In this document: piece after piece, positions 1 through 64,000 of the stretch | Position numbering within the stretch: the stretch's first letter is position 1 | Layout: each line of letters opens with the position of its first letter | Assembly: GCA_016930575.1 (NCBI GenBank) | Contig: JAFGGL010000028.1 | Span: 1 to 64,000, forward strand | DNA length: 64,000 nucleotides | DNA from: Clostridiales bacterium | Lineage (GTDB): Bacteria; Bacillota; Clostridia; Christensenellales; Aristaeellaceae | Reading direction: 5' to 3' | Made by a program: the position numbers and the translations under genes | Notes under the pieces: model-generated | What the model was told of the DNA's origin: nothing | The model's input: the letters and a program-made list of their open reading frames with translations, nothing else | Databases searched by the model: none

Positions 1-867
1 AAGCGGCGCGCCGCCGACCTCGGAATAATCCATGGTCTTTTTCACGCGCTTGAATGCGCCCTTGGCCAGCAGCGCCCCGGTTTTGGATTTGAAATCGGCG
101 GTGATCTCCTTCTTAATCATGCCAAGCAGGGTCTGCGCGACGCCCTCCATGAATTTCAGCACTACGTTGCCCACAAACCCGTCGCAGACCGCAACGTCCG
201 CGATGTCGTGGGTGATCTCCCGGCCCTCGATATTGCCCACGAAGTTCAGCCCGCTTTCCTCCAGCAGCTTGTACGCCGCCTTGGTCAGCTCGCAGCCCTT
301 CTCGGCCTCCGCGCCGTTATTGATCAGACCGATGCGCGGGCTGTCCACGCCGCGCATGCCGCGCATGTACGCGTCGCCCATCATCGCGAATTGCGCAAGG
401 TACTCCGGCCTGCAGTCCACGTTCGCGCCGCAGTCGATGAGCAGGAAGTAATCCTTGCCGTTGGGCAACAGCGGCGCGAGCGCCGGGCGGTCGATGCCCT
501 TGATGCGCCCCAGGCGGAACATCCCGCCGGCCAGCACCGCGCCGGTGGAGCCGGCGGACACGAACGCGTCCACCTGCCTGTCTTTCAGTTTGAGCATCCC
601 GTCCACGATGGCGGACCGCGTCTTTTTGCGCACGGCCATCACGGGGCTTTCCTCGTTTGTGATCATCTCGGGGCAGTCCGCGACCGTGATGCGGCTTTTC
701 AGTTCCGCCTCGCCCTTAAACACGTCCGTAACCAGCGGCTCGATCGTATCCTTCGGCCCGCCCAATTCAATTGTAAGCTCCGGGTAACTTTCCAGCGCTT
801 CCTTCGCGCCGGCTACGTTCGCGTCCGGGGCGTTGTCGCCGCCTATGGCATCCAGATAGATTTTCAT
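1..867 (-). CDS. plsX: Phosphate acyltransferase PlsX (partial, 3' end beyond window)
   Basis: PlsX makes acyl-phosphate from acyl-ACP for the PlsY step of phosphatidic acid synthesis at the membrane. The minus-strand frame is open from an ATG at 865-867 to base 1 (289 codons) and runs off the left edge. It begins MKIYLDAIGGDNAP and contains VSAGSTGA (about residues 95-105), INNGAEAEKG and, at the edge, DYSEVGGAPL, all typical of PlsX. Only the last part of the roughly 330-residue protein is missing. It starts 5 bases after the stop of the beta-propeller gene, so the two are probably co-transcribed. In many Firmicutes plsX is followed by fabD/fabG/acpP, which would lie to the left of this window. 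Confidence 0.95.
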   Translation of the reverse strand, partial: MKIYLDAIGGDNAPDANVAGAKEALESYPELTIELGGPKDTIEPLVTDVFKGEAELKSRITVADCPEMITNEESPVMAVRKKTRSAIVDGMLKLKDRQVDAFVSAGSTGAVLAGGMFRLGRIKGIDRPALAPLLPNGKDYFLLIDCGANVDCRPEYLAQFAMMGDAYMRGMRGVDSPRIGLINNGAEAEKGCELTKAAYKLLEESGLNFVGNIEGREITHDIADVAVCDGFVGNVVLKFMEGVAQTLLGMIKKEITADFKSKTGALLAKGAFKRVKKTMDYSEVGGAPL

Positions 868-872
868 ACCGT

Positions 873-3800
873 TTACTCCAATGCAATGGCGTAAATGTAA
901 CTGGGATCCTGTCCCGTCGTTGAAATGATCAGATTGTCAAGGTAAACCGCGGGCGACGCCAGCAGGCCGCCTTCCAGTTGCAGGGTATCCACGATCCTGC
1001 CGCTTGACGCCTCCAGCATATACAGCCGCCCGTCTAAAACGCCCTGGATGATCCACGCGTCCCCGGCCGCGTTGTACACGGCCACGGGGCTACTTTCCGT
1101 CGGCGAGGTAAACGGCACCGCCCACTTCACGCTGCCGTCCGCTTTGTTGAGCGCGTACAGGGTGCTGTCTTTGTCTCCGTTTGTCGCGGTGAAGAACACC
1201 AGCTCCGAGATGTTTTTCAGCCCGACCACGGGGCTTGCGTAAATACCCACGGGGTCGTTGGAATCGTAGCTGAGATCCGGCACGTCGAACTGCCAGATCT
1301 TTTTGCCCGACAGCGCGTCGTAGCGGAATATCGAAGCGACGCCGTTCCTGCCCTGGTTTGCGATGGTGTTGCCGATGTACAGCGCCACGCCGTCGCCTGC
1401 CGTGCTCATCTCCAGCGCGGCGGTGCATTCGATCTGGTCGCCGGTACGCACGGCCCACACGCTCGTAAGCGTGTTGACGTCCACGCACTGCAGCACGCCC
1501 TCTTTATCGCCGAAGTAAGCGTAGGGCCCGTACATCGCGACGGAGCCGTCGATATTGGTCGTCTTTTCGTCCTGCCCCGGCGCGTTCCATATGTAGCGGT
1601 AGTACTTGGGGCTGATGGACAGGCTGTCGGCCAGGTAATCGAACTCCGTTCCAAGGTCGGCCAGGTAGAACACGCCGTTCTGCCCGCCGACGATCATGGT
1701 GCCTGAGATCTTGTCAAACAGCGGCGCGCCGGAGAACCCGGAATAGTTCGTCTGCGTGGGATTTTGGCGGCCGTCCACCAGGGTAAGTTGTCTGTTGCTT
1801 AAGAGGCTGTAGACATGCAGCCCGTTGTCCAGCCTCGATTTATCGGATTTAATGGAATAGAACTGCCCGAAGGTGACGATCGGCGAACCGTCGGTATTCA
1901 CCGATACCGCGCCGTTTGACGGCCAGTCGACCTCGATGGGATCGCGTGTATATTCGCCCGTGATGAGGTTTAAGAAGTAGAGCTTCCCGTTCTGCGCGCC
2001 GATGATCACTTCTTTGAGCGCGACCGTTTCTTTCATCGCGTCGGAGATATCCAGAAGCTGGCGCACTTCCATCGGCCACTTGACGATCGCCGCCTGGCCG
2101 GGCCAGCCGACGCCATACAAATCGTTACCGCTCATGCGCATCCTGCCTTCCACCGGCACTTGCCAGTACACGCTCATCTTGCCTTTGTCGATCTCAACCG
2201 TGCCGTAGGCGGCGTTCTGGCGCAACGGACCTCCGCGGAAGGTGAGCACGCCCGACTGCTCCCAGATGGCGTACTTCGCCGAATCCAGCATATTCACCAG
2301 CTCCGTGCGGGTGTAGGAGGAGGTCTTGGACGTTCCCTCGTAAATGGTCGTTTTCAGCGATATCCCTTCGGCGTCGGCCGCCGCGCCAAGCAGCGGCATC
2401 AGCGTCGGCCCGGGCGTCGGCGTGGGCTCGGGTTCCTCCGTAGGCTCCGGGGTCGGGGTCGGCGAAGGCGCGGGCGTAGGCGTAGCGGTCGGCTCGGCTG
2501 TCGGTTCCGCGGCTGGCTCGGCGGATGCCTCCGCCGTCGGCTCTACGGCCGGATCCGGTTCCAGCAGGTTGCCCGGCGTGGGCTCTGCGGCCGGTTCCGC
2601 CGTATCCTCGGGTATAGGCGCGGGCACGTATTCCACGTCCGTCTTGTAGTCCGACTGGGTAAAGCCTTCGCCCACGATCATCTCATACCCCACGTACAGC
2701 GAGCCGGCATAAGGCTCCGAAATCGTGCCCTCCAGCGTCCACACGCGGGTGTCGCCGGTCTCGGTCATGTTGAGGCCGGCCGTGTTGATGGTCAGTTTGG
2801 CGATCTCGTCGCCGTAATCGTTCACCACACGCACGGCCTGCACGTCAAGGCTCGTCACCACCGAAAAACTGACGGTGACGGGCACGATATCCTCCGCCGT
2901 GGAGCACAGGAAATCCTGCACCGGAGGGTCGAACACCATCGGCGGCTCGATGCTGACGGCCTGCTGCAGCTGACCGGCTTCGTCCCATACGCCGTCCCTG
3001 TCCATGGCCTGCACCGTCAAGCTGCCGGTATAGGCGCTGTCAAAGGTCCGGCGGAGTTTCCATATATAGTTGCCGTCGGAATTCTTGGTCACCACCTGCA
3101 AAAGCCTGTCCTGATCCGTCAGGTTCTTCTGCAGCACCGTCTTCCCCGCGTCGTCGATGATGCGGAGGGTCTCGGTCGCGGCGGATGCACGGATCACAAT
3201 CGAAAGCTCAACGGGCGCCGTGGCTGTAGACGGTTCTACGGAGAAGGAGTAGATGATGATTTCCTCAGGCGCGATCAGGTCCTTGAGCGCCGTTTGCACG
3301 GAGCTCATCGTCTCGCCGATGCCGCCTTCCATGCTGTCCCAGTTCGGCAGCCAGATTCCGGCAAACGCGCCGCCCAGGACGATTAGGATGATGATGAAGA
3401 TCAGCAGTCCGCGACCGCGGCGCGGCGGTCTTCCGCCGTCGTACGGTTCGCGCATCGGCGGCTGATCGGTCGGCTTCGGCCAGCCGTAGCCGTCGCCTTG
3501 CGGGCGCGAATCAACCGGCCTCGGGCGCGCCTGCGGCGCTTGCGGCCTGAGCGTCCCGTTGCCGCGCGCGGGCGGGTTGAAGTTGTCCTGCACGGACGAG
3601 CGAGGCGCTTCCGGCAGGGGCCTTCGCGGCGGGCCGCCTGCCTGCGGCGTGGCGGTCCTAGCGCCGGAGTAGCGCTCGCCGGGTTCTGCCTGCCTTAGCA
3701 CGGGCTGGGTATCGGGCACGGAACGCTCCATGCCCTCGTGGAAGCGTGCCACGCGGCCTCTGCGCCTTGGCGCGGGCGGCGGGGTTTCAGCCTCCGGTAA

Positions 3801-4097
3801 GGGCTGGGCTTTCTCCTGCTGCGGCGCGGGGGGCTCAGACTCCGCGGCGGGCGGTTTCGCGTAGTCGTTCGCTTGCGGCGGCGCTGCGAAATCCGGCTCG
3901 TCCGCCGGCGGATTCTGCGGCACGGGCGGCGGCGCCTGATACGCAGGCGGTTCGCCCGTCAGCGGCGTTCCGGTGCCTTCGGGGTTGATGAACGGATCAT
4001 CGTAAGGCGCGAATGGTTCCTGCTCCCAGGAATCTCCGCGCGGTTCTTTATCATTGGGTTGTGTGGGATCATGATAATGATTATCGCTCAAAGTCAA
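873..4097 (-). CDS. Membrane-anchored protein with Ig-like region and C-terminal PQQ-like beta-propeller
   Basis: A 1074-residue envelope protein of unknown role. Residues 1-225 are low-complexity and rich in Pro, Gln, Glu and Arg. A single membrane helix follows (GLLIFIIILIVLGGAFAGIW, about 230-250), so the N-terminus is probably cytoplasmic and the rest outside. About 280-500 looks like two beta-sandwich repeats, each ending in a 'YxGSLxV' strand. A Pro/Thr/Glu linker (about 505-575) leads to a C-terminal half with blades such as 'GGQNGVFYLADLG' and 'DGRLYMLEASSGRI', typical of PQQ-like propellers. The start is TTG after AAGGAG. A good promoter lies at 4152-4180. Linkage to plsX suggests an envelope function, but no enzymatic residues are evident. 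Confidence 0.8.
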   Translation of the reverse strand: MTLSDNHYHDPTQPNDKEPRGDSWEQEPFAPYDDPFINPEGTGTPLTGEPPAYQAPPPVPQNPPADEPDFAAPPQANDYAKPPAAESEPPAPQQEKAQPLPEAETPPPAPRRRGRVARFHEGMERSVPDTQPVLRQAEPGERYSGARTATPQAGGPPRRPLPEAPRSSVQDNFNPPARGNGTLRPQAPQARPRPVDSRPQGDGYGWPKPTDQPPMREPYDGGRPPRRGRGLLIFIIILIVLGGAFAGIWLPNWDSMEGGIGETMSSVQTALKDLIAPEEIIIYSFSVEPSTATAPVELSIVIRASAATETLRIIDDAGKTVLQKNLTDQDRLLQVVTKNSDGNYIWKLRRTFDSAYTGSLTVQAMDRDGVWDEAGQLQQAVSIEPPMVFDPPVQDFLCSTAEDIVPVTVSFSVVTSLDVQAVRVVNDYGDEIAKLTINTAGLNMTETGDTRVWTLEGTISEPYAGSLYVGYEMIVGEGFTQSDYKTDVEYVPAPIPEDTAEPAAEPTPGNLLEPDPAVEPTAEASAEPAAEPTAEPTATPTPAPSPTPTPEPTEEPEPTPTPGPTLMPLLGAAADAEGISLKTTIYEGTSKTSSYTRTELVNMLDSAKYAIWEQSGVLTFRGGPLRQNAAYGTVEIDKGKMSVYWQVPVEGRMRMSGNDLYGVGWPGQAAIVKWPMEVRQLLDISDAMKETVALKEVIIGAQNGKLYFLNLITGEYTRDPIEVDWPSNGAVSVNTDGSPIVTFGQFYSIKSDKSRLDNGLHVYSLLSNRQLTLVDGRQNPTQTNYSGFSGAPLFDKISGTMIVGGQNGVFYLADLGTEFDYLADSLSISPKYYRYIWNAPGQDEKTTNIDGSVAMYGPYAYFGDKEGVLQCVDVNTLTSVWAVRTGDQIECTAALEMSTAGDGVALYIGNTIANQGRNGVASIFRYDALSGKKIWQFDVPDLSYDSNDPVGIYASPVVGLKNISELVFFTATNGDKDSTLYALNKADGSVKWAVPFTSPTESSPVAVYNAAGDAWIIQGVLDGRLYMLEASSGRIVDTLQLEGGLLASPAVYLDNLIISTTGQDPSYIYAIALE

Positions 4098-4151
4098 CGC
4101 ACTCCTTATGACCTATACCGGTGTTTCGGACGTGATGATATACCATCTTTT

Positions 4152-4180
4152 ATTATACCAAGAACCGCCAAGGTTCACAA
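4152..4180 (-). promoter_or_regulatory. Promoter for the beta-propeller gene and plsX
   Basis: On the minus strand, TTGTGA (4175-4180) and TATAAT (4152-4157) are separated by 17 bases. It lies about 55 bases upstream of the TTG start at 4097. Confidence 0.65.
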
Positions 4181-4194
4181 GTCCCGACATCCTG

Positions 4195-4725
4195 TTATAA
4201 CGCGCGCTCAAACAGCGAGACGGCCAGCGTTCCGTGCGTTTTGGTTTGCGCCGTCCGGTCTCCGATGTAACAAAATCCGGCGGAGACGTACAGGCGCTTG
4301 AGCTTCTCCCGCGAAGCGTCGCAGTCCAGGCGCAGGTGTGTCTTGCCTTCCCGCCTGTACAGCTCCGCCGCGTATTCGATCAGCCGCCATGAAATTCCAC
4401 TGCCGGCGAATTCCCTGCGCACGGACAGCTTATGCAAAAAGCCGGAACTTCCGGGCGGGGCATCCGGCCAGAACAGCGCATCGTTGTCCGTCAACAGCGC
4501 GGCGGCCGCGGGCCGGTTTCCGGCGTACAGCACAAGGAACGCGCTTCCCGGATAGCTACGCGGCAGGGTTTCGATCTCCTCCCGCGTCCACAGCGCCATG
4601 CCACGATCCTCAAGCCATTGCGCGGCTTCCAGCATAACGCTAACAGCCTCTTGTACGTCGCCGCGCGAACAGCTGTATTCATTTACAGACGGCGACGATC
4701 CTGCGGGTTTGTACAGTAAGATCAA
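4195..4725 (-). CDS. GNAT family N-acetyltransferase
   Basis: A 176-residue GNAT protein that would transfer an acetyl group from acetyl-CoA to an unknown amine. The centre holds the acetyl-CoA core: 'LHKLSVRREFAGSGISWRLI' (about 100-120) corresponds to beta4-alpha3, with a degenerate Q/RxxGxG/A loop (REFAGSG). The C-terminal 'LYVSAGFCYIGD' is the usual beta6-beta7 signature. The start is probably TTG with GAAGGA upstream. The gene is in the same direction as its neighbours but is separated from the lipase-like gene by a family R module, so it may be transcribed alone. The substrate cannot be inferred. Confidence 0.8.
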   Translation of the reverse strand: MILLYKPAGSSPSVNEYSCSRGDVQEAVSVMLEAAQWLEDRGMALWTREEIETLPRSYPGSAFLVLYAGNRPAAAALLTDNDALFWPDAPPGSSGFLHKLSVRREFAGSGISWRLIEYAAELYRREGKTHLRLDCDASREKLKRLYVSAGFCYIGDRTAQTKTHGTLAVSLFERAL

Positions 4726-4735
4726 CTTCCTTCTA

Positions 4736-4855
4736 ACCTACCCTGTCCGTTTTGTTGTCGCCTCGATCCCTACTGGTCGCGATGCTCTGCAAAACGTCCA
4801 ACTCCAGTTCGCTAGCCGCTACGCGGCTGTGCCCACCGGGCACACGCTCGCTTCC
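4736..4855 (+). repeat. Family R, module A copy (R0)
   Basis: About 120 bases sharing an order of elements with 20904-21020 and 39397-39512: TTGTC, stem a, TCTGYAAA, spacer, stem b (AGCCGC-TAC-GCGGCT, 4814-4828), stem c (GTGCCC-ACC-GGGCAC, 4829-4843), then ACGCTC. Stems b and c abut directly in all three copies, and their sequences differ by compensating changes. It fills the gap between the lipase-like gene and the acetyltransferase. Confidence 0.75.
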
Positions 4856-4857
4856 GT

Positions 4858-6435
4858 TCATCGACGGCTACCCTGTATCGCCCGGCGGCGCGGCGGCAGG
4901 CGGCGGGCGCGCGGCCTTTCGCGCCGCGTGTGCTGCGCGGTCCCGAACGCATAGTATCCCCTGGCATAAAACCGGTGCGGCTGGGATGCGCTGTCGTCCT
5001 GCCAGATAAAAGGCGTCAGCTCGCGGCTGTGTTCCCGGACGATGCGCAGGTACGCGCCGTTCATGGTCTTTGATCGGCAGAGGCTGTGCGGCGGGTAGAG
5101 CTGATCGTACAACGCGCCGAGCAAGCGCTTCAGCGGCATGTTTTTCACGATCGGGCGGAAACGCTCCATCAGGAACCGTATCGCCGCATCGTCCATCTCC
5201 CGCCCGCGTATCTCCGCATAGGACTTGCGCACGTAGGCGATCATGGTATTGAGCGTATCCTTGGCCTTTCTGCCCGCAAAGGAGAACACCTTCCCGATCG
5301 GCGCGACGGAGAAAAATCCCTCCGAGCCGCCGAAGATCGCCGAATCCGATTTTTCCTCGCAGATCACCGTAAACAGCGCCGTAAGCGCCGATAAAAACGA
5401 GAGCGTGTTGGTGATATGCAGCGTCAGCCGCTGCGCGTCTTTTCGCGCCGCGCGGTCGGCGGCCGTCCGGCTCCAGTCGTACGCCGCGTCCCGGAATTTC
5501 TCGTCCGGGGCGTATTGCAGGCAGAAGCCGAAGTGCTTGAGCGAGCCCATGCGCGGCACCAGATCGTCGGCGTTGAGCACGTGGTACAGGGGCCATTCCG
5601 CGCTGCCTTTCAAGGCGTTGTCCGCCGCCACGGTGGGCGAGGCGAACCCGCAGCCAAACACAAGTTTCTCATTCAACCCCAGCGCTTCCAGCAAATGATG
5701 GCAGTACACCTGCATCACCGCCGCGCCCTGGCTGTGCCCCGCCATCCACAGGGAAAAGCGGCTGTCCTCCCCGCGCATCTCGACCAATATGTCCCTAAGC
5801 GTCAGTTTCTCAATCCCCAGCGCTTCCGCCGTGTCGGGGAATTCGATCTCCGCTTCGTTCCGGATAAACCCCTGCGTAAGCTGGTAAAAGCCCTTGTGGA
5901 AACCTTCTTCCGTGCCGACACGGAAGTTGGAAAACCAGTCGTAAAAGCGCGTGCCGGTGCCCATAAACCCGATCGCGACCAAAAACCGCCTGTTTTCGGC
6001 CGGTTTGATCATCACCACGGCTTTGATGGTATCGCTCTCCGCGCGCTGCCGCAGCGCGCCCGTGACCTGCGAAAGCGGGTTGTGCTCCTTCATCGCCATG
6101 CGCGCCAGCGTCAGCCGCAGGCTGCCGACGGCCGATTGCACGCGGTCGGAGAAGCGTTCGTCCTCCCGCGCCCGCAGCCCCGTGGTCAGCTGGTTGTCCA
6201 CCTGCACGGAGAAATCCGTCCAGCCCGCGCGTATCCACGGCTCGATGTCCAGCGTGTACGCCATGCGCGAAAGCTCCAGCGACAGTTGAAGCCCGTCCTC
6301 CGTAAGCCTCCTGCGCTCCATCCCGAACGCGTCCGGCGCATAGGGTGCAAACAGGCCGTCCGTTCCGCCGAGAGAAACGCCGGTCAGTTCGCCCTGCACC
6401 AAGGTATTCGATTGGGTTTCATCCGATAGATTCAT
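4858..6435 (-). CDS. Class 3 lipase-like alpha/beta hydrolase
   Basis: A 525-residue protein with a lipase_3-type core. The nucleophile elbow is GHSQGAA (Ser at about 235). It is followed by 'FGCGFASPTVAADNA' and 'VLNADDLVPRMG' (about 287-297), which supplies the acid residue in this family; the catalytic His is not obvious. The first 140 residues are not recognised. There is no signal peptide, so it is probably cytoplasmic or peripheral. The start is ATG with a GGGGA ribosome site. The arginine-rich C-terminus runs up to the module A repeat at 4736-4855 and looks like an accidental extension. Substrate unknown: phospholipid or short ester. Confidence 0.75.
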   Translation of the reverse strand: MNLSDETQSNTLVQGELTGVSLGGTDGLFAPYAPDAFGMERRRLTEDGLQLSLELSRMAYTLDIEPWIRAGWTDFSVQVDNQLTTGLRAREDERFSDRVQSAVGSLRLTLARMAMKEHNPLSQVTGALRQRAESDTIKAVVMIKPAENRRFLVAIGFMGTGTRFYDWFSNFRVGTEEGFHKGFYQLTQGFIRNEAEIEFPDTAEALGIEKLTLRDILVEMRGEDSRFSLWMAGHSQGAAVMQVYCHHLLEALGLNEKLVFGCGFASPTVAADNALKGSAEWPLYHVLNADDLVPRMGSLKHFGFCLQYAPDEKFRDAAYDWSRTAADRAARKDAQRLTLHITNTLSFLSALTALFTVICEEKSDSAIFGGSEGFFSVAPIGKVFSFAGRKAKDTLNTMIAYVRKSYAEIRGREMDDAAIRFLMERFRPIVKNMPLKRLLGALYDQLYPPHSLCRSKTMNGAYLRIVREHSRELTPFIWQDDSASQPHRFYARGYYAFGTAQHTRRERPRARRLPPRRRAIQGSRR

Positions 6436-6490
6436 CGCTGTCCCCAGTGTCGCTTATCAAGTTTGTACTTCGCCAGTATAGCATACGGGC

Positions 6491-6877
6491 CTAAACGCCC
6501 GAAAGCTCCCGTTGGATATATCGGGGATATTTTTTCACAACCGTCTCATAGGCGTGGTCCATCATTTCTTTAATCACATCGTCGGGCACAGTGCCATCCA
6601 AATCCACGGTGTTGAAGTGCGGCTGCTGAATGAGCGGGCAATGCCAGCCGCGTGTCACCGCGCCGGGGTATTTGCCGCGGTAGGTTTCCGCCGATGCGGG
6701 CGTACAGTTGAGCGTCACCTTCGGCGCGCCGCGCAGGATAAACGGCTGCGCGAAGATGCGCCCCTTCGTTTGCGAGGGCGCTTTCACCCGCAGCACGGGA
6801 AAAAACGGCGTGAACGGATGATCCAGGTATGCGCCTGGCTTCTCCATGCAATACGCGATTACCTGATCCAGCGTCAT
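6491..6877 (-). CDS. MmcQ/YjbR family protein
   Basis: A 128-residue protein of the small, single-domain MmcQ/YjbR family (CyaY-like fold, suggested to bind DNA; role unknown). Family features are the N-terminal 'YCMEKPGAYLDHPF', the central 'PKVTLNCTPASAETYRGKYPG' and 'HFNTVDLDGTVPDDVIKEMMDHAYETV'. A longer frame reaches 6931, but the ATG at 6877 was chosen because GGGAGG sits just upstream and a promoter at 6903-6931 would overlap the longer start. It is divergent from msrAB. Confidence 0.85.
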   Translation of the reverse strand: MTLDQVIAYCMEKPGAYLDHPFTPFFPVLRVKAPSQTKGRIFAQPFILRGAPKVTLNCTPASAETYRGKYPGAVTRGWHCPLIQQPHFNTVDLDGTVPDDVIKEMMDHAYETVVKKYPRYIQRELSGV

Positions 6878-6902
6878 ACGCCCGCCTCCCGTTCTATCCG
6901 TT

Positions 6903-6931
6903 ATTATAGGCCGTTTCGCCACGCAATTCAA
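6903..6931 (-). promoter_or_regulatory. Promoter for the yjbR-type gene
   Basis: TTGAAT (6926-6931) and TATAAT (6903-6908) on the minus strand, 17-base spacer. The predicted transcript starts about 20 bases before the ATG at 6877. Confidence 0.7.
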
Positions 6932-7035
6932 TCAAACCGGAGCCGTGCGGATTGTTACGGAATTTTCCTGTTCATATTTCAGAAAAGCGTTTATATTGTA
7001 AGTATACAAACCGCATCCGAAAGGAGTTTATCATA

Positions 7036-7989
7036 ATGGCGAAGACAATCTATTTGGCAGGAGGTTGCTTCTGGGGGCTGGAGAAGCTGATGCAGTCCGT
7101 CCCGGGCGTCATTGACGCCGTCAGCGGCTACGCCAACGGCAGGGAGGGCGCCGAGCCCAGATACAAGGCCGTGTGCGCGGGCGGCACCGGCTTCCGGGAG
7201 ACCGTGCGCGTCACTTACGATTCCGCAAAAGTCAGCCTGGAGACCATTTTGTTCCAGTTTTTCTCCGTGATCGACCCGACGCAGAAAAACCGCCAGGCGC
7301 ATGATATCGGCGAGCAATACCAGACCGGCGTGTATTACACCGATGACAAAACGAAAAAGACCGTCGAGGCCGTCGCCGCCATTGAGCGCGAACGGCATAC
7401 GCCTTTCTATGTGGAGATCAAGCCGCTGACGAACTTTTTTAAGGCTGAGGAGTATCATCAGGATTACCTGGACAAGAACCCATCCGGCTACTGCCACATC
7501 CCGCCGGACGCGTTCCGCAAAGCCGCGAATATCACCGTGGACGCGGGCAAGTACCCGCGCCCGTCCGGGGAAGATCTTAAAATCAAGCTCACCGCCGAGC
7601 AGTACCGCATCACGCAGGAAGCGGGTACCGAAGCACCGTTTACCAACCCGCTCTGGCAGCACAGGGAAAAGGGCATCTACGTGGACGTCACCACCGGCGA
7701 GCCGCTGTTCGTCTCCGCCGATAAATTCAAATCCGGCTGCGGCTGGCCCGCGTTCTCCAAGCCTGTCGACCCCGCCGTCGTCGCGGAGCTTTTCGACGGC
7801 AGCCACGGCATGCGCCGCACCGAAGCGCGCTCCCGCGCGGGCAACGCGCACCTGGGCCATGTCTTCCAGAACGATCCCGAATCCCCCACCGGCACCCGCT
7901 ACTGCATCAACTCCGCCGCCCTGCGCTTCGTCCCCCTCGCCGACATGGACAAGGAAGGCTACGGCAAGTTCAGGGCGCTGGTGGAGTAG
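7036..7989 (+). CDS. msrAB: Bifunctional peptide methionine sulfoxide reductase MsrA/MsrB
   Basis: Repairs both S- and R-methionine sulfoxide in oxidised proteins. The 317-residue chain fuses MsrA (about 1-160; GCFWG with catalytic Cys11) to MsrB (about 185-317; SGCGWPAF, HLGHVF, and RYCINSAAL with catalytic Cys290). MsrB lacks the two CxxC zinc pairs: 'GIYVDVTTGEPLF' stands where the first pair would be, as in other zinc-free MsrAB fusions. The start at 7036 follows AAGGAG; the frame is open further upstream to 6952 but without a ribosome site. A possible promoter is TTCATA (6971) to TATTGT (6994), 17-base spacer. A family P hairpin (7996-8037) follows the stop. Confidence 0.95.
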   Translation: MAKTIYLAGGCFWGLEKLMQSVPGVIDAVSGYANGREGAEPRYKAVCAGGTGFRETVRVTYDSAKVSLETILFQFFSVIDPTQKNRQAHDIGEQYQTGVYYTDDKTKKTVEAVAAIERERHTPFYVEIKPLTNFFKAEEYHQDYLDKNPSGYCHIPPDAFRKAANITVDAGKYPRPSGEDLKIKLTAEQYRITQEAGTEAPFTNPLWQHREKGIYVDVTTGEPLFVSADKFKSGCGWPAFSKPVDPAVVAELFDGSHGMRRTEARSRAGNAHLGHVFQNDPESPTGTRYCINSAALRFVPLADMDKEGYGKFRALVE

Positions 7990-7995
7990 GACGGT

Positions 7996-8037
7996 CTCCT
8001 TCTCTTTTTGGTAAAAGAGAAGGAGCAAGAGAAAACC
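7996..8037 (-). repeat. Family P fragment: hairpin h6 and GGTTTTCTCTTGC box
   Basis: CTCCTTCTCTTTT pairs with AAAAGAGAAGGAG (7996-8025), followed by GCAAGAGAAAACC, the reverse complement of the conserved box found next to h6 in other copies. It begins 7 bases after the msrAB stop. Confidence 0.7.
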
Positions 8038-8105
8038 ATTCTGAGATAACTTATGTTATTATTAGTTGTATCAACTTATACATATACCTAATATGAGGAC
8101 TGATA

Positions 8106-9302
8106 ATGAGTAAGATAATCGAGATGTTAATTGAATTAAATAACCAAGGCTACTCTAGAGAAGAATTAAAAGAATCAGTAATTAGTGTACTTACTCCATA
8201 TTTTGATCATCCTGAAGTATTAGATGATTATTGGACAAGTTGTGATATTCTATCAGTCTTCGAGTATTTCATAAGGTATGGTTATAATGAAGACTTCCTT
8301 AACGGTCTCCGAAATGTTTTAGAAATTTTTAAAGAAGGTAGAATTAAAAATACAGATGCGTTATTTTCAATATTAACATACAATGAAGCACAAAAAAACT
8401 ATCTGCAACAAGAGAATAAAATGTGGACCGTGCGACAGTATGATTATGAGCTTGATAATGGAAACGATTTATATAAAACAGTAATGGATCTATTTCAACA
8501 TATAAAAAAAGCTATCGAGATTGGAGCAAAGCCATATATTTTTGAATTGCTAGCGACTATAAAACTCACGACTACATCAAAATGTGATTATTCCCGTGTC
8601 TTAAAAATGAAATTAGGTGTAGCCGTAATGAGTATAATCGATCAAAATAAACTACTTACTGAACTAATGATTCCTCCTCTAAAAATCAAATTATCTGATT
8701 GGCGCAATATAGCAGCGCATGAATCATATTGTATAGCTAATAACAATCAAATTGTTTGTACAAATAAAGATGACTCAGATGTATTTATATTGAGTCTTGA
8801 TGATCTTATTGATTATACACATAAAATCATTAGGACAATCAATATCTTTAGTATTGGACGATGTATTTTTACATATGACAACATTAGTGAACTTGCTGCT
8901 TATCAACAGAAAGATGAAAAACAACAAGGGCAACTCATACGAAATGAAATCCTTGAACACCGCTTAAGAGCAAGTTTTCTAAGCCAGAGTTTTTTCCTTG
9001 ATACCTTGGAAATAAGTGAAAACACGGCAACAGCTCATCTTGTTGATCTTCTTAATAACGGTACATTAGTTGGTGAAAAAATTCGGGATCGATATATACA
9101 CTCCTCACAATTTTTATTTCCCCTCTGGCAAAATTATCGTAAACGTTTATTACAGGTCTTCTATTACAATTCAAAAAAAACTGTTTGTTTTAAGACTTCT
9201 GTTATTGGCGATGTGTGTAGTAAATATAACAGTGGAGAAGAGAACCTAGATTATTTTGCAAAAAATGTTATTTTCGAGCATACCCAAGCAGATCAAAGCT
9301 AA
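8106..9302 (+). CDS. AT-rich HEPN-motif protein, candidate RNase or defence gene
   Basis: A 398-residue soluble protein with no full-length family match that I recognise. At residues 199-206 it carries W-RNIAAH-E (Arg200 to His205). This fits the R-N/D-x3-H signature of HEPN-domain RNases, and the next segment ('IVCTNKDDSDVFILSLDDLIDYTHKI') resembles the C-terminal part of such domains. The C-terminal third is unassigned. The gene is visibly AT-rich (about one third G+C by eye) amid G+C-rich DNA, uses many AAA/AAT/ATA codons and stands alone with AT-rich flanks, which suggests horizontal transfer. The start ATG follows TGAGGAC. HEPN proteins are often toxins or anti-phage RNases; that role here is inference. 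Confidence 0.6.
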   Translation: MSKIIEMLIELNNQGYSREELKESVISVLTPYFDHPEVLDDYWTSCDILSVFEYFIRYGYNEDFLNGLRNVLEIFKEGRIKNTDALFSILTYNEAQKNYLQQENKMWTVRQYDYELDNGNDLYKTVMDLFQHIKKAIEIGAKPYIFELLATIKLTTTSKCDYSRVLKMKLGVAVMSIIDQNKLLTELMIPPLKIKLSDWRNIAAHESYCIANNNQIVCTNKDDSDVFILSLDDLIDYTHKIIRTINIFSIGRCIFTYDNISELAAYQQKDEKQQGQLIRNEILEHRLRASFLSQSFFLDTLEISENTATAHLVDLLNNGTLVGEKIRDRYIHSSQFLFPLWQNYRKRLLQVFYYNSKKTVCFKTSVIGDVCSKYNSGEENLDYFAKNVIFEHTQADQS

Positions 9303-9603
9303 GTGCTAAAATATGCCACTTTTAACTGCAATTCTACTAAAATATTGAATAGTTCAGTGACGCTTCCTTAATAAATATATAGTATGTTTTAGACATATAG
9401 AAACGGCGAGACGAGCAAGTGGGAATTTTCCATCGCCTTTTTTATATCCATACCTTTTACGATATTCCAGCATTCAGCCTGTTCAGAAAGCCTGAGCTGC
9501 TAGGAAGCAAATCGGCAAGGAGCTGAGCGTACACAATCCGTACGTGATGCGACTTGCCGATGTAGCTGACACCGCAGATCGGGCTTTATGGACAGGCTGG
9601 GGG
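9303..9603. other. Intergenic region with terminator-like hairpin and nested inverted repeat
   Basis: No gene is convincing here. The first half is AT-rich like the preceding gene and contains a possible terminator (9405-9443). The second half returns to high G+C and contains a nested inverted repeat (9511-9561): ATCGGCAAG pairs with CTTGCCGAT, and inside it CGTAC pairs with GTACG. Short frames crossing it have no recognisable domain. Confidence 0.5.
9405..9443 (+). terminator. Possible rho-independent terminator after the HEPN-motif gene
   Basis: GGCGA (9405-9409) pairs with TCGCC (9433-9437), with a weaker inner TGG/CCA stem, followed by six T residues. The outer stem is short, so confidence is moderate. 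Confidence 0.4.
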
Positions 9604-11361
9604 TTATTGGAATTGATTGCGGTACAATTCCGCATACAACCCGTTCTTTTCCAGCAATTCCTCATGCGTGCCGCTTTCCTCGATCCGCCCGTCCTCCATC
9701 ACCAGGATACGGTCGCAGCTTTTCAGGCTTTCCAGGTTGTGTGAAATAATGAGCGCGGTCTTTACTTTCATCAGCTTCTGCAGGGATTTCCACACCACCT
9801 GCTGGCTCTCGGTATCCAGCGCCGCGGTGGGCTCGTCCAGCAGCAGGAATTTCGCGTCCGCCAGAAACGCGCGCGCGATGGCGATGCGCTGGCGCTGCCC
9901 GCCCGACAGGTTTTCCCCATTCTCGTCCACCAGTGTTTCATAGCCATGCGGCAGCGCTTCGATGAACTTGTGCGCGCCCGCCGCCTTCGCCGCGCGGACG
10001 ATCTCCTCTTCCGCCGGTTCCGCGCCGTCGCCGTAGCGCCCCATGGCGATATTTTCGCGCACGGTGCGGTGCAAAAGCGGCGCGCTTTGCTCTAGATAGA
10101 TCAATTTGGAGCGCCACTCGTTGGGACTGCACGCCGCCGAATCGACGCCGCCAAGGGTGATCGCGCCGGAATCCGGCTCGTAGAACTTCAGAAGCAGCTT
10201 GAACGCCGTCGTCTTGCCGCAGCCGGACGCGCCCACCAGCGCGACCTTCTCGCCGTTTTTTACGGTGAAGGATAGCCCGTTGAGCAGTTCGCTTTCCGGC
10301 AGGTAGCCAAACACCACGTCCGAAAACTCCAATGTGTCGCCGGTTTCCATCAAGCAATCCGTGAGCGTGTTGTCCTCCTGCGGAGACCGCAGCGCGTCCA
10401 GGACCCTGTCGCCCGAAACCGCCGAGGTGATTAAAAACCGCCAGGTATTCCCCATGCAGTTAATCATCTCAAACACGGCGCTTTGCAGCGGGAAGGTCAG
10501 CAGCAGCGACGCGAACTTCATCTCCCCGGCCCGGATCAGCACGATGCCCACCGAAAAGAACGTCACCAGCGATACCGCCGACAGCAGCGCGCTGACGGAG
10601 CGCAGGTGCACGTCCAGGTTTTTGGCGGCGACGCCGTCGGCTGCCAGGCTGTCGCTGGTATCCTCGTATGCGCCGAGTTTGGCCTTCACCGTGCCCCAGT
10701 ACCGGTGCGCCGTGTTGCCCGCGAGCAGGTCGGAAAACTCGCTCACCGCGGCGTCGGTCGCGCCGCGCAGCTGCACGTTGCGCCGGTGGAGCCTCCCGCC
10801 GAGGAAGATCGAACTGGTCAGCGCGGCGGCGCCGAAAATAAGCGGAACGAACGTCAGCCGCCAGTCCACCACCGCGATCGTCAGCATAGAAGCCAGGCCC
10901 TGCACGAGCGGGATGAAAAAGGTATGCATCAATCCCTGGAAATAAAAATTCTCCATGATCTGCATATCCGAGGTCAACAGCGTCATCGCTTCCCCGGAAT
11001 GCCTCCGCGCCGCAAAGGTTTCCGTCTGTCTCAGCCAGGTCGAAAGCAGTTTTTTCTGTATCCCCGCACGGATGCCAAGCCCTCCGCGCAGGTTGAACTG
11101 GTACCCGAGCACCACCAGCGGTACGAACGCCGCCAGTATCACCAGAAGCAACGTAAGCCTTGGTACGGCGGAGGTCCCGGCCTCGAAGTTTTGCATAGTC
11201 ACGCTTAATACCAGGCCGAACAACAAGGCGATGATATAACTGCCGATTCCCGCCAGCGTAACGCCGAGCAGGCATAAAAGCCACTTCGGCATGCCCAGGC
11301 GTATCATGCGGAAAACGGTTTTCATCACATGCCCAAACCGCACGTTTTGCCTACTCTCCAT
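9604..11361 (-). CDS. ABC exporter half-transporter, second subunit
   Basis: A 585-residue type IV ABC exporter half: about six membrane helices in residues 1-320, then a nucleotide-binding domain with Walker A GASGCGKTT, Q-loop 'YLEQSAP', signature LSGGQRQRIAIARA, Walker B LLLDEP and H-loop 'IISHN'. All ATP-site motifs are intact. Its ATG (11361) overlaps the 3' end of the partner gene by 11 bases, with GGAGGAGCAGG upstream, so translation is coupled. The two proteins very likely form a heterodimeric exporter in the membrane. The substrate is unknown: lipid, peptide or drug. Confidence 0.9.
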   Translation of the reverse strand: MESRQNVRFGHVMKTVFRMIRLGMPKWLLCLLGVTLAGIGSYIIALLFGLVLSVTMQNFEAGTSAVPRLTLLLVILAAFVPLVVLGYQFNLRGGLGIRAGIQKKLLSTWLRQTETFAARRHSGEAMTLLTSDMQIMENFYFQGLMHTFFIPLVQGLASMLTIAVVDWRLTFVPLIFGAAALTSSIFLGGRLHRRNVQLRGATDAAVSEFSDLLAGNTAHRYWGTVKAKLGAYEDTSDSLAADGVAAKNLDVHLRSVSALLSAVSLVTFFSVGIVLIRAGEMKFASLLLTFPLQSAVFEMINCMGNTWRFLITSAVSGDRVLDALRSPQEDNTLTDCLMETGDTLEFSDVVFGYLPESELLNGLSFTVKNGEKVALVGASGCGKTTAFKLLLKFYEPDSGAITLGGVDSAACSPNEWRSKLIYLEQSAPLLHRTVRENIAMGRYGDGAEPAEEEIVRAAKAAGAHKFIEALPHGYETLVDENGENLSGGQRQRIAIARAFLADAKFLLLDEPTAALDTESQQVVWKSLQKLMKVKTALIISHNLESLKSCDRILVMEDGRIEESGTHEELLEKNGLYAELYRNQFQ

Positions 11362-13084
11362 CCTGCTCCTCCTTCTCCTGCGCGGTGTACAGCCCGTAGT
11401 ACAGCCCGCGTTTTTTCAGGAGCTGCCCATGGGTGCCCTCCTCGGCGATACGTCCCTCGTGAAGGAACAATATACGGTCCGCGTCGGTGATGGAAGACAG
11501 GCGGTGCGCGATGGTGATGCGCGTCTTGCCGTCCCCGCTTTCGCGCAGGGCTTGCAGGATCTCCTTCTGATGGCAGGCGTCCAGCGCCGAGGTCGCCTCG
11601 TCCATAAGCTCGATCGGCGCGTCCTTCAAAAACAGCCGCGCAAGCCCCACGCGCTGCTTCAGCCCGCCTGACAGCAGCCCGCCGTGCTCGCCGGTATCGG
11701 CGTTCCAGCCGTTCTCCTGCTGGCTGACCCATTTACTGAGCTTCGCGTTGTCCATGGCGATAGCGAGCGTGAAATCGTCCGCCTCCGTATCGCCCAGCAG
11801 GATATTGTCTTTCACGGACCCCCTGAACACAAAAGTATCCTGCTGCAGCACGCCCATCGTCTGCCGCAGTTTTTCAAGATCCCAACTGCGCACATCGCTG
11901 CCAAGCACCTTCACCGTACCCACCTGCGGCCGGTACAGCCCGGTGATCAGCTTGATGACCGTTGACTTCCCGCAGCCGGAGTGCCCCACCAGCGCGATCT
12001 TTTCGCCCGGCTGCACGGTAAAGCTCAGGTCATTTAAAAGCGGCGGATCGTTTTCGTCCTGCTCCGCGTAGCGGAAGCTGACGTGATCAAACACCACCGC
12101 GGCGCCGCCGCCGCCGGTCTCTTCGCCGCCCGTCTCCTCCGGCAGATCCCAAAGCTCAAACAGGCGGTCTGCCGCCACCACGCCCGAAGGGAAGTTCACC
12201 AGCACGTTTGGCAGCCGCAGCAGTTCCTCGGTCGCCGTGGACGCAAGCATGACCGCAATCACAAATCCCTCCGCGGACATCCCGCCGACAAACAAAAGCC
12301 AGGCGCCGACGATCGCGCAGCCGAATAGCGGCAGCACGTTGATCACCAGCGCCGAGATATTCGCCGTGTAGATCTTCCCGATGCCGCGTATGCCCTTTTT
12401 GCGGTAATCCTCCACCGTTTCCTCCACCCATTCGTCCGCCTTGTTCTGCAGGCGGTAGGCTTTCACGGTGGTTCGGTTTTGGATCAGGTCCTTGGCCTGC
12501 GCGTTCATCGCGGCGAAGGCCCTGCGGTAAGCGGGAATCTCCGAAAGCGATTTTTTCGTCAGCCGCGGGTAGATCAGCACCAGCGCAAGCGGCACCGAAT
12601 ACCCGATACCCACGCGCCAATCCACCAAAAACATAATGATAACCAGCATGACGGGAACCAGCACGCTGCGTATCCCGTTGATCAGATGTTCCGAGTTGCT
12701 TGCCGCAAACCGGCAATCCGCCACCGTGCGGCTGATGAGATCGCCGGATTCCATTCTCTGCAGTCCGTCATACTCGGCGTGCAGCAACGCGCGCGCGGTG
12801 ATTTTGCGGTAATTTGATTCGGCGGTTTCCGTAAGCCGCGTCATGCGCACGGAGCGGTACCATTCCAGCATCGCGGCCAGGATGATCGCAACCGCTAAAT
12901 AGGCGAAGCTCGCCGGAAGGCTTTCGCCGCCGGTCGCGGTCAGGTTTTTAGTCACCTTGCCCAGCGCATGCGCGGCCGCGATGTCCAAAAGCCCGATCGT
13001 GACGACCATGACCAGCTGCAGAATATAGCGCGATTTCCTGTCGCCGCATACGATCAAGCGGCGCGTATTTGCGAATATCTTCAT
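11351..13084 (-). CDS. ABC exporter half-transporter, first subunit
   Basis: A 577-residue ABC exporter half with an N-terminal membrane domain (about 1-310) and an ATPase domain: Walker A GHSGCGKST, Q-loop 'GVLQQDTFV', signature LSGGLKQRVGLAR, Walker B IELMDEATSALD with the catalytic Glu kept, H-loop 'TIAHR'. It is the first gene of a two-gene operon with the half-transporter at 9604-11361. A near-consensus promoter at 13173-13201 leaves a leader of about 80 bases. No adjacent regulator or substrate gene indicates the cargo. Confidence 0.9.
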   Translation of the reverse strand: MKIFANTRRLIVCGDRKSRYILQLVMVVTIGLLDIAAAHALGKVTKNLTATGGESLPASFAYLAVAIILAAMLEWYRSVRMTRLTETAESNYRKITARALLHAEYDGLQRMESGDLISRTVADCRFAASNSEHLINGIRSVLVPVMLVIIMFLVDWRVGIGYSVPLALVLIYPRLTKKSLSEIPAYRRAFAAMNAQAKDLIQNRTTVKAYRLQNKADEWVEETVEDYRKKGIRGIGKIYTANISALVINVLPLFGCAIVGAWLLFVGGMSAEGFVIAVMLASTATEELLRLPNVLVNFPSGVVAADRLFELWDLPEETGGEETGGGGAAVVFDHVSFRYAEQDENDPPLLNDLSFTVQPGEKIALVGHSGCGKSTVIKLITGLYRPQVGTVKVLGSDVRSWDLEKLRQTMGVLQQDTFVFRGSVKDNILLGDTEADDFTLAIAMDNAKLSKWVSQQENGWNADTGEHGGLLSGGLKQRVGLARLFLKDAPIELMDEATSALDACHQKEILQALRESGDGKTRITIAHRLSSITDADRILFLHEGRIAEEGTHGQLLKKRGLYYGLYTAQEKEEQDGE

Positions 13085-13153
13085 TCTTCAGTTATCTCCG
13101 GCACAGGACTGGGGGTAGCAGGTGGCGCGAAAACATCCCGTAAACTATGAGTT

Positions 13154-13201
13154 ATGATAAATCATCCGTTACATTTTACATGCAAACCCTGTATAAGTCA
13201 A
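13154..13201 (-). promoter_or_regulatory. Promoter and palindrome for the ABC exporter operon
   Basis: TTGACT (13196-13201) and TAAAAT (13173-13178) are separated by 17 bases on the minus strand. The perfect palindrome ATGATAAATCAT (two-base centre) at 13154-13165 falls just downstream of the predicted transcription start and could be a repressor operator; that role is inferred from position only. Confidence 0.65.
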
Positions 13202-13451
13202 TGAAAATCTTGCCGTAAAAGCGGTTCCGTTTGATAAAAAACCGAAAATATACAGCCGGAATCTATAGAAATGTATGGAATCGTACGGAATTGATGCGTA
13301 GTCGCAACCCAATGCATCTAATAGTGCATAATTCTTGCAGTCCCTGTCCGGGGTACTTCTTCCTTCTCAACATTCCGCCCCGTTCATAAAGCAAAACGCC
13401 CTGTCGCTGCGTTTTTGGCAGCGCAACCATAACCGCTGTTGTATGGAGGTA
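13202..13451. other. Intergenic region without an assigned gene
   Basis: About 250 bases between the exporter promoter and the family P copy downstream of uxuB. It contains a CGCTGC/GCAGCG hairpin near 13407-13425 but no credible reading frame with a ribosome site, and no RNA family that I recognise. Confidence 0.4.
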
Positions 13452-13576
13452 TTGGGGGCTGTCAGCCCCAAATCCCCAATCAGGGACAATGTTCCTGAAC
13501 CCATTGGAAAGCCGCGTGTCGCGCGGCTTTCTAAATGGTTTTCTTTTGCTTCTTTTCTTTTCTTCTAAAAAGAAGG
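13452..13576 (+). repeat. Family P copy: h1-h2-h3-box-h6
   Basis: Hairpins in order: GGGGCTG-T-CAGCCCC (h1), CAGGGAC..GTTCCTG (h2, 13480-13498), GAAAGCCGCG..CGCGGCTTTC (h3, 13507-13531), the GGTTTTCTTTTGC box (13537-13549) and an A/T-rich hairpin (h6). It ends 10 bases from the uxuB stop, so in uxuB transcripts it forms the 3' untranslated region and may serve as terminator. Confidence 0.7.
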
Positions 13577-13585
13577 GCGGAATTC

Positions 13586-15145
13586 CTATCGTTCCATGTA
13601 CTTCTCGATCGTTTTGCGAATCGACCCTGCGCCCGCGTTCATCTCGGTGAAATACGCTTCGGCCTTTTTGCCCAGCCCGTGCTCATAGAGGTTCACGCCG
13701 CAGAATTCCGGGTTCTCTAGCAGCGGGCGAAGCCTGCCAGTATTAAACGGCCTGCCGAGTTCGTAGCCCGCGACGAGTTTTAGCAGTTCCTCCGAATTCG
13801 GATCCGGGGAAAGCGCAAACGGCTTGCCGTCGTCGCCGATAGCGGTCAGGTAACGCGCATAGCCCGCGAACACCAGGGGAATCATCTTGAGGAACGACAG
13901 ATCCTTTTCTCCGCGCGCGACATATGCTTTCAAAGTCTCGCCGAAGCGCACCGGCAGCTTTTTGGAGGTATCGCAGACGATGCGCTGGGGCGTGTCGGGC
14001 ACGAAGGGATTGGGGAAGCGCTTCTCAAGCACCTCGTCGATGAACGCTTCCGCCGACATCACCCCGGGGTCGGCCACCACGGGCATGCCCTCGGTATACC
14101 CGATCTCGCGGATCATCCCGACCAGCGTCTCGTCCTTCATTTCTTCGCTGATCTTCGCGTATCCAAGCAGGCAGCCGAAGATGCCAAGCGCCGTGTGCAG
14201 CGGGTTCAGGCAGGTGCAGACCTTCATTTTCTCGATCTTGTCCACGGTCTCCCGCGCGGAGAAGATCACGCCGGTCCTTTCCAGCGGCGGCCTGCCGTTT
14301 GGGAAATCATCCTCGATGGCAAGGTACTCGCATTCCTCGGCGTTCACCATCGCGCTCACGAAGGTATGGTTTATTGTTTCCGTGATCTCCAAGCCGTCAA
14401 GCCCGTCGGCTTCGAGCATGGAAAGCACCTCCGGCGACGGCCGCGGGGTGATCTTGTCGATCATGCTCCAGGTGAAGGACACGCGGGCGGAATCGCGCAG
14501 ATACCTAAGAAACTCGTCTGTGACCGCAGCTTTCTGCCGCCAGCTTTCCGCCACCGCCAGGATGCCCGCCCGCAGCAGGTCGCCGTTGTGGGAGCAGTTG
14601 TCCAAACTCGCCATCGCGACAGGATGCGCGCCCTGCAAAAAACGCGCGTATAAAAGCTTGCACAGCTTGGCGATGATGGACGCTGGCGCTTCCATCGTTT
14701 CGCTGTCCGGCTCTTTGACGGCATATCCCTTTTCCGTGATCGTCATCGAGACGATCTGCAGGCTGTCCGCCGTCATGATCTCTTCGATACGCCGAAAATC
14801 GCGGCTGTACGCGAGCGCTTCGGCGACGGAGGCGACCACGCGCTTGTCCACGCCGCCGTCGTGTTTCAGGCTCACCGCGACGGTCAGGTTGTCAAACGGG
14901 GCAAAGCCCTTATCAATGATCTCCTCGTCGTAGCACTCGGCCACGCAAAGGCCGGTATCCGTCTCCCCCGCGTCCAGCAGCCGCTGCACGAGCACCGCCG
15001 GGAACGCGCGGAAGATATTGCCGGCGCCGAAATGGATCCAGCGCGGCGCGGCTTTCGTCCTCTGCCGCACGGCGGGCACGTCAAACGCCGGCACGATATA
15101 CCCTTTCTCCTTAAGCGCGGGCAGGCTTTGCAGGGACAGTTTCAT
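13586..15145 (-). CDS. uxuB: D-fructuronate reductase (D-mannonate oxidoreductase)
   Basis: NAD-dependent interconversion of D-fructuronate and D-mannonate in glucuronate catabolism. The 519 residues carry the long-chain mannitol dehydrogenase family signatures: 'WIHFGAGNIFRAF' (about 36-48, dinucleotide binding), 'VSMTITEKGY' and 'DNCSHNGD' (around 180), and a C-terminal catalytic domain containing 'TCLNPLHTALG'. The start ATG overlaps the uxuA stop (TAATG), so the two are translationally coupled. Tagaturonate reductase (UxaB) belongs to the same family, but the uxuA partner favours UxuB. Confidence in the family is very high and in the substrate good. Confidence 0.9.
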   Translation of the reverse strand: MKLSLQSLPALKEKGYIVPAFDVPAVRQRTKAAPRWIHFGAGNIFRAFPAVLVQRLLDAGETDTGLCVAECYDEEIIDKGFAPFDNLTVAVSLKHDGGVDKRVVASVAEALAYSRDFRRIEEIMTADSLQIVSMTITEKGYAVKEPDSETMEAPASIIAKLCKLLYARFLQGAHPVAMASLDNCSHNGDLLRAGILAVAESWRQKAAVTDEFLRYLRDSARVSFTWSMIDKITPRPSPEVLSMLEADGLDGLEITETINHTFVSAMVNAEECEYLAIEDDFPNGRPPLERTGVIFSARETVDKIEKMKVCTCLNPLHTALGIFGCLLGYAKISEEMKDETLVGMIREIGYTEGMPVVADPGVMSAEAFIDEVLEKRFPNPFVPDTPQRIVCDTSKKLPVRFGETLKAYVARGEKDLSFLKMIPLVFAGYARYLTAIGDDGKPFALSPDPNSEELLKLVAGYELGRPFNTGRLRPLLENPEFCGVNLYEHGLGKKAEAYFTEMNAGAGSIRKTIEKYMER

Positions 15146-16218
15146 TATCCTTGCTCCCTTTTCCGTATCAGCGCGTCATACAACCCCAGCAGATACTGGC
15201 TGCCCAGCGCGCGGTCATACAGCCCGTACCCGGGCATGGAGACCTCGCCCCAGATCGCCCGCCCGTGATCGGGCCGGATGGGCCCCTCAAAGCCGACGTC
15301 GATCAGCGCTTGCATGATCTCCACCATGTCCAGCGACCCGTCCGCCGCGTAATGCGCGGCTTCCTCAAACACGCCTGGCGCGATATGGCGGGTGTTGCGC
15401 ATGTGCACGAAGTGGATGCGGTCGCCCAGGGAACGGATGATGTCGGGGATGTCGTTATCGGGGTCGGACGACAGCGAGCCCGTGCACAGCGTAACGCCGT
15501 TGCGCCTGTTGGGCACGGCGTCCAGCAGCCTCAAGAGCTTCTCTTTACCGGTCACGATGCGCGGCAGGCCGAATACGCTCCAGGCCGGGTCGTCGATGTG
15601 GATGGCCATGTTCACGTCGTATGTATCGCACGCGGGCATGACGGCATCCAGGAAATAGACCAGGTTTTCAAACAGCGTCTCCTCGGTCACGTTCCGGTAA
15701 AGGCAGAACAATTCCTTGATATGCGCCATGCGCTCGGGTTCCCAGCCGGGCAGCAGGAAACCGCCGGCGCTGTTCTTCATCTGCTTAAACATCGTATCGG
15801 GGTCGATCTTGTCGATCTTATTCTGGTCGTAGGCAAGCACTGTGGAGCCGTCCGGCCGCTTCTTGGCGAGGTCGGAGCGCGTCCAGTCGAATACCGGCAT
15901 GAAATTATAACAGATCAGCGGGATACCTGCCGCGCCGAGTTTTACGATCGTGCGGATGTAGTTTTCGATGTATTCGTCGCGCTCGGGCGCGCCCACCTTA
16001 ATCGCGTCGTGGATATTCACGCTCTCGATGCCAAGCACCTTCAGCCCCGCGTCCTCCACCTGGCGCTTGATCGCGGCAATCGCGTCGGCCGGCCATTCTT
16101 CGCCCGGTTTGGTGTCGTACAGCGTGGTGATAATGCCCTGAATGCCGGGGATCTGCCTGAGCTGCCCGAGCGTAACGGAATCAAATCCTTCTCCGAACCA
16201 CCGGAACGTCAACTTCAT
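15145..16218 (-). CDS. uxuA: D-mannonate dehydratase
   Basis: Dehydrates D-mannonate to 2-keto-3-deoxygluconate; a metal-dependent TIM-barrel enzyme. The 357 residues begin MKLTFRWFGEGFDSVTLGQL and contain 'GIESVNIHDAIKVG', 'NFMPVFDWTR', 'HIDDPAWSVFGLPRI', 'LCTGSL' and 'HMRN', with the His, Cys and Asp metal ligands of UxuA. The ATG at 16218 was chosen over upstream in-frame starts because it matches the family N-terminus and follows AAGGA. It is separated from dctM by a hairpin with a T-run and has its own promoter (16241-16269), so uxuAB can be expressed apart from the transporter. Confidence 0.95.
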   Translation of the reverse strand: MKLTFRWFGEGFDSVTLGQLRQIPGIQGIITTLYDTKPGEEWPADAIAAIKRQVEDAGLKVLGIESVNIHDAIKVGAPERDEYIENYIRTIVKLGAAGIPLICYNFMPVFDWTRSDLAKKRPDGSTVLAYDQNKIDKIDPDTMFKQMKNSAGGFLLPGWEPERMAHIKELFCLYRNVTEETLFENLVYFLDAVMPACDTYDVNMAIHIDDPAWSVFGLPRIVTGKEKLLRLLDAVPNRRNGVTLCTGSLSSDPDNDIPDIIRSLGDRIHFVHMRNTRHIAPGVFEEAAHYAADGSLDMVEIMQALIDVGFEGPIRPDHGRAIWGEVSMPGYGLYDRALGSQYLLGLYDALIRKREQG

Positions 16219-16240
16219 GCAATGCACATCCTTCTTGGCC

Positions 16241-16269
16241 AGTATACAACAGAATTCCATCGAAGTGAA
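16241..16269 (-). promoter_or_regulatory. Promoter for uxuA-uxuB
   Basis: TTCACT (16264-16269) and TATACT (16241-16246), 17-base spacer, minus strand, directly after the terminator-like hairpin that follows dctM. Confidence 0.6.
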
Positions 16270-16272
16270 CAC

Positions 16273-16309
16273 AAAAAGCGGTATCCCCCGATAAAACGGA
16301 GGGATACGC
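16273..16309 (-). terminator. Terminator or attenuator between dctM and uxuA
   Basis: On the minus strand GCGTATCCC pairs with GGGATACCGC around an AT-rich loop (16281-16307), followed by five T residues. It lies just after the dctM stop and would reduce read-through into uxuA. Confidence 0.6.
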
Positions 16310-16314
16310 CCGTC

Positions 16315-17607
16315 TTACCTGAACAGCGAGGGTATCCACAGGCTGATTTCGGGCACGAACGTAACCAGCAGCAGCGCGAAAACCATGCACAGATAAAACG
16401 GGAACGCCGCTTTGACGACCTTTTCCATCGGCACCTTGCCGACCGCCGAGCCGATAAACAGCACCGAGCCCACAGGCGGCGTTAACAATCCAATGCCGCA
16501 GTTGAGCACGATCATGATGCCGAATTGTATGGGATCGATCCCGATGGACGTTGCAATCGGCAAAAGGATAGGCGTGGTAATCAATATAATGGGCGCCATA
16601 TCCATAATACAGCCCAGTATCAGCAGGATTAAGTTGAGCAGCAGCGCAATCACGATCGGGCTTTTGGAAACGCTCAGGATGAACGCCGCCGCCAGCTCCG
16701 GCACATGCAGCCGCGTCAGGCACAGGCCGAACGCAGAGGACGCGGCAATCAGGATCAATACGATCGCAAGCGTATCCACGCATTTCCCCAGCGTTTCCCA
16801 AACGCCTTTCCAGGTAAGGCCTTTATAGATGAAGACGCTGACGATCAGCGAATAGATGACCGCGATCGCGGAGGATTCCGTTGCGGTAAACGCACCGAGC
16901 ACCACGCCGACCACCACGATCAGCACCGCGGCCAGCGCCCAGAACGACGTAAGCAGCTGCTTGAAAAAGTTTATCAGGTTAAAGGGCGTTCCCTTGGGAT
17001 AGTTTCGCTTCACGGAGATAATGTAGGACCCGATCATCAGCGATATCGCCAGCAGCGCGCCGGGCAGGTAGCCCGCCATAAACAGCGCCCCGATGGACAC
17101 GCCCCCTGCCGTAGTGGCATAAATAACCATATTGTGGCTTGGCGGCACCAGCAGCCCCTCGCAGGAGGATGTGACCGTAACCGCCGTGGAAAAGTCGGCG
17201 TCGTAGCCGTCCTTGACCATCATGGGAATCAGGATGGAACCCAGCGACGCCGTGTCCGCAGCCGCGGAGCCGGAAATGCCGCCGAAGAAATAGCTGGCAA
17301 CGATGTTCACCATAGCCAGTCCCCCGCGCATCCAGCCGACCAGCGCATTGGCCAGCGCGATCAGCTTATCGCTGATGCCGCCGGCGCCCATCAGCACGCC
17401 CATGGTGATAAAAAACGGTACGGCCATCAGGCTGAAGGAGCTGATCCCGGTTACCATCTGCTTGCCGAGCGTCGTCGGGCTTTCTCCCATGGACAGCAGG
17501 CAGAACAGCGCGGACAGCCCGACCGCATACGCGATGGGAATCCGCAGCATCACCATGATCAGAAAGCTGCCGAGTAAAATAATGATGGACAGCGTCTCCG
17601 CACTCAT
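16315..17607 (-). CDS. dctM: TRAP transporter large permease (DctM family)
   Basis: A 430-residue, about 12-helix membrane subunit that carries out the Na+-coupled transport step of a TRAP system. Diagnostic DctM stretches are 'LRIPIAYAVGLSAL', 'SYFFGGISGSAAADTASLGS' (about 107-126), 'PPSHNMVIYATTAGG' and 'NCGIGLLTPPVG' near the C-terminus. Its ATG overlaps the dctQ stop by four bases (ATGA). With dctP, dctQ and the downstream uxuAB it most likely imports a hexuronate such as glucuronate or galacturonate; the substrate is inferred from context only. Confidence 0.93.
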   Translation of the reverse strand: MSAETLSIIILLGSFLIMVMLRIPIAYAVGLSALFCLLSMGESPTTLGKQMVTGISSFSLMAVPFFITMGVLMGAGGISDKLIALANALVGWMRGGLAMVNIVASYFFGGISGSAAADTASLGSILIPMMVKDGYDADFSTAVTVTSSCEGLLVPPSHNMVIYATTAGGVSIGALFMAGYLPGALLAISLMIGSYIISVKRNYPKGTPFNLINFFKQLLTSFWALAAVLIVVVGVVLGAFTATESSAIAVIYSLIVSVFIYKGLTWKGVWETLGKCVDTLAIVLILIAASSAFGLCLTRLHVPELAAAFILSVSKSPIVIALLLNLILLILGCIMDMAPIILITTPILLPIATSIGIDPIQFGIMIVLNCGIGLLTPPVGSVLFIGSAVGKVPMEKVVKAAFPFYLCMVFALLLVTFVPEISLWIPSLFR

Positions 17608-18257
17608 CGCTCATTCGCCTCCTTATTCTCCGCAGAATCTGCGTCTTTGCACATCTCTTTAAGCTGTGCATCGTCCATCGACGCCTCCGCCGCGGCGGTT
17701 TCCAGCTCCGCGCCGGAAAGCCCGCAGCCTGCGCTGTCATCCTCCGTCACAAAGAAGGCTTTGATATGGTTATACAGCGCTTCCAGCTCAAAAACGATCA
17801 TCGCGCCGCCGGCCAGTGGAATCGGGAAATACATCCAGAAGCGGCTCAGCCACCGAAGCGAATCGTACACGCCGAAACGGCCGATGGCTTTTGCCTGTTT
17901 CCAGCCGTACACCAGCATCACAACACCCAGCCCCATGATGGCAACATCCGCCAGAATGTCCAGGGAAAGCCTTAGCTTTCTGGGCAGCTTGCGGTCAAGC
18001 GCCGTCATGCGGATATGCGTGCCCTTGCGGATGGCAAGCGCCGCGGAGAGCACCGCCATGTAGCTCATCAGCGTCAGCACGATCTGTTCGCCCCAAATCG
18101 GCGCTTCAATCAAATGCGGGAAATACCGGCTGATAACGATCCATGTCGTCACCAGAATGTCCGCAATCAGAAGCACCTTGCAAAGCGTCATGATCACCTT
18201 ATAGACGATATCGTAAACCGGTTTGAACTTATCGGCAAATCGAAAAAAACCCGGCAT
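17604..18257 (-). CDS. dctQ: TRAP transporter small permease (DctQ family)
   Basis: A 217-residue four-helix subunit that pairs with DctM. The family pattern is visible in 'VISRYFPHLIEAPIWGEQIVL' split by helices and in 'IRKGTHIRMTALDRKLP' (about 76-92). The C-terminal 60 residues form an acidic tail (AAAEASMDDAQLKEMC), longer than usual for DctQ. It is separated from dctP by a strong hairpin (18284-18321) and overlaps dctM by four bases. Confidence 0.9.
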   Translation of the reverse strand: MPGFFRFADKFKPVYDIVYKVIMTLCKVLLIADILVTTWIVISRYFPHLIEAPIWGEQIVLTLMSYMAVLSAALAIRKGTHIRMTALDRKLPRKLRLSLDILADVAIMGLGVVMLVYGWKQAKAIGRFGVYDSLRWLSRFWMYFPIPLAGGAMIVFELEALYNHIKAFFVTEDDSAGCGLSGAELETAAAEASMDDAQLKEMCKDADSAENKEANER

Positions 18258-18283
18258 ATCTTGTTCAATCTCCCTTCAAAAGC

Positions 18284-18321
18284 AAAACGGAGGCGCAGGG
18301 AACTCCCCCGCACCTCCGTTT
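18284..18321 (-). terminator. Attenuating hairpin between dctP and dctQ
   Basis: AACGGAGGTGC pairs with GCGCCTCCGTT on the minus strand, followed by TTTTGCTTTT. It sits between the dctP stop and the dctQ start, and would let the binding protein be made in excess over the membrane subunits. Confidence 0.7.
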
Positions 18322-18344
18322 GGATTGCCTACGGGACGGGGAAA

Positions 18345-19340
18345 TTATTGCATGTCCAGAATCTGCTGATAGAGCTCAGCCTGGTCCGCAGTGTAGGCTT
18401 CGATGGTCGGCTGGCAGGCTTCCACCCACGCGGATTTGTCTGCAACTTCAACCACAGTATAGCCTTCCTCGATCAATTTCGCCAGAACCGCGTCTTCGGC
18501 GGCCTGGATCTGCTCCTGGTTGTACTGCTGTACATAGGCGGCGGCTTCCATGATCCAGCCCTGCTGTTCCTCGGTGAGCTTGTTCCATGCGGTGTCGGTG
18601 ATCACAGCGGAGATCGCGCCCAGGGTATGGCCGTCCAGTACCAGCGTGGGGGCGACTTCCTGGAACATATTGGCGTAGTAGTTTGCGATCGGCTGTTCGG
18701 CTGCGTCGACGTCGCCCTTTTCAAGGCCGGAGTACAGCTCGGTAAAGGTGTAAACCGTCGGGTTTGCGCCCAGGTTCTTCACCATGCCGGTCATCACGGG
18801 GTCGTCGGATACGCGGATCTTCAGGCCGGCGAGGTCTTCAATGCCGGCGGCTTCAATGCCATCTGCAAAGAAGAAGTGGCGGAAGCCCTCTTCGCCGTAG
18901 AACAGGCCGCGCAGCGGAATGCCCAGCTCCTGGGGCTGATTGAGGAACTCTTTGGCCAGATCGCTGTTGGCGAAGTTCCAGAAGTGTGCGCGGCTTACGA
19001 AGGTGTAGGGGATGGAGAGCAAGGTTGATTTCGTGCAGCCATAGCTGGTCAGCGCGAAAGCGGAGACGCGCAGGATATCCACGCTTGTGCCGCCGCCGAG
19101 CAGGTCGTCCAGTATTTGCGCTTCGGTGCCCAGCGTCCCGGAGTAGTGCGCGTCGATGATGATCTGCCCGCCGGACAGCTCCTCAACCTTTGCCTTGAAT
19201 GCAGCGCCCAGCGTGCCTACAAAGCTTGTTTCCGGGTTGACCTCGGAATACACCAGTGTGACGGTATCTTCCGCAAGCGCAACGACGCTGATGGACAGCA
19301 GCATTGCCAGCGCAAGAACGAGTGCTAGAATCTTTTTCAT
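18345..19340 (-). CDS. dctP: TRAP transporter substrate-binding protein (DctP family)
   Basis: A 331-residue secreted solute receptor of the TRAP system. It has a classical signal peptide (MKKILALVLALAMLLSISVVALA, about 1-23) without a lipobox Cys. The DctP core includes 'GTLGTEAQILDDLLGG', 'LKIRVSDDPVMTGMVKNLGA' (the conserved Arg that binds the carboxylate) and 'YSGLEKGDVDAAEQPIANYY'. The start ATG follows AAGGAGG. It is the first gene of dctPQM-uxuAB, from the promoter at 19410-19438. The co-operonic mannonate enzymes point to a hexuronate ligand. Confidence 0.93.
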   Translation of the reverse strand: MKKILALVLALAMLLSISVVALAEDTVTLVYSEVNPETSFVGTLGAAFKAKVEELSGGQIIIDAHYSGTLGTEAQILDDLLGGGTSVDILRVSAFALTSYGCTKSTLLSIPYTFVSRAHFWNFANSDLAKEFLNQPQELGIPLRGLFYGEEGFRHFFFADGIEAAGIEDLAGLKIRVSDDPVMTGMVKNLGANPTVYTFTELYSGLEKGDVDAAEQPIANYYANMFQEVAPTLVLDGHTLGAISAVITDTAWNKLTEEQQGWIMEAAAYVQQYNQEQIQAAEDAVLAKLIEEGYTVVEVADKSAWVEACQPTIEAYTADQAELYQQILDMQ

Positions 19341-19409
19341 GTGTGTGCCTCCTTATCAATTTGAAGTTGTGCAGATGGGCCAGTCTTGTCGCCCTCTGTA
19401 TGTACGCAT

Positions 19410-19438
19410 ATTGTAGCATACTAATATGTCAGCGTCAA
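19410..19438 (-). promoter_or_regulatory. Promoter of dctPQM with operator-like motif
   Basis: TTGACG (19433-19438) and TACAAT (19410-19415), 17-base spacer. The spacer contains TATTAGTATGCTA, and a near copy, TATTAGTATGGTA, lies upstream at about 19511-19523. Paired sites suggest a repressor (for example GntR-type), but no regulator gene adjoins. Confidence 0.7.
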
Positions 19439-19493
19439 TCATTTTTTAAGAGAAAATACCGCTTTGCATACAAGTTTTTATCCATTGCTGGTT

Positions 19494-19507
19494 CGAAAAC
19501 GCTTGCA
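19494..19507. promoter_or_regulatory. Weak cre-like site upstream of dctP
   Basis: CGAAAACGCTTGCA differs from the TGWAANCGNTNWCA cre consensus at two positions. It lies 56 bases upstream of the dctP -35 box. CcpA control would fit a carbon-uptake operon but is tentative. Confidence 0.3.
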
Positions 19508-19641
19508 TACTATATACCATACTAATACTCTAATGAATGCACCGGATATGTTGTATACACATTCACAGGCGAAAGCGACCGTATTGACTGTTCCCTGCGC
19601 ATTTCCTTCCCGCCGCCTGCCGTCGGCGAAGGCGGACAGAC

Positions 19642-19670
19642 TTGAAATCAGTCTCCGGTTCCTTTACAAT
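19642..19670 (+). promoter_or_regulatory. Promoter for the YcxB-like gene
   Basis: TTGAAA (19642-19647) and TACAAT (19665-19670), 17-base spacer, about 30 bases before the ATG at 19704. Confidence 0.65.
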
Positions 19671-19703
19671 ACCCACAGAAACAGAAAATACGGAGGCGCG
19701 CAA

Positions 19704-20246
19704 ATGAGCACAGGCCAAACCATTACCATCCCCGTTAAACTCGACAAAGCCACCTTCCGGCGCTTTGCATCGTTTGACACCTTCCGCCGCCAGCAGCGCT
19801 GGCGCATGCCAGTCTGGTTTCTGCTGATTATGCTGGGCTTTTCCATGTTTCTGTATTTCCAGACGGATAAACCGCAGGCCGCGCTGATCGCCACGGTGCT
19901 GCTGTTGATCGGCCTGGGACTGCCTGTGATCTATTTCACCTCGTTTTATCTTACGCTGAGGCAAAACGTCAAAAAGCATAAGCTGCCCCGCCGCGCCTAT
20001 ACCCTGAGGCTGACGGGCAGTGAAGTGTATATCCGCTCGGAAATCAACAGCGGCGAAGAGCTGACCCTTAATTGGAACCAGCTGTTTGCCGCCTACCGCG
20101 TCAAGGGCGCGGTGTATCTGTACGTGCTGCCGACCCGCGCCTTCCTCCTGCCCGACGGGCAGGCCGATATCCCCGACGATGAGCTCTGGGCCTTTATCAG
20201 CAAACGCCTCAGGGATAAGTCTCGCAGCTTACGGAAGGAACGTTAG
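19704..20246 (+). CDS. YcxB-like two-helix membrane protein
   Basis: A 180-residue protein resembling the YcxB family: a short cytoplasmic N-terminus, two membrane helices (about 37-55, WFLLIMLGFSMFLYF, and 61-83), then a soluble domain with 'LTGSEVYIRSEINSGEELTLNWNQL' and 'KGAVYLYVLPTRAFLLP', the family's paired strands. The C-terminus is basic. The ATG at 19704 is preceded by CGGAGGCG and by a promoter, which rules out the longer frame reaching back to 19464. Function unknown. The gene ends 19 bases before a family P copy. Confidence 0.75.
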   Translation: MSTGQTITIPVKLDKATFRRFASFDTFRRQQRWRMPVWFLLIMLGFSMFLYFQTDKPQAALIATVLLLIGLGLPVIYFTSFYLTLRQNVKKHKLPRRAYTLRLTGSEVYIRSEINSGEELTLNWNQLFAAYRVKGAVYLYVLPTRAFLLPDGQADIPDDELWAFISKRLRDKSRSLRKER

Positions 20247-20265
20247 GGCTCTTGGGGCTTCCGCC

Positions 20266-20396
20266 TTACTTCTCTTTTCGAAAAAAGAGAAGTAAGCAAG
20301 AGAAAACCATATATAACGGCTGCGCATCGCTCGGCCGTTATTGTGGGATCACTAAGGGCATTGCCCTTAGTTGCGGGGTTTGAGGGCGCATAGCCC
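20266..20396 (-). repeat. Family P copy: h1-h2-h3-box-h6 (reverse orientation)
   Basis: Read on the minus strand: GGGCTATGCGCCC (h1, 20384-20396), CTAAGGGCAATGCCCTTAG (h2, 20352-20370), a TAACGGC/GCCGTTA stem (h3, 20314-20340), GGTTTTCTCTTGC (20296-20308), and TTACTTCTCTTTT paired with AAAAGAGAAGTAA (h6, 20266-20295). It fills the gap between two convergent genes. Confidence 0.75.
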
Positions 20397-20406
20397 ACAA
20401 CGTCCC

Positions 20407-20826
20407 CTACAGCTCCTTCACGAGGAAGAGTTCGGTGGGCTGGCGGTGGGTCGGGGCGTCCAGCAGCAGGCATCCGGCGTCCTGGTACCCGAGCTTGCGG
20501 TAGAAATGCTGGGCATCCTCGTCGGCCTGGGTGGATGTCATGACAAGACGATGCCCCAGCACGCGCATCTCTTCCTCCCATTTTTGAAGCGCCAGCCGCC
20601 CATAGCCTTTGCCGCGCGCGCACTCGTCCAGATAAATCAGCGTGAGAAACGGGATGCTGTCCCAGAACAGGTTGTAGCGCATCACGCCGACGACCGTATC
20701 GTCATCCTTGAGCAGATAACATCGTTTGTTCGGGATCTTTTTAAGCAGTTCATCCTTGGCGATGTGCTTGTCGAACCGCAGCCACACCGCCGCGTCGGCA
20801 GGCGTTGCATACTCCATGGTAAACAT
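20407..20826 (-). CDS. GNAT family N-acetyltransferase
   Basis: A 139-residue compact GNAT enzyme. 'LTLIYLDECARGKGYGRLAL' (about 62-81) contains the beta4 strand and the acetyl-CoA loop (RGKGYG, matching RxxGxG). 'MTSTQADEDAQHFYRKLGYQD' holds the typical alpha4 and 'YRKLGY' signature. The ATG at 20826 lies 7 bases after GGAGG; an ATG two codons upstream is too close to that site. Substrate unknown; it resembles small acetyltransferases acting on metabolites or drugs. It is convergent with the YcxB-like gene. Confidence 0.85.
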   Translation of the reverse strand: MFTMEYATPADAAVWLRFDKHIAKDELLKKIPNKRCYLLKDDDTVVGVMRYNLFWDSIPFLTLIYLDECARGKGYGRLALQKWEEEMRVLGHRLVMTSTQADEDAQHFYRKLGYQDAGCLLLDAPTHRQPTELFLVKEL

Positions 20827-20894
20827 ACACATTCCTCCAGAAATTCTGTTGCGAACAAGCGCCGCATGTACGGAATATTGAAATATCTATAATA

Positions 20895-21053
20895 GGTTTT
20901 CTCTTACACCGTTTGGTTTATTGTCGCGTACCGCACTCCCGTTTGTACGCTCTGTAAACCTTCTCAACCTCAATTCACTTTGCGCCTGGCGCAAGCATCG
21001 TACAGGATGCACGCTCATTTCAGTTGCCTCTCTTTTTCCGAAAAGAGAAGTAA
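20895..21053 (+). repeat. Family P box-h6 unit split by a module A insertion
   Basis: GGTTTTCTCTT (20895-20905) and the remaining TTGCCTCTCTTTT..AAAAGAGAAG (21024-21050) together form the usual box plus h6, but are separated by about 118 bases of module A (R2). The second half overlaps the 3' end of the gene at 21015-21530. Confidence 0.65.
20904..21020 (+). repeat. Family R, module A copy (R2)
   Basis: TTGTC (20921-20925), stem a GCGTAC/GTACGC (20926-20950), TCTGTAAA, stem b TTGCGC-CTG-GCGCAA (20980-20994), stem c GCATC/GATGC (20995-21010), ACGCTC. The layout is the same as at 4736 and 39397, with entirely different but complementary stem sequences. Confidence 0.8.
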
Positions 21054-21530
21054 GGCGTTTTCCTTCATCTCGGAAAGCACCCGCTCCAGCTTTTCAAGGC
21101 GTATCTTCGCCTCGGCAAAGCAGTCGCCGGAGACGTTATAGCGCAGGAACGCGTACTCCAGCCCCTGCGAAAGCGCGACGATGCGGCGGTTGATATCCAC
21201 AAATTCCTTGAAATGCCCGCCTTTCGCCGCGTTTTGAAACGCGCGCAGGTCGTTTTCAATATATTCAGCGATAGTTTCCGCGACCGGGAACACGCCCGCG
21301 CTCATCGGGTATGGCTTGGCGCGCTGCAGGTAATACTCGTTGTCGGCGTTGAGGTTATAGACGTAGAGCAGCTCCTCGCCTTCCACCCGGAAGCGCACGA
21401 AGCACACCAGCCCGTGGATCTCCTTCACCTCCGCGCCGAGTTGCTTCAGCAGCATCGCCACGTTATCCTGCTGCGCCGAAACGGAGCGCAATTGATGCGC
21501 GCGGGACGACGGTTTTTGAGTGCCGGACAT
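21015..21530 (-). CDS. Hypothetical protein with repeat-derived C-terminus
   Basis: A 171-residue soluble protein that I do not recognise. Residues 20-80 look like an alpha/beta domain ('AMLLKQLGAEVKEIHGLVCF', 'FRVEGEELLYVYNLNADNEYYL'), followed by helical segments. The ATG at 21530 follows GGAGG at the right distance; an upstream in-frame TTG is less likely. The last dozen residues (ALLLFSEKERQLK) are encoded by a family P h6 hairpin, so the original stop may have been lost when the repeat arrived. It lies 24 bases downstream of the permease gene, so it is probably in its operon. Confidence 0.65.
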   Translation of the reverse strand: MSGTQKPSSRAHQLRSVSAQQDNVAMLLKQLGAEVKEIHGLVCFVRFRVEGEELLYVYNLNADNEYYLQRAKPYPMSAGVFPVAETIAEYIENDLRAFQNAAKGGHFKEFVDINRRIVALSQGLEYAFLRYNVSGDCFAEAKIRLEKLERVLSEMKENALLLFSEKERQLK

Positions 21531-21554
21531 TGTTTTCGCCTCCAAACCGCGAAA

Positions 21555-22823
21555 TTACAGATAGAATAGTATGAGATATACAGTGGACAGCGCCACCGAC
21601 AGCGCCATCAGCGGGAAGCCGATCTTCAGGTATCGTTTGAACGTGATCTCGTAGCCCTGCTTTGACGCAAGCCCGGCGACCACGACGTTTGCCGACGCGC
21701 CGATCAGCGTGCCGTTGCCGCCCAGGCACGCGCCCAGCGACACCGCCCACCACAGCGGCGTGATGTCCGCGCCCTGTGCGCCGAGCCCGATAATCAGCGG
21801 AATCAGCGTCGCCACGAACGGGATGTTGTCCAGGAACGCCGAGACGAGCGCGGAGAACCATATCAGCAGGATGCCCGCCAGCAGCAGGTTTCCCTTTACC
21901 AGCCCGGTGATCAGCCCCGCCAACGAGGCAATGAGCCCGACCTCTTCCAGCGCTCCGACAAGCACGAACAGCGACGCGAAAAAGAAGATCGTCGGCCATT
22001 CGATGGATAAAAGCGCCGTCTCGATATCGCTGCGGCTCAGAAGAAGCAGCAGCACCGCGCCCGTCATCGCGATCATGCCGTTTTCCATTTGGATCACATC
22101 GTGCAGGATGAATCCGAGCACGATCAGCAAAAGCACCGCGCCGCATTGATATAAAAGTACCTTGTCCTTGATGCACACGCTCTCGTCCAGCTCGAAGATC
22201 TTCTTCTTGGTCTCCTCGTCGATCTTTAATTGCTTGCGGTACAACAGCCACAGCACAAAGAACACCGCCGCGAAAACGAGCGCGATGATCGGCCCGAGGT
22301 TCAGGATAAAATCCATGAACGACAGCCCCGCGCGGCTGCCGATCATGATGTTGGGCGGGTCGCCGATAATCGTCGCCGTGCCGCCGATGTTGGACGCCAT
22401 AATCTCCGGCAGCAGGAAGGGAATCGGGTTCATGTTCAGCTTTTTGGTGATCACGAAGGTCATCGGCACGATCAGAAGCACCGTCGTCACGTTGTCCAGG
22501 AACGCCGAGATCAGCGCCGTGACCGCGCACAGGAACAATATGATGCGCCACGGGTCGCCCTTGGCTTTCTTGGCGGCAACGATCGCCAGATATTCAAACA
22601 CGCCCGTCTTTTTCACGATGCTGACGACAATCATCATCCCCATCAGCACCAGCAGCGTGTTGAAATCCACATACTGCAGCGCCTGGGACGGCGTGAGCAC
22701 GCGCAACAGGAGCAGCGTCGCAACGCCCGCCAGCGCCGCGACGGTGCGGTGCAGTTTCTCCGAGATGATCAGCCCCAGCGTGATCACGAAGATTCCCAAT
22801 GCGAAAATACTTGTCAGCGACAC
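21555..22823 (-). CDS. ArsB/NhaD-superfamily permease
   Basis: A 422-residue, about 11-helix ion transporter. Two inverted halves each carry the family hallmark: 'SAFLDNVTTVLLIVPMTF' (about 109-126) and 'SAFLDNIPFVATLIP' (about 310-324). 'NIGGTATIIGDPPNIMIGS' lies in the first half and 'GGNGTLIGASANVV' in the second. This suits the ArsB/NhaD/P-protein group; arsenite efflux, Na+/H+ exchange and anion uptake are all possible, and no ars or regulatory gene adjoins. The start is GTG after AGGAG. Its 3' neighbour at 21015-21530 is probably co-transcribed. Confidence 0.85.
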   Translation of the reverse strand: MSLTSIFALGIFVITLGLIISEKLHRTVAALAGVATLLLLRVLTPSQALQYVDFNTLLVLMGMMIVVSIVKKTGVFEYLAIVAAKKAKGDPWRIILFLCAVTALISAFLDNVTTVLLIVPMTFVITKKLNMNPIPFLLPEIMASNIGGTATIIGDPPNIMIGSRAGLSFMDFILNLGPIIALVFAAVFFVLWLLYRKQLKIDEETKKKIFELDESVCIKDKVLLYQCGAVLLLIVLGFILHDVIQMENGMIAMTGAVLLLLLSRSDIETALLSIEWPTIFFFASLFVLVGALEEVGLIASLAGLITGLVKGNLLLAGILLIWFSALVSAFLDNIPFVATLIPLIIGLGAQGADITPLWWAVSLGACLGGNGTLIGASANVVVAGLASKQGYEITFKRYLKIGFPLMALSVALSTVYLILFYL

Positions 22824-22859
22824 ACCCGTCTCCTGTATTCCGTCGTTTCGTCCGCCCGG

Positions 22860-23366
22860 CTATTCGTCCTGATACCTTCCGCCGAATACCGCGCCTTTCA
22901 TTTTCCGATAGGAGCGTTCGTGCGATTGCATCTCCTTGACATAGGCGGCATTTGGATACCGGCTGCGGTAGTATTGCCGCATCAGTTCCAGGTCCTTGCG
23001 GTACTTCTCCACATCCATGGCGCACACCCGCATCCACAAGAGCCGGTCGACCGACACCACCAGCACGTCCTTCTCGCAGACGGCATCCTTCAGATAGAAA
23101 TCATAGTCCAGCAGTGCGATGCTCCGCCAGATCTCAAAGATACCGATCACCAGGCCCATATCGCCGTACAGGTCCTTGCGCTTGTCCGGAAACTGTTTGG
23201 CAAGCGCCTGGTAATCCTCGTTGCAGATTACCAGATCAATATCCGCCCCGGCTTTGCGCATGCCGTAGTATTCCATCGCCATGCCGCCGATCAAAATCGG
23301 CTTTTTTGTAAACGGCCAGGGCGTGCCGCCCCAGGAATCTTTCACCCTTTGAATCACGGCATGCAT
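22860..23366 (-). CDS. Nucleotidyltransferase-fold protein
   Basis: A 168-residue protein with the start of a Pol-beta-type nucleotidyltransferase fold: 'ILIGGMAMEYYGMRKAGADIDLVI' in two segments (about 24-47), giving the GG motif and the DxD pair, with a third acidic candidate in 'LLDYDFYL'. Such small proteins include AbiEii/MNT-type toxins and orphan enzymes. No antitoxin-like gene is adjacent, so a toxin role is unsupported. It has its own promoter (23456-23484) and a leader with a GAGCG/CGCTC hairpin, and is divergent from the antiporter gene. Confidence 0.65.
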   Translation of the reverse strand: MHAVIQRVKDSWGGTPWPFTKKPILIGGMAMEYYGMRKAGADIDLVICNEDYQALAKQFPDKRKDLYGDMGLVIGIFEIWRSIALLDYDFYLKDAVCEKDVLVVSVDRLLWMRVCAMDVEKYRKDLELMRQYYRSRYPNAAYVKEMQSHERSYRKMKGAVFGGRYQDE

Positions 23367-23455
23367 ACGGATCGTCTTCTTTCTCTCGGTACAGCGGCAG
23401 GAAAAGGACCGCGCGGCTTATCGGAAGCGCGATTGCGTATATGAGCGATACGCTC

Positions 23456-23484
23456 AGTATACGCGCCAAGATTGTCAACGTCAA
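23456..23484 (-). promoter_or_regulatory. Promoter for the nucleotidyltransferase-fold gene
   Basis: TTGACG (23479-23484) and TATACT (23456-23461), 17-base spacer, minus strand; divergent from the antiporter promoter 42 bases away. Confidence 0.6.
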
Positions 23485-23525
23485 ACGGTTTGAACTGTGT
23501 AAAACCGCTGAATTCTACAATTCAT

Positions 23526-23554
23526 TTGAAACGCCTCGCCGCTAGTGCTATAAT
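23526..23554 (+). promoter_or_regulatory. Promoter for the antiporter gene
   Basis: TTGAAA (23526-23531) and TATAAT (23549-23554), 17-base spacer. The transcript should start at about 23561, exactly at the foot of the leader hairpin. Confidence 0.7.
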
Positions 23555-23560
23555 ACAATG

Positions 23561-23618
23561 CGGCCGTGCCCCGGTCATGTGCGTTCATAGAAGAATGTTT
23601 TTATACGGGGCACGGTCG
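23561..23618 (+). promoter_or_regulatory. Structured 5' leader of the antiporter gene
   Basis: CGGCCGTGCCCCG (23561-23573) pairs with CGGGGCACGGTCG (23606-23618), a 13-bp stem enclosing 32 bases, at the very 5' end of a roughly 140-base leader. No T-run follows directly. It could be an ion-responsive element or a stability hairpin; it matches no riboswitch consensus that I can recall. Confidence 0.5.
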
Positions 23619-23699
23619 TATTCCGTTGTTTTACAGGATTCGGTACAGCGGTCAGCGCGGGGCGCGGATCCGGATGGGGCGAAGGAGAGGAGTTATTTC

Positions 23700-24986
23700 G
23701 TGTTTTCGTATGAGTATTTATTGGATCTTGCATTGATTCTGCTTTGCACCAAGCTGCTGGGCATGTTCACCCGCAAGCTGCGCATGCCGCAGGTCGTCGG
23801 CGCGCTGCTGGCCGGCGTGGTGCTGGGCCCGTCGGCGCTGAATATCCTGCACGACGTATCGTTTCTCAAAAAGACCGCGGAACTCGGCGTGGTGGTGCTG
23901 ATGTTCAACGCAGGCCTCAACATCGATATTGACGAGATGAAAAACGCGGGCAAGGCCTCGTTCATTGTAGCGGTCATCGGCGTGCTGGTGCCGCTGGCCG
24001 GCGGCTTCGGCATCGCGTGCCTGTTCAACAAGGGGCAGTATCTGGACGTCACCACCTCCCTGTTCCTGCAAAACATGTTCATCGGCGTCATCCTGACGGC
24101 AACGTCGGTCAGCATCACGGTGGAGACCCTGCGGGAACTGGGCAAGCTCTCCTCCCCCGTCGGCAGCGCGATCATCGGCGCGGCGCTGATCGACGACATC
24201 ATCGGCATCATCGCCCTCACCGTCATCGCCTCGACCGCTGATGCGGACGTGCACCTGGTGCTGACGCTTTTAAAGATCCTCCTGTTCTTTGTGTTCGTGG
24301 CTGGCGCGGGCTTCCTCTTCTATAAGCTGTTCATCTACTTCAACAAGCGCAACAACCGCGACCTTCGACGTTATGTGGTCATCAGCTTCGCATTCTGTTT
24401 GCTCATGGCGTTTTCCGCCGAGCATTTCTTCGGCGTGGCGGATATCACCGGCGCGTTCTTCGCGGGGTTGATCATCAGCCATACAGAGCGCACCAAATAC
24501 CTCGCCAACCGTTTTTCCACGCTTTCGTACATCCTGCTGTCGCCCATCTTCTTCGCCAGCCTCGGGCTCAGCGTGGATTTGGGCCACGGCTTTACCGGCT
24601 CCGTGCTGCTGTTTGCGGGCGCACTGCTTTTGACCGCCGTTTTAACCAAGGTGATCGGCTGCGGCATCGGCGCGCGGCTGTCGGGGTATTCATCCCGCGA
24701 ATCGCTGCAGATCGGCGTGGGCATGATGTCCCGCGGCGAGGTGGCGCTGATCATCTCCCAGAAGGGCGCGGCGCTGGGGCTTTTGTCCACGGCCTACTTC
24801 GGGCCCATCATCCTCATGGTCATCGCCACCGCCATCCTCACCCCGATCGTATTGAAACTCGTATTTCACGACCCCGGCCACGGCTCCGGACACAACCTTA
24901 AATTCCCGCTCCGCCGCAAGAAAGGCCTGCCCGCGAGGGCGTCCGATTCCGACGCCCCAGCCTGCGATATCCAAACGCAGGGCTGA
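23700..24986 (+). CDS. CPA2-type cation/proton antiporter (NapA-like)
   Basis: A 428-residue Na+(K+)/H+ antiporter with about 12-13 membrane helices. 'LRMPQVVGALLAGVVLGPS' (helix 2) and 'AALIDDIIGIIAL' (about 165) are CPA2 hallmarks; the Asp-Asp pair in the latter is that of electrogenic NapA-type exchangers. No C-terminal TrkA-N domain is present; the tail is basic and short. The GTG at 23700 lies 7 bases after GGAGAGGAG; the frame is open back to 23472 but the promoter lies inside that stretch. Likely roles are pH and Na+ homeostasis. Confidence 0.88.
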   Translation: MFSYEYLLDLALILLCTKLLGMFTRKLRMPQVVGALLAGVVLGPSALNILHDVSFLKKTAELGVVVLMFNAGLNIDIDEMKNAGKASFIVAVIGVLVPLAGGFGIACLFNKGQYLDVTTSLFLQNMFIGVILTATSVSITVETLRELGKLSSPVGSAIIGAALIDDIIGIIALTVIASTADADVHLVLTLLKILLFFVFVAGAGFLFYKLFIYFNKRNNRDLRRYVVISFAFCLLMAFSAEHFFGVADITGAFFAGLIISHTERTKYLANRFSTLSYILLSPIFFASLGLSVDLGHGFTGSVLLFAGALLLTAVLTKVIGCGIGARLSGYSSRESLQIGVGMMSRGEVALIISQKGAALGLLSTAYFGPIILMVIATAILTPIVLKLVFHDPGHGSGHNLKFPLRRKKGLPARASDSDAPACDIQTQG

Positions 24987-25019
24987 CCGGCACGCGGCAA
25001 TCATAAGGAGGACACCCCC

Positions 25020-25667
25020 ATGCAGACCATTTTCGTGATCGGTGATTCCACGGTGGAAAACGGCTCCGATCCGTACTACGGCTGGGGCGGGCAGCTTCAG
25101 GACTTCCTCCCCGGCGCGCGCGTGGACAACCACGCGTTCTCGGGGCGCTCCTCCAAAAGCTTCTGGAATGAAAACCGCTTTGAACCTATACTTCCGGTGA
25201 TGAAACAGGGAGATGTATTGCTGATCGGGTTTGGACATAACGATGAAAAAGACGATTCGGAACGCCACACCGACCCTGAAACCACGTTCCCGGAAATGCT
25301 CATGCGCTACGTCGGCGCTGCACGCACGGCAGGTGCCGTTCCCGTGATATGCACCAGTATAAGCCGTAATTACATAGGTGAAAACGGATTTGTGATGTAT
25401 ACCCATGGTGCATATCCGCAATCCGCACGGCAGTTGTGCGTAAGGGAAAATATACCGCTGATAGATCTTGAAGTCATGACGCGTGAACTGCTCAGATCTC
25501 TCGGGCAGCAAAAAGCCTGCGACCTGTTTGTAAACATACCGCCGGGCACAGACGAACGGTTTCCTGACGGTATTGCCGACCGGACGCACCTGAACCTTTT
25601 CGGCGCCAGGAAAATCGCTGAAATGGCGGCGAACCGGCTGAAGGAATGCGGACTGCTGCAAAGCTGA
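25020..25667 (+). CDS. SGNH-hydrolase, rhamnogalacturonan acetylesterase type (CE12)
   Basis: Removes acetyl groups from pectin fragments, giving other enzymes access. The 215 residues carry the SGNH blocks: GDST (Ser10), Gly in 'FSGRSSKSF' (about 41), GHND (72-75), and DRTH (Asp187, His190) before 'LFGARKIAE'. There is no signal peptide, so it probably acts inside on imported oligosaccharides, like B. subtilis YesT/RhgT. The start follows AAGGAGG. It is 33 bases downstream of the antiporter gene with no obvious terminator, but its function belongs with the pectin genes to the right. Confidence 0.88.
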   Translation: MQTIFVIGDSTVENGSDPYYGWGGQLQDFLPGARVDNHAFSGRSSKSFWNENRFEPILPVMKQGDVLLIGFGHNDEKDDSERHTDPETTFPEMLMRYVGAARTAGAVPVICTSISRNYIGENGFVMYTHGAYPQSARQLCVRENIPLIDLEVMTRELLRSLGQQKACDLFVNIPPGTDERFPDGIADRTHLNLFGARKIAEMAANRLKECGLLQS

Positions 25668-25742
25668 TCGCGATATGCTTTCGCCGTACCGCAAACCCGC
25701 AAACACACTGTAATCCTTTCTTTTTGCAAATCCAATAAAATC

Positions 25743-25773
25743 ATACGGGAACAGGATCACCCTGTTCCCGTAC
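25743..25773. terminator. Bidirectional terminator between convergent genes
   Basis: TACGGGAACAGG pairs with CCTGTTCCCGTA around a four-base ATCA/TGAT loop. It lies between the CE12 gene and the permease gene, which converge. T-runs are short on both sides. Confidence 0.65.
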
Positions 25774-25808
25774 TTTCTGCTTGCCCTCCTAGACAGATCG
25801 GGAGATCA

Positions 25809-26690
25809 TTACTCCTTCACGGCGCCTAGGTTAATGCCTGTCACGAAGTAACGCTGCAGGAGCGGATAGAGGATCATGAACGGAAGGATCGCCACAATAA
25901 CGGCAGCGTTCTGCACGGTATTCTCAACGGCGCCGCTGTTAGCCGCTGGCAGATCGGAACCCATCATGATTGAGCGCAGCTTCATTTGGAAGTTATAGAG
26001 CAGTTCCTTGGTGATATACAGTTTATAATTCGTATAGTCATTCCAGTAAGCAACCGCGTACATCAACCCGATGGCCGCCAGGGCTGCTTTGGATAAAGGC
26101 AGCACGATACGGATAAACGTCTGCAAGGGTGAACATCCGTCCAAAGTCGCTGATTCAAACAAGCTTTTTGGGATTCCATCAAAGAAGTTACGCATCAGCA
26201 CCAGATTATACACGTTGATTGCAGGCAGCAAAATGACTGACCAGAGCGTGTTGGTAAGTCCCAGTTTCCTCAGCACGATATAGGTTGGTATCATCCCGCC
26301 CTGAAAAATCATGGTAAAGAGGAGGAAAAACGCAAACAACCCGCGTCCCGGCATATCCTCCTGAATCAGCACATAGGCGCCCAGCGTGGACAGCAGGAGG
26401 CCGAAGGTCGTTCCGGATAAGGTTGTGATTACGGAATTGATCAGCGGAATATAGAGTGATTTGTTGGTAAACACCGAGGTATATCCCGCGATACCAAACT
26501 TCTCCGGTAACAACTTCATGCCATAGCCCGTAGTCAGATCGAAGGAATCCACCAACACCTTCCATAGGGGCAGGAGAATCATCAGGCAAAACACCAGGAA
26601 GAATAATCCGTTTAATACCCGAAACAAGCTGTATTTTTTACGGGGCGCGCGCCGCCCGACGGCGGTTTCCCCTGCGGGGGTGGTTTTCAT
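25809..26690 (-). CDS. ABC sugar transporter permease (LplC/YtcP type)
   Basis: A 293-residue inner permease of an oligosaccharide importer with six predicted helices and the MalG-type EAA loop: 'LFESATLDGCSPLQTFIRIVLP' in two parts (about 180-201). The N-terminal arm is Lys/Arg-rich, and the C-terminus 'YFVTGINLGAVKE' matches the LplC/YtcP subfamily very closely. The ATG at 26690 follows AGGAGG; the longer frame lacks a site. It is the last gene of an operon with the partner permease and binding protein. No ATPase gene is present, so it probably uses a shared MsmX-type ATPase. Confidence 0.9.
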   Translation of the reverse strand: MKTTPAGETAVGRRAPRKKYSLFRVLNGLFFLVFCLMILLPLWKVLVDSFDLTTGYGMKLLPEKFGIAGYTSVFTNKSLYIPLINSVITTLSGTTFGLLLSTLGAYVLIQEDMPGRGLFAFFLLFTMIFQGGMIPTYIVLRKLGLTNTLWSVILLPAINVYNLVLMRNFFDGIPKSLFESATLDGCSPLQTFIRIVLPLSKAALAAIGLMYAVAYWNDYTNYKLYITKELLYNFQMKLRSIMMGSDLPAANSGAVENTVQNAAVIVAILPFMILYPLLQRYFVTGINLGAVKE

Positions 26691-26707
26691 CGGTTTATCC
26701 TCCTTTC

Positions 26708-27655
26708 CTATACGATGCCTCTGCCGCGTACTTTTTTGCTTGCGTAGTTGCAAACCAGCACCAATATCATCCCTACGATCGATTTAAACAGGCCGACGGC
26801 GGTTGTATACCCGTAATCGGGTATGCCGCCGGAGTTGAACGTCTGATAATATATATATGTCTGCAGTACTTGCGCTTTATCCATAACCGCGTCGTTTTGA
26901 AGAACGAATGCGGATTCAAACAAATTCATGACCTTCGCCAGGTTCAATATCAGCACCGTCAGGATGGTCGCCGCCAGCGCGGGAAGGGTGATATGCCACA
27001 TTTTCTGCCAGCGGCCCGCCCCGTCGATGGACGCCGCCTCGTATACGCCGGGATCAATCGCACTCAACGCAGCCATAAAAATGACTGTCCCCCAGCCGGT
27101 ATCCTTCCAGATGTTGATAACGTAGTAGGTGGGCGTCCACCACGAGGATTTGCCCAGAAAATAAATACCCTTATCTATAATCCCAAGTTTCAAGAGCACC
27201 TGGTTGAACAATCCTGCGGTTGTGGGCGAAAGCAGCAGCTGGAATACGGAAGCAGCGACCACCCAGGAGAGGAAGTGCGGCAGGTAGATTATGGTTTGCG
27301 CAAGCTTTTTCGTTTTCAAGTTAACCATTTCGTGCAGTAGCAGTGAAAGAACGACCGCCATGCCGGTGTTCAGCAGGAGTTTTACGATGCTCAGCTTGAG
27401 TGTATTATAAAAAGCCGACCAGAAATTGGGCATCGAGAACAGCCTTTTGAATTGATCCAGGCCCACGAAAACGGGATCCCGAATCAGGTTGTATTTTGTA
27501 AAGGAATAACGAATGCCGACCATCGGCGTGTAGTAAAACACGATCACGAAAGCCAGCACCGGTATAAACATAAGGTAAAACCACTTGTATTTCAGGAGCC
27601 GGATAGATAATGGCTTCTTGGGTATTTTGATGTTGGTCGGGGGCGCGTTTTCCAT
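26708..27655 (-). CDS. ABC sugar transporter permease (LplB/YteP type)
   Basis: A 315-residue permease with six helices and the EAA loop 'YEAASIDGAGRWQKMWHITLP' (about 210-230, the sequence being split by the helix turn). 'GLDQFKRLFSMPNFWSAFYNT' and the C-terminus 'NYASKKVRGRGIV' are typical of LplB/YteP proteins that import pectin-derived disaccharides. It starts 132 bases after the binding-protein gene and ends 17 bases before the second permease. The intergenic leader holds a long-range TGCCGGAAG/CTTCCGGCA pairing that might set the ratio to the binding protein. Confidence 0.9.
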   Translation of the reverse strand: MENAPPTNIKIPKKPLSIRLLKYKWFYLMFIPVLAFVIVFYYTPMVGIRYSFTKYNLIRDPVFVGLDQFKRLFSMPNFWSAFYNTLKLSIVKLLLNTGMAVVLSLLLHEMVNLKTKKLAQTIIYLPHFLSWVVAASVFQLLLSPTTAGLFNQVLLKLGIIDKGIYFLGKSSWWTPTYYVINIWKDTGWGTVIFMAALSAIDPGVYEAASIDGAGRWQKMWHITLPALAATILTVLILNLAKVMNLFESAFVLQNDAVMDKAQVLQTYIYYQTFNSGGIPDYGYTTAVGLFKSIVGMILVLVCNYASKKVRGRGIV

Positions 27656-27787
27656 GGTCTCCTCCTGCGGCTGTCAGGCGCCTGCCGGAAGGAAACAGCC
27701 GCCCCGGAGACCCGGGACGACCGTTCCTCTTCTCTTCCGGCAAGTTCTGATAGATGCCCTGCCGTTCAAGCGTTCAGGACGTGCCAG

Positions 27788-29287
27788 TTAGTTCAGTGCG
27801 TTGAGGGAATCAACGATGGCGTTGGACCAGGCCAGGCCGCCGTCGGTTTCAAACTTCGCCATTGCCTCGTCAAATGTCATCTCGCCCATCGCTACCTTGG
27901 CAACCAGCTCGTTCTTCAGCGTGGTCAGGTCGCCGTTGTACATGCTCATCACTTCGGTCGTGGGCACGATCTTGGCGAGTTTGGAGTGTGAGTTAAAAAC
28001 TTGGGACGAAAGTTTTGCCTCAGGTTTTACGGTGAGTTCCATCGGGTTTTCATACCCTTCCGCGAATGCTGCCAGAGAAAGCATCGGATCGATATGGTTC
28101 TTGGTGTAGGCAGTTCCGGCTTTTTCCAGGCTTTCCAGCATATGGAACTGGCCGGCGGCATACGGAACATCCAGTATCGTTTCTTCTGCCCTGCTCCAGT
28201 GTGTACCTTCGACGCCGTAGGTCCACAGCATCTGCATGTCACCGCCGTCGAGCATGGTATCAATGAAGTACTTGAACACGCCTTCGGGGTTCTCGCATGC
28301 GGTGGTGATGGCCCATACCGGCGGTACGCGGTCATAATATGCGTCGACTTCCGCGATGGGGGGCAGTGCAACCAGCTGGCCGTCGTGGCCGTTGGCCTCG
28401 AGGTTCACCTTGAGGTTGGTTCCCCAGGTGCCGGCCCAGTAGGTAAAGATACCGGTGGTTTCATCATAGAACTTGTTGCGGCAGTCCTTGGTACCGTTGG
28501 TCAGCGTGGTGGGATCGATATAGCCCTTGGCATATGCGTCGGCCAGTCGCTCCAGCGCGCCTTGCATTGCAGGCTGCGTGAAGCCGTCTACCCAGGTGCC
28601 GTCTTCCTGCTGGATGAAGAAGGGATAAGCGTCCTGGTAGAAGTTGGGCAGGTAGTTCACGAATGGCGCCTCAAAGCCGATGAAACCCGCAGCAGCCAGC
28701 GCGTAGGTGTCGTTCGCGCCGGTGCCGTTGGGATCCTGGCTGACAAACGCGTCGCAGACCGCGAGGAATTCTTCGTAGTTTGTGGGCGCGCCCAGGCCTA
28801 CTTTGTCAAGCCACGCCTGCTTGATGTAGGTGAGGCAGCCGTTGCCGCGCGCCGGCGCGAAACCGTAAAGGCTGCCGTTGATCTTCAGGCCGTCAATGAC
28901 CGAATCGCCGATAAAGCGGCCGGAATTTTTTGTGGCACTGTTGTTCCACGCGTCCGTCATATCCCACAGCACACCTTCGGCGGCATAGGAAGAATAAACG
29001 GTGGAAGAGAGGATGAGAACATCGGGCCAGTCGCCCGAAGCAATCTGCTGCTGCATCACGTCGTAATATGCATCATGGTCCGGTTGGATGATCTCAAGAT
29101 CAATACCGGTCAGTTCTTCCCAGCGGGCTTCGAACTGATCGCGGCCATTGATGGATGTGACAACGGTGGCGTCGACCATCATGATGATCTTGTCGGGTTT
29201 TACAACCTCGTCAGCGGCAAGAGAGGATATGGTGACGAGGGAGAGAAGCATCCCAATCACCAGCGTAAAGGCAAGGAGTTTTTTCAT
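27788..29287 (-). CDS. Extracellular sugar-binding protein (LplA/YtcQ type)
   Basis: A 499-residue solute-binding protein with a signal peptide (MKKLLAFTLVIGMLLSLVTI.., cleaved near residue 24) and no lipobox Cys. The length and order of motifs ('DWPDVLILSS', 'YGFAPARGNGCLTYIKQAWL', 'FTYWAGTWGTNL') fit the large LplA/YtcQ group rather than the shorter MalE type. With the two permeases and the YesS-like regulator, the probable ligand is a rhamnogalacturonan or homogalacturonan oligomer. Expression would start from 29367-29396. Confidence 0.88.
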   Translation of the reverse strand: MKKLLAFTLVIGMLLSLVTISSLAADEVVKPDKIIMMVDATVVTSINGRDQFEARWEELTGIDLEIIQPDHDAYYDVMQQQIASGDWPDVLILSSTVYSSYAAEGVLWDMTDAWNNSATKNSGRFIGDSVIDGLKINGSLYGFAPARGNGCLTYIKQAWLDKVGLGAPTNYEEFLAVCDAFVSQDPNGTGANDTYALAAAGFIGFEAPFVNYLPNFYQDAYPFFIQQEDGTWVDGFTQPAMQGALERLADAYAKGYIDPTTLTNGTKDCRNKFYDETTGIFTYWAGTWGTNLKVNLEANGHDGQLVALPPIAEVDAYYDRVPPVWAITTACENPEGVFKYFIDTMLDGGDMQMLWTYGVEGTHWSRAEETILDVPYAAGQFHMLESLEKAGTAYTKNHIDPMLSLAAFAEGYENPMELTVKPEAKLSSQVFNSHSKLAKIVPTTEVMSMYNGDLTTLKNELVAKVAMGEMTFDEAMAKFETDGGLAWSNAIVDSLNALN

Positions 29288-29366
29288 TGAGTTACCATCC
29301 TTTCTGAAGTTGAAAATGTATGCCTTTTCATTTTAGGCGGCTTGAAGCTCGCCCTGCATTGTATTC

Positions 29367-29396
29367 AGTATAGCATCGCGGATTCCCCGCGTGCAA
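29367..29396 (-). promoter_or_regulatory. Promoter of the ABC importer operon
   Basis: TTGCAC (29391-29396) and TATACT (29367-29372), 18-base spacer, minus strand. The spacer contains the palindrome CGCGG-GGAAT-CCGCG, a candidate operator. Confidence 0.6.
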
Positions 29397-29656
29397 GAAA
29401 CAGCTTTTATCTAATGGTGCATATTTTGCGATACGGACTAAAAGGTTGATTCAAATATTGTTCCCTCTGTCGCATGTATCCCAGGCGCTGTAAGGTATTT
29501 CGCGGCGTCTGCCTCAGAGGGCGTACGCCGCTTTCGAGACGCAAAATTCCTCTGCCTGTACCCTTTCGTTCATGCGCTTGGAGCGCATTCTGGCTGAAAG
29601 CGTTTACAATATGGGTCCGCGGCGGCATGGATATACTCTCGCGGCGGCGTGTCTGC
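29397..29656. other. Divergent regulatory region of importer and regulator
   Basis: About 260 bases without a credible gene. Apart from the cre box (29595-29608) it should contain the binding sites of the AraC-type regulator; a short direct or inverted repeat set is not obvious by eye. Confidence 0.45.
29595..29608. promoter_or_regulatory. Perfect cre box for CcpA
   Basis: TGAAAGCGTTTACA matches the cre consensus TGWAANCGNTNWCA at every position. It lies between the divergent importer operon and the AraC-type regulator, about 50 bases upstream of the regulator's -35 box. It suggests catabolite repression of the pectin system. Confidence 0.75.
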
Positions 29657-29685
29657 TTGCACAAGCGGCGCGCTTTGCATATAAT
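29657..29685 (+). promoter_or_regulatory. Promoter of the YesS-like regulator
   Basis: TTGCAC (29657-29662) and TATAAT (29680-29685), 17-base spacer, about 62 bases before the ATG. Confidence 0.7.
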
Positions 29686-29747
29686 GGTACGATACCGACA
29701 ATCGTTACTCCCTGCAGGGCGCGGCTCTGTCTTACAGGAGGGCGCAT

Positions 29748-32006
29748 ATGAAAGCAATTACACATAACAACGGCACCGGACAGGAGATCAAACCCGTCTC
29801 GATCGTCCGGATCGCACTTTCATACTGCATCTTTCTGCTGCTGTGCCTTGCGCTTGGATCGGGCCTGTATTTTTCCGCGAACAAGAGCGCAAGGGACGGG
29901 TTTTGGAATCACCACAGCGCGCTGTTGAGCAACAACGTCATTGCCATGGACCATTACCTGGCGACTCTGGACAGTTACACGCGCCAGCTGACCAACGATT
30001 CCACCTTCATCCGCTTCACCAATATGAAGGACTTGTACGAGCGCGGGTACATCATCACCGCCAATACGATCATGCAAACGCTTACCTCCCGCACGTTCAG
30101 CCTGGCAAACGTCCCGATCACCGAGAGCCATATCTATCTGAAAAACACCGAATATATCATCTCCGCCAGCCAGTTCACGGAGGTGCGCCAGTTTTACATG
30201 GACTACAAGACCTGGGCGAAAACGCAGTACCAGAACTGGCTGAATATCATCCTGTCCGCCACGGCCTCCGAACGCAATTACGATACCTCGGCCTTCTACG
30301 GCGTCGATGGCCAGTATACGCTGATCCGCGATATCGACGATATCTTTTTGAAAAGCATTCCGGCCGTTATCTGGTTTGACTGGGATATCAAAGCCCTGAC
30401 GCAGCAGTTTCTGGGCGACTTCCAGGACGACCGGGTCATCCTGGCGGCGGTCTGCCCGGAAAACAAGCTGCAGCTCGTGCTGCACGGCGGCGCGGCGGAC
30501 CCGCAGGACATCCTGCGGATTATCACCTTTGCCCTCACCATGAAAACGGACGAAACGCTGGGGGAATACCACGTGCTGCAAACCGAATCCACACGCGGCC
30601 GCTGGCGGTATTACCTCGCCGTGCCGGAGGAACTCAGCGCTCAGGTTCTCTACGTAAACAACCTGCTGTTTTTGGCGGGGCTTGCCCTGGCGCTGCTGGG
30701 CGGCACCGCCATCATCGTGCTGCAGGTGCGGCACTATGCGCTTCCCATCCGGCAGCTTGGCAGCAAGCTGGAAAAGGCGCAGGATTATCAGGCGCAGCTG
30801 GAAGGGGAACTGGATTCGCACAAGCCGTTTCTATACACATCGTATCTGCGGCTCATGCTCTCCGGGCATGTGGCGTCCGAAAGCGAATTCAACTATATGC
30901 TCAAGTTCTTCGGGATCGACGGCGAAGGGCTTTGCTATATGGTGCTCTATTGTTCGGCATACTCCCAGAACGAACAAGAATCCGACAGCCTCCTGATTAC
31001 CCGCATCCTGCGCGAAAAGCTGGCCACGGCATGCCGGACGAAATTCCCGACCTACTCGTACATGACGCTGGACAAGAGCTTCGTCACTCTGGTCACTTTC
31101 GGTCCCGAGACCGACGATCCGCTGATGGACTTGCAGGCCCGCGTGGTGAAGCTGCACGACGAGCTGCTTGCGCAGTATAACGTCTGGTTCTATGCGGGCG
31201 TCGGCACGCTGTGCTCTCACCCCTTCACTCTGTGGGAATCCTACGAGCAGGCGCGCGCGGCCTCGCGCTACGCGTCCAAAAACCATGTGTTCCTGCCCTA
31301 CGAAATGATCAGCAAGGAAGCCGTAGGCGTGTATTATCCCATCGAGATCTCCGTAAAGCTTCTGCACTTCATCACCTCCGGCAACCAAAAGCAGGTCACC
31401 GAGATGTTCGCGCTGATCTACCGCGAGAATTTCACCGAGCGCGCCCTGCCGCTGAACATGCTCAACTATCTGCTTTCCGATATCCGAAATACGCTGATGA
31501 AGGCGCGGTTTTCCGTGCCGGCAGGCGCGGAGGCGGACGGGGCGCAGAGAAGCCTGGAACAGATCGACGAATACTTAGCCCAGCAGGTCACCCTCCCGCT
31601 TTGCGAGCGCATTGCCCTGGCGCTTTGCGGCTTTTTCTCCGAGACCGCCAAGCCCTCCAATCCCATCCCGGAAATCAAGGAATACCTGCTGAAGAACTAC
31701 GGCGATCCGTCCATCTGCCTGAGCATGCTCTCCAACCAGTTCCATATCTCCGAAAGTTACCTGTCGCACCTGTTTAAGGAAAAGACGGGGGAGAACTTTT
31801 CCACCCATCTGGAAAAACTCCGGCTGAACGAAGCGGCAAAACGGCTGAAATCCCCGGAACTCTACGGCAAGCGAAACAAACAGAGCATCAATTCGCTGTA
31901 TCAGGAGGTCGGCTACAACTCGGCGGTCACCTTCCGCCGGGCGTTTAAAAAACACTTCGGCATCACCCCCAGCGAAATGCGCGCAGGCGTGAAGGCGAAG
32001 CGTTAA
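29748..32006 (+). CDS. Membrane-bound AraC-family regulator (YesS-like)
   Basis: A 752-residue sensor-regulator: membrane helix 1 (about 21-42), an extracellular sensor region (about 45-298), helix 2 (about 300-325), a cytoplasmic coiled stretch, and a C-terminal AraC DNA-binding domain (about 640-745) with two helix-turn-helices ('LSMLSNQFHISESYLSHLFK' and 'VGYNSAVTFRRAFKKHFGIT'). B. subtilis YesS has the same plan and similar length, and controls rhamnogalacturonan genes. The start ATG follows CAGGAGG. It is divergent from the importer it probably controls. Its 3' end overlaps the convergent serine hydrolase gene by 44 bases. Confidence 0.9.
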   Translation: MKAITHNNGTGQEIKPVSIVRIALSYCIFLLLCLALGSGLYFSANKSARDGFWNHHSALLSNNVIAMDHYLATLDSYTRQLTNDSTFIRFTNMKDLYERGYIITANTIMQTLTSRTFSLANVPITESHIYLKNTEYIISASQFTEVRQFYMDYKTWAKTQYQNWLNIILSATASERNYDTSAFYGVDGQYTLIRDIDDIFLKSIPAVIWFDWDIKALTQQFLGDFQDDRVILAAVCPENKLQLVLHGGAADPQDILRIITFALTMKTDETLGEYHVLQTESTRGRWRYYLAVPEELSAQVLYVNNLLFLAGLALALLGGTAIIVLQVRHYALPIRQLGSKLEKAQDYQAQLEGELDSHKPFLYTSYLRLMLSGHVASESEFNYMLKFFGIDGEGLCYMVLYCSAYSQNEQESDSLLITRILREKLATACRTKFPTYSYMTLDKSFVTLVTFGPETDDPLMDLQARVVKLHDELLAQYNVWFYAGVGTLCSHPFTLWESYEQARAASRYASKNHVFLPYEMISKEAVGVYYPIEISVKLLHFITSGNQKQVTEMFALIYRENFTERALPLNMLNYLLSDIRNTLMKARFSVPAGAEADGAQRSLEQIDEYLAQQVTLPLCERIALALCGFFSETAKPSNPIPEIKEYLLKNYGDPSICLSMLSNQFHISESYLSHLFKEKTGENFSTHLEKLRLNEAAKRLKSPELYGKRNKQSINSLYQEVGYNSAVTFRRAFKKHFGITPSEMRAGVKAKR

Positions 32007-33417
32007 CACCTAAAAAGCTGTTTCGGGTTTTTCGTATCCTTTTTCCCGACACCATGCCGGAATAGTTTTGCGTATAGATCTCCCGGACGGATCTCATCTG
32101 TACGGTTACACCGTCGCCGGAGAAACTAAGCAGCATATCCACGCCGCAGGGGCTGTCGCCGATCAGATGGCACTGCAGACGGAACACGCCGGGAGCGGCC
32201 CAGCCCCCGGACGCGATGCAGGGCTCCCGCGTGCCCGGGAAGGCGGACTTCGCCCATTCCCCGACGCCGAACGGCAGCACATGGCGGCCGGACGCGTTTT
32301 CCAGCGTAAGCTCCCTGTCTTTCAGGCACAGGTATCTAAGCTCCATGGGGTTTTTGTCAAACGCGTATTCCCTGCCCAACGGCGCGGCGAGTGTGCCATC
32401 GTTGTCCACGGGCGCTATTTTCAGGGTTTGCAGTTTTTCTTCCAGCGCGTCCCATTCGCTTTGGGGCGCGCCGCCCGAAAGCGCCGGATACACTTCCCCG
32501 AAAAACGCATCGTAGATTTTTTGCACGCCGTTTGGGTCCAGCTGCGTATCGGCGACCGTGCAAAACACCGTGCGCTTATCCGGCAGGCACACGGCCAGCT
32601 GCCCGCCGAGGCCGTACATGGCAAAGCCGTTATTGCGTACACGCCAAAACTGGTAACCATAGCCGAATTTTTCCTCATCCTTGGCCTGCAGCGGCGTATC
32701 GATCTGCTTATGCACCGCTTCTCTCAGGTATCCTTCCAGCGCCGTGCCGCGTCCGCCGTCCATGCAGAACAGCGCGGTTTTGGTCAGGTCGGAAAGCGTC
32801 ATCACCAGCCCCGTGCCGCCCTGGGACACGCCCGCGGGATCGGTCAGCCAGCGTTTTTCGTCCGCCGCGCCGATCGCGTCAAACAACCGGGCCTGCAAAA
32901 AGCGCGTAAGCGGCATACCGGATAATCGCTCCGCCAGCGCCGCGAGGGTGTGGGAGGCCGAGGTGTCGTAGCTGAACACGGTTCCCGGCTCGTGCGTCGG
33001 GGGTACGGTGAAAAACGTCCGCGTCCAGTCCCCGTCGTCCGTCTGTTTGTAGGTGATAAAGCTGTGGCAGGTCGCCATGCGCAGCATATCGCGGATGGTC
33101 AGCCGCCGCAGCGGGCCGGGGACAATCTCAGGCAGCTTGTCGGGGAAATAACCGCATATTTCATCCGAAAGCCGCAGCTTCCCGTCGGCTTCCAGCAGGC
33201 CGACGGCCAGCGAGGTCATGCTTTTGGATACGGAAAAAACACGGTGCGGGACTTCTTCCCGCATCGGCGCCCAAATCCCTTTGGCGACCGTTTGCCCTTC
33301 CCGCGTCAGCGTAAAGCCGTGCATGCACAGCCCCCGAAGCCCGTCCAGCATACGGGAGATGCCGCCCGCCAGCGTCCCTGCCATCATTATCCCGGCTTTC
33401 TTCAGTCTATGGTTCAT
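31963..33417 (-). CDS. Serine hydrolase of the beta-lactamase (class C/PBP4*) family
   Basis: A 484-residue protein with the SxxK nucleophile motif SVSK (Ser62, Lys65). The second motif is Y150-D-T rather than the usual YxN, and there is no signal peptide, so a cytoplasmic esterase or peptidase is more likely than antibiotic resistance. Residues 340-465 form an extra C-terminal beta-rich domain ('ELTLENASGRHVLPFGVGEW', 'CGVDMLLSFSGDGVTVQMRS'). The last residues are antisense to the end of the AraC-type gene. Placed between pectin genes, it might deacylate glycans; that is inference. Confidence 0.75.
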   Translation of the reverse strand: MNHRLKKAGIMMAGTLAGGISRMLDGLRGLCMHGFTLTREGQTVAKGIWAPMREEVPHRVFSVSKSMTSLAVGLLEADGKLRLSDEICGYFPDKLPEIVPGPLRRLTIRDMLRMATCHSFITYKQTDDGDWTRTFFTVPPTHEPGTVFSYDTSASHTLAALAERLSGMPLTRFLQARLFDAIGAADEKRWLTDPAGVSQGGTGLVMTLSDLTKTALFCMDGGRGTALEGYLREAVHKQIDTPLQAKDEEKFGYGYQFWRVRNNGFAMYGLGGQLAVCLPDKRTVFCTVADTQLDPNGVQKIYDAFFGEVYPALSGGAPQSEWDALEEKLQTLKIAPVDNDGTLAAPLGREYAFDKNPMELRYLCLKDRELTLENASGRHVLPFGVGEWAKSAFPGTREPCIASGGWAAPGVFRLQCHLIGDSPCGVDMLLSFSGDGVTVQMRSVREIYTQNYSGMVSGKRIRKTRNSFLGVNASPSRLRAFRWG

Positions 33418-33454
33418 TCTACCATAGGATCCCCGCTTTCGCGGATGCTTTTTT

Positions 33455-33464
33455 ACCGATCGGT
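33455..33464. promoter_or_regulatory. Palindrome between divergent serine hydrolase and GH43 genes
   Basis: ACCGATCGGT is a perfect 10-base palindrome in an 84-base divergent gap. It could be a shared operator; the promoters here are not clear. Confidence 0.3.
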
Positions 33465-33501
33465 GCTATGCTGTACAAAACGAACCAAGAAGGAGATCCT
33501 C

Positions 33502-34965
33502 ATGCGGTATCAAAACCCCATCCTCAGGGGCGATTATTCAGACCCGGACGTCATTCGCGTCGGCGGGGATTATTACATGGTGTCCTCCTCGTTCACCTAT
33601 TTCCCGGGGATCCCGCTGTTGCACTCGACCGACCTTGTGCACTGGGAGATCATCAACCACGTCGCGCCGCGCCTGCCCTTTGCGTCCTACGACGAACCGC
33701 ACCACAAGTGCGGCCTGTGGGCGCCTAGCATACGATATCGCGAGGGCAATTTCTATATCTACGCCTGCACACCGGACGAGGGCCTGCTCGCGTTCATCGC
33801 CCAAGGCCCCCGCGGCAGCTTTGTGGCGCATCATATCAAAGACGTGTCGGGGTGGATCGATCCGTGCCCGTTTTGGGATGACGACGGGCAGGCGTACCTG
33901 ATCCACGCCTTTTCCGCCAGCCGCGCGGGCATCAAAAACAGGCTGTACCTGCACAAAATGAGCGCCGATGGTCTCACGATACTGGACGACGGCACGGAGG
34001 TCTTCGTCGGTGACGCCGTCAACGTCACCACCGAAGGTCCGAAGATGTACAAGATCGACGGTACGTATTGGATACTGTGCCCGTCCGGCGGCGTGCCGCG
34101 CGGCTGGCAGCTCGCCATGAAAAGCGGCTCGATATACGGCCCGTATCAATGGAAACGCGTCCTGGAGCAGAAGGGCACGCCCGTCAACGGCCCGCATCAG
34201 GGCGGGCTGGTCGATACCCCGAACGGTAAATGGTGGTTCATCCATTTTCAGGACAGGGACGCTTACGGGCGCGTGCCGCATCTGCAGCCCGTCGCCTGGC
34301 GGGGCGGTTATCCCGTGATGGGCGATAACGGCGCGCCGGTGCCGGCGCATGAGATGCCCGCCGGAACGTCCTGCGATTATTCGGTCCCGACCTCCGATTC
34401 GTTCCGGGGAAAAACGCTCGGGCTGCAGTGGCAGTGGCAGGCGCACGAAAACCCGCGGTGGTACGAACTGAACGGCGGCCTGCGCCTGTTTGCTTATCCC
34501 ACAACGAGCCTGTTCCACGCCGGGCAGTACCTGTCGCAGCTGATGCAGTCGTTCCGCGCGCGCTGGGAGGTGCCGCTCACGGCGCGTTTCGACAGCGCAA
34601 CGCAGCGCGCGGGCGTCGGGATGATGGGCTATACCTACCGTTACCTCAGCCTGGAGCAGGGCCTCGTCGCCCTGTACGAGGGCACGGCGGCCGAAGTGAA
34701 CCGGCGCGAGAAGGAGACCGTACGGGAACGCCGCCTGCTCTCAATCCCCTATGCGAAAAATACGGCGGCCTTCACGATGGAGATCGCCGATGGAAGCGTC
34801 GTGTTTGGTTGTAACGGCCGGATAATCGGCGATCCCTTCCCCATGGCCAAGGGTGGGTGGACAAGCGCGCGCCCGGGCGTCTTCTGCGCGGATTTCGACC
34901 CCACCGGCCCCGGCGCCGCCTGGGCGGATTTTCATGAAGTCCGAATCACAGATTTGGATTCATAA
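33502..34965 (+). CDS. Glycoside hydrolase family 43 with C-terminal beta-sandwich
   Basis: A 487-residue exo-acting arabinofuranosidase or xylosidase-like enzyme. The five-bladed propeller (about 1-300) carries the three acidic residues: Asp14 in 'YSDPDVIR', Asp120 in 'GWIDPCPFWDDDG' and Glu178 in 'TTEGPKMYK'. A C-terminal concanavalin-like domain (about 310-487) is typical of GH43 subfamilies such as GH43_12. There is no signal peptide, so it is probably intracellular, trimming arabinose or galactose side chains from imported pectin oligomers. The ATG at 33502 follows AAGGAG; the frame is open much further upstream as a shadow of the serine hydrolase gene. Confidence 0.88.
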   Translation: MRYQNPILRGDYSDPDVIRVGGDYYMVSSSFTYFPGIPLLHSTDLVHWEIINHVAPRLPFASYDEPHHKCGLWAPSIRYREGNFYIYACTPDEGLLAFIAQGPRGSFVAHHIKDVSGWIDPCPFWDDDGQAYLIHAFSASRAGIKNRLYLHKMSADGLTILDDGTEVFVGDAVNVTTEGPKMYKIDGTYWILCPSGGVPRGWQLAMKSGSIYGPYQWKRVLEQKGTPVNGPHQGGLVDTPNGKWWFIHFQDRDAYGRVPHLQPVAWRGGYPVMGDNGAPVPAHEMPAGTSCDYSVPTSDSFRGKTLGLQWQWQAHENPRWYELNGGLRLFAYPTTSLFHAGQYLSQLMQSFRARWEVPLTARFDSATQRAGVGMMGYTYRYLSLEQGLVALYEGTAAEVNRREKETVRERRLLSIPYAKNTAAFTMEIADGSVVFGCNGRIIGDPFPMAKGGWTSARPGVFCADFDPTGPGAAWADFHEVRITDLDS

Positions 34966-35004
34966 GGAAACATGGAGATAGCCCCGTTCCTCAATTTCAG
35001 CCCA

Positions 35005-35070
35005 TAGCCGCACAATGCGCGGCTAAAGCGGTTTTCTTTTGCGAGCTTTTCTTTTTATTAAAAGAAAAGC
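35005..35070 (+). repeat. Family P fragment: h3-box-h6
   Basis: TAGCCGC/GCGCGGCTA hairpin (35005-35025), GGTTTTCTTTTGC (35030-35042), and GCTTTTCTTTT/AAAAGAAAAGC (35045-35070). It lies between the convergent GH43 and CE8 genes. Confidence 0.7.
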
Positions 35071-35077
35071 GGAACCC

Positions 35078-36001
35078 TCACGTCCACGGTTCCCAGCCGT
35101 CTTGTCCATACAAGACGGCATCTTTCGTGTACGGATGCCCCTCCTCCAGCTTCCCGCCGCTTCTATGCCGCGCGGGCGTCCAGGTGTCGGCGGTCTCGCA
35201 CAGGCCAGGCCATACGGGGCGGAATGGAGATTCCCAGTCCAGCCATCCGGCGGGGTGTACGCTGTCGCTCATCGTACAGTGTAAAAACGCGGCGCGGCCG
35301 TGCGATCGCCACGGGCGGCCGAGGTACACCGTCATGGGCTCGCAATCGCCGCCGATCACGCAGTGGTTGAACACAAACCCGAACGCCTGCCCTTCCGGGG
35401 TATTGGGCGCGGCGATCATCGCGTTGATCGTCTCGCCCCGCGAAATACATAGAAGCGTGCAGCGCTCAAACCACGCGGCGTAGCTGCCGAATATGAAGTC
35501 GATATTCCCCCGGATCAGGCAGTTTTCCAGATACGCCCGCCGGCCGCAGGGATACGCGTCGCAGATCGTGCCGGTCTCCGGCCCGACTAAAAGCGTATCC
35601 TGATGCGCGAGCAAGCGGCAGTTTTTCACGGCGCAGCGGTCGCCCGCGATATAGAGCGCCACGGCCTGCCCCGCCTTCGCGCCCGGTCCCGCGTCGTTTT
35701 CGATGGTCAGGTTTTTTAGCGTAATATCCGCCGCGCTCACGCGCAGCGTCGCCGTGCGGAAGGTGCCCAGCGGCTGCCCGTTTTCATCCAGCCGGCTGGC
35801 GGAATCGTCAAACACGATTCGCGCCTCGCCGCCCTCCGGCCCCGTTAGCCGCAGCCCGGGAACGTCCAGCACCAGCTTTTCCCGGTACACGCCCGGCGCG
35901 ATGACGATCTCCGCGCCCGCCTCCCCGCGCGCTTTGATATTCTCCAGCGCCGATCGTATCGTCTGAAACGCTTCCGCGTTTCCCCTTACAACGTAATCCA
36001 T
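35078..36001 (-). CDS. Pectin methylesterase (CE8)
   Basis: Hydrolyses methyl esters of polygalacturonate. The 307-residue right-handed beta-helix carries the CE8 motifs in order: GQAVAL (111-116), HQDTLL (133-138, Asp135), GNIDFIFG (165-172, Asp168 nucleophile) and LGRPWR (about 226-231). There is no signal peptide, so it probably acts on imported methylated oligogalacturonides. It is the last gene of a GH28-GH105-CE8 operon, starting 15 bases after the GH105 stop. Its stop lies 8 bases from a family P repeat. Confidence 0.93.
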   Translation of the reverse strand: MDYVVRGNAEAFQTIRSALENIKARGEAGAEIVIAPGVYREKLVLDVPGLRLTGPEGGEARIVFDDSASRLDENGQPLGTFRTATLRVSAADITLKNLTIENDAGPGAKAGQAVALYIAGDRCAVKNCRLLAHQDTLLVGPETGTICDAYPCGRRAYLENCLIRGNIDFIFGSYAAWFERCTLLCISRGETINAMIAAPNTPEGQAFGFVFNHCVIGGDCEPMTVYLGRPWRSHGRAAFLHCTMSDSVHPAGWLDWESPFRPVWPGLCETADTWTPARHRSGGKLEEGHPYTKDAVLYGQDGWEPWT

Positions 36002-36016
36002 CTTCTTCTCAGACCG

Positions 36017-37126
36017 TCACTTGTCAAAACCCGTTTTTGCGATCTCCACCGCAGCCTGCAGCATCGCCCCCGAGCCCTTTAAATCGTTGCAGACAATCGG
36101 CTCGGACATATAATAGGCGAAGCTGCCGTCACGCCGGGTCACATTGCCGAGCCCCGCCACCTGGCAGCACTTGGTCACGATGGCGTTGCCCTTGTATACT
36201 TCGATAAACTGGTCCACCGCGCCCTGCCACGCGTCGCGGAGCTCTTCTTTGGAGGCCGCCGCGCAGTATCCAAGCCGCGCGGCCTTCGCCGTGGCGTAGA
36301 TGAACTGCGCCGAGCACGAGCTTTCGGCATAGTTGCCGGGGCGGTCCGGCTGGTCCATCACCTGCAGCCATACCTTCGTGCGCCCGTCCCGCGCGCGCCA
36401 GACGGCGGCAAGCAGATCACGTAGCAGCGTCACCATTTTATGATGCGGCAGGGATTTTTCCGGCAGGAATTCCAGCGTGTCCGCGACGGCGCAGGCATAC
36501 CAGCCCACGGCGCGCCCCCACACATGCGGTGAACAGCCGGTCTCCCTGTCCGCCCAGGGCTGTGCCTTCGCGCTGTCCCACGCGTGCAGCGCAAGCCCCG
36601 TGAGTTTGTGCATGGTCTTTTCACGGATCAACAGAAACTGCCGTACGATATCATCCGCCCATTCGGGATGATGAAACAGCTGCGCTGCTTCGGCGTAAAA
36701 CGGCGCGCACATGTACAGCCCGTCCAGCCACATCTGCTGGGTATAGATCTTCTTGTGCCAAAACCCGCCCTCGGGCGTGCGCGGCTGGTGTGTCACCTGA
36801 TTAAGCAGCATCTCCGCCGCCGTGCGGTAGCGTGCCTCGCCCGTCTGTTTCCACAGGTATAAAAGCAGTTTTCCGTTGTTGATGTTATCCAGATTGTATT
36901 CCCCGCGGTCGTATGTGCGGATGGCCGTGCCGTCTTCGTTCAGGAACGAATCAACGCCGCGTTTGATGTAGTCGTAATACTTCCCGTCGCCCGTAAGCTC
37001 AAAAAGCGCCGCCATGCCCTTCCACACCACGCCGTAATCATACGACCATTTCTTGTCCAGCAGCGGATAGATATTCATCAGCCCGTCCGCGATCCGCACA
37101 TGCCAGCTGTCAAACGCCTGTTTCAT
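36017..37126 (-). CDS. Unsaturated rhamnogalacturonyl hydrolase (GH105, YteR/YesR type)
   Basis: Removes the unsaturated galacturonyl residue from lyase-made pectin fragments. The 369-residue (alpha/alpha)6 barrel has 'KWSYDYGVVWKGM' (27-39), 'YTQQMWLDGLYM' (128-139; Asp135 corresponds to the catalytic Asp of YteR), 'HAWD' and 'WGRAVGWYACAVAD'. There is no signal peptide, so it acts in the cytoplasm. The ATG directly follows the GH28 stop (TGA-ATG), so translation is coupled. No pectate or rhamnogalacturonan lyase is in the window; one must exist elsewhere or substrates come from other species. Confidence 0.92.
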   Translation of the reverse strand: MKQAFDSWHVRIADGLMNIYPLLDKKWSYDYGVVWKGMAALFELTGDGKYYDYIKRGVDSFLNEDGTAIRTYDRGEYNLDNINNGKLLLYLWKQTGEARYRTAAEMLLNQVTHQPRTPEGGFWHKKIYTQQMWLDGLYMCAPFYAEAAQLFHHPEWADDIVRQFLLIREKTMHKLTGLALHAWDSAKAQPWADRETGCSPHVWGRAVGWYACAVADTLEFLPEKSLPHHKMVTLLRDLLAAVWRARDGRTKVWLQVMDQPDRPGNYAESSCSAQFIYATAKAARLGYCAAASKEELRDAWQGAVDQFIEVYKGNAIVTKCCQVAGLGNVTRRDGSFAYYMSEPIVCNDLKGSGAMLQAAVEIAKTGFDK

Positions 37127-38389
37127 TCATTCGTCCTCCGTTGCAAAGCGTACGCTGTTGTCGGCGTTGAGCGCCTCGCCTGTCTGCCCCACAACGCGCA
37201 GCCCGCAGATATCGATGTCCACGCCGTTACGCAGGTACAGCCCCGCGGCTTCCACCGGCTCGATATCGTCCATCATCGCGGGTATGCCGGGTTTGCCCGG
37301 CCTCATCAACACGGCGCAGTCCTTGATCTTCACGCGCCTGACGGGGCTTTCCGGCAGCCCGTAGAAAAATCCCGCGCAGGCCGTGGCCCCGCGCACCGTA
37401 ACGTCCGTGATCGTGACGTCCGAAAGCGCCGGCGTGCCCTCGTCAACCGGACGCGCGGCCTTGTCCCTCACCTGCGCCGTCTTTCCGCCCTTGCCGCAGA
37501 AGTAGTACATATTGAACACGAACGGGCAGGCCACGTCCTCCATCCGGATGTGGCTGAACGACAGGATTTCGGCGCTGCCGCCCCGCCCGCGCCGCGTTTT
37601 CAGGCGGATGCCTCGGTCGGTGCCTTCAAACACGCAATGCGATACCCGCACGTTTTTTACCCCGCCGGACATCTCGCTGCCGATCACCACGCCGCCGTGC
37701 CCGTGCAGCATATGACAACCAGAAATCGCAATATTCTCGCACGCGCGCTTTACCGGCGTGTCCTCCGTGCCCGCCTTGACGGCGATGCAGTCGTCTCCCA
37801 CGTCGATCACGCAGTCCGCGATGCGCACGTTTTTCGATCCGTTGGGATCAATGCCGTCGGTATTGGGGGAATCGGCGGGATTGCGGATGGTCAGGTGAGT
37901 GAGGTTGACGTTGTCGCAGTACAGCGGGTGCACCGTCCAGCACGGAGAGTTCGTTAGCGTCACGCCGTCCATAGAAACGTTCGTGCAGTTTTGAAAGCAC
38001 ACCAGGTATGGCCTCGGATACCGCAGCGTCCCATCCTTCTGCTTTTTCCACCAGTTCGCGCCGCCGCCGTCGATCGTCCCCGCGCCGGTGACGCGTACGT
38101 TGCGCGCGTCCCTTGCATACAGGCAGGGCATGTACGCCTTGCAGAGGATGCCCTCGAACTCCGTCTCCGCCAGCGGGAATAGCGCCTCGTCGTCGGCGAA
38201 CACGATCTGAGCGCCCGGCTCTACATGCAGCTCCGTATCGGATTCCAATTGTACCGGCCCTGTCTCATACCGTCCGGCGGATACCGTCAGCGTGCCGCCG
38301 CCCTGCGATGAAAGCGCCTTGATCGCCGCGCGGAACGCCTCCGTCCACAACCCGTCAGCTGCTAAATGCCCGTATTCTTCCAAATTCAA
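37127..38389 (-). CDS. Polygalacturonase-family glycoside hydrolase (GH28)
   Basis: Hydrolyses galacturonic acid linkages in pectin. The 420-residue beta-helix carries the four GH28 signatures: NTDGID (176-181), GDDC (198-201), GHGG (230-233) and 'RGIRLKT' (about 260). The N-terminus begins directly with the beta-helix fold and has no signal peptide, so an intracellular exo-acting enzyme is likely. The start is TTG with GAAGGAG upstream. It is the first gene of the GH28-GH105-CE8 operon, from the promoter at 38440-38469. Confidence 0.93.
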   Translation of the reverse strand: MNLEEYGHLAADGLWTEAFRAAIKALSSQGGGTLTVSAGRYETGPVQLESDTELHVEPGAQIVFADDEALFPLAETEFEGILCKAYMPCLYARDARNVRVTGAGTIDGGGANWWKKQKDGTLRYPRPYLVCFQNCTNVSMDGVTLTNSPCWTVHPLYCDNVNLTHLTIRNPADSPNTDGIDPNGSKNVRIADCVIDVGDDCIAVKAGTEDTPVKRACENIAISGCHMLHGHGGVVIGSEMSGGVKNVRVSHCVFEGTDRGIRLKTRRGRGGSAEILSFSHIRMEDVACPFVFNMYYFCGKGGKTAQVRDKAARPVDEGTPALSDVTITDVTVRGATACAGFFYGLPESPVRRVKIKDCAVLMRPGKPGIPAMMDDIEPVEAAGLYLRNGVDIDICGLRVVGQTGEALNADNSVRFATEDE

Positions 38390-38439
38390 AACGATTTGCT
38401 CCTTCGGCCCGCGCCAAACGCAATTGGATTTCTCCCCGC

Positions 38440-38469
38440 ATTATACACGATATGCCCCTGAAACGCCAA
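38440..38469 (-). promoter_or_regulatory. Promoter of the GH28-GH105-CE8 operon
   Basis: TTGGCG (38464-38469) and TATAAT (38440-38445), 18-base spacer, minus strand, about 50 bases before the TTG start. Confidence 0.65.
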
Positions 38470-38486
38470 GCCGCGCGACAGGGTTC

Positions 38487-38622
38487 TTGGGGCTTCCGCC
38501 CCAAACCCCGATCAGGGGCGGTGCCCCTGAACCCCACTATAAATGCCGCGCGGAACGCGCGGCATTTATGGATGGGTCAAGGGCAATCGCCCTTGTCAGG
38601 GTCTTAGGGGTGAAACCCCTAA
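38487..38622 (-). repeat. Family P full copy: h1-h2-h3-h4-h5 (reverse orientation)
   Basis: Read on the minus strand: TTAGGGGTTTCACCCCTAA (h1), CAAGGGCGATTGCCCTTG (h2), a 31-base h3 with AAATGCCGCGCG/CGCGCGGCATTT arms (38539-38569), CAGGGGCACCGCCCCTG (h4), TTGGGGCGGAAGCCCCAA (h5). It has the same order as the copies at 52146 and 58452. Confidence 0.8.
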
Positions 38623-38699
38623 AACCTCCCGTCGTTCCTTTTTCTCCCATCCTGTGCTACAATGGGTTTCGTACACGGTTTTGGGAGGAGGGCCGAGTT

Positions 38700-39332
38700 G
38701 TGGCCGCATTATTTTTCACCGCGCTGGCCGTAGGCTTTTCGGGCGCGATGATGCCCGGCTCGCTTTTGACCTACACCATCCGCCAATCGCTCAAGGAAGG
38801 CCCCAGGGTGGGGTTCGTCGTCATCCTCGGGCACGCTATGCTCGAGCTCGTGCTGATCGCCGGCATCTTTCTGGGGCTGGACATGGTGCTGAAGTCCGAC
38901 GCCGCGCAGATCACCATCGGCATACTCGGCGGCCTGCTGCTGTGCTACATCGGCGCGGATATGATCCTGAAGGCCGCGCGCCGCAAAGTGAGCATCTCCA
39001 CGGAGGCGAAAACCCGCAATTCCGAGCACATGGTGCTTTCCGGCGCGGTATTGAGCCTCGCCAACCCGTACTTCCTGCTGTGGTGGGCGGTCATCGGCCT
39101 GGGTTTCCTCACCGAAGCCTACCGCGATTTTGCCGTCTGGGGCGTCGTGGTGTTTTTCCTCGGCCATATCCTGGCGGATTTCTCCTGGTACGGGCTGATC
39201 TCCTTTTTAGTCGGCACGACGCGCAGGTTCATCAAGGACAAACCCTACCGCATCATCATCATGATCCTCGGCGGGCTGCTGATCTTCTTCGGCGCGCGTT
39301 TTTTGATCGGCGCTATCGGTGCATTGCTTTAA
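38700..39332 (+). CDS. LysE-family exporter
   Basis: A 210-residue, six-helix inner-membrane protein of the LysE/RhtB superfamily, which exports amino acids or related small molecules. Family features are 'GFSGAMMPGSLLTYTIRQSLKEG' in two parts (about 12-34), 'GHAMLELVLIAG', and 'SLANPYFLLWWAVIG' (about 118-132). The GTG at 38700 follows GGGAGGAGGG; the upstream open frame overlaps a family P repeat and GH28 and is rejected. The TAA stop overlaps the first bases of the terminal repeat of the family R element at 39331. Substrate unknown. Confidence 0.88.
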   Translation: MAALFFTALAVGFSGAMMPGSLLTYTIRQSLKEGPRVGFVVILGHAMLELVLIAGIFLGLDMVLKSDAAQITIGILGGLLLCYIGADMILKAARRKVSISTEAKTRNSEHMVLSGAVLSLANPYFLLWWAVIGLGFLTEAYRDFAVWGVVVFFLGHILADFSWYGLISFLVGTTRRFIKDKPYRIIIMILGGLLIFFGARFLIGAIGALL

Positions 39333-39396
39333 GGTAAACGCTGACTAAATCCCTCGCACGCTGCTATGCTTTATTTCCGCCATCTTGCGCCTGCGA

Positions 39397-39512
39397 TACC
39401 CACTCGCTTTTATTGTCGCGGATATCGCTGCCGCTTATCCGCTCTGTAAAAGCTCCCACCTTCGGGTCGCTCACGGCTGTGCCGTGGTGTCCACTAGACA
39501 CACGCTTCCCTA
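39397..39512 (+). repeat. Family R, module A within R1
   Basis: TTGTC (39413-39417), stem a GCGGATA/TATCCGC (39418-39442), TCTGTAAA, stem b CACGGC-TGT-GCCGTG (39472-39486), stem c GTGTC/GACAC (39487-39501), ACGCTT. Compare 4736 and 20904. Confidence 0.8.
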
Positions 39513-39520
39513 CGGTGCCC

Positions 39521-39635
39521 GACGTAGCGCTGCTACTACTGGCTACGGCCTCGCCCTGCACTTCGTTTGCGCGAGGCTACGCGCTTCATTACCTTCGGTA
39601 ATCTCGGGCGCTAGTCGGCCAAACGGCCTCCCTTA
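39521..39635 (+). repeat. Family R, module B within R1
   Basis: Stem d GTAGC-GCT-GCTAC (39524-39536), stem e GCCTCGC/GCGAGGC (39548-39577) around GCACTTCG, stem f ATTACC-TTC-GGTAAT (39588-39602), stem g GGCC-AAAC-GGCC (39617-39628), then TCCCTTA. Stems f and g covary with the other copies. Confidence 0.75.
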
Positions 39636-39750
39636 CGGATTTCCCAAACCCAACCTGACGAAAATCCAACACGGCATCGCACAAGCTCTTAATCATCGTT
39701 TGCCTTGTGTTTACTTTGCTCGCTAAATAAAATTCCGAAAGGAAAATCCG

Positions 39751-39951
39751 ATGATCATTCAAAATCATATGGCGGTCGATTGCCCCTGTACGTCAACCTG
39801 TGAACGCCACGGCGACTGCGCCGCCTGCGTCGCCAACCATTTCAACAAAGGCAACCTGCCATTCTGTCTGCGGGATATCGGCAAAAAACAGAAGAAAGAA
39901 CGGAAACAGGAAAAGAAGCTGGAGAAACAACAGAAGAAGCGCTGCTGGTGA
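39751..39951 (+). CDS. Small Cys-rich protein (DUF6485-like)
   Basis: A 66-residue protein with a metal-site-like cluster CPCTSTCERHGDCAACVANH (residues 11-30) plus a further Cys in 'LPFCLRD', followed by a Lys-rich tail (KKQKKERKQEKKLEKQQKK). The C-x-C-x3-C-x2-HG-x-C-x2-C spacing resembles small cytosolic proteins of the DUF6485 group, role unknown, probably zinc-binding. The ATG follows AAAGGA at a good distance. It is a single gene with its own terminator (39989-40011), just after the R1 element. Confidence 0.7.
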   Translation: MIIQNHMAVDCPCTSTCERHGDCAACVANHFNKGNLPFCLRDIGKKQKKERKQEKKLEKQQKKRCW

Positions 39952-39988
39952 GCTCCCGCAGGCTCTCGCTCCCCCAATCAAACGCCAG

Positions 39989-40011
39989 CCCGCCGCACAG
40001 GCGGGTTTTTA
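39989..40011 (+). terminator. Rho-independent terminator after the Cys-rich gene
   Basis: CCCGCC (39989-39994) pairs with GGCGGG (40000-40005), followed by five T residues. Confidence 0.75.
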
Positions 40012-40040
40012 TGGCTGGTAAACTTTTTTGCGCATAGTGC

Positions 40041-40101
40041 TTGACATCTGCCCTGTACGTCCCTATAATTACTCTATCTGATATAGTAATCAGGTAGAGT
40101 A
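40041..40101 (+). promoter_or_regulatory. Consensus promoter and dyad operator of the padR operon
   Basis: TTGACA (40041-40046) and TATAAT (40064-40069), 17-base spacer: a perfect sigma-A promoter. It is followed by a 13-base inverted repeat, TACTCTATCTGAT (40070-40082) and ATCAGGTAGAGTA (40089-40101), with one mismatch and a six-base centre, covering the start site. It is almost certainly the PadR operator, giving autoregulation. Confidence 0.85.
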
Positions 40102-40123
40102 CTTTGCGAAAGGCGGCGTTTTC

Positions 40124-40477
40124 ATGGCGATCTCGGCAGACCTGATCCGCGGGCATCTGGATGCGATCCTTCTGCGCCTGCTGATGGAAAAGGACCGCTA
40201 CGGCTATGAGATTGCCAAGGAGATCGGCCTGCGTACGGAGGGACGCCTGGAAATCAAAGAAGCGACGCTGTACGCGGCCATCCAGCGGCTGGAGCGCAAC
40301 AAGCTCATCGTTTCCTACTCCGGCCAGGTCACCCACGGCCGCGCCCGCAAGTACTACAAGCCCACGCCGGGCGGCAGGGCGTACTACCGCGAAAAACGAT
40401 TGGAATGGCTTGCCATCAAAGACGTCATCGACAAAATATTGGAGGATGAAACAAGTGAAAATCAGACAACACGTTGA
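40124..40477 (+). CDS. PadR-family transcriptional regulator
   Basis: A 117-residue winged-helix repressor. The family pattern 'GHLDAILLRLLMEKDRYGYEIAKEI' in parts (about 9-33), 'IKEATLYAAIQRLERNKLI' (recognition helix, about 44-62) and 'RKYYKPTPGGRAYY' (wing) is clear. The C-terminus is helical and short (PadR subfamily 2 type), for dimerisation. It is the first gene of a four-gene coupled operon with the HAAS protein and two WWP-repeat proteins, a common pairing (PadR with HAAS/DUF1700). The operator at 40070-40101 suggests that it represses its own operon in response to an unknown envelope or ligand signal. Confidence 0.93.
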   Translation: MAISADLIRGHLDAILLRLLMEKDRYGYEIAKEIGLRTEGRLEIKEATLYAAIQRLERNKLIVSYSGQVTHGRARKYYKPTPGGRAYYREKRLEWLAIKDVIDKILEDETSENQTTR

Positions 40478-40877
40478 AGAAATGTTTCGGGACGTGCCCG
40501 ACAGCGACGAGAAGCAAAGCCTGCTGGGCGAGATGATCGCCGACGCCGAGGAAAAGGCCGCCGACCTGATGGCCGACGGCAAGGATGAGGAAGACGCCGT
40601 CAACAAAGCGCTGGTGGAACTGGGCGACCTTTCCGAAATCAAGTTGAACCTGATGGGTGTCTCGCCCAGGCGTGCGGGCGGCGGGCAGCGCAGGCGCCGC
40701 AACAACCTGCTCTATTCGGTGATCGGCAGCCTGCTGATCATCGCGCTGATGGTGTTCATCAACCTGTATTATTCGCCCGATACCATCTGGTTTGTGTACC
40801 CGATGTTCGGCGTCATCTGGTGGCCGCTGTCGGTGTTCCTGCACTACCTCAACCACAGGGACGGTGACGGCAAATGA
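40455..40877 (+). CDS. HAAS-domain (DUF1700/permease prefix) protein with one WWP two-helix repeat
   Basis: A 140-residue protein: N-terminal helical HAAS domain (about 1-65; 'IRQHVEEMFRDVPDSDEKQSL', split, and 'LMADGKDEEDAVNKALVELGD'), a basic linker, then two membrane helices with the motif 'FVYPMFGVIWWPLSVFLHYL' (about 113-132). The start GTG at 40455 lies 9 bases after GGAGG; an in-frame ATG at 40446 abuts that site and is unlikely. It overlaps padR by 23 bases and the next gene by four (ATGA). HAAS proteins pair with PadR regulators and are linked to envelope stress; the mechanism here is unknown. Confidence 0.82.
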   Translation: MKIRQHVEEMFRDVPDSDEKQSLLGEMIADAEEKAADLMADGKDEEDAVNKALVELGDLSEIKLNLMGVSPRRAGGGQRRRRNNLLYSVIGSLLIIALMVFINLYYSPDTIWFVYPMFGVIWWPLSVFLHYLNHRDGDGK

Positions 40878-41359
40878 AAAAATCCCTGCAGACGGCCGTG
40901 TACGTCTCCGGCGGGATTATCGTTTCGCTGATCCTGTTAAACCGCCTCACGTCGTCCTACCCCTGGTGCATATACCCGATTTTCGGCATCCTCTGGTGGC
41001 CGTTGAGCGCATACTTTTTGGGCCGCAGGGAGCCGCTGCACTATGCCGTATACGGCACGGCGCTTTTGTACGCGCTGTTCCTGCTGATCTATCTGTTCTC
41101 AAGCCCCGGCGCGCACCCGTGGTTCCTCTACCCGATGCTGGGCGTCTTCTGGTGGCCGCTGTCGGTGTGGGGGTCGATGGTCGGCGCGAAGCGCTTTTCC
41201 GTCACGGCGACGCTGTATATCGCCCTGATGCTGCTGGTCATCAACCTGCTTTCCTCGCCGGGCTTCTGGTGGTGGCTTTGCCCCGCCGTACCCGTGCTGT
41301 GGTGGCCAGCGGCCGTATACCTGAAGGACAGAAACCGCAAGGAGAGTGAAACGCAATGA
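40874..41359 (+). CDS. Membrane protein with three tandem WWP two-helix repeats
   Basis: A 161-residue protein consisting almost entirely of three repeats of about 50 residues. The repeat ends are 'PWCIYPIFGILWWPLSAYF' (about 34-52), 'PWFLYPMLGVFWWPLSVW' and 'WWWLCPAVPVLWWPAAVYL'. Each unit has two hydrophobic helices joined by a Ser-Pro-Gly/Ala-His-Pro-Trp turn, like the single unit in the upstream HAAS protein. Its ATG overlaps that gene's stop and its stop overlaps the next start (both ATGA). It looks like internal triplication of the 2TM unit. Function unknown. Confidence 0.8.
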   Translation: MKKSLQTAVYVSGGIIVSLILLNRLTSSYPWCIYPIFGILWWPLSAYFLGRREPLHYAVYGTALLYALFLLIYLFSSPGAHPWFLYPMLGVFWWPLSVWGSMVGAKRFSVTATLYIALMLLVINLLSSPGFWWWLCPAVPVLWWPAAVYLKDRNRKESETQ

Positions 41360-42780
41360 ATAAACAACTTCGCGCCGCGCTGGTATACTCCGCCATGATC
41401 ATCGCGACGGTCGTGACCGTCAACCTGCTGACGTCGCCCGGATTTCTGTGGTTTGTTTTCCCGGTTTTCGGGCTGCTCTGGTGGCCGCTGAGCGTGTACT
41501 TCGCGGGGAAAAAGAAGCCGTTCGCTTATGCCGTGTGCGGTGCGGCGCTGCTGTGCGGCCTTTTCCTGGTCACGTACCTGCTTACCAGCCCCGGCGCGCA
41601 TCCGTGGTTCATCTACCCGATGCTGGGCGTCGTATGGTGGCCACTGAGCGTATACTTCACAGGAAAAAAGAAGCCTCTGCCCTTCGCGCTGCTGGGTTTT
41701 GCCGTCATTGCGGCGTTGTTTGTCCTCCTTTGGGTGCTCACGGGCACAGGCACGCATCCGTGGTTCGTCTACCCCATCCTCGGCGTGTTCTGGTGGCCGC
41801 TGTCGGTGTGGGGCGCCAAAAAAGGCGCACGCGCCTTTGCCGTAGCGGGCGGCCTGTACACGATCCTCATGCTGCTCGCCGTCAACCTCGTCACATCGCC
41901 CGCGTTCTGGTGGTGGGTATACCCGGCGTTCTTTGCGCTGTGGTGGCCCGCGTCGGTGCTTCTGGGCAAACGGGCCAATACGCTCGCGTTTGCCCTGGGC
42001 TCCTCCGTCGCGGCCTCGCTGTTCCTTATCGTGATGTATTTTATCCAGACGCCGAACGCCGAGCCCTGGTACCTGTACGCGCTGCTACCGCTGTTCTGGT
42101 GGCCGGTCTGCACGCTGTTACGCAAGCGCGTGAGCGAACTGCGGATCCTTCTCATCAGCGTGATCGCCTTCACGGCGTACTACACAGGACTGATCGCGCT
42201 GCTGCACGGCATATCTTCCCTGCTGTCGGTCTTCCTGCTGATCGCCGGGGTGTGGCTCGTGTACGCCATGAGCGTGAGCAAGCACCGCAACGCCTTCGGC
42301 TTCGCCGCGATCAACGCGGCGCTGCTCATCGCCTATTTCCTCCTCGTGCATACCCTGGTCACGCCGGACGCGCACCCGTGGTACTGGTACACCTTCTTCC
42401 CGCTTGTCTGGTGGCCGGTCACCGCGGAGCTTAAGGAAAAAGCAATGAAGCCCGTTCCCGTAGCCGTTGGCGCGGTCCTGGGCCTCGCGTGCTACGGCGC
42501 GCTGAACTGGTTCGTCTCCCCCACAACGCCGTGGATTTTGTTCCTCTCCTACCCCGTCGCCGCAGCCGTGATCGGCAGCGTCTGCCGCGCGCGGAAAGCC
42601 TGGGTGGCGCTCTCCGTCTGGATGACGCTTGCCGGCATCGCGTACTTCGCATCTATCAACCTCGTATACTCCCCGCACACCATCTGGGCTGTCTACCCCG
42701 CCTTCGGCCTCCTCTGGTGGCCCCTGAGCATGCTGCTCTTCGGCCGCAAGGTGAAGGACGGGGACGAAGAGACAGCGTAG
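41356..42780 (+). CDS. Membrane protein with about nine tandem WWP two-helix repeats
   Basis: A 474-residue polytopic protein made of about nine units of 45-52 residues, so about 18 helices. Seven units keep the WWP core, for example 'WFVFPVFGLLWWPLSVYF', 'PWFIYPMLGVVWWPLSVYF', 'PWFVYPILGVFWWPLSVW', 'PWYWYTFFPLVWWPVTAEL' and the last 'WAVYPAFGLLWWPLSMLLF'; units six and eight are degenerate. Short basic loops (KKK, KRA, RKRV) follow each WWP, consistent with positive-inside topology. It is the last gene of the padR operon, with a family P hairpin right after the stop. It resembles no transporter family that I know; scaffold or lipid-interacting roles are guesses. Confidence 0.8.
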   Translation: MNKQLRAALVYSAMIIATVVTVNLLTSPGFLWFVFPVFGLLWWPLSVYFAGKKKPFAYAVCGAALLCGLFLVTYLLTSPGAHPWFIYPMLGVVWWPLSVYFTGKKKPLPFALLGFAVIAALFVLLWVLTGTGTHPWFVYPILGVFWWPLSVWGAKKGARAFAVAGGLYTILMLLAVNLVTSPAFWWWVYPAFFALWWPASVLLGKRANTLAFALGSSVAASLFLIVMYFIQTPNAEPWYLYALLPLFWWPVCTLLRKRVSELRILLISVIAFTAYYTGLIALLHGISSLLSVFLLIAGVWLVYAMSVSKHRNAFGFAAINAALLIAYFLLVHTLVTPDAHPWYWYTFFPLVWWPVTAELKEKAMKPVPVAVGAVLGLACYGALNWFVSPTTPWILFLSYPVAAAVIGSVCRARKAWVALSVWMTLAGIAYFASINLVYSPHTIWAVYPAFGLLWWPLSMLLFGRKVKDGDEETA

Positions 42781-42786
42781 GAACGT

Positions 42787-42860
42787 CTTACTTCTCTTTT
42801 GGCAAAAGAGAAGTAAGCAAGAGAAAACCATATACAAGGCCGCGCTTACAGCGCGGCCTT
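42787..42860 (-). repeat. Family P fragment: h3-box-h6 (reverse orientation)
   Basis: On the minus strand: AAGGCCGCGC/GCGCGGCCTT (42836-42860), GGTTTTCTCTTGC (42817-42829), CTTACTTCTCTTTT/AAAAGAGAAGTAAG (42787-42817). It starts 7 bases after the stop of the nine-repeat gene. Confidence 0.75.
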
Positions 42861-42910
42861 GTGGTATAATGGGTATAAAGACATTAGGGTTTCGTATTAG
42901 AATATCGGAT

Positions 42911-43429
42911 GTGAGAGTATTGGTCAAGGCTGTCGATTTAACGCCGGAGGAGATCGCGGCGACGCTTGACGATCCGCTGGAGAGCCGGCTGACGCTAAGT
43001 ATTCTGCATGCGTTTATCGACCGCGGATTAACCTATAAGACGCGAACGAACTGGAAGCCGAAGCATTCCGGTGAGCCGGACAGCTACCGCGTGTTTTGCT
43101 ACGTTCGTAAAAGCAAAGAAGCGCTGATCATCAATACGAAGCATACCGACACCAAGGCCCTGCTCGTGCAAACCAGGATCCTGAATCCCTCCACCTTCGG
43201 CAGGCTGGACGAGTATTCGGAGAACATCCGGCGGCAGATCCTCCATTCGTCCGCCGATTGCAGGCACTGCGAAGGCTGCGACAAGGCGTATGTGTTTCGC
43301 TATGCGGGCAAACCCTACCGCAAGTGCCATATGATTTGCAATAACTTCTTGCTGAGCGTCGGAAACGACGACGACGTCCGCTCCGTGATGGATATCGTCA
43401 ACCGGGAGATCGCCTTCGGTACGCGATAA
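42911..43429 (+). CDS. Hypothetical protein with C-terminal Cys cluster
   Basis: A 172-residue soluble protein that I do not recognise. The N-terminal third is helical and acidic; the centre is beta-rich ('DSYRVFCYVRKSKEALIINTK'). The C-terminal third has Cys residues in 'DCRHCEGCDKAYVF' and 'RKCHMICNNF', five in all, a likely metal site. The start is uncertain: GTG at 42911 is proposed because an ATG at 42869 is only 2 bases after a TATAAT hexamer (42862-42867) that may be the promoter. The ribosome site is weak. It lies in the same direction as the padR operon but is separated by a repeat. Confidence 0.55.
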   Translation: MRVLVKAVDLTPEEIAATLDDPLESRLTLSILHAFIDRGLTYKTRTNWKPKHSGEPDSYRVFCYVRKSKEALIINTKHTDTKALLVQTRILNPSTFGRLDEYSENIRRQILHSSADCRHCEGCDKAYVFRYAGKPYRKCHMICNNFLLSVGNDDDVRSVMDIVNREIAFGTR

Positions 43430-43454
43430 AAATTAATAAACACAAAGCAATAAC

Positions 43455-43496
43455 GATTTTCTCTTGTCTACTTCTCTTTTTTCCAAAAGAGAAGTA
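43455..43496 (+). repeat. Family P fragment: box-h6
   Basis: GATTTTCTCTTGTC followed by TACTTCTCTTTT/AAAAGAGAAGTA (43469-43496), between the convergent Cys-cluster gene and the EamA gene. Confidence 0.65.
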
Positions 43497-43513
43497 AGGC
43501 GGACAGCCCCCAA

Positions 43514-44452
43514 TCAGCCTCCGTGCAGCGTTGTTTCTTCAATATGTTCCGTGGCTTTCTTCGGCTGTTTTTTGCGCCACTGGCTGATGAAGAGGCCCGC
43601 CATGGTCAAAAGCGCGCCGCCGACCTGCAGCCAGTGGATGGGCTCGTTGATGAAGACGACCGCGCCCAGCATCGTCACGATGGGGATGAGGTAGATGTAC
43701 GTGCCCGAACGCACCACGCCGACGCGCTTCATGGCCATCATCCAGGTGATGTAGCACACGGCGCTGGCGATGACGCCCAGGAACAGGACGTTGAAAATGA
43801 TCCCCGGCCTCAGCAGGTCCGCCCACTCGCCTTTGCGGGGCATGAACAAGAGCGTCGGCAGCGCGAACAGCACCCCGTAGATGAACAACTTGCGCGTGAC
43901 CAGGATCACGGGATATCCGTGCTTCTCGATCTTGCGCATGAACATCGTTGCGATCGCCCATGAGACCGCCGTCAGCAGGATTAAAAGGTCGCCGAACGGG
44001 TTCAATTCCAGTTTCCGCCCCGCGAACGACACCATGCCGATGCCAGCGATCGCGACAGCGAAGCCAACGAAGAACACGGACGTCAGTTTTTCCTCCTTCA
44101 GGAAAAGCTTAGCGAAGATCGCGATGAAAAACGGCGCGGTGGATACGATCACGGCGCAGTTGGAGGTCGAGGTGTAGGTCAGCGCCGTGTTTTCCAAGAG
44201 GAAATACAGCGTCACGGCGAAAAAGCCCGCGCCCATGAAGTAGAACTCGTGGCTGCGTTTTTTGAGTTTCAGGCGCTTTGGCCGGATGGCCGTCAGCGCA
44301 ATGATGCCGATCAGCATGCGCAGGATCAAAAGTTCCACGGGGCTCAATACTCTCAAGATGACGGACGAGGATACAAAGGTCAGCCCCCAGACGATAATGG
44401 TCCCGACCGCCAGTGCATGTCCAACCTGTTGATTAGTTGCCTTTTGTTTCAT
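43514..44452 (-). CDS. EamA/DMT-superfamily transporter
   Basis: A 312-residue protein with ten predicted helices in two EamA repeats (about 15-140 and 150-290). Typical stretches are 'IIVWGLTFVSSSVIL', 'NTALTYTSTSNCAVIVSTAPFF' in two parts, and 'INEPIHWLQVGGALLTMAGLF'. Such proteins export amino acids, nucleosides or other metabolites; the substrate is unknown. The start is ambiguous: ATG at 44452 (chosen) or 44470, both inside the end of pgsA, so translation is probably coupled. It is the last gene of the dxr-rseP-pgsA-eamA run. Confidence 0.85.
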   Translation of the reverse strand: MKQKATNQQVGHALAVGTIIVWGLTFVSSSVILRVLSPVELLILRMLIGIIALTAIRPKRLKLKKRSHEFYFMGAGFFAVTLYFLLENTALTYTSTSNCAVIVSTAPFFIAIFAKLFLKEEKLTSVFFVGFAVAIAGIGMVSFAGRKLELNPFGDLLILLTAVSWAIATMFMRKIEKHGYPVILVTRKLFIYGVLFALPTLLFMPRKGEWADLLRPGIIFNVLFLGVIASAVCYITWMMAMKRVGVVRSGTYIYLIPIVTMLGAVVFINEPIHWLQVGGALLTMAGLFISQWRKKQPKKATEHIEETTLHGG

Positions 44453-45050
44453 TCCCGTTCTCAACTTCATCGTTATTTTGCGCCCGCAGCTGTTTCACGC
44501 AGCTTGCGGCATAAAAGCACAGCGCGATCAGCGTTACGGCCGTCGCCGCGTACAACAGCAGCACATCCGGCGAGACCTCCCACGCCCAAAGCCCCGCGAG
44601 CTGCTCGTGAAAGTACGCCGCCGTCAGCCCGACGGTGAGCAGAAACTGCGCCGCCTTGCCGATGGGCTTGGAGTACACCACGATATGCCGCCCGAGCATC
44701 GCAAGCCCGCCCAGCATCATCAGCGCTTCCTTGCCCAGGATCACGATCACCACTGCCCACGGCACTACGGCGGGGATCCTCTCCGTGCCGATGGTCATCG
44801 ACAAAAGCGCCGTCAGCCCCATCAGCTTATCGGCCAGCGGGTCCATCAGCTTTCCGAAGTCCGTGATCAGGTCGAATTTGCGCGCGATCATGCCGTCGGC
44901 GACGTCCGTCGCACCCGCGAGCAGGAACGTAAAAAGCGCCCAGTACTTGTGCCCGTTTAGGAACAGCGCGATGTACACGGGGATCATCAGCATCCGCAGC
45001 ATCGTCAGGGTGTTTGGTACGTTCAGGTTTTGCTTCCATTTCGCTTTCAT
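44433..45050 (-). CDS. pgsA: CDP-diacylglycerol-glycerol-3-phosphate phosphatidyltransferase
   Basis: Makes phosphatidylglycerol-phosphate in the membrane, the first committed step to phosphatidylglycerol and cardiolipin. The 205-residue, multi-helix protein has the CDP-alcohol phosphotransferase signature D-x2-DG-x2-AR-x8-G-x3-D-x3-D in 'DVADGMIARKFDLITDFG' plus 'KLMDPLADK' (about 48-75). N-terminal 'NVPNTLTMLRM' is typical of PgsA. It starts 4 bases after the rseP stop and overlaps the EamA gene start. The C-terminal 20 residues are hydrophilic and longer than usual. Confidence 0.9.
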   Translation of the reverse strand: MKAKWKQNLNVPNTLTMLRMLMIPVYIALFLNGHKYWALFTFLLAGATDVADGMIARKFDLITDFGKLMDPLADKLMGLTALLSMTIGTERIPAVVPWAVVIVILGKEALMMLGGLAMLGRHIVVYSKPIGKAAQFLLTVGLTAAYFHEQLAGLWAWEVSPDVLLLYAATAVTLIALCFYAASCVKQLRAQNNDEVENGNETKGN

Positions 45051-45054
45051 GTGT

Positions 45055-46107
45055 TTATCCTCCGAATATCCTCTGCACGTCGCGGAATGTGAACAAAATC
45101 AAAAGCCCGAACAGCAGCGTGAACCCGATCATATGGATGATGCTTTCCACCCTGCGGTTGATGGGCTTGCGGCGCACGGCCTCCGCCGCCAGGAACAGGA
45201 ACCGGCTGCCGTCCAGCCCCGGGATGGGCAGCAGGTTGATGATGCCAAGATTGATGCTGATAAGGATGGCGAGGCTCAGGTACATGTACAGCCCGCCGGA
45301 GCGCGTCTGCTCGGCGATGACCTGCACCACGCCCACCGGGCCGGATATATCTCCCGCGCCCTCGCCGTGGAAGATCAGCTGCCCGAGCGACTGCGCGATC
45401 ACCGTAGACGCGTACACGCAGCTCTCCCACGCGCCGTCCACCGCCTGGAAGAACGACGGTCGCACGTAGCCCATGATAATCACGCCGATCAGGCTGCGGC
45501 CCTCGGCCGTATCGTACCGCGGCACGACGGAAAGCGTGATCTCCTCGCCGCCGCGCTCAACCACAAGCGTCATGGGCACGCCGTTCTCCAGCGTATCGAC
45601 TTCTTCGGACAGGCCGGCCGCGTCGCCGGGCGCCAGATCCTGCCCGTTCACCTGCAGCAGCACGTCGCCGGGCAGGATGCCCGCCGCCGCCGCGGGGGAG
45701 TTTGCGGTCACTTCCGCGATGCGGGGCTGTACGGCTACCGCGCCGTAAGCCATGTGCAGCACGACCGCCAGGATGAACGCCAGAATGATGTTCATCACCG
45801 AACCCGCCACCACCACGATCATCCGTTTCCAAACGGGCGCGGCGTTGTAGCGGCGCGGATCGTCGGGTTCCAGCTTGTCCGCCTCGTCGTCGTAAAACGC
45901 GCAGTAGCCGCCCAGCGGTATCCCGCGCAGTGAGTACACGGTGTCGCGTTTTTTACCCTTCCATTGCCTGAGTTTCGGCCCGAAGCCCACCGAGAACTCC
46001 TTTACCGCGATGCCCTGCGCGCGCGCGGACAGAAAATGCCCCAGCTCATGCACCACGATCAAAAGCCCCAAAAGCAAGATCGCCAGCAGTATAAATACGA
46101 TCGTCAT
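45055..46107 (-). CDS. rseP: RIP (site-2) metalloprotease RseP
   Basis: Intramembrane zinc protease that cleaves anti-sigma factors and leftover signal peptides. The 350 residues contain HELGH (His20, Glu21, His24), 'FSVGFGPKL', a PDZ domain (about 115-190; 'AAAAGILPGDVLLQVNGQ') and the third zinc ligand motif 'NLLPIPGLDG' (about 295-304). The C-terminus is hydrophobic. It lies directly downstream of dxr, as in many bacteria, with 87 bases between them filled partly by a family P repeat. Confidence 0.93.
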   Translation of the reverse strand: MTIVFILLAILLLGLLIVVHELGHFLSARAQGIAVKEFSVGFGPKLRQWKGKKRDTVYSLRGIPLGGYCAFYDDEADKLEPDDPRRYNAAPVWKRMIVVVAGSVMNIILAFILAVVLHMAYGAVAVQPRIAEVTANSPAAAAGILPGDVLLQVNGQDLAPGDAAGLSEEVDTLENGVPMTLVVERGGEEITLSVVPRYDTAEGRSLIGVIIMGYVRPSFFQAVDGAWESCVYASTVIAQSLGQLIFHGEGAGDISGPVGVVQVIAEQTRSGGLYMYLSLAILISINLGIINLLPIPGLDGSRFLFLAAEAVRRKPINRRVESIIHMIGFTLLFGLLILFTFRDVQRIFGG

Positions 46108-46175
46108 ACGTTTCCTTTCCGTTTCACCTTATTACAACATAATATCATATCAGCCAATACGCAATCCTTTACCCG

Positions 46176-46250
46176 TTGACCGCGTGAAACGCGGTCAATA
46201 CCGGGGTTCAGGGGCACTGCCCCTGATCGGGGTATGGGGCGGAAGCCCCA
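46176..46250 (+). repeat. Family P partial copy: h3-h4-h5, overlapping the end of dxr
   Basis: TTGACCGCG/CGCGGTCAA (46176-46198), CAGGGGCACTGCCCCTG (46209-46225), TGGGGCGGAAGCCCCA (46235-46250). The dxr stop (46195-46197) lies in h3, and h4 and h5 encode its last residues. Confidence 0.8.
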
Positions 46251-47391
46251 TGAGTTCCCTCGCCGTCTCCCGCGCGCGGCGGTCGGCGGCGAGGACTTGG
46301 GAAAGCGTATCGGCGGGCAGATGGCCGACGCGCCCGATGGTTTCTTCCACGGTGCTGAACAATTTCCCGACGGTCAGTTTTCCGGCAAGCAGCCGCCCGA
46401 CGGCTTCCTCGTTGGCAGCGTTGAGCACGCAGCAGGCCGCGCCGCCCGCGCGGATGCACTCCGCCGCCATACGCAGCGACGGAAAACGCGTTTCGTCGGG
46501 GCGCTCAAACGTCAATTCCTTCAGCTTGAACAAATCCATCGGCTCCCCGCCAGTCGGAAGCCTTTCGGGGTAGGCCATGGCGTAGAGTATGGGCAGGCGC
46601 ATGTCCGGCGTGCCGAGCTGCGCGATCACCGCGCCGTCTGAAAACTCCACGGCGCTGTGCACCGCCGACTGCGGATGGACGAGCACCTGGATCTGCTCCA
46701 CGTCCGCGCCGAACAGATAGTGCGCCTCGATCATCTCCAGCGCTTTGTTGAAAAGCGTCGCGGAATCCACCGTGATCTTATTTCCCATGTTCCAGGTCGG
46801 ATGCCTGAGCGCCTCTTTCGCCGTCGCCGCGTCGATTTTATCCTTACTCCACACGCGGAACGGCCCGCCCGAGCAGGTGAGCAGGATGCGCCGGAACGCG
46901 TTCCCCGCCGCGCCCTGCAGGCACTGGAAGATTGCGGAATGCTCGCTGTCGATGGGAAGCAGGCTGTGTTCGCCCGCCGATTTGGCGGCCTTCATCACCA
47001 GTCCGCCGCCCGCGACCAGGGTTTCCTTGTTGGCCAAAAGCACGCGTTTTCCGCAGGAAAGCGCGTGCAGCACGGCCGGCAGCCCGCACATACCGACCAC
47101 CGCGACCAGCGCTTCGTCGCAGCCGTCCATGCCCGCGGCCTCGGTCAGCGCCTCGTCCCCGAACACCCAGCGGCAATCCCGCAGGTCTTTCGGGATATCG
47201 TCTATCGAAAACCGCGTGTCCGTCAGCCCCGCCATCTGCGGGCGGAACGCGCGCACCTGCGCAAACAGCGTTTCGCTGCTGCTCCTGGCGACCAACGCGG
47301 TGGCCCGAAAACGATCGCTGTGCAACGCGATCAGCTCCAGCGCCTGCGTGCCGATGGAGCCCGTGGATCCGAGTACCGCCAGCCGTTTCAC
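46195..47391 (-). CDS. dxr: 1-deoxy-D-xylulose-5-phosphate reductoisomerase
   Basis: Second step of the MEP isoprenoid pathway (DXP to MEP, NADPH-dependent). The 398-residue protein has the N-terminal Rossmann motif 'LGSTGSIGTQAL', 'ANKETLVAGG', metal and substrate motifs 'LPIDSEHSAIFQCL' and 'LTCSGGPF', and 'NMGNKITVDSATLFNKALEMIEA' in two parts. The GTG at 47391 is chosen because AAAGGAGG lies just upstream; the longer ATG frame begins inside a family P repeat. The last 17 residues (GLPPHTPIRGSAPEPRY) are encoded by another family P repeat and are not part of the family fold. A TATAAT hexamer at 47472-47477 may drive it. Confidence 0.95.
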   Translation of the reverse strand: MKRLAVLGSTGSIGTQALELIALHSDRFRATALVARSSSETLFAQVRAFRPQMAGLTDTRFSIDDIPKDLRDCRWVFGDEALTEAAGMDGCDEALVAVVGMCGLPAVLHALSCGKRVLLANKETLVAGGGLVMKAAKSAGEHSLLPIDSEHSAIFQCLQGAAGNAFRRILLTCSGGPFRVWSKDKIDAATAKEALRHPTWNMGNKITVDSATLFNKALEMIEAHYLFGADVEQIQVLVHPQSAVHSAVEFSDGAVIAQLGTPDMRLPILYAMAYPERLPTGGEPMDLFKLKELTFERPDETRFPSLRMAAECIRAGGAACCVLNAANEEAVGRLLAGKLTVGKLFSTVEETIGRVGHLPADTLSQVLAADRRARETARELMGLPPHTPIRGSAPEPRY

Positions 47392-47406
47392 CGCGTTGCC
47401 TCCTTT

Positions 47407-47456
47407 CAGGGGCAGTGCCCCTGAACCCCACTTTTGGCCGCGCATTGCGCGGCCAA
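47407..47456 (-). repeat. Family P partial copy: h3-h4 upstream of dxr (reverse orientation)
   Basis: On the minus strand TTGGCCGCGC/GCGCGGCCAA (47434-47456) and CAGGGGCACTGCCCCTG (47407-47423). It lies 16 bases before the dxr GTG, so h4 abuts the ribosome-binding site. Confidence 0.75.
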
Positions 47457-47499
47457 TGGATGATATAATGAATTATACACTATTCTCGACGTTCACGCA

Positions 47500-47750
47500 G
47501 GCAAACGACGAATGAAACCCTGTGCAATGCCGAGGCGATTATTCGACAGGTTGAATTTTCTACCCTTTAAGGGAGGGCGCAAGCCCGACTAGCCACCGAG
47601 GTTTCCGAAGGAAACGAATGGCGTAGCCTCGCGCACGCGAAGTGCGGGCGAGGCCGCAAAAGTAGTAGCAGCGCTACGTCGAGGCCTCCGGGAGCGCAAA
47701 ATAATGGAAATACGCCCGGCAGCGTGCGGGGGCTTTATTCAGCGTTTGCC
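47500..47750 (-). mobile_element. MITE-like family R element with module B (R3)
   Basis: A 251-base element with terminal inverted repeats: GGCAAACGACGAATGAAA at the left and, read inward from the right, GGCAAACGCTGAATAAA. Module B on the minus strand contains stem d (47665-47677), stem e (47626-47654), stem f GTTTCC-TTC-GGAAAC (47601-47615) and stem g GGGC/GCCC (47575-47586). Module A is absent. Its right end lies 8 bases from the rapZ stop, as the R1 end abuts the stop of the LysE-type gene. Confidence 0.7.
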
Positions 47751-47758
47751 TGCCAAAG

Positions 47759-48652
47759 TTATGCCTTCGAGGTGCCCCAGTGCGCTTGTTCGATATCGAG
47801 GTCTCTATGCGTCACCGATACCTGCCAGTCGTTTTCGCGCAGGAAGGCGGCGAGGTTCTCGGTGATCGCAACGCTGCGGTGCGCGCCGCCCGTGCAGCCG
47901 ATGGCGATCACAAGCCGATGCTTGCCTTCGGTAACGTAATAGGGCAGAAGGAAGGCGAGTATATCCTTGCATTTTGTCAGGAATTCCTGCGTTACGGGGT
48001 GCTTCAAAACGAAATTGATCACCGGCTCGTCCAGCCCCGTAAAATGCCCGAGTTCCTTGATATAGAAGGGGTTAGGCAGAAAGCGCACGTCAAATACCAA
48101 ATCCCCCGCGCGTGGGATGCCGCGCTTGAAGCCAAACGAGATCATCTCGATTCGCAGCTGCGCGTTGTCGTCCGGGACGCTAACGATCTTGCGCATCATA
48201 TTCTGCAGGGTCTTTGCGTTCATTTCCGACGAATCGATCAGGTGGTCGGCAAACTCCTTCAAAGGCTGCAAAAGGATACGCTCGCGGGTGATCGCCTCCT
48301 CCAGCGATTTGGTCTCCGCCGTCAGGGGATGGTCGCGCCGTGTTTCTTTATATCGGTTGACGAGGATCTCGTCCGTCGCGTCGATGAACAGGGTGTCGAT
48401 CAGATAGCCGAGGTTTTTCGCCTCGCGGATCATCTTCACCACGGCCATCGGGTCGAAAAACTCGCCGGAGCGCACGTCCACGCCGATGGCGGCCATGGGG
48501 CGTTCCTGCAGGCTCAAATTGCACGCTTCCATGAAGCGTATCAGCATGGTCGGCGGCAGGTTATCCACACACAGCGCGCCGAGGTCTTCCAGGGTGCGCA
48601 ACGCGATGGTCTTGCCCGAGCCGCTCAGGCCCGTTACGATCAAAAACCGCAT
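47759..48652 (-). CDS. rapZ: RNase adapter/nucleotide-binding protein RapZ (YvcJ)
   Basis: A 297-residue P-loop protein; homologues bind nucleotides and amino-sugars and, in E. coli, steer small-RNA decay. It starts MRFLIVTGLSGSGKT (Walker A at about 8-15), has 'CVDNLPP' (about 28-34), 'TLFIDATDEILVNRYKETRR' and the C-terminal 'IAIGCTGGAHRSVAITENLAAFL'. The ATG at 48652 follows GAGGAG; the longer frame overlaps murB. murB-rapZ is a common Firmicutes pair, but the usual next genes (yvcK/glmR and whiA) are absent here, replaced by the R3 element and dxr. Confidence 0.93.
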   Translation of the reverse strand: MRFLIVTGLSGSGKTIALRTLEDLGALCVDNLPPTMLIRFMEACNLSLQERPMAAIGVDVRSGEFFDPMAVVKMIREAKNLGYLIDTLFIDATDEILVNRYKETRRDHPLTAETKSLEEAITRERILLQPLKEFADHLIDSSEMNAKTLQNMMRKIVSVPDDNAQLRIEMISFGFKRGIPRAGDLVFDVRFLPNPFYIKELGHFTGLDEPVINFVLKHPVTQEFLTKCKDILAFLLPYYVTEGKHRLVIAIGCTGGAHRSVAITENLAAFLRENDWQVSVTHRDLDIEQAHWGTSKA

Positions 48653-48693
48653 GATACTCCTCTTCTCTGGGGGCAGGTCCTCGTTGTTTCGCT

Positions 48694-49632
48694 TTATTCG
48701 TCTTCGCCGATGATTTGAACCTCGGGTTCTAACTCTATGCCGGTTTCCTTCTTCACGGTACGCTGTACGTGTTCCATCAATTCCAGGTATTCCTTCGCCG
48801 TTCCGTTTTGGTCGTTCACGAGGAAGTTCGCATGCTTCTCGCTCACCGATACGCCGCCGATGCAGTAGCCCTTCAGCCCGCAGCTTTCGATCAGCTCGCC
48901 GGCGAAACGTCCCTGCGGCCGCTTGAAGGTCGAGCCGCAACAGGGCATGGTCAGAGGCTGCTTATCCCGCCTGCGGGCGTTTAATTCCCGCATCGCCACG
49001 CGCACGGCGTCCTCGCTGCTTTTGCGAAGCATCACCGTCACGTAGAGCACGATCTCGCCCGTCAGACGGCTTTTCCGGTAGCCGAACTGCATCTCCTCGC
49101 GTGTGTAGCTTGCCATTTCCCCTTCGCGGTCCACGCAGGTGACGTTCACCACGAAATTGCCCAGCTCGCCGCCGTACGCGCCGGCGTTCATGCGCACGCC
49201 GCCGCCCACCGTGCCGGGGATGCCCGCCGCAAACTCAAGACCGGTCAACCCCGCGTCGGCCGCGGCGTTCGCCAGGGCGCTTAAAAGCGCGCCGGATTGC
49301 GCGGTGATGGTGTAGGCGGCTCCGTCGTGCGTTGCGGGCTCGGAGATATCCCCAAACTTATCCCCAAAGTGCAGCGCCAGGCCCCTGAGGCCGCCGTCTT
49401 TCACCAACAGGTTGCTTCCGTTGCCGATCACGTGCACTGGCACATTGAACCGCTTCGCTATCCGCAAGATCTCAGCCGGCTGCCCGTCGTCGGAGACCTC
49501 TACCAGCATCTCGGCGGGCCCGCCGAGCGCAAGGCTCGTATAACGGCTCATGGGAACGTTGAACAGCAGGTCTTCGCTGGGCACAGCAAGGCGCAGCTCG
49601 CCTAAAAGCTCCGCCCTGGCCGTTTCGTCCAT
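48694..49632 (-). CDS. murB: UDP-N-acetylmuramate dehydrogenase
   Basis: Reduces UDP-GlcNAc-enolpyruvate to UDP-MurNAc in cell-wall synthesis (FAD, NADPH). The 312-residue protein has the FAD site 'VIGNGSNLLVKDGGLRGL', 'GIPGTVGGGVRMNAGAYGGEL' in two parts, 'FGYRKSRL', 'CGSTFKRP' with the proton-donor Ser, and 'SEKHANFLVN' with the late Glu region. Length and missing insert mark the short type II form of Firmicutes. The ATG at 49632 follows GGGAGG; a longer frame to 49701 is excluded by the promoter at 49663-49691. Confidence 0.95.
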   Translation of the reverse strand: MDETARAELLGELRLAVPSEDLLFNVPMSRYTSLALGGPAEMLVEVSDDGQPAEILRIAKRFNVPVHVIGNGSNLLVKDGGLRGLALHFGDKFGDISEPATHDGAAYTITAQSGALLSALANAAADAGLTGLEFAAGIPGTVGGGVRMNAGAYGGELGNFVVNVTCVDREGEMASYTREEMQFGYRKSRLTGEIVLYVTVMLRKSSEDAVRVAMRELNARRRDKQPLTMPCCGSTFKRPQGRFAGELIESCGLKGYCIGGVSVSEKHANFLVNDQNGTAKEYLELMEHVQRTVKKETGIELEPEVQIIGEDE

Positions 49633-49662
49633 ATAGCTGCCTCCCGCGCCGAAATCGCCTAA

Positions 49663-49691
49663 AGTGTACCGCACTTTAAAGGAATAGTCAA
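49663..49691 (-). promoter_or_regulatory. Promoter of murB-rapZ
   Basis: TTGACT (49686-49691) and TACACT (49663-49668), 17-base spacer, minus strand, about 30 bases before the ATG. Confidence 0.7.
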
Positions 49692-49794
49692 AGTTCGGCA
49701 AGCTTACGCTGTTGTCCTCTCCGCGCGGTGTAAAATATGCTGTGTTTCGACAGGTAATTAAAAGGTACGGCGGCGGCGCGGGGTCGCCGTCGAT

Positions 49795-49823
49795 TTGAGA
49801 TATTTCACCGCACGTAGTATAGT
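49795..49823 (+). promoter_or_regulatory. Promoter of the gene at 49878
   Basis: TTGAGA (49795-49800) and TATAGT (49818-49823), 17-base spacer, plus strand. Confidence 0.65.
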
Positions 49824-49877
49824 GATACTAATACCGTCGCCGAATCGTGCCATAATTTCTGAACAGGCGGTGTATCC

Positions 49878-50600
49878 ATGCAAAAAGCGTTGAAACCGGC
49901 CCCTGTCCTGTACTTTCTTTTTCTGCTGCTGGCAACGGCGGTTTCGGCTGTGTTCATCTATCGCGGTTTTCATTTCGCCGTGTCCGGCCCCGCGGTCTGG
50001 TTTTTTCTCAACCTGGCGGTTGAAGGCGCGCTTACGGCGCTGTGTGTGCTCGGCAGGAAAAAAGCCCCGAAACCCATGAAGATCATCGCGCTGTTCCTGC
50101 CGCTTTTGGCCCTGCTCTATTTTTTGGCGACCAGGCTCCTGCTTGTCGGCGTCAGCACCCTGCTGATCGCCGCTCACGGCTTGCTTTGCTTTTTGTCCTG
50201 CTTTATCCTGTCGCTGTCGTATACCAATCCGCGTGTCGCGCGAATCGTGAGCGGCGTGATCAACGGCGTTCTTTTCCTTGTTCTTCTATATGTTTCCGCA
50301 GCGACGGTTTTCTTCACGATGTTTTCGCTAAAGTTTGACAACAGCATGGTCATCCGGCAGGTAAAGTCACCCGAAAAATCCTATACGGCGATTCTCTCAA
50401 GCGTCAACCAGGGCGTACTGGGACGATATTCGCTTGTGGACGTTGAGTATGATTATTCCATGATCGATCTCGGGTTCGGCCGGTTCCAAAAAACAGCGAG
50501 GCTTTACGCCGGCGAGGGGAATGAATACACAACGATACGCCTGGAATGGGAAGACGACCATACCCTCCTGATTAACGGGGAGGCCTATGCTGTCGAGTAG
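49878..50600 (+). CDS. Membrane protein with DUF5412-like C-terminal domain
   Basis: A 240-residue protein with four or five membrane helices (about 10-30, 38-58, 67-84, 88-112, 128-150) and an extracellular C-terminal beta domain beginning 'QVKSPEKSYTAILSSVNQG'. The 'SPxKxYTA' opening resembles DUF5412 and related secreted domains of unknown function. The start ATG is preceded by a weak site (ACAGGCGG). It is convergent with purB; a GC-rich hairpin (CCGGGC/GCCCGG, 50660-50676) lies between them. No role can be assigned. Confidence 0.65.
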   Translation: MQKALKPAPVLYFLFLLLATAVSAVFIYRGFHFAVSGPAVWFFLNLAVEGALTALCVLGRKKAPKPMKIIALFLPLLALLYFLATRLLLVGVSTLLIAAHGLLCFLSCFILSLSYTNPRVARIVSGVINGVLFLVLLYVSAATVFFTMFSLKFDNSMVIRQVKSPEKSYTAILSSVNQGVLGRYSLVDVEYDYSMIDLGFGRFQKTARLYAGEGNEYTTIRLEWEDDHTLLINGEAYAVE

Positions 50601-50697
50601 GCGTTTGTTTGCCTGATCACGGCCATGTTAAGTTCATGATTCCCGCGCGAAACCGCTGTCCGGGCGGAGAGCCCGGCCGGCATGTTTCGCACGTCTC

Positions 50698-52128
50698 TCA
50701 GACGTTCAGTTCCACGCCGTCCGCCATACGGTCTTTGTTCGCTTCCAGCAGCGGATCGACGACGGTCTTGATGAAGGTTTCCACCTGTTCGGCGCTGCGG
50801 CCGGTGAAGTTTTTGGGCTCCAGCAGCGCGTCGATCTCGGCTTTCGTCGTTTTGAACGCCGGATCGGCGGCGATGCGCTCCAGCAGGTCGTTTTTTTCGC
50901 CGTCCTGCTTTACCTTTTTGGCGGCCTCCTGCGAGAGCACGCGGATTTTCTCGTGCAGCGCCTGGCGGTCGCCGCCCTTCTTGACCGCAGCCATCAGGAT
51001 GTTTTCCGTCGCCATGAACGGCAGCTCCGCCATCAGGCGCGCGCGGATGACCTTTTCGTATACCACCAGCCCGCCGGTGACGTTCATGAAGATGTTCAAT
51101 ATCCCGTCCACAGCCAAAAACGCCTCCGCGACCGCCACACGGCGGTTGGCGCTGTCGTCCAGCGTCCGCTCAAACCACTGCGTACCCGCGGTGACCGCGG
51201 CGTTCAATTGGTCGACCATCACGTAGCGGCTGAGCGCGGAGATGCGCTCGCAGCGCATGGGGTTGCGCTTGTACGCCATCGCGGACGAGCCGATCTGCCG
51301 GTCCTCAAACGGCTCCTCTATTTCTTTGAAGCTCTGCAAAAGCCTTAAATCATAGCTGAACTTGCTGGCCGTCTGCGCGACGCCGGACAGCGCCGACAGC
51401 GCCTGGAAATCCACCTTGCGGCTGTAGGTCTGCCCGCTGACGGGCACGACATATTGAAAACCGAAATCGTCCGCGATATCGCGCTCGATCCGGTCGATCT
51501 TCTTCCCGTCCCCAAGCAGTTCCACAAAACTCGCCTGCGTGCCGGTCGTGCCCTTGCTGCCTAAAAGCGGAAGTGTGGAAAGCCGGTGGTCAAGTTCGTT
51601 GACGTCCATCACCAGCTCGTTCATCCACAGCGTGGCGCGCTTGCCCACGGTGGTGGGCTGGGCCGGCTGCAGGTGCGTGTAGGCCAGCGTGGGCACGTCC
51701 TTATACTGCGCGGAAAAATCACGCAGGTTTTGGATGACCCTCAGCAGCTTGCCGCGCAGCAACTCCATGCCCTGCTTCATCACGATGATGTCGGTATTAT
51801 CCCCCACGTAACAGCTGGTCGCTCCCAGGTGGATGATGGGCTTTGCCGCGGGGCATTGCAGGCCGTAGGCGTACACGTGGCTCATCACGTCGTGCCGGGT
51901 TTCCTTTTCCCGCGCCTCGGCGTCGGCGTAGTTGATATCGTCCGCGTGCGCTTCCAGTTCCTTTATCTGCGCGTCCGTAATCGGCAGCCCCTGCCGCTTT
52001 TCCGCCTTCGCCAGGCTGATCCAGAGCTTCCGCCAGGTGCGGAACTTGTTGTCCTCGGAGAAGATGAATTGCATCTCCTTGCTCGCGTAGCGCGTCGAAA
52101 ACGGGCTCATATACTTATCACGCTCCAT
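50698..52128 (-). CDS. purB: Adenylosuccinate lyase
   Basis: Catalyses two purine steps: SAICAR to AICAR and adenylosuccinate to AMP. The 476 residues contain 'HLGATSCYVGDNTD' (about 86-99), 'TLAYTHLQPAQPTTVGKR', and the superfamily signature 'IGSSAMAYKRNPMRCE' on the flexible loop with the catalytic Ser. The ATG at 52128 follows GGAG; the frame extends to 52164 only through the family P repeat. It is the last gene of the purine operon, separated from purL by a full five-hairpin family P copy. Confidence 0.95.
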   Translation of the reverse strand: MERDKYMSPFSTRYASKEMQFIFSEDNKFRTWRKLWISLAKAEKRQGLPITDAQIKELEAHADDINYADAEAREKETRHDVMSHVYAYGLQCPAAKPIIHLGATSCYVGDNTDIIVMKQGMELLRGKLLRVIQNLRDFSAQYKDVPTLAYTHLQPAQPTTVGKRATLWMNELVMDVNELDHRLSTLPLLGSKGTTGTQASFVELLGDGKKIDRIERDIADDFGFQYVVPVSGQTYSRKVDFQALSALSGVAQTASKFSYDLRLLQSFKEIEEPFEDRQIGSSAMAYKRNPMRCERISALSRYVMVDQLNAAVTAGTQWFERTLDDSANRRVAVAEAFLAVDGILNIFMNVTGGLVVYEKVIRARLMAELPFMATENILMAAVKKGGDRQALHEKIRVLSQEAAKKVKQDGEKNDLLERIAADPAFKTTKAEIDALLEPKNFTGRSAEQVETFIKTVVDPLLEANKDRMADGVELNV

Positions 52129-52145
52129 CCTGCATTCTCCTTCTC

Positions 52146-52283
52146 TTGGGGCTATGCGCCCCAAACCCCCGGTTAAGGGCTATCAGCCCTTAACAATCCC
52201 CCCTTTTGACCGCGCATTGCGCGGTCAATTGTGGGGTTCAGGGGCACTGCCCCTGATCAGGGTCATAGGGATAAAATCCCTAT
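52146..52283 (+). repeat. Family P full copy: h1-h2-h3-h4-h5, between purL and purB
   Basis: TTGGGGCTATGCGCCCCAA (52146-52164), TTAAGGGC/GCCCTTAA (52173-52193), TTGACCGCGC/GCGCGGTCAA (52206-52228), CAGGGGCACTGCCCCTG (52239-52255), ATAGGGATAAAATCCCTAT (52265-52283). It begins 17 bases upstream of the purB start and ends 4 bases from the purL stop. Confidence 0.85.
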
Positions 52284-52287
52284 CGTC

Positions 52288-55200
52288 CTACTTGAAATAC
52301 TTCACGCCGTTCTCAAAGATCGGCTGGCGGATGTTGCCGGGGACGTTCTTGTAAAGGTTCCTGCCGGTGCGCTCGGTGTGCGCCATCTTGCCCAGCACGC
52401 GGCCGTCGGGCGAGAGGATGCCCTCCACGGCCATCGCGCTGCCGTTGGGGTTGAAGCGCAGGTCCATGGTCGGGTTGCCGGAAAGGTCCACGTACTGGGT
52501 GGCGATCTGCCCGTTTGCCAGCAGCGAGGCAAGCAGCGCATCCGGACACACGAACCGCCCTTCGCCGTGGCTGACGGGGATGGTGTGGATGTCGCCGATG
52601 TTTGAGCCCTTGAGCCACGGGCTGTTGTCCGACGCGACGCGCGTGCGCACCAGCATGCTCTGGTGGCGGCCGACGGTGTTAAACGTGAGGGTGGGGCAGT
52701 CGGCATCCGTATCGATGATCCGTCCATAGGGCACCAGCCCCAGCTTGATCAGCGCCTGGAAGCCGTTGCAAATGCCAAGGATCAACCCGTCGCGCTCCTT
52801 CAGGAGTTCCGTCACGGCTTCGGCCATCTTGGGACTTCGGAAGAACGCGGTGATGAACTTGCCGGAGCCGTCCGGCTCGTCCCCGCCGGAGAAGCCGCCC
52901 GGGAACACGATCATCTGCGCGTCGCCGATAAGCGCGGCCATCTCGTCCACGCTGCGGGAGACGCGGTCGGGCGTCAGGTTGTTCACCAGCGCGATCACGG
53001 GCTTCGCGCCCGCGCGCTCCAGCGCGCGCGCGGTATCCGCCTCGCAGTTGGTGCCGGGGAAGGTCGGGATGACCGCGCGCGGCCTGGCGCACCTGATCGC
53101 CGGCGCCGCCCAGATATCGGCTGAAAACGCGGCGTCTTCCACGATCTCGCCCGCGCCCCGGAACGGAAACACGGGTTCCAGTTTGCTTTCGTACGCTTCC
53201 ATAAGCGCGTTCAGATCGTGTGTTTCGCCCTGATAAGCCAGCATAAAGGCTTCCGTCGTCACGCCCAGCCTTTCGCCGACGGCGGCAGTGCCGCCTGCCA
53301 ATTCGATAATGATGCTTCCGATCTCCTGTGTGAACAGGTCGCGGTCGAACGTTTCATCCACCTTGACGCCGATGCGGTTGCCGATCGCCATCTTGAACAG
53401 CCCCTCGGCGGCGCCGCCGAAGCCGACGGCCCACGCGGAAACCACGCGTTTATCACGGATCAGCCCGTATAAGGTATTCAAGGTCTGCATGAAGGTTTCC
53501 TTGTTCCAGGGCAGGTAACGTAGCTCGTGCCCCGCCGCCTTGAACTCGGGCGAGATCACGTCTTCCGCCTTCCCCAGCGCCACGGCGAACGAAACCAGCG
53601 TGGGCGGCACGTGCAGGTCTTCAAACGTGCCGGACATCGAATCCTTCCCGCCGACGGCGGCGACGCCGAAATCCAGCTGCGCGGAAAGCGCACCCAGCAG
53701 CGCCGCGAACGGCTTACCCCAGGTTTCGGGATCAATGGTCATGCGCTGGAAGTACTCCTGAAAGGTCAGGTAGGCTTTCGATACGTCAAAACCGCTCGCC
53801 GCAAGCCTGCACAGGCTTTCGGCCACGCTCTGGTACGCGCCCTCGTACGGGCTTTGCGCCATCAGATGCGGATGGAAGCCGTAGGCCATGCCGGAGCAGG
53901 TGCCGGTCTCGCCGCGCTCCACGGGCAGCTTGGCCGCCATAGCCTGCGCGGGGGTTTTCTGCATCTTGCCGCCGAACGGCATCAGCACCGAGGCCGCGCC
54001 GATGGTACTGTCAAACCGTTCCGCAAGCCCCTGTTTGGAACAGACGTTCAGATCGGATACCATGCTTTTTAGCTTTTCCGCGACCGTTTCGCCCGCGAAC
54101 GGCACGGGTTCGATTGCGTCGTCCGGCACCGCCGCTTTTGCGTGCTTTTCCGCGCCGTTGGAATTGAGGAAATCGCGCGCGATGTCGACGATCTCCCTGC
54201 CGCGCCAGCCCATGCGCAAACGCGGTTCTTCCGTCACCTCGGCGACGATTGTCGCCTCCAAATTCTCTTGATTTGCAAATCCGATGAACGTTTCCGCGTC
54301 CTGCGCCGCCACGACCACGGCCATGCGCTCCTGGCTTTCGGAAATGGCAAGCTCCGTGCCGTCCAGCCCCTCGTATTTCCGTGGCACTTTGTCCAGGTCG
54401 ATCCGCAGCCCGTCGGCCAGCTCTCCGATGGCCACGCTCACGCCGCCCGCGCCGAAGTCGTTGCAGCGCTTGATGAGTTTCGTCACGTTCTCGTCGCGGA
54501 ACAGCCGCTGCAGCTTGCGCTCGATGACCGGGTTGCCCTTCTGCACCTCCGCGCCGCAGCTTTCCAGGCTCTCCAGTTTATGGCTCTTGGACGATCCCGT
54601 CGCCCCGCCGCAGCCGTCGCGTCCCGTGCGCCCGCCCAACAGGATGACGACGTCGCCCGGCATCGGCTTTCCACGCCGCACGTGCGAAAGCGGCGCCGCG
54701 CCGACCACCGCGCCGATCTCCATGCGCTTGGCAACGTAGCCCTCGTGATAGAGCTCATCCACAAGCCCCGTCGCAAGCCCGATCTGGTTGCCGTAGCTGG
54801 AGTAGCCCGCCGCAGCCGTCGTCACGAGCTTTCGCTGCGGCAGCTTGCCGGGAAGGGTATCCTTCACGGGCATAAGCGGATCGCCCGCGCCGGTCACGCG
54901 CATCGCCTGGTACACGTACGTGCGGCCCGACAGCGGATCGCGGATCGCGCCGCCGATGCAGGTCGCCGCGCCGCCGAAGGGCTCGATCTCGGTGGGGTGG
55001 TTGTGCGTCTCGTTCTTGAACATGAGCAGCCACGGCTCGGTCTTCCCGTCGATCTCCGCGTCGATCACGATGGAACAAGCGTTGATCTCCTCGGAAATAT
55101 CGAGGTTTTTAAGCCCCCCGCGCGCCCGCAGCGCTTTCGCGCCGATGGTGGCGATATCCATGAGCGTGACAGGTTTGTTTTCCCGTCCCAGCTCTTTTCG

Positions 55201-55953
55201 CAGGGCAAGATAGCGCTTGAACGCCGCTTCCACGGCGGGTTTCCCGATATCCACGCCGTCGATCACCGTCAGGAACGTGGTATGGCGGCAGTGGTCGGAC
55301 CAGTAAGTGTCCAGCATCCGGATCTCGGTCAGCGACGGATCGCGCCCCTCGCCCTTGAAATACGCCATGCAGAACCTGAGATCGTCCGCGTCCATCGCCA
55401 GCCCGTACTCCCGCACGAACGCGGCAATTTGATCTTCGTCCATCGCGGTGAAGCCGGACAGGATTTCCACATCCCCCGGTGCGTCGTACCGCTGTTTCAA
55501 GGTATCCTTTTCAGCCAAATCCGCCTCGCGGCTCTCCACGGGATTGATGAGATATTTCTTGATTTTTTCGATAGCTTCGGCGTCCGGTTCGCCTTCCAAT
55601 AAATAAATCTTCGCGGTGCGCACGGCAGGCCGCTCGCCGCGGCTGACGAGCTGCACGCATTCCTCGCAGCTGGCCGCGCGCACGTCGAATTGCCCGGGCA
55701 GCGCTTCCACGCCTAACACGCGCGCGTCCGTTTCAGGCAGGTCGAACATGAAGTCGTCTGTCTGCGGCTCGTAAAACACGATGGGTAAGCACTGCTCAAA
55801 CAGCGCTTTGTCAACGCCCTCGATATCGTAGCGATTGAGCACCCGAAGCCCCGTGAGGCTCTTGATCAGCAGAATATCCCGAAGTTCCTTGAGAAGCGCC
55901 TTCGCTTCCCCGTCGTACCCCGCCCGTTTTTCCGTGTAAACGCGAAAAACCAT
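52288..55953 (-). CDS. purL: Phosphoribosylformylglycinamidine synthase, single-chain
   Basis: Converts FGAR to FGAM with ATP and glutamine. The 1221-residue protein joins an N-terminal PurS-like part, two PurM-like synthetase halves ('GCGGATGSSKSHKLESLES' region, 'FGAGGVSVAIGELADG', 'AVGGKDSMSGTFEDLHVP') and a C-terminal glutaminase (from about 955; 'TNCEADTARALERAGA', 'GICNGFQ' with the nucleophile Cys, 'HGEGRF'). Many Firmicutes instead use separate PurS, PurQ and PurL; the fused form is also known from clostridia and proteobacteria. ATG with AAGGAG overlapping the purD stop; coupled. Confidence 0.96.
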   Translation of the reverse strand: MVFRVYTEKRAGYDGEAKALLKELRDILLIKSLTGLRVLNRYDIEGVDKALFEQCLPIVFYEPQTDDFMFDLPETDARVLGVEALPGQFDVRAASCEECVQLVSRGERPAVRTAKIYLLEGEPDAEAIEKIKKYLINPVESREADLAEKDTLKQRYDAPGDVEILSGFTAMDEDQIAAFVREYGLAMDADDLRFCMAYFKGEGRDPSLTEIRMLDTYWSDHCRHTTFLTVIDGVDIGKPAVEAAFKRYLALRKELGRENKPVTLMDIATIGAKALRARGGLKNLDISEEINACSIVIDAEIDGKTEPWLLMFKNETHNHPTEIEPFGGAATCIGGAIRDPLSGRTYVYQAMRVTGAGDPLMPVKDTLPGKLPQRKLVTTAAAGYSSYGNQIGLATGLVDELYHEGYVAKRMEIGAVVGAAPLSHVRRGKPMPGDVVILLGGRTGRDGCGGATGSSKSHKLESLESCGAEVQKGNPVIERKLQRLFRDENVTKLIKRCNDFGAGGVSVAIGELADGLRIDLDKVPRKYEGLDGTELAISESQERMAVVVAAQDAETFIGFANQENLEATIVAEVTEEPRLRMGWRGREIVDIARDFLNSNGAEKHAKAAVPDDAIEPVPFAGETVAEKLKSMVSDLNVCSKQGLAERFDSTIGAASVLMPFGGKMQKTPAQAMAAKLPVERGETGTCSGMAYGFHPHLMAQSPYEGAYQSVAESLCRLAASGFDVSKAYLTFQEYFQRMTIDPETWGKPFAALLGALSAQLDFGVAAVGGKDSMSGTFEDLHVPPTLVSFAVALGKAEDVISPEFKAAGHELRYLPWNKETFMQTLNTLYGLIRDKRVVSAWAVGFGGAAEGLFKMAIGNRIGVKVDETFDRDLFTQEIGSIIIELAGGTAAVGERLGVTTEAFMLAYQGETHDLNALMEAYESKLEPVFPFRGAGEIVEDAAFSADIWAAPAIRCARPRAVIPTFPGTNCEADTARALERAGAKPVIALVNNLTPDRVSRSVDEMAALIGDAQMIVFPGGFSGGDEPDGSGKFITAFFRSPKMAEAVTELLKERDGLILGICNGFQALIKLGLVPYGRIIDTDADCPTLTFNTVGRHQSMLVRTRVASDNSPWLKGSNIGDIHTIPVSHGEGRFVCPDALLASLLANGQIATQYVDLSGNPTMDLRFNPNGSAMAVEGILSPDGRVLGKMAHTERTGRNLYKNVPGNIRQPIFENGVKYFK

Positions 55954-55955
55954 AC

Positions 55956-57227
55956 TTACTCCTTCAGCGCTTTTTGTCCGATGTCGTGCCGCATATACGC
56001 CCCGTCAAAGCTGATCAGGTGCGCGGTGGCGTAGGCGCGGTTGACGGCTTCCGTTAGCGTATCGGCGACCGCCGTTACGCCAAGCACGCGCCCGCCGCTG
56101 GTCACGATGCGCTTGCCGTCCTTCTTCGTGCCCGCGTGGAACACCCAGGCGTCCGGCTGCCGTCCGGCCTCCGGAAGCCCGTAGACCGGCTTGCCCTTTT
56201 CGTACTTCACCGGATACCCGCCGGACGCAATCACCACGCAGCAGGAGGCCTGATTGGAAAACCGCACGTCCGCCTGCTTGAGCGTGCCCGCCGTCACATG
56301 CCGCATGATGGAAAACAAATCCGTTTCCAGCAGCGGCAGCACCGCCTGCGCCTCGGGATCGCCGAAGCGGCAGTTGTATTCGATCACCTTGGGGCCGTCT
56401 TTCGTCAGCATCAGCCCGAAGTACAGGCAGCCCTTGAACGGGCAGCCCTGCGCGTTCATCGCGCGTACGGTGGGCAGGTAGATCTCCTCCATGCATCGTT
56501 TGGCGACGGCTTCGGTGTAGTAGGGGTTGGGCGCGATCACGCCCATGCCGCCGGTGTTCAGGCCCCTGTCGCCGTCCAGCGCGCGCTTGTGGTCCATGGA
56601 GGACACCATGGGGACGATCGTTTCCCCGTCGGTGAAACTCAGCACGCTGACCTCCGGACCGGTGAGAAATTCCTCGATGAGGATGCGCCTGCCCGCCGCG
56701 CCGAATTTATCCTTTTCCATCATCTCGCGCACGGCTTCGGCGGCCTCGGCGCGTGTCTGGCAGATCAGCACGCCTTTGCCCAACGCCAGCCCGTCGGCCT
56801 TCACCACGATGGGCGCGGGCTGTTCGGCGATGTAGGAAAGCGCCTGCGCCATGTCGTCAAACACCCGGCTTTTGGCGGTGGGGATGCCGTAGAGCTCCAT
56901 CAGCTTCTTGGCAAACACCTTGCTGCCCTCGATGCGCGCCGCCGCCTTGTCCGGGCCGAATGCCGGGATGCCTTTTTGTTCCAGCAAATCCACAAGCCCC
57001 ATGCACAGGGGATCGTCCGGCGCGACCACCGCGTAGCCGATCTGGTTGGCTTCCGCCCAGTCCGCAAGGATTTCGATATCCGTCGCCGCCACGTTCACGT
57101 TCTCGGCCAGCGCGGCGGTGCCGCCGTTGCCCGGCGCGCAGTACAGCTTTTCGATCTCGGGGCTCTCGGCGAGCTTTTTGATAATGGCGTGCTCACGTCC
57201 CCCGCCGCCGACTATCAGTACTTTCAT
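55956..57227 (-). CDS. purD: Phosphoribosylamine-glycine ligase
   Basis: ATP-dependent joining of glycine to phosphoribosylamine, giving GAR. A 423-residue ATP-grasp protein starting MKVLIVGGGGREHAI, with 'PDDPLCMGLVDLL', 'FGPDKAAARIEGSKVFAK', 'VKADGLALGKGV' (ATP site) and 'EYNCRFGDPEAQAVLPLL' (metal site). The ATG at 57227 follows GGGAGGG; the longer frame to 57302 overlaps the AICAR transformylase gene and is rejected. It lies 2 bases upstream of purL. Confidence 0.96.
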   Translation of the reverse strand: MKVLIVGGGGREHAIIKKLAESPEIEKLYCAPGNGGTAALAENVNVAATDIEILADWAEANQIGYAVVAPDDPLCMGLVDLLEQKGIPAFGPDKAAARIEGSKVFAKKLMELYGIPTAKSRVFDDMAQALSYIAEQPAPIVVKADGLALGKGVLICQTRAEAAEAVREMMEKDKFGAAGRRILIEEFLTGPEVSVLSFTDGETIVPMVSSMDHKRALDGDRGLNTGGMGVIAPNPYYTEAVAKRCMEEIYLPTVRAMNAQGCPFKGCLYFGLMLTKDGPKVIEYNCRFGDPEAQAVLPLLETDLFSIMRHVTAGTLKQADVRFSNQASCCVVIASGGYPVKYEKGKPVYGLPEAGRQPDAWVFHAGTKKDGKRIVTSGGRVLGVTAVADTLTEAVNRAYATAHLISFDGAYMRHDIGQKALKE

Positions 57228-57246
57228 GTGCACCCTCCCCTGGGAG

Positions 57247-58425
57247 TTAATGATGAAATAAGCGCAGGCCTGTAAAGGACATGACCATTCCATAGTGATC
57301 ACAAGCTTCTATCACCTCAGGATCGCGCTTTGAGCCGCCAGGTTCTGCGATATATTTTACGCCGCTCTGCGCCGCGCGGTCGATGTTGTCCGCAAACGGG
57401 AAGAACGCGTCGGAGCCCAGGCTCACGTCCGTGTTCCGTTTGAGCCACGCGGTCTTTTCGTCTGCCATGAACTCTTTGGGTTTCTCGGTAAACAGCGTCT
57501 CCCATGTGCCGTCCGCGAGCACCGTGGCCAGGCTTTCGTTGCTCACGTATCGGTCGATGGCGTTGTCGCGGTTGGGATTGGGAACGTCGTCACGGAAGGG
57601 GAGAGACAGCGCCTTTTCGTGCTGGCGCAGCCGCCACACGTCCGCCTTGTCGCCCGCCAGCCGCGTGCAGTGGATGCGGCTCTGCTGCCCCGCGCCGATA
57701 CCGATGCACTGGCCGTCCTTGACGTAGCACACGGAGTTGGACTGCGTGTATTTCAAAGCGATCATCGAAATCGCAAGGTCGCGTTTCGCGCTCTCGGGCA
57801 GGGTTTTTTTCTTCGTCACGACGTTTGCAAAGAAATCATCGTCGATCACAAGCAGGTTTCGGTTCTGCTCGAAGGTGACGCCGAAGATATTCCTGCGCTC
57901 CAGGCCCTTCGGTTCGTAATCCGGGTCGATTTGCACGATGTTGTACGTGCCCCGGCGCTTGGATTTCAATATCTCCAGCGCCTCCGGCTCGTACCCCGGC
58001 GCGATGATGCCGTCGGACACCTCCGGCTTGATCAGCTTCGCCGTGGGTACGTCGCATACGTCGGAGAGCGAGATCCAGTCCCCGAACGAGGACATTCGGT
58101 CCGCGCCGCGCGCGCGGGCGTATGCGCAGGCCAGGGGGGAAAGCACCATGTCCGCCGGTACGAAGTAGATCTTCCGAAGCGTATCCGAAAGCTCCGTGCC
58201 GACCGCCGCGCCCGCGGGGCTGACGTGCTTGAAGCTCGTTGCCGACGGCAGGCCCGTAGCTTTTTTCAGCTCGCGCACCAGCTGCCAGCCGTTGAACGCG
58301 TCCAGAAAGTTGATGTACCCCGGCCGCCCGCACAGTACTTCAATCGGCAATTCGCCCTCCGCCATGAAGATGCGCGCGGGCTTCTGGTTGGGATTGCAGC
58401 CGTACTTGAGCTCCAGTTCTTTCAT
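57247..58425 (-). CDS. Stand-alone AICAR transformylase (PurH C-terminal domain type)
   Basis: Formylates AICAR to FAICAR using 10-formyl-THF. The 392 residues correspond only to the transformylase part of PurH: 'ELKYGCNPNQKPA' (6-18), 'SATSFKHVSPAGAAVG' with the catalytic Lys-His (about 62-77), 'GIGAGQQSRIHCTRLA' and 'LGSDAFFPFADNIDRAA'. The IMP cyclohydrolase half is missing; that activity is supplied by the next upstream gene (58587-59294), of the unrelated PurO type. ATG with GAGGAG; 162 bases after that gene, with a family P copy between. Confidence 0.93.
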   Translation of the reverse strand: MKELELKYGCNPNQKPARIFMAEGELPIEVLCGRPGYINFLDAFNGWQLVRELKKATGLPSATSFKHVSPAGAAVGTELSDTLRKIYFVPADMVLSPLACAYARARGADRMSSFGDWISLSDVCDVPTAKLIKPEVSDGIIAPGYEPEALEILKSKRRGTYNIVQIDPDYEPKGLERRNIFGVTFEQNRNLLVIDDDFFANVVTKKKTLPESAKRDLAISMIALKYTQSNSVCYVKDGQCIGIGAGQQSRIHCTRLAGDKADVWRLRQHEKALSLPFRDDVPNPNRDNAIDRYVSNESLATVLADGTWETLFTEKPKEFMADEKTAWLKRNTDVSLGSDAFFPFADNIDRAAQSGVKYIAEPGGSKRDPEVIEACDHYGMVMSFTGLRLFHH

Positions 58426-58451
58426 ATCTATCTCCTCTCAGATGGGGACGT

Positions 58452-58590
58452 TGGGAGCTATGCGCTCCCAGGCCCTCCACCCAAGGGCCATCGGCCCTTA
58501 GGCATCCCTCTATTGACCGCGCAATGCGCGGTCAAAGGGGGGTTCAGGGGCACTGCCCCTGATCGTGGCTTTTAGGGGTGAAACCCCTAA
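58452..58590 (+). repeat. Family P full copy: h1-h2-h3-h4-h5, inside the purine operon
   Basis: TGGGAGCTATGCGCTCCCA (58452-58470), AAGGGCCATCGGCCCTT (58483-58499), TTGACCGCGC/GCGCGGTCAA (58513-58535), CAGGGGCACTGCCCCTG (58545-58561), TTAGGGGTGAAACCCCTAA (58572-58590). The stop codon of the IMP cyclohydrolase gene (58587-58589) lies in the last hairpin. Confidence 0.85.
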
Positions 58591-59294
58591 GAGTGCTTGT
58601 TCACGATGCGGGTCTGCACCTCGTCTTTTGCCGCGTCGATGATGCGCACGAAGAGGCTGACGTGGTTATCCGGGTCGAGGGCGTTCCAGAGTTTGGCGGT
58701 GAATGAGTCGATGTTTTCGCTGCCGAGGCCGACGGGGATAGGCTCGCCCGTGAAGCTCGGCAGGGGATCGTCGTCGGTTATGTAGGTCGAGATAAAATGT
58801 CCTTCTCCCGGCTGGGGTGCTGCGTAATCGAAGAAGAAGTGCAGCGGGGATTCATTCAAACCAGCCTTGAGGATGGACAGCTTGTAGTCCATGCCGCAAT
58901 CCGTTACCTTGAGCAGCCCCGAGATGCGCGGGGTGAAGTTGGGCCGGTCCGGTTCGAACGTGCGCGTGCGCAGCGCGTCCTCGAAGGTCCTGCCCGCCGC
59001 AAGCGCGTTAAACACCGTGTCGGTTTGGTCGCCGTTGGTAACGATGGTGGTTTCGCTGTCGAACACCCGCACGGGCGCGTAGATGATCAGGCTGGGGTCT
59101 GTGAGCTTGGACGCGTCAAACGCCTCGGTAATGATTCCGCCGTCCTTTTCGGTGAAGACGCGGTTGCGGCTGTTTTCGCTCCGCCCCATGATGAAATACG
59201 CGATCAGCGCACGTCCACCCGCGGTGCAGCCCAGCAAGATACCCCGCCCGGGGTAGGGGTTGCCGGACAACAGGTCAAAGATGGTTTTCGTCAT
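58587..59294 (-). CDS. purO: PurO-type IMP cyclohydrolase
   Basis: Closes FAICAR to IMP, the last step of de novo synthesis. The 235 residues match the PurO family, first known from archaea: 'NPYPGRGILLGCTAGGRALIA' in two parts (about 12-32), 'YFIMGRSENSRNRVF' (about 33-47), 'RVFDSETTIVTNGDQTD' and 'RISGLL'. It replaces the N-terminal half of bacterial PurH. Its ATG overlaps the purN stop (ATGA), and it is followed by the stand-alone AICAR transformylase. Symbol given for the family; confident of the family. Confidence 0.88.
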   Translation of the reverse strand: MTKTIFDLLSGNPYPGRGILLGCTAGGRALIAYFIMGRSENSRNRVFTEKDGGIITEAFDASKLTDPSLIIYAPVRVFDSETTIVTNGDQTDTVFNALAAGRTFEDALRTRTFEPDRPNFTPRISGLLKVTDCGMDYKLSILKAGLNESPLHFFFDYAAPQPGEGHFISTYITDDDPLPSFTGEPIPVGLGSENIDSFTAKLWNALDPDNHVSLFVRIIDAAKDEVQTRIVNKHS

Positions 59295-59890
59295 GCTTTC
59301 TCCCTATCCAGCCGCTTTGCCAGCTTTTCCACTTCTTTGGGCAAAAGCACCCACTCGGCCTTTTCCATCACGCGCTTTTGCAGGGTTTCGGGCGTGTCGT
59401 TCTTCTTCACCTTCACGGCCTTTTGCGCGAGGATCTTCCCGCCGTCGGGAATCTCGTTGACGACGTGCACGGTCGCGCCGGTCAGCTTCACGCCGCAGGC
59501 CAGCGCCGCCTTATGCACCTTCAGGCCGTAATACCCCGCCCCGCAGAACGACGGGATGAGGCTCGGGTGCACGTTTAGGATGCGCCCATCGTACGCCCGC
59601 ACGAAGGACGGATGCAATATCAGCAAAAAGCCCGCGAGCACCACCATGTCGATGCCGTGCGCCGCCAGCAGTTCCTTGAGCGTCACGCCGTAGAGTTCGG
59701 GGCTTGCCCTTTTCTCCAGCACCTCGGTCTTGATGCCCGCCTCTTTGGCGCGAATCAGCGCGTAAGCGTCCGGCTTGGAGGACACCACAAGCTTCAGCTT
59801 TCCGCTTTTGAGCTTGCCTTTCTTCTGCGCGTCGATCATGGCCTGAAGATTCGTGCCCCCGCCGGACACCAGCACCGCGATGTTGATCAC
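59291..59890 (-). CDS. purN: Phosphoribosylglycinamide formyltransferase (folate-dependent)
   Basis: Formylates GAR with 10-formyl-THF. The 199 residues contain 'VLVSGGGTNLQAMID' (phosphate loop), 'VLAGFLLIL', 'GRILNVHPSLIPSFCG' with the catalytic Asn and His, and 'GATVHVVNEIPDGGKILAQ' with the catalytic Asp. The start is GTG overlapping the purM stop (GTGA), and the 3' end overlaps the PurO-type gene: tight coupling on both sides. Confidence 0.95.
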   Translation of the reverse strand: MINIAVLVSGGGTNLQAMIDAQKKGKLKSGKLKLVVSSKPDAYALIRAKEAGIKTEVLEKRASPELYGVTLKELLAAHGIDMVVLAGFLLILHPSFVRAYDGRILNVHPSLIPSFCGAGYYGLKVHKAALACGVKLTGATVHVVNEIPDGGKILAQKAVKVKKNDTPETLQKRVMEKAEWVLLPKEVEKLAKRLDREKA

Positions 59891-60909
59891 AGCTTGATCC
59901 CTTCCCCCTCGGCGATCTCGCCGAGTACGTACGCCTTTTCACCGCTGTCGTTCAAAACCTGCAAGGCCTTGCCCGCCTCGTCTTTCTTCACGACCGCGAC
60001 CATGCCCACGCCCATGTTGAAGGTGTTGAACATATCACGCTGGGGAATGCCGCCCTCTTTGGCGATCACGCCGAAGATCTCCGGCGTGCGGATCAGCCGC
60101 TTGTTCAGCCTGGCCATCATGCCTTTTTTCAGCGCGCGGGGGATGTTTTCGTAAAAGCCGCCGCCCGTGATGTGCGCCGCCGAATGCACAGTGACCGCTT
60201 CGAACAGATTCAGCATCGGTTTAACATAGATCTTCGTGGGCGTCAGCAGTTCCTCTGCGAATTTCGGCAGCTTGGGCCCCAGCGCCTTGCGGATCAGCGA
60301 AAAGCCGTTGGAGTGCGCGCCGGAGGACGGCAGCGCGATCACCGCGTCGCCGGGCCGCATCTGTTCCTTGTCGAGGATTTTGGATTTATCCACCGCGCCC
60401 ACACAGAAGCCCGCAATGTCGTACTCGTCTTCGTGGTAGAAGCCCGGCATCTCGGCGGTCTCGCCGCCCACCAGCGCGCAGCCCGCCTGCACGCAGCCCT
60501 CCGCCACGCCGGAAACGAGTTCCGCGATACGCTCCGGCACGTTCCTGCCGCAGGCGATGTAATCCAGAAAGAACAGCGGTTTCGCGCCGCAGCAGAGGAT
60601 ATCGTTGGCGCACATGGCCACGCAGTCGATCCCCACGGTATCGTGCCTGTCCAGCAAAAACGCCAGCTTCAGCTTCGTGCCCACGCCGTCGGTGCCCGAT
60701 ACCAGCACGGGCCGCGGCATATCCTTCACATCCAGCTCAAACATGCCCCCGAACCCGCCGATACCGGCAGCGCCGGCGCCCCTTCCGGCTTCGCCGGTGA
60801 GTGTCCTTGCTATATGGCGTTTCATCAGTTCCACGGCCCTGTACCCAGCGGTGATATCCACGCCCGCGGCCTTGTAGCTGTCGGATTGGCTGTTTCTGTG
60901 TTCGCTCAT
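59887..60909 (-). CDS. purM: Phosphoribosylformylglycinamidine cyclo-ligase
   Basis: Closes FGAM to AIR with ATP. The 340 residues contain 'SYKAAGVDITAGYRAV', 'VSGTDGVGTKLKLA', 'DCVAMCANDILCCGAKPLFFLDY' in two parts, 'ALVGGETAEMPGFY' and 'ITGGGFYENIPR', all typical of PurM. The start ATG lies 3 bases after the purF stop. Confidence 0.96.
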   Translation of the reverse strand: MSEHRNSQSDSYKAAGVDITAGYRAVELMKRHIARTLTGEAGRGAGAAGIGGFGGMFELDVKDMPRPVLVSGTDGVGTKLKLAFLLDRHDTVGIDCVAMCANDILCCGAKPLFFLDYIACGRNVPERIAELVSGVAEGCVQAGCALVGGETAEMPGFYHEDEYDIAGFCVGAVDKSKILDKEQMRPGDAVIALPSSGAHSNGFSLIRKALGPKLPKFAEELLTPTKIYVKPMLNLFEAVTVHSAAHITGGGFYENIPRALKKGMMARLNKRLIRTPEIFGVIAKEGGIPQRDMFNTFNMGVGMVAVVKKDEAGKALQVLNDSGEKAYVLGEIAEGEGIKL

Positions 60910-60912
60910 GCT

Positions 60913-62340
60913 TCATGCCTCAATCTCTAAGTATGTCTCAAACTTATCCTTCACCACGGCGCCTATGGGGTCGATGGGGTACTCGCCGGTGAAGCAGCCC
61001 TTACAGAAGCCGCAGCCCGCGCCCGCCGCCAGCTTGTCCAGGCACTCCACGGGCATAAAGCCGATGCTGTCCGCGCCGATCATCCTGCACACCTCGTTAA
61101 CGCTGTGGTCTGCCGCGATCAGATATTCGGTGGAATCGATATCCGTGCCGAAATAGCACGGGTGGGTGAACGGCGGCGCCGCAAGCCGCATGTGCACTTC
61201 GGCCGCGCCCGCCTCGCGCAGAAGGTTTACGATGCGCGCCGCGGTGGTGCCGCGCACGATACTGTCGTCGATGAGCACCACGCGCTTGCCCTCCACGGTG
61301 GAGCGGATGACGTTTAATTTGATCTTCACGGCGTTTGTACGCTCCAACTGCCCGGGCTGGATGAACGTGCGCGCGACGTATTTGTTCTTAATGAATCCGA
61401 CCCCGTAGGGGATGCCTGACTGCCGGGCGTAGCCGATAGCGGCGTCGATGCCCGAGTCGGGAACGCCGACGACCACATCGGCCTGCACGGGATGCTCCAG
61501 CGCAAGGAACGCGCCCGCCCTAAGCCGCGCCTGGTGCACCGACGCGCCCTCGATCACGCTGTCCGGACGCGCGAAATAGATGAACTCGAACACGCACAGC
61601 GACGCGCAGGATCGATCCGTTTTCATCTCGAGCGAGCGCACGCCTTCGGCTTCGGCGACGATCACCTCGCCGGGCTTCACGTCGCGTACGAATCTCGCGC
61701 CCACGGCGTCCAGACCGCAGGATTCGGAAGCGAACACCACGCCGTCCTCCGTTTCGCCCATGCACAGCGGGCGGAATCCATCGGGGTCGCGCGCGGCGAT
61801 CAGCTTCGTGGGGCTGACCAGCACCAGCGAAAACGCGCCCCGCAGCAGCTTCATCGCCGCGAGCACGGCCTCCTCGATGCTGTTCACCTTCAGGCGTTCC
61901 CGCGTGACGGTGTAGGCGATCACTTCGGAATCGCTGGTCGTGTGGAAGATCGCGCCGCCCATCTCCTGTTCCTCGCGAAGCTGTTGGGCGTTTACGATAT
62001 TGCCGTTATGCGCCAGGGCCATGCTGCCTTTTAAGTGGTTCACCAGCAGCGGCTGGGCGTTGGCCTGGGTCTGCACGCCGGTGGTTCCGTAGCGGCAGTG
62101 CCCCGCCGCGATGGAGCCTTCCGGCAGTTTGTCAAGCACCTCGCAGGTGAACACCTCGCCCACCAGCCCGATATCCTTGTGGCAGGTGATCACCCCGCGC
62201 GTGTTCACGGCGATGCCGCAGCTTTCCTGCCCGCGGTGCTGCAGGGCGTAGAGCGCGTGGTACACCGGCTGCTTCACGCCGGTCTTGCCGCCTCTCAAAT
62301 AGATGCCGAACACGCCGCATTCCTCGTGAAGTTTACTCAT
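60913..62340 (-). CDS. purF: Amidophosphoribosyltransferase
   Basis: Committed step: PRPP plus glutamine to phosphoribosylamine. The 475 residues have a seven-residue propeptide before the nucleophile (MSKLHEE-Cys8-GVFGIY), an Ntn glutaminase domain ('GHCRYGTTG', 'LAHNGNIVN'), the PRPP loop 'VVLIDDSIVRGTT' and a C-terminal Cys cluster 'GCGFCKGCFTGEYP'. The propeptide and late Cys residues mark the B. subtilis-type iron-sulfur enzyme, which is oxygen-sensitive and fits an anaerobe. Confidence 0.96.
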   Translation of the reverse strand: MSKLHEECGVFGIYLRGGKTGVKQPVYHALYALQHRGQESCGIAVNTRGVITCHKDIGLVGEVFTCEVLDKLPEGSIAAGHCRYGTTGVQTQANAQPLLVNHLKGSMALAHNGNIVNAQQLREEQEMGGAIFHTTSDSEVIAYTVTRERLKVNSIEEAVLAAMKLLRGAFSLVLVSPTKLIAARDPDGFRPLCMGETEDGVVFASESCGLDAVGARFVRDVKPGEVIVAEAEGVRSLEMKTDRSCASLCVFEFIYFARPDSVIEGASVHQARLRAGAFLALEHPVQADVVVGVPDSGIDAAIGYARQSGIPYGVGFIKNKYVARTFIQPGQLERTNAVKIKLNVIRSTVEGKRVVLIDDSIVRGTTAARIVNLLREAGAAEVHMRLAAPPFTHPCYFGTDIDSTEYLIAADHSVNEVCRMIGADSIGFMPVECLDKLAAGAGCGFCKGCFTGEYPIDPIGAVVKDKFETYLEIEA

Positions 62341-62367
62341 TGGACCCTCTTTCGCCGTCGATGCTGT

Positions 62368-63078
62368 TTACTCGCCAAGCAACCGTTTCAAGATTTCGTG
62401 ATACGCGTCCTCCACCTTGCCAAGGTCCCGGCGGAAGCGGTCCTTGTCGAGCTTCTCGCGGGTCGTTTTATCCCAGAAACGACAAGTGTCCGGGCTGATC
62501 TCGTCGGCCAGCACGATGGTGCCGTCCGGCAAGCGCCCGAACTCCAGTTTGAAATCGATCAAGTCTATGTTCAGATCCCCCAGGTATTCCCGCAGCGTGT
62601 CGTTCACCTTCAGCGCGTAGAAGGAGATCAGTTTCATCTCCTCCTCCGTCGCCCAGCCCATCGCGGCGATGTGGTACCGGTTCACCATGGGGTCGTTCAG
62701 GGCGTCATCCTTGTAGCAGAACTCAAGCACCGTCTTTTTAAGAACCTCGCCCTCGGGCAGCCCCAGCCGTTTGGAAAGCGACCCCGCCGCTACGTTTCGA
62801 ACGATCACCTCCAGCGGCACGATCGTAACCTTTTTCACCAGCGTTTCGATGGCGGAAATTTCCTCTATAAAATGCGTAGGGATGCCCTTCTTCTCAAGCA
62901 TCCTCATCAAATGGTTGGTTATGCGGTTGTTGATCGCGCCCTTGCCGGCTATTGTTCCTTTTTTCTGTCCGTTGAAGGCTGTGGCGTCGTCCTTATATAC
63001 AACCAGCAGCACCTGCGGATCGTCGGTCGCAAATACTTTCTTCGCCTTGCCTTCATAGAGCAATCCTTGCGTCACCAT
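62368..63078 (-). CDS. purC: Phosphoribosylaminoimidazole-succinocarboxamide synthase
   Basis: Joins aspartate to CAIR giving SAICAR. The 236-residue SAICAR synthetase has '[16 protein letters not shown]' (6-21), '[22 protein letters not shown]', split here, '[18 protein letters not shown]', '[13 protein letters not shown]' and the C-terminal '[16 protein letters not shown]'. The ATG at 63078 is the family start, preceded by GGGGGGA. It follows purE after a 268-base gap containing a module B fragment and DnaA-box-like motifs. Confidence 0.95.
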
Positions 63079-63100
63079 GGGACATTCCCCCCTCATTTAT

Positions 63101-63226
63101 CGGCCTCGAACCGCACTTCGTTTGTCCGAGGCTACGCGCTTCATTGCCTCGCATCCCTGCGTCTCTCCTGCTTTGGAATAAAGGCCTCGAGGCAATTTCG
63201 GGCGCCAGTCAGGCTTTCGCCTTCCC
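63101..63226 (+). repeat. Family R, truncated module B (R4)
   Basis: Stem e GCCTCG/CGAGGC (63103-63132) around GCACTTCG, stem f ATTGCCTC/GAGGCAAT (63143-63196) enclosing an extra 38 bases, stem g AGGC-TTTC-GCCT (63211-63222), TCCCT. Stem d and the terminal inverted repeats are missing. It lies between purE and purC. Confidence 0.65.
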
Positions 63227-63230
63227 TCTC

Positions 63231-63330
63231 TGTGGATATCTTGTGGAAAACCGCCGTTGGTCCCGTTTTTGCTGATTTTGCTGGGTTTTCTGTGGATATC
63301 ACCGCCTTTTTATGGGGTTTTTGTGGAAAA
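63231..63330 (+). promoter_or_regulatory. Cluster of four DnaA-box-like motifs between purE and purC
   Basis: TGTGGATAT (63231), TGTGGAAAA (63242), TGTGGATAT (63291) and TGTGGAAAA (63322), all in the same orientation. They are one mismatch from, or within, the relaxed DnaA box TGTGNAWAA. Spacing resembles two pairs. Function unproven. Confidence 0.4.
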
Positions 63331-63346
63331 CGCATGGGAAACGCGA

Positions 63347-63832
63347 TCAGTCTATGGTCAGCGCGGCGTCCTTGTCCAGCACTTTTTGCCGCATCTCGTC
63401 CCGGGCGCGGCACAGGCGGGCGTAGAGTTCGTCGTCGTCAAGCGCTAGGATCTGCATTGCGAGGATGGCGGCGTTGGCCGCCCCGTCGATCGCTACGGTC
63501 GCCACGGGAAGCCCGGAGGGCATCTGCACGGTGGAAAGCAGCGCGTCCATGCCGTCCAGCGTAGACGACTTCACGGGAATCCCGATCACCGGCAGCACCG
63601 TGCGCGCGGCAAGCGCGCCGGCCAGGTGCGCCGCTTTGCCCGCCGCGGCGATCAGCACGCCGAAGCCGCGGTCCCTGGCGTCGGTCGCGAAACGGGTGGT
63701 TTCGTCGGGCGTGCGGTGCGCGGAAAACACGTGCGCTTCATACGGGACGCCGAATGCTTTCAACTGCTCAAAGCAGGGTGCAAGCACCGGGAGATCGCTG
63801 TCGGAACCCATAATGACCGCGACTTTCTTCAT
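63347..63832 (-). CDS. purE: N5-carboxyaminoimidazole ribonucleotide mutase / AIR carboxylase PurE
   Basis: Places the carboxyl group to form CAIR. The 161 residues contain 'IMGSDSDLPVL' (about 7-17), 'VFSAHRTPDET' (about 35-45) and 'PVIGIPVKSSTLDGMDALLSTVQMP' (in two parts), the pattern of class I PurE. Its AIR-binding loop reads AAGKAAHLAG rather than the common GAGGAAHLPG. PurK, the usual partner of class I enzymes, is not in the operon; it may lie elsewhere or direct carboxylation may occur in CO2-rich surroundings. First gene of the purine operon, with GAAAGGA upstream. Confidence 0.93.
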   Translation of the reverse strand: MKKVAVIMGSDSDLPVLAPCFEQLKAFGVPYEAHVFSAHRTPDETTRFATDARDRGFGVLIAAAGKAAHLAGALAARTVLPVIGIPVKSSTLDGMDALLSTVQMPSGLPVATVAIDGAANAAILAMQILALDDDELYARLCRARDEMRQKVLDKDAALTID

Positions 63833-63893
63833 GCGCTGCGTATTCCTTTCGTCCGTCGTTGCCCGTTTTCATACAATGTCCGGGAACTCATCT

Positions 63894-63922
63894 ATTATAA
63901 TGAAAGCCGCCGGGCAAGTCAA
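63894..63922 (-). promoter_or_regulatory. Promoter of the purine operon
   Basis: TTGACT (63917-63922) and TATAAT (63894-63899), 17-base spacer, minus strand. The leader is only about 55 bases and shows no purine riboswitch and no recognisable PurR box. Confidence 0.75.
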
Positions 63923-63968
63923 TATTGCGGGATACGGTACAAACGCCGCCAGAATTGACAAAACCCGG

Positions 63969-63997
63969 TTCACAAGTATTCCGACATGTGCTATACT
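63969..63997 (+). promoter_or_regulatory. Divergent promoter leaving the window
   Basis: TTCACA (63969-63974) and TATACT (63992-63997), 17-base spacer, plus strand, for a gene beyond the right edge. Confidence 0.5.
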
Positions 63998-64000
63998 GAA

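Follow-up and report, generated by a model that had tools for sequence, protein, structure and literature searches.

The 64,000-nucleotide stretch of Clostridiales DNA analysed here (the window) contains three copies of a large repeat family, called element A below, which has about 120 letters per copy and no earlier listing, and which keeps one two-part fold while its letters change. Its copies occupy intergenic sites in a single family of gut Clostridia. We consider it probable, at roughly 55%, that element A is mobile DNA that does not move autonomously and that a putative enzyme recognizes its folded single strand. The family is new in sequence, in architecture (a hairpin plus a three-way junction) and in host clade; it is best read as a dispersed structured repeat of the REP/ERIC/BOX/YPAL kind (PMC2229807, PMC3049150, PMC8266576, PMC3733652).

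The initial annotation described a three-stem element, and its stems a, b and c were all found in the three window copies (4739-4864, 20905-21031 and 39397-39522, all on the forward strand). The list of stems was, however, incomplete: alignment of nine copies revealed two more helices, z and d, giving five in total (z, a, b, c and d). Element A consists of hairpin I, in which the outer helix z encloses stem a across the internal loop TTGTC/TCTG, followed by stem II, in which helix d closes a three-way junction made by stems b and c. Of the blocks first taken as fixed and unpaired, TCTG is indeed unpaired, but the YAAA of TCTGYAAA pairs with the TTTR preceding TTGTC and thereby forms helix z. 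This helix occurs as GTTTTG/CAAAAC, GTTTTA/TAAAAC, GGTTTA/TAAACC and GCTTTTA/TAAAAGC, with TTTC/GAAA or TTTG/CAAA in other copies, while helix d ranges from CACC..GGG / CCC..GGTG to CAAC..AGT / GCT..GTT. Pairing across the helices was 92-96%. The copies are approximately 118-126 nt in length, with a GC content mostly of 0.46-0.72.

Copy 1, which extends to about 4739-4864 once helices z and d are added to the quoted stems, covers model positions 1-126 (covariance model 110.9 bits, E 4.7e-25); its helices lie at 4748-4754/4790-4796 (z), 4760-4765/4780-4785 (a, with a single C.T mismatch), 4799-4802+4806-4808 / 4850-4852+4856-4859 (d), 4814-4819/4823-4828 (b) and 4829-4833/4839-4843 (c). In copy 2 (119.5 bits, E 3.1e-27), the corresponding positions are 20914-20920/20955-20961 (z), 20926-20931/20945-20950 (a), 20965-20968+20972-20974 / 21017-21019+21023-21026 (d), 20980-20985/20989-20994 (b) and 20995-20999/21006-21010 (c). 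Copy 3 gave the top score genome-wide (141.8 bits, E 6.6e-33), with helices at 39406-39412/39447-39453 (z), 39418-39424/39436-39442 (a), 39457-39460+39464-39466 / 39508-39510+39514-39517 (d), 39472-39477/39481-39486 (b) and 39487-39491/39497-39501 (c). Folding z-scores were -5.3 to -5.4 (RNA) and -4.9 to -5.5 (DNA) for copy 3, -2.0 to -2.8 for copy 2, and -1.1 to -2.1 for copy 1, the weakest of the three; RNA and DNA folding energies did not discriminate between the RNA and DNA readings of the element.

The fold is supported by covariation. The seed pattern TTGTCGCN{8,30}GCTCTGYAAA contained the flanks of stem a only, with stems b, c and d lying outside it, and detected ten copies in the source genome, while a reversed control pattern detected none. 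In nine seed copies, in which stems b, c and d are free of model-selection bias, the structure was 92% paired, with two-sided change in 20 of 32 pairs. Stems b, c and d covaried in these copies, and the covariation score was reached by none of 500 shuffles and abolished by column slides of 1-3. Twenty-copy alignments of each half showed two-sided change in 12 of 15 and 13 of 18 pairs. We then used an R-scape-like test on 127 copies (<93% alike) in a MAFFT alignment made without structure fitting, comparing G-test scores with 100 simulations on the tree that kept the per-branch substitutions and per-column rates. The covariation proposed in the initial annotation proved strong: 14 column pairs were significant at E<=0.05, of which 12 were predicted stem pairs. 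These come from all five helices, and one of them closes the stem-a loop; the remaining two significant pairs were neighbours inside stem b. Most of the 127 copies had been found with the structure-containing model, and weakly paired copies are therefore under-represented among them.

The occurrence of further copies beyond the first three had been set beforehand as a test, and the covariance model search returned 40 copies in the source genome (2.35 Mb), in both orientations, as well as others in relatives. Three genomes of the same genus carried 25-48 copies and two incomplete ones carried none, while one genome from another genus of the same family carried 54. Matches were obtained in 18 of 120 genomes sampled from the family, but not in any of 24 genomes representing other families of the order. 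A phylum-wide pattern scan matched the source genome alone among 398, and the stem II pattern, scanned across GTDB genomes, was confined to about eight assemblies of gut or rumen Clostridia, including Candidatus Limiplasma. The same two-part architecture was retained across genera, and in the source genome the halves were always together, with no split copies of hairpin I or stem II. One relative contains a tandem array with a period of 118 nt, and inverted pairs about 75 nt apart occur in the source genome. Many copies are located at the ends of contigs, which fits a repeat that breaks draft assemblies.

Searches of plasmid and phage records gave no match to element A, nor did Rfam for the whole window at the gathering threshold; the copy 3 region gave no relevant Rfam match up to E=5, and no tRNA or tmRNA identity was detected. 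No account of such a repeat in Christensenellales was found in the open-access literature. A loose pattern picked out 120 stretches in a viral collection, and the 80 checked with the model included just one relative (L130; viral contig IMGVR_UViG_3300026522_001175, 1195-1308). L130 has a near-identical hairpin I and a different second half, and lies between direct repeats at least 26 nt long (GGTCATCTCTATATCAGATTAGTAAT).

Next, we analysed the genomic context. None of 124 distinct copies was contained in a called ORF, all being intergenic, and copies with both neighbours called lay between 26 convergent, 32 unidirectional and three divergent gene pairs, the divergent arrangement being avoided. 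In the source genome, most copies begin 15-65 nt downstream of the preceding stop codon, and the orientation was that of the gene before them in 21 cases and opposite in eight. Co-oriented copies are thus probably included in the 3' untranslated regions of transcripts, as an RNA reading would likewise predict. The dinucleotide CC directly followed element A in 156 of 181 copies. Inverted arms flanked the copies of the source genome more often than expected, with a stem score of >=7 in 23%, compared with 2% of swapped-flank controls.

Many copies lie inside other palindromic repeats, namely, module B hairpins and repeat E, and both empty and filled forms of these hosts were found. The filled module B hairpins are of the type CAGGGGCAGTGCCCCTG, and the same type occurs empty five times in the window: in the palindrome at 38482-38626 (inverted repeat I3, with the hairpin CAGGGGCGGTGCCCCTG at 38513-38529) and at 46209, 47407, 52239 and 58545. 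Module B itself (38482-38626, 46173-46253, 47406-47460, 52198-52263 and 58505-58571) forms G+C-rich hairpin chains that are repeated genome-wide, centre on a GGCCGCGCATTGCGCGGCC-type palindrome and are probably bidirectional terminators. Repeat E is present on the forward strand as a left part (39332-39396) and a right part (39638-39705), with element A copy 3 and repeat G between them; intact copies elsewhere in the genome have the two parts about 30 nt apart, indicating that copy 3 interrupts repeat E. This repeat is approximately 165 nt long with the ends GGTAAACGMTGA..TCATCGTTTACC, and has many intact genomic copies (L251, L256, L265 and L268). Repeat G (CGGCCTCGCCCTGCACTTCGTTTGCGCGAGGCTACGCGC..; 39540-39635, forward strand) is a dispersed repeat lying beside element A and repeat E, with other copies at 47568-47648 (inverted), 63101-63149 and on other contigs.

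Direct repeats were seen at some copies. A 9-nt direct repeat, CTACCCTGT, stands on either side of copy 1, and in at least three copies direct repeats of 20, 17 and 13 nt enclose element A together with a 5' extension of 30-34 nt. At two such loci, L043 (G000:C4:27790-27917) and L072 (G005:C105:7031-7157), the repeats enclose the element plus 30-33 nt; the 20-nt repeat of L043 equals the 5' end of a tRNA-Arg-like gene, and that of L072 is 17 nt long. Most copies have no long direct repeats, and those in host repeats resemble clean insertions. The 5' boundary is approximate, and a duplication length of 0, 2 or more bp is compatible with the copies.

To distinguish RNA from DNA function, we compared wobble pairs with mismatches, as a functional RNA tolerates G-U on the RNA strand but not A-C. 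The variable pairs of element A contained 101 G-U and 111 A-C (ratio 0.91), and the opposite strand, with its own predicted fold, contained 106 and 82 (ratio 1.29); an earlier count on 72 copies was concordant (36 and 50). In contrast, RNase P from 30 related genomes, given the same treatment, showed 151 and 27 on the RNA strand (ratio 5.59). The G-U share of variable-pair cells was likewise about 2.5% for element A and 9.5% for RNase P. This lack of a G-U excess over A-C, unlike in RNase P, argues against RNA function. On the bottom strand, stem b has a GNA triloop in 82 of 127 copies and stem a has a C(GNNA)G loop in 75 of 127, a motif found in 21% of shuffled windows. Helix d has a GNA/GNA-type internal loop with conserved A (97%) and G (94%), and hairpin I has CAGA/GACAA as its internal loop. 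Loops of the GNA, C(GNNA)G and GNA/GNA types are stable in single-stranded DNA, although the same purine motifs would also be stable in RNA. The initial annotation had left the choice between RNA and single-stranded DNA structure; structure is upheld, the RNA option is weakened by the wobble counts, and single-stranded DNA is favoured by these counts together with the purine-type fixed loops on the opposite strand. Repeats such as element A are prone to false calls of novel structured RNAs, and the G-U versus A-C count with an in-clade RNA control offers a simple RNA-or-DNA test for covariation in repeats.

An RNA role nevertheless has evidence on its side. Element A could act as a small RNA or as a structured element of 3' untranslated regions, stabilizing, destabilizing or terminating mRNAs, and could have been spread by duplication and retained by selection for its RNA fold. 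The position and orientation of copies behind genes and the strong covariation agree with such a role, and for ERIC, BOX and REP, action as RNA once inserted has been reported or proposed (PMC2229807, PMC3049150, PMC3733652). We regard it as unlikely, given the wobble counts, the occurrence in both orientations and as tandem and inverted copies, and the lack of a relative in Rfam. Alternatively, the fold may need no function at all if mutation itself restores pairing, either by copying the opposite arm to mend mismatches in palindromic DNA at replication (quasipalindrome correction or template switching) or by conversion between copies. Changes were nearly always two-sided and Watson-Crick, with rare and symmetric intermediates, and the nearby repeats B and E are likewise palindromic, which speaks for such a process. 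On the other hand, helix d is maintained despite arms about 40 nt apart with two stems between them, the unpaired loops and junctions are the most conserved parts, and the architecture is constant across genera; hence, we consider this origin of the pairing quite improbable. Of the selection on structure claimed initially, the retained pairing is upheld; selection is one candidate cause of it, since hairpin-templated mutation or gene conversion could likewise restore the stems.

Target-primed reverse transcription of an RNA form would account for direct repeats of variable length, such as those of 20, 17 and 13 nt around the extended unit in three copies and the similar one in viral contig L130. 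These repeats are absent from most copies, though, no RVT_1 protein was found in G018 despite its many copies, and the sole RVT_1 match of the source genome is located among phage-like genes. We therefore think this route very unlikely to explain the family. A reverse transcriptase-like ORF with YMDD was noted at 2417-3211 of L363 (G000:C22), in a setting of phage-like genes.

Returning to a mobile DNA repeat as the preferred reading, we count in its favour the copy number in both orientations, covariation in all helices, the wobble counts, the loops, the constant joining of hairpin I and stem II in the source genome, the tandem arrays and the genomic context. Such an element, which has neither a gene nor terminal inverted repeats, would fold into hairpin I and stem II when single-stranded, and a putative trans-acting enzyme would recognize the shape and the fixed loop sequences of the folded strand, inserting new copies 5' of CC(C), preferably into the arms or loops that other palindromic repeats form behind genes. 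If shape is what counts, a stem could vary freely provided that a change in one arm is matched in the other. What we infer from these patterns is the enzyme, the single-stranded intermediate and the bottom strand as the active one. Counted against mobility are the co-orientation with the preceding gene, the 13-20 nt direct repeats around the extended unit, which do not fit clean insertion, and the absence of Y1 transposases (PF01797) from several copy-rich draft genomes (G000, the source genome; G003; G005; and G018). The presence of neither a Y1 transposase nor a reverse transcriptase tracks copy number, and both were rejected as partners. Tentatively, two-domain three-way-junction DNA elements of this kind may be spread by a shape-reading recombinase that is not of Y1, integron or MITE type and that lands in the hairpins of other repeats.

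Among known systems, YPAL (RU-2) of Yersinia, of about 168 bp (PMC2229807), is the nearest by behaviour, as judged from its published description and not by sequence. YPAL and element A are both intergenic and not A+T-rich, with internal rather than terminal inverted repeats, no TA termini, variable-length direct repeats around some copies, and targets at or beside dyad symmetry, which for element A is seen in the flanking arms exceeding controls and the filled and empty hosts. The two differ in that the YPAL clade is unrelated, and element A has two domains with a three-way junction, shows cross-species covariation and is mostly cleanly inserted 5' of CC(C). REP sequences are 20-40 nt long, with GTAG or CGTC at the foot, and are served by TnpA-REP (RAYT) transposases (PMC8266576, PMC3733652). 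Like REP/BIME, element A is palindromic DNA dispersed downstream of genes, in the intervals of convergent or unidirectional gene pairs, with frequent inverted pairs and a fixed unpaired motif beside a stem; the folded single strand as substrate is a REP/BIME feature (PMC8266576, PMC3733652) that we propose for element A. In contrast, the unit is 118-126 nt long with two domains, neither tetranucleotide occurs among its conserved blocks, and the source and other copy-rich genomes gave no Y1 transposase, so that size, foot sequence and transposase all speak against REP/RAYT membership.

A non-autonomous derivative of IS200/IS605 would have subterminal hairpins, no terminal inverted repeats, and insertion next to a fixed short motif without duplication; element A has hairpins near both ends and CC after most copies, but some copies have long direct repeats. 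An autonomous relative with tnpA and matching ends was not found, the source genome containing no split halves, no autonomous copy with a gene between the halves and no Y1 transposase. A classical MITE, which would be A+T-rich with terminal inverted repeats and a target site duplication, was rejected because the ends are not inverted repeats, the GC content is as given above and duplications occur in few copies. ERIC (127 bp, enterobacteria; PMC2229807) resembles element A in size, intergenic location, high pairing and, in some cases, transcription with neighbouring genes, but is set apart by terminal inverted repeats, TA termini and target duplication. BOX of pneumococcus is assembled from boxA, boxB and boxC (PMC3049150). 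It is similarly modular, strongly folded and present in many copies with a variable number of tandem units, whereas element A repeats a single 118-nt unit. Integron attC sites are single-stranded DNA sites of conserved structure and variable sequence. Element A resembles them in conserved structure and variable sequence, and in the single-stranded form that we propose for it, but has no gene cassettes between tandem units, a two-domain fold and no attC core motifs that we could see. With element A, a repeat family specific to one clade comes to light in which evolution has preserved structure unusually clearly, and its well over 100 natural variants make DNA shape recognition testable.

Apart from these repeats, the window contains a coding region (40788-42733) in which a degenerate unit of about 156 nt is repeated; its 49-nt core (TGGTTTGTGTACCCGATGTTCGG..TGGTGGCCGCTGTCGGTGT) is present eight times, which suggests that the protein has a series of W-rich segments.

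Follow-up and report, generated by a model that had tools for sequence, protein, structure and literature searches.

Gene layout and promoter of the padR operon

The window analyzed here (a 64,000-nt stretch of contig JAFGGL010000028.1 from a Clostridiales bacterium) encodes four coupled genes on the forward strand at positions 40124–42780: padR, a gene for a HAAS-like protein that ends in one hairpin unit, and genes for proteins built of three and nine such units. The padR gene (40124–40477) encodes a PadR-type repressor of 117 aa that belongs to Pfam family PF03551 (65.5 bits, cut-off 27). The HAAS-like gene (40446–40877; 143 aa) overlaps the last 32 nt of padR and encodes a cytoplasmic helical domain (about 40485–40643) N-terminal to a single hairpin unit (40707–40847; unit profile E 7.4e-22). 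Downstream lie the genes for the 3-unit protein (40874–41359; 161 aa, six predicted helices), with units at 40892–41026, 41036–41176, and 41189–41335 according to the unit profile, and for the 9-unit protein (41356–42780; 474 aa, 18 predicted helices in a low-confidence model); the HAAS-like/3-unit and 3-unit/9-unit junctions are each a 4-nt overlap. These gene positions agree with those of an earlier note on this DNA, and its description of the locus as a PadR operon is right. The window contains no identifiable RNA families or tRNAs, and no PADLOC match to a defense system.

The domain preceding the single unit matches NCBIfam NF038403 perm_prefix_1 (42.2 bits, cut-off 30); on the same stretch, Pfam HAAS (PF22564) scores 10.6 bits, under its cut-off of 27. 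The GxP motif described for the third HAAS helix is absent from the window's HAAS-like protein, and G-x-P was found within the first 90 residues in 3 of 30 rows scanned, a set in which the same protein can appear more than once and one frame from the window is over-long. We use the name HAAS-like because the Pfam HAAS score is below cut-off and the GxP motif is absent. A stand-alone PadR gene adjoins the HAAS-like gene in 21 of 23 Bacilli genomes as well as in five Clostridia.

The padR promoter on the forward strand (40041–40069) comprises TTGACA (40041–40046), a 17-nt spacer, and TATAAT (40064–40069). Located at its -10 box is a probable PadR operator, an inverted repeat at 40067–40104 (arms 40067–40082 and 40089–40104, 88% complementary) that includes the boxes ATTACTCTATC (40068–40078) and GATATAGTAAT (40080–40090). 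The first box, ATTACTCTATC, occurs once in this genome, at this position. Of 25 loci scored from both classes, 23 have it upstream of padR with at most one mismatch; the two misses are L053, which was scored from an upstream start and whose boxes are visible by eye, and L091, with two mismatches, while L096 lacks padR and is outside the 25. In relatives, the boxes often form a divergent pair beside the -35 element and over the -10 element, and TTGACA has the same position relative to the boxes upstream of padR. Because the box is conserved at the padR promoter in these 23 loci, there is strong sequence-based evidence that the operon is autoregulated by its own PadR, which is predicted to bind there.

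The hairpin unit and its nearest relatives

The unit is a two-helix membrane hairpin with both ends inside. In the 9-unit protein, the linkers between hairpins contain 26 Lys/Arg residues, versus none in the hairpin loops. According to the positive-inside rule for membrane protein orientation, each hairpin therefore has both its ends on the cytoplasmic side. The repeat step is 50–52 residues, and WWP or its counterpart is at residues 42, 94, 146, 196, 248, 300, 352, 404, and 454 of the 474-residue protein, those at 300 and 404 being the counterpart positions. On the forward strand, the unit profile places units 1–5 at 41368–41514, 41521–41670, 41677–41823, 41830–41973, and 41983–42129, unit 7 at 42295–42441, and unit 9, the last, at 42601–42750. 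Unit 6 (42142–42291), which lacks WWP, has boundaries set by spacing, and unit 8 (42451–42600) is a deviant but conserved penultimate unit.

To avoid circularity, an independent HMM was built from 97 Bacilli units only, with E-values scaled to 1e6 sequences. At E ≤ 0.001 it matched the HAAS-linked unit, all three units of the small protein, and seven of the nine units of the long protein; unit 8 was matched at E 2.8 only, and unit 6 was unmatched. Pairwise shuffle Z-scores (100 shuffles per pair) are 3.8 to 23.5 among units other than 6 and 8, compared with about -2 to 1 for unit 6 and about -2 to 4 for unit 8 against the remaining units. Thus, the claim that one two-helix unit occurs once after a HAAS-like domain, three times in the next protein, and about nine times in the last is upheld by both the HMM and the shuffles, with "about nine" consisting of seven clear units, unit 8 as recognizable through its orthologues, and unit 6 from spacing and a weak match. 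Lack of significant self-similarity, which the earlier note had named as a refuting outcome, was not what we found; self-similarity is strong.

All 31 units aligned carry Trp 29, Trp 40, and Pro 41 (alignment numbering), and the array proteins contain 5–7.5% Trp and 5–7.5% Pro. N19 is present in 27/31 units; no other conserved charged or polar residue was noticed within the helices.

AF2 modeled the 3-unit protein, from an alignment of six rows, as six helices (pLDDT 78, pTM 0.59), and the 9-unit protein poorly, as 18 helices in order (pLDDT 53, pTM 0.41). At E ≤ 0.001, Foldseek searches with the 3-unit model retrieved nothing from PDB or from viral models; the best VIA-align hit of this model (9e0h_A; rmsd 4.2, 105 aligned) had a Z of 8.0, in a range common for helical bundles. 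A unit-profile sequence search of solved structures also returned no match.

Neither the 3-unit nor the 9-unit protein scores over a curated cut-off for any Pfam or NCBIfam family, so that the long protein does not fall into an established non-repetitive transporter family, the other outcome that the earlier note had named as a refutation. The nearest named Pfam family of the hairpin is 2TM (PF13239), whose size and two-helix layout equal those of the array hairpin. Against its cut-off of 24.8, two window proteins score 19.6 and 14.5 and the 9-unit protein is unmatched, with weak matches for 10 of 16 units (best E 0.0058); the array of Gracilibacillus dipsosauri exceeds this cut-off (26.0 vs 24.8). 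DUF6320 (PF19845) is likewise a multi-helix membrane domain, and the Bacilli arrays match it weakly (up to 28.5, cut-off 29.9); the window proteins have no match to it, and a profile comparison reached a probability of 50 only. Unlike the proteins described here, the DUF6320 members fetched are not WWP arrays, and by eye most start with a zinc-ribbon-like CxxC...CxxC motif. Matches to Pfam Piezo1 THU were dismissed as chance-level (one unit at E 0.04, the G. dipsosauri HAAS-like protein at E 0.05).

Distribution and history of the arrays

The operon is scattered among Clostridia and found in many relatives of Bacillus. A scan of genome contigs identified two loci, one of them in G. dipsosauri. 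In the window's lineage, the first unit profile (E ≤ 1e-5) matched 5/396 genomes of the order, 2/391 of the class, and 1/398 of the phylum, counts that each include the window's own genome, with one of the five being a weak single match. In the G. dipsosauri lineage, a broader profile (E ≤ 1e-4) matched 42/159 genomes of the family, 24/259 of the order, and 7/190 of the class, in overlapping samples that each include its own genome; as these surveys used different profiles and thresholds (A1 at 1e-5, A5 at 1e-4), the rates are not strictly comparable. Among the Bacilli genomes listed, there are at most five matched units per genome, and exactly five in 30 of the 42 family genomes.

Among Bacilli with a unit match, 23 distinct genomes were examined for operon order, and 21 have an intact operon of padR, a HAAS-like gene with one unit, and a 4-unit array gene (by set, 15/15 Bacilli loci and 18/20 Bacilli loci with flanks). 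The exceptions are L095, in which a TnpB-type insertion follows padR and the HAAS-like protein carries two units, and L096, an operon remnant. Five Clostridia, including the window, have padR, a HAAS-like gene with one unit, and an array of 8 (G062, G201, and G505, the last ending at a contig end within its eighth unit) or 9 units (G102 and the window). Among the loci examined, the extra 3-unit gene is confined to the window, and no fourth gene is conserved, save a C92-like ORF, below its Pfam cut-off, that lies immediately downstream in four loci; hence, the three genes form the unit of the operon. In five same-genus genomes compared in search of an empty site, the flanking stretches match piecemeal on separate contigs. 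Plasmid or phage carriage finds no support in the collections searched. A tblastn search with the 9-unit protein gave 0 matches in collections of 72,556 plasmid and 50,697 phage records, the G. dipsosauri array had no match in the plasmid records, and a scan of viral contigs gave 81 pattern matches, of which 0 were confirmed.

In a tree of 147 units (excluding L096 units and matches below 8 bits, with window unit 6 added by hand), units group mostly by position in both Clostridia and Bacilli, although trees of 50-residue units are weak evidence on deep branches. HAAS-linked units form one clade (support 0.90, n = 25) and last array units, including window unit 9, another (0.93, n = 25), and the two are sister groups (0.93, n = 50). 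The second unit of Bacilli groups with the fourth-from-end unit of Clostridia (0.98, n = 22); clostridial third-from-last units (0.94, n = 7) and penultimate units (0.85, n = 6; 0.99, n = 6 in another tree) each form a clade. One second unit and one third unit, both from Bacilli, fall outside their own positional groups. Because units group by position across the classes, an array of distinct units appears to predate these lineages or to have been transferred between them, with the Clostridia having lengthened it.

This positional conservation bears on whether the array could be a passive membrane scaffold or lipid-ordering device, along the lines of the earlier note's suggestion, in which belts of Trp and Pro organize lipids and regulation serves only to match dose. 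The abundance of Trp and Pro in the array proteins and the invariance of two Trp and one Pro per unit would fit such a role, but a uniform scaffold would not need position-specific units conserved between Clostridia and Bacilli, and we regard this explanation as improbable.

Units 6 and 8 had been described as decayed, which is not supported by the orthologues. All five clostridial arrays have, in penultimate position, the same deviant form as window unit 8, which is therefore a conserved, specialized unit and not a decayed one; its independent decay is rejected. For unit 6, independent decay is unlikely: this unit falls in the unit 8 clade, although its own match is weak (11.6 bits against a penultimate-unit HMM, narrowly above the best of 500 shuffles at 11.1; against other unit HMMs it does not exceed 500 shuffles). 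Because units 5 and 6 group with units 7 and 8, respectively, a two-unit block was probably duplicated, as judged from the unit tree. The units of the 3-unit protein pair with long-array units 1, 2/3, and 4 (support 0.90, 0.90, and 0.96). Among Bacilli relatives, in pairs more than 65% identical with dS between 0 and 2, dN/dS is 0.12–0.19 for 4-unit arrays (the eight pairs listed of 9, from relatives rather than the window) and 0.06–0.11 for HAAS-like genes (the eight pairs listed of 24). The proposal of repeated duplication under selection agrees with these values for the eight Bacilli array pairs.

The long and extra arrays of the window might instead have arisen by repeat expansion and now be losing function. 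Unit 6 is barely recognizable, the 3-unit gene is found in no other locus examined, and two Bacilli loci show decay (the TnpB-type insertion of L095 and the remnant L096); however, every frame in the window is open and coupled, the last three units align with their orthologues along their length, and arrays of 8 or 9 units are present in four other clostridial genomes, which leaves loss of function very improbable.

A possible membrane-sensing operon

HAAS–PadR pairs have been proposed to convey membrane signals as an alternative to two-component systems, and HAAS fusions to uncharacterized 2TM, 4TM, and 6TM domains are mentioned in that account (PMC11237479). As in those systems, the neighbor of the PadR gene here encodes a membrane protein whose N-terminal part is a three-helix cytoplasmic domain (PMC11237479). 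Unlike in those systems, the fused hairpin recurs as a separate 4-, 8-, or 9-unit array in the same operon, and the N-terminal domain lies below the Pfam HAAS cut-off and lacks GxP; we found no mention of tandem hairpin arrays in that account. In the Listeria lltR operon, a PadR repressor controls a DUF1700 membrane protein: a padR-type gene is followed by a DUF1700 membrane gene that is strongly derepressed in an lltR mutant, but the third gene encodes a DUF4097 protein, with no hairpin array (PMC6624303). In the open PMC literature, we found no description of a partner array built from a sensor's own hairpin.

The operon probably monitors the condition of the cell membrane. We propose, with about even confidence, that it is an autoregulated membrane-sensing operon of the HAAS–PadR style in which multiplication of the sensor hairpin produced a separate, conserved array protein. 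PadR, bound to the inverted boxes at its own promoter, would keep the operon low. The HAAS-like protein would serve as the link, with its cytoplasmic helical domain and one membrane hairpin, whereas the array is a chain of the same hairpin in uniform orientation, and of its units the last is the nearest relative of the HAAS-linked one. Within a single membrane assembly, HAAS-linked and array hairpins would probably lie against each other. A membrane disturbance (in lipids or thickness, or from an inserted compound) would alter hairpin packing, whereupon the HAAS-like domain would alter or release PadR; the operon would then be upregulated, and the additional array would protect or stabilize the membrane. 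Within this scheme the regulatory wiring is well supported; we infer the HAAS–PadR contact, the co-assembly, the signal, and the activity of the array. The sequences themselves show the order of the genes, the homology of the units, their charge pattern, the conserved operator, and purifying selection in Bacilli relatives; the lack of a conserved fourth gene and the published model of HAAS–PadR signaling (PMC11237479) also count in favor. Counted against were the Pfam HAAS score below cut-off, the lack of GxP, the weak structure models, and the presence of the 3-unit gene only in the window among the loci examined.

Alternatively, the array could primarily be an effector (a transporter, a flippase, or channel-like) composed of fused hairpins, with HAAS–PadR setting its level and the HAAS-linked hairpin a mere anchor. 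Other membrane effectors, among them an FtsW/RodA-type protein, are found fused or linked to HAAS domains (PMC11237479), and in the Listeria lltR operon the overproduced DUF1700 membrane protein itself is reported to cause the phenotype (PMC6624303). Yet no known transporter family or fold was matched in Pfam or NCBIfam searches or in Foldseek searches with the 3-unit model, no conserved charged or polar helix residue was noticed beyond N19, and the HAAS-linked hairpin is truly homologous to the array units, a relationship that simple anchoring would not require. We consider an effector role possible but doubtful.

Returning to the membrane-sensing operon, a more specific and rather unlikely version is that the HAAS-like protein and the array combine into one pseudo-symmetric assembly of like hairpins, with the HAAS-linked hairpin docked beside its near twin, the last array unit. 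The number of hairpins would then determine how large a membrane gauge PadR reads directly, as a one-step, kinase-free sensor. Counted in this manner, the hairpin numbers are 4+1 in Bacilli, 8 or 9+1 in Clostridia, and 9+3+1 in the window.

Copying of a PadR-linked sensor hairpin has here given rise to a conserved membrane protein of its own that consists of repeats, and the window's version of this protein is nameless at curated Pfam and NCBIfam cut-offs. Such arrays are common in one Bacilli family (42/159 genomes), with G. dipsosauri as a named carrier. The clear predicted operator offers an entry point to the proposed kinase-free HAAS–PadR switch, and the natural series of 4, 8, and 9 units would allow the influence of repeat number on a membrane protein to be tested.

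Repeats and a hairpin flanking the operon

Just 5' of the padR operon, short dispersed repeats are located at 39332-39705 and 38482-38626 of the window. Many partial copies of these repeats (~72-96% identity) were identified across the window's genome, and some copies also occur in genomes of the same genus. At the other end of the operon, a near-perfect hairpin lies directly 3' of the nine-unit gene (42787-42817) and is likely a terminator; short stretches related to it were found within the window near 43457 and at 20254-20325.

Genes downstream of the arrays in other genomes

In four Bacilli loci (L041, L082, L084, and L092) a C92-like ORF is encoded directly 3' of the array (6846-7421 in L041). 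The match of this ORF to the C92 permuted papain-type family is weak and under the cut-off (E = 0.0076). In another Bacilli locus, the array operon is directly followed by a second PadR gene (E = 4e-14), a gene for a small protein, and another ORF (L088:6053-7785), which together look like another PadR envelope cluster. In one of the clostridial relatives with an eight-unit array (G062), the genes 3' of the array and in the same direction (L009:3230-6704) are presumed to encode a GntR-type regulator and ABC transporter components.

A disrupted operon and possibly related membrane proteins

In the Bacilli locus L095 (about 7397-9747), a TnpB-type ORF separates padR from a HAAS-like protein with two units, the second of which clusters with the last array units; this protein may have arisen by fusion through a deletion as the operon decayed. 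The window's genome also encodes, outside the window, a protein of DUF6320 (G000:C5:23524-24072; 51.3 bits, above the Pfam cut-off), the family (PF19845) matched weakly by the Bacilli arrays. In genome G163, the protein adjoining PadR (L055:5710-6348) scores 39.5 bits for permease prefix domain 1, behind which two more distant hairpins seem to lie, and it is possible that this protein represents a bridge toward other HAAS-type membrane proteins.
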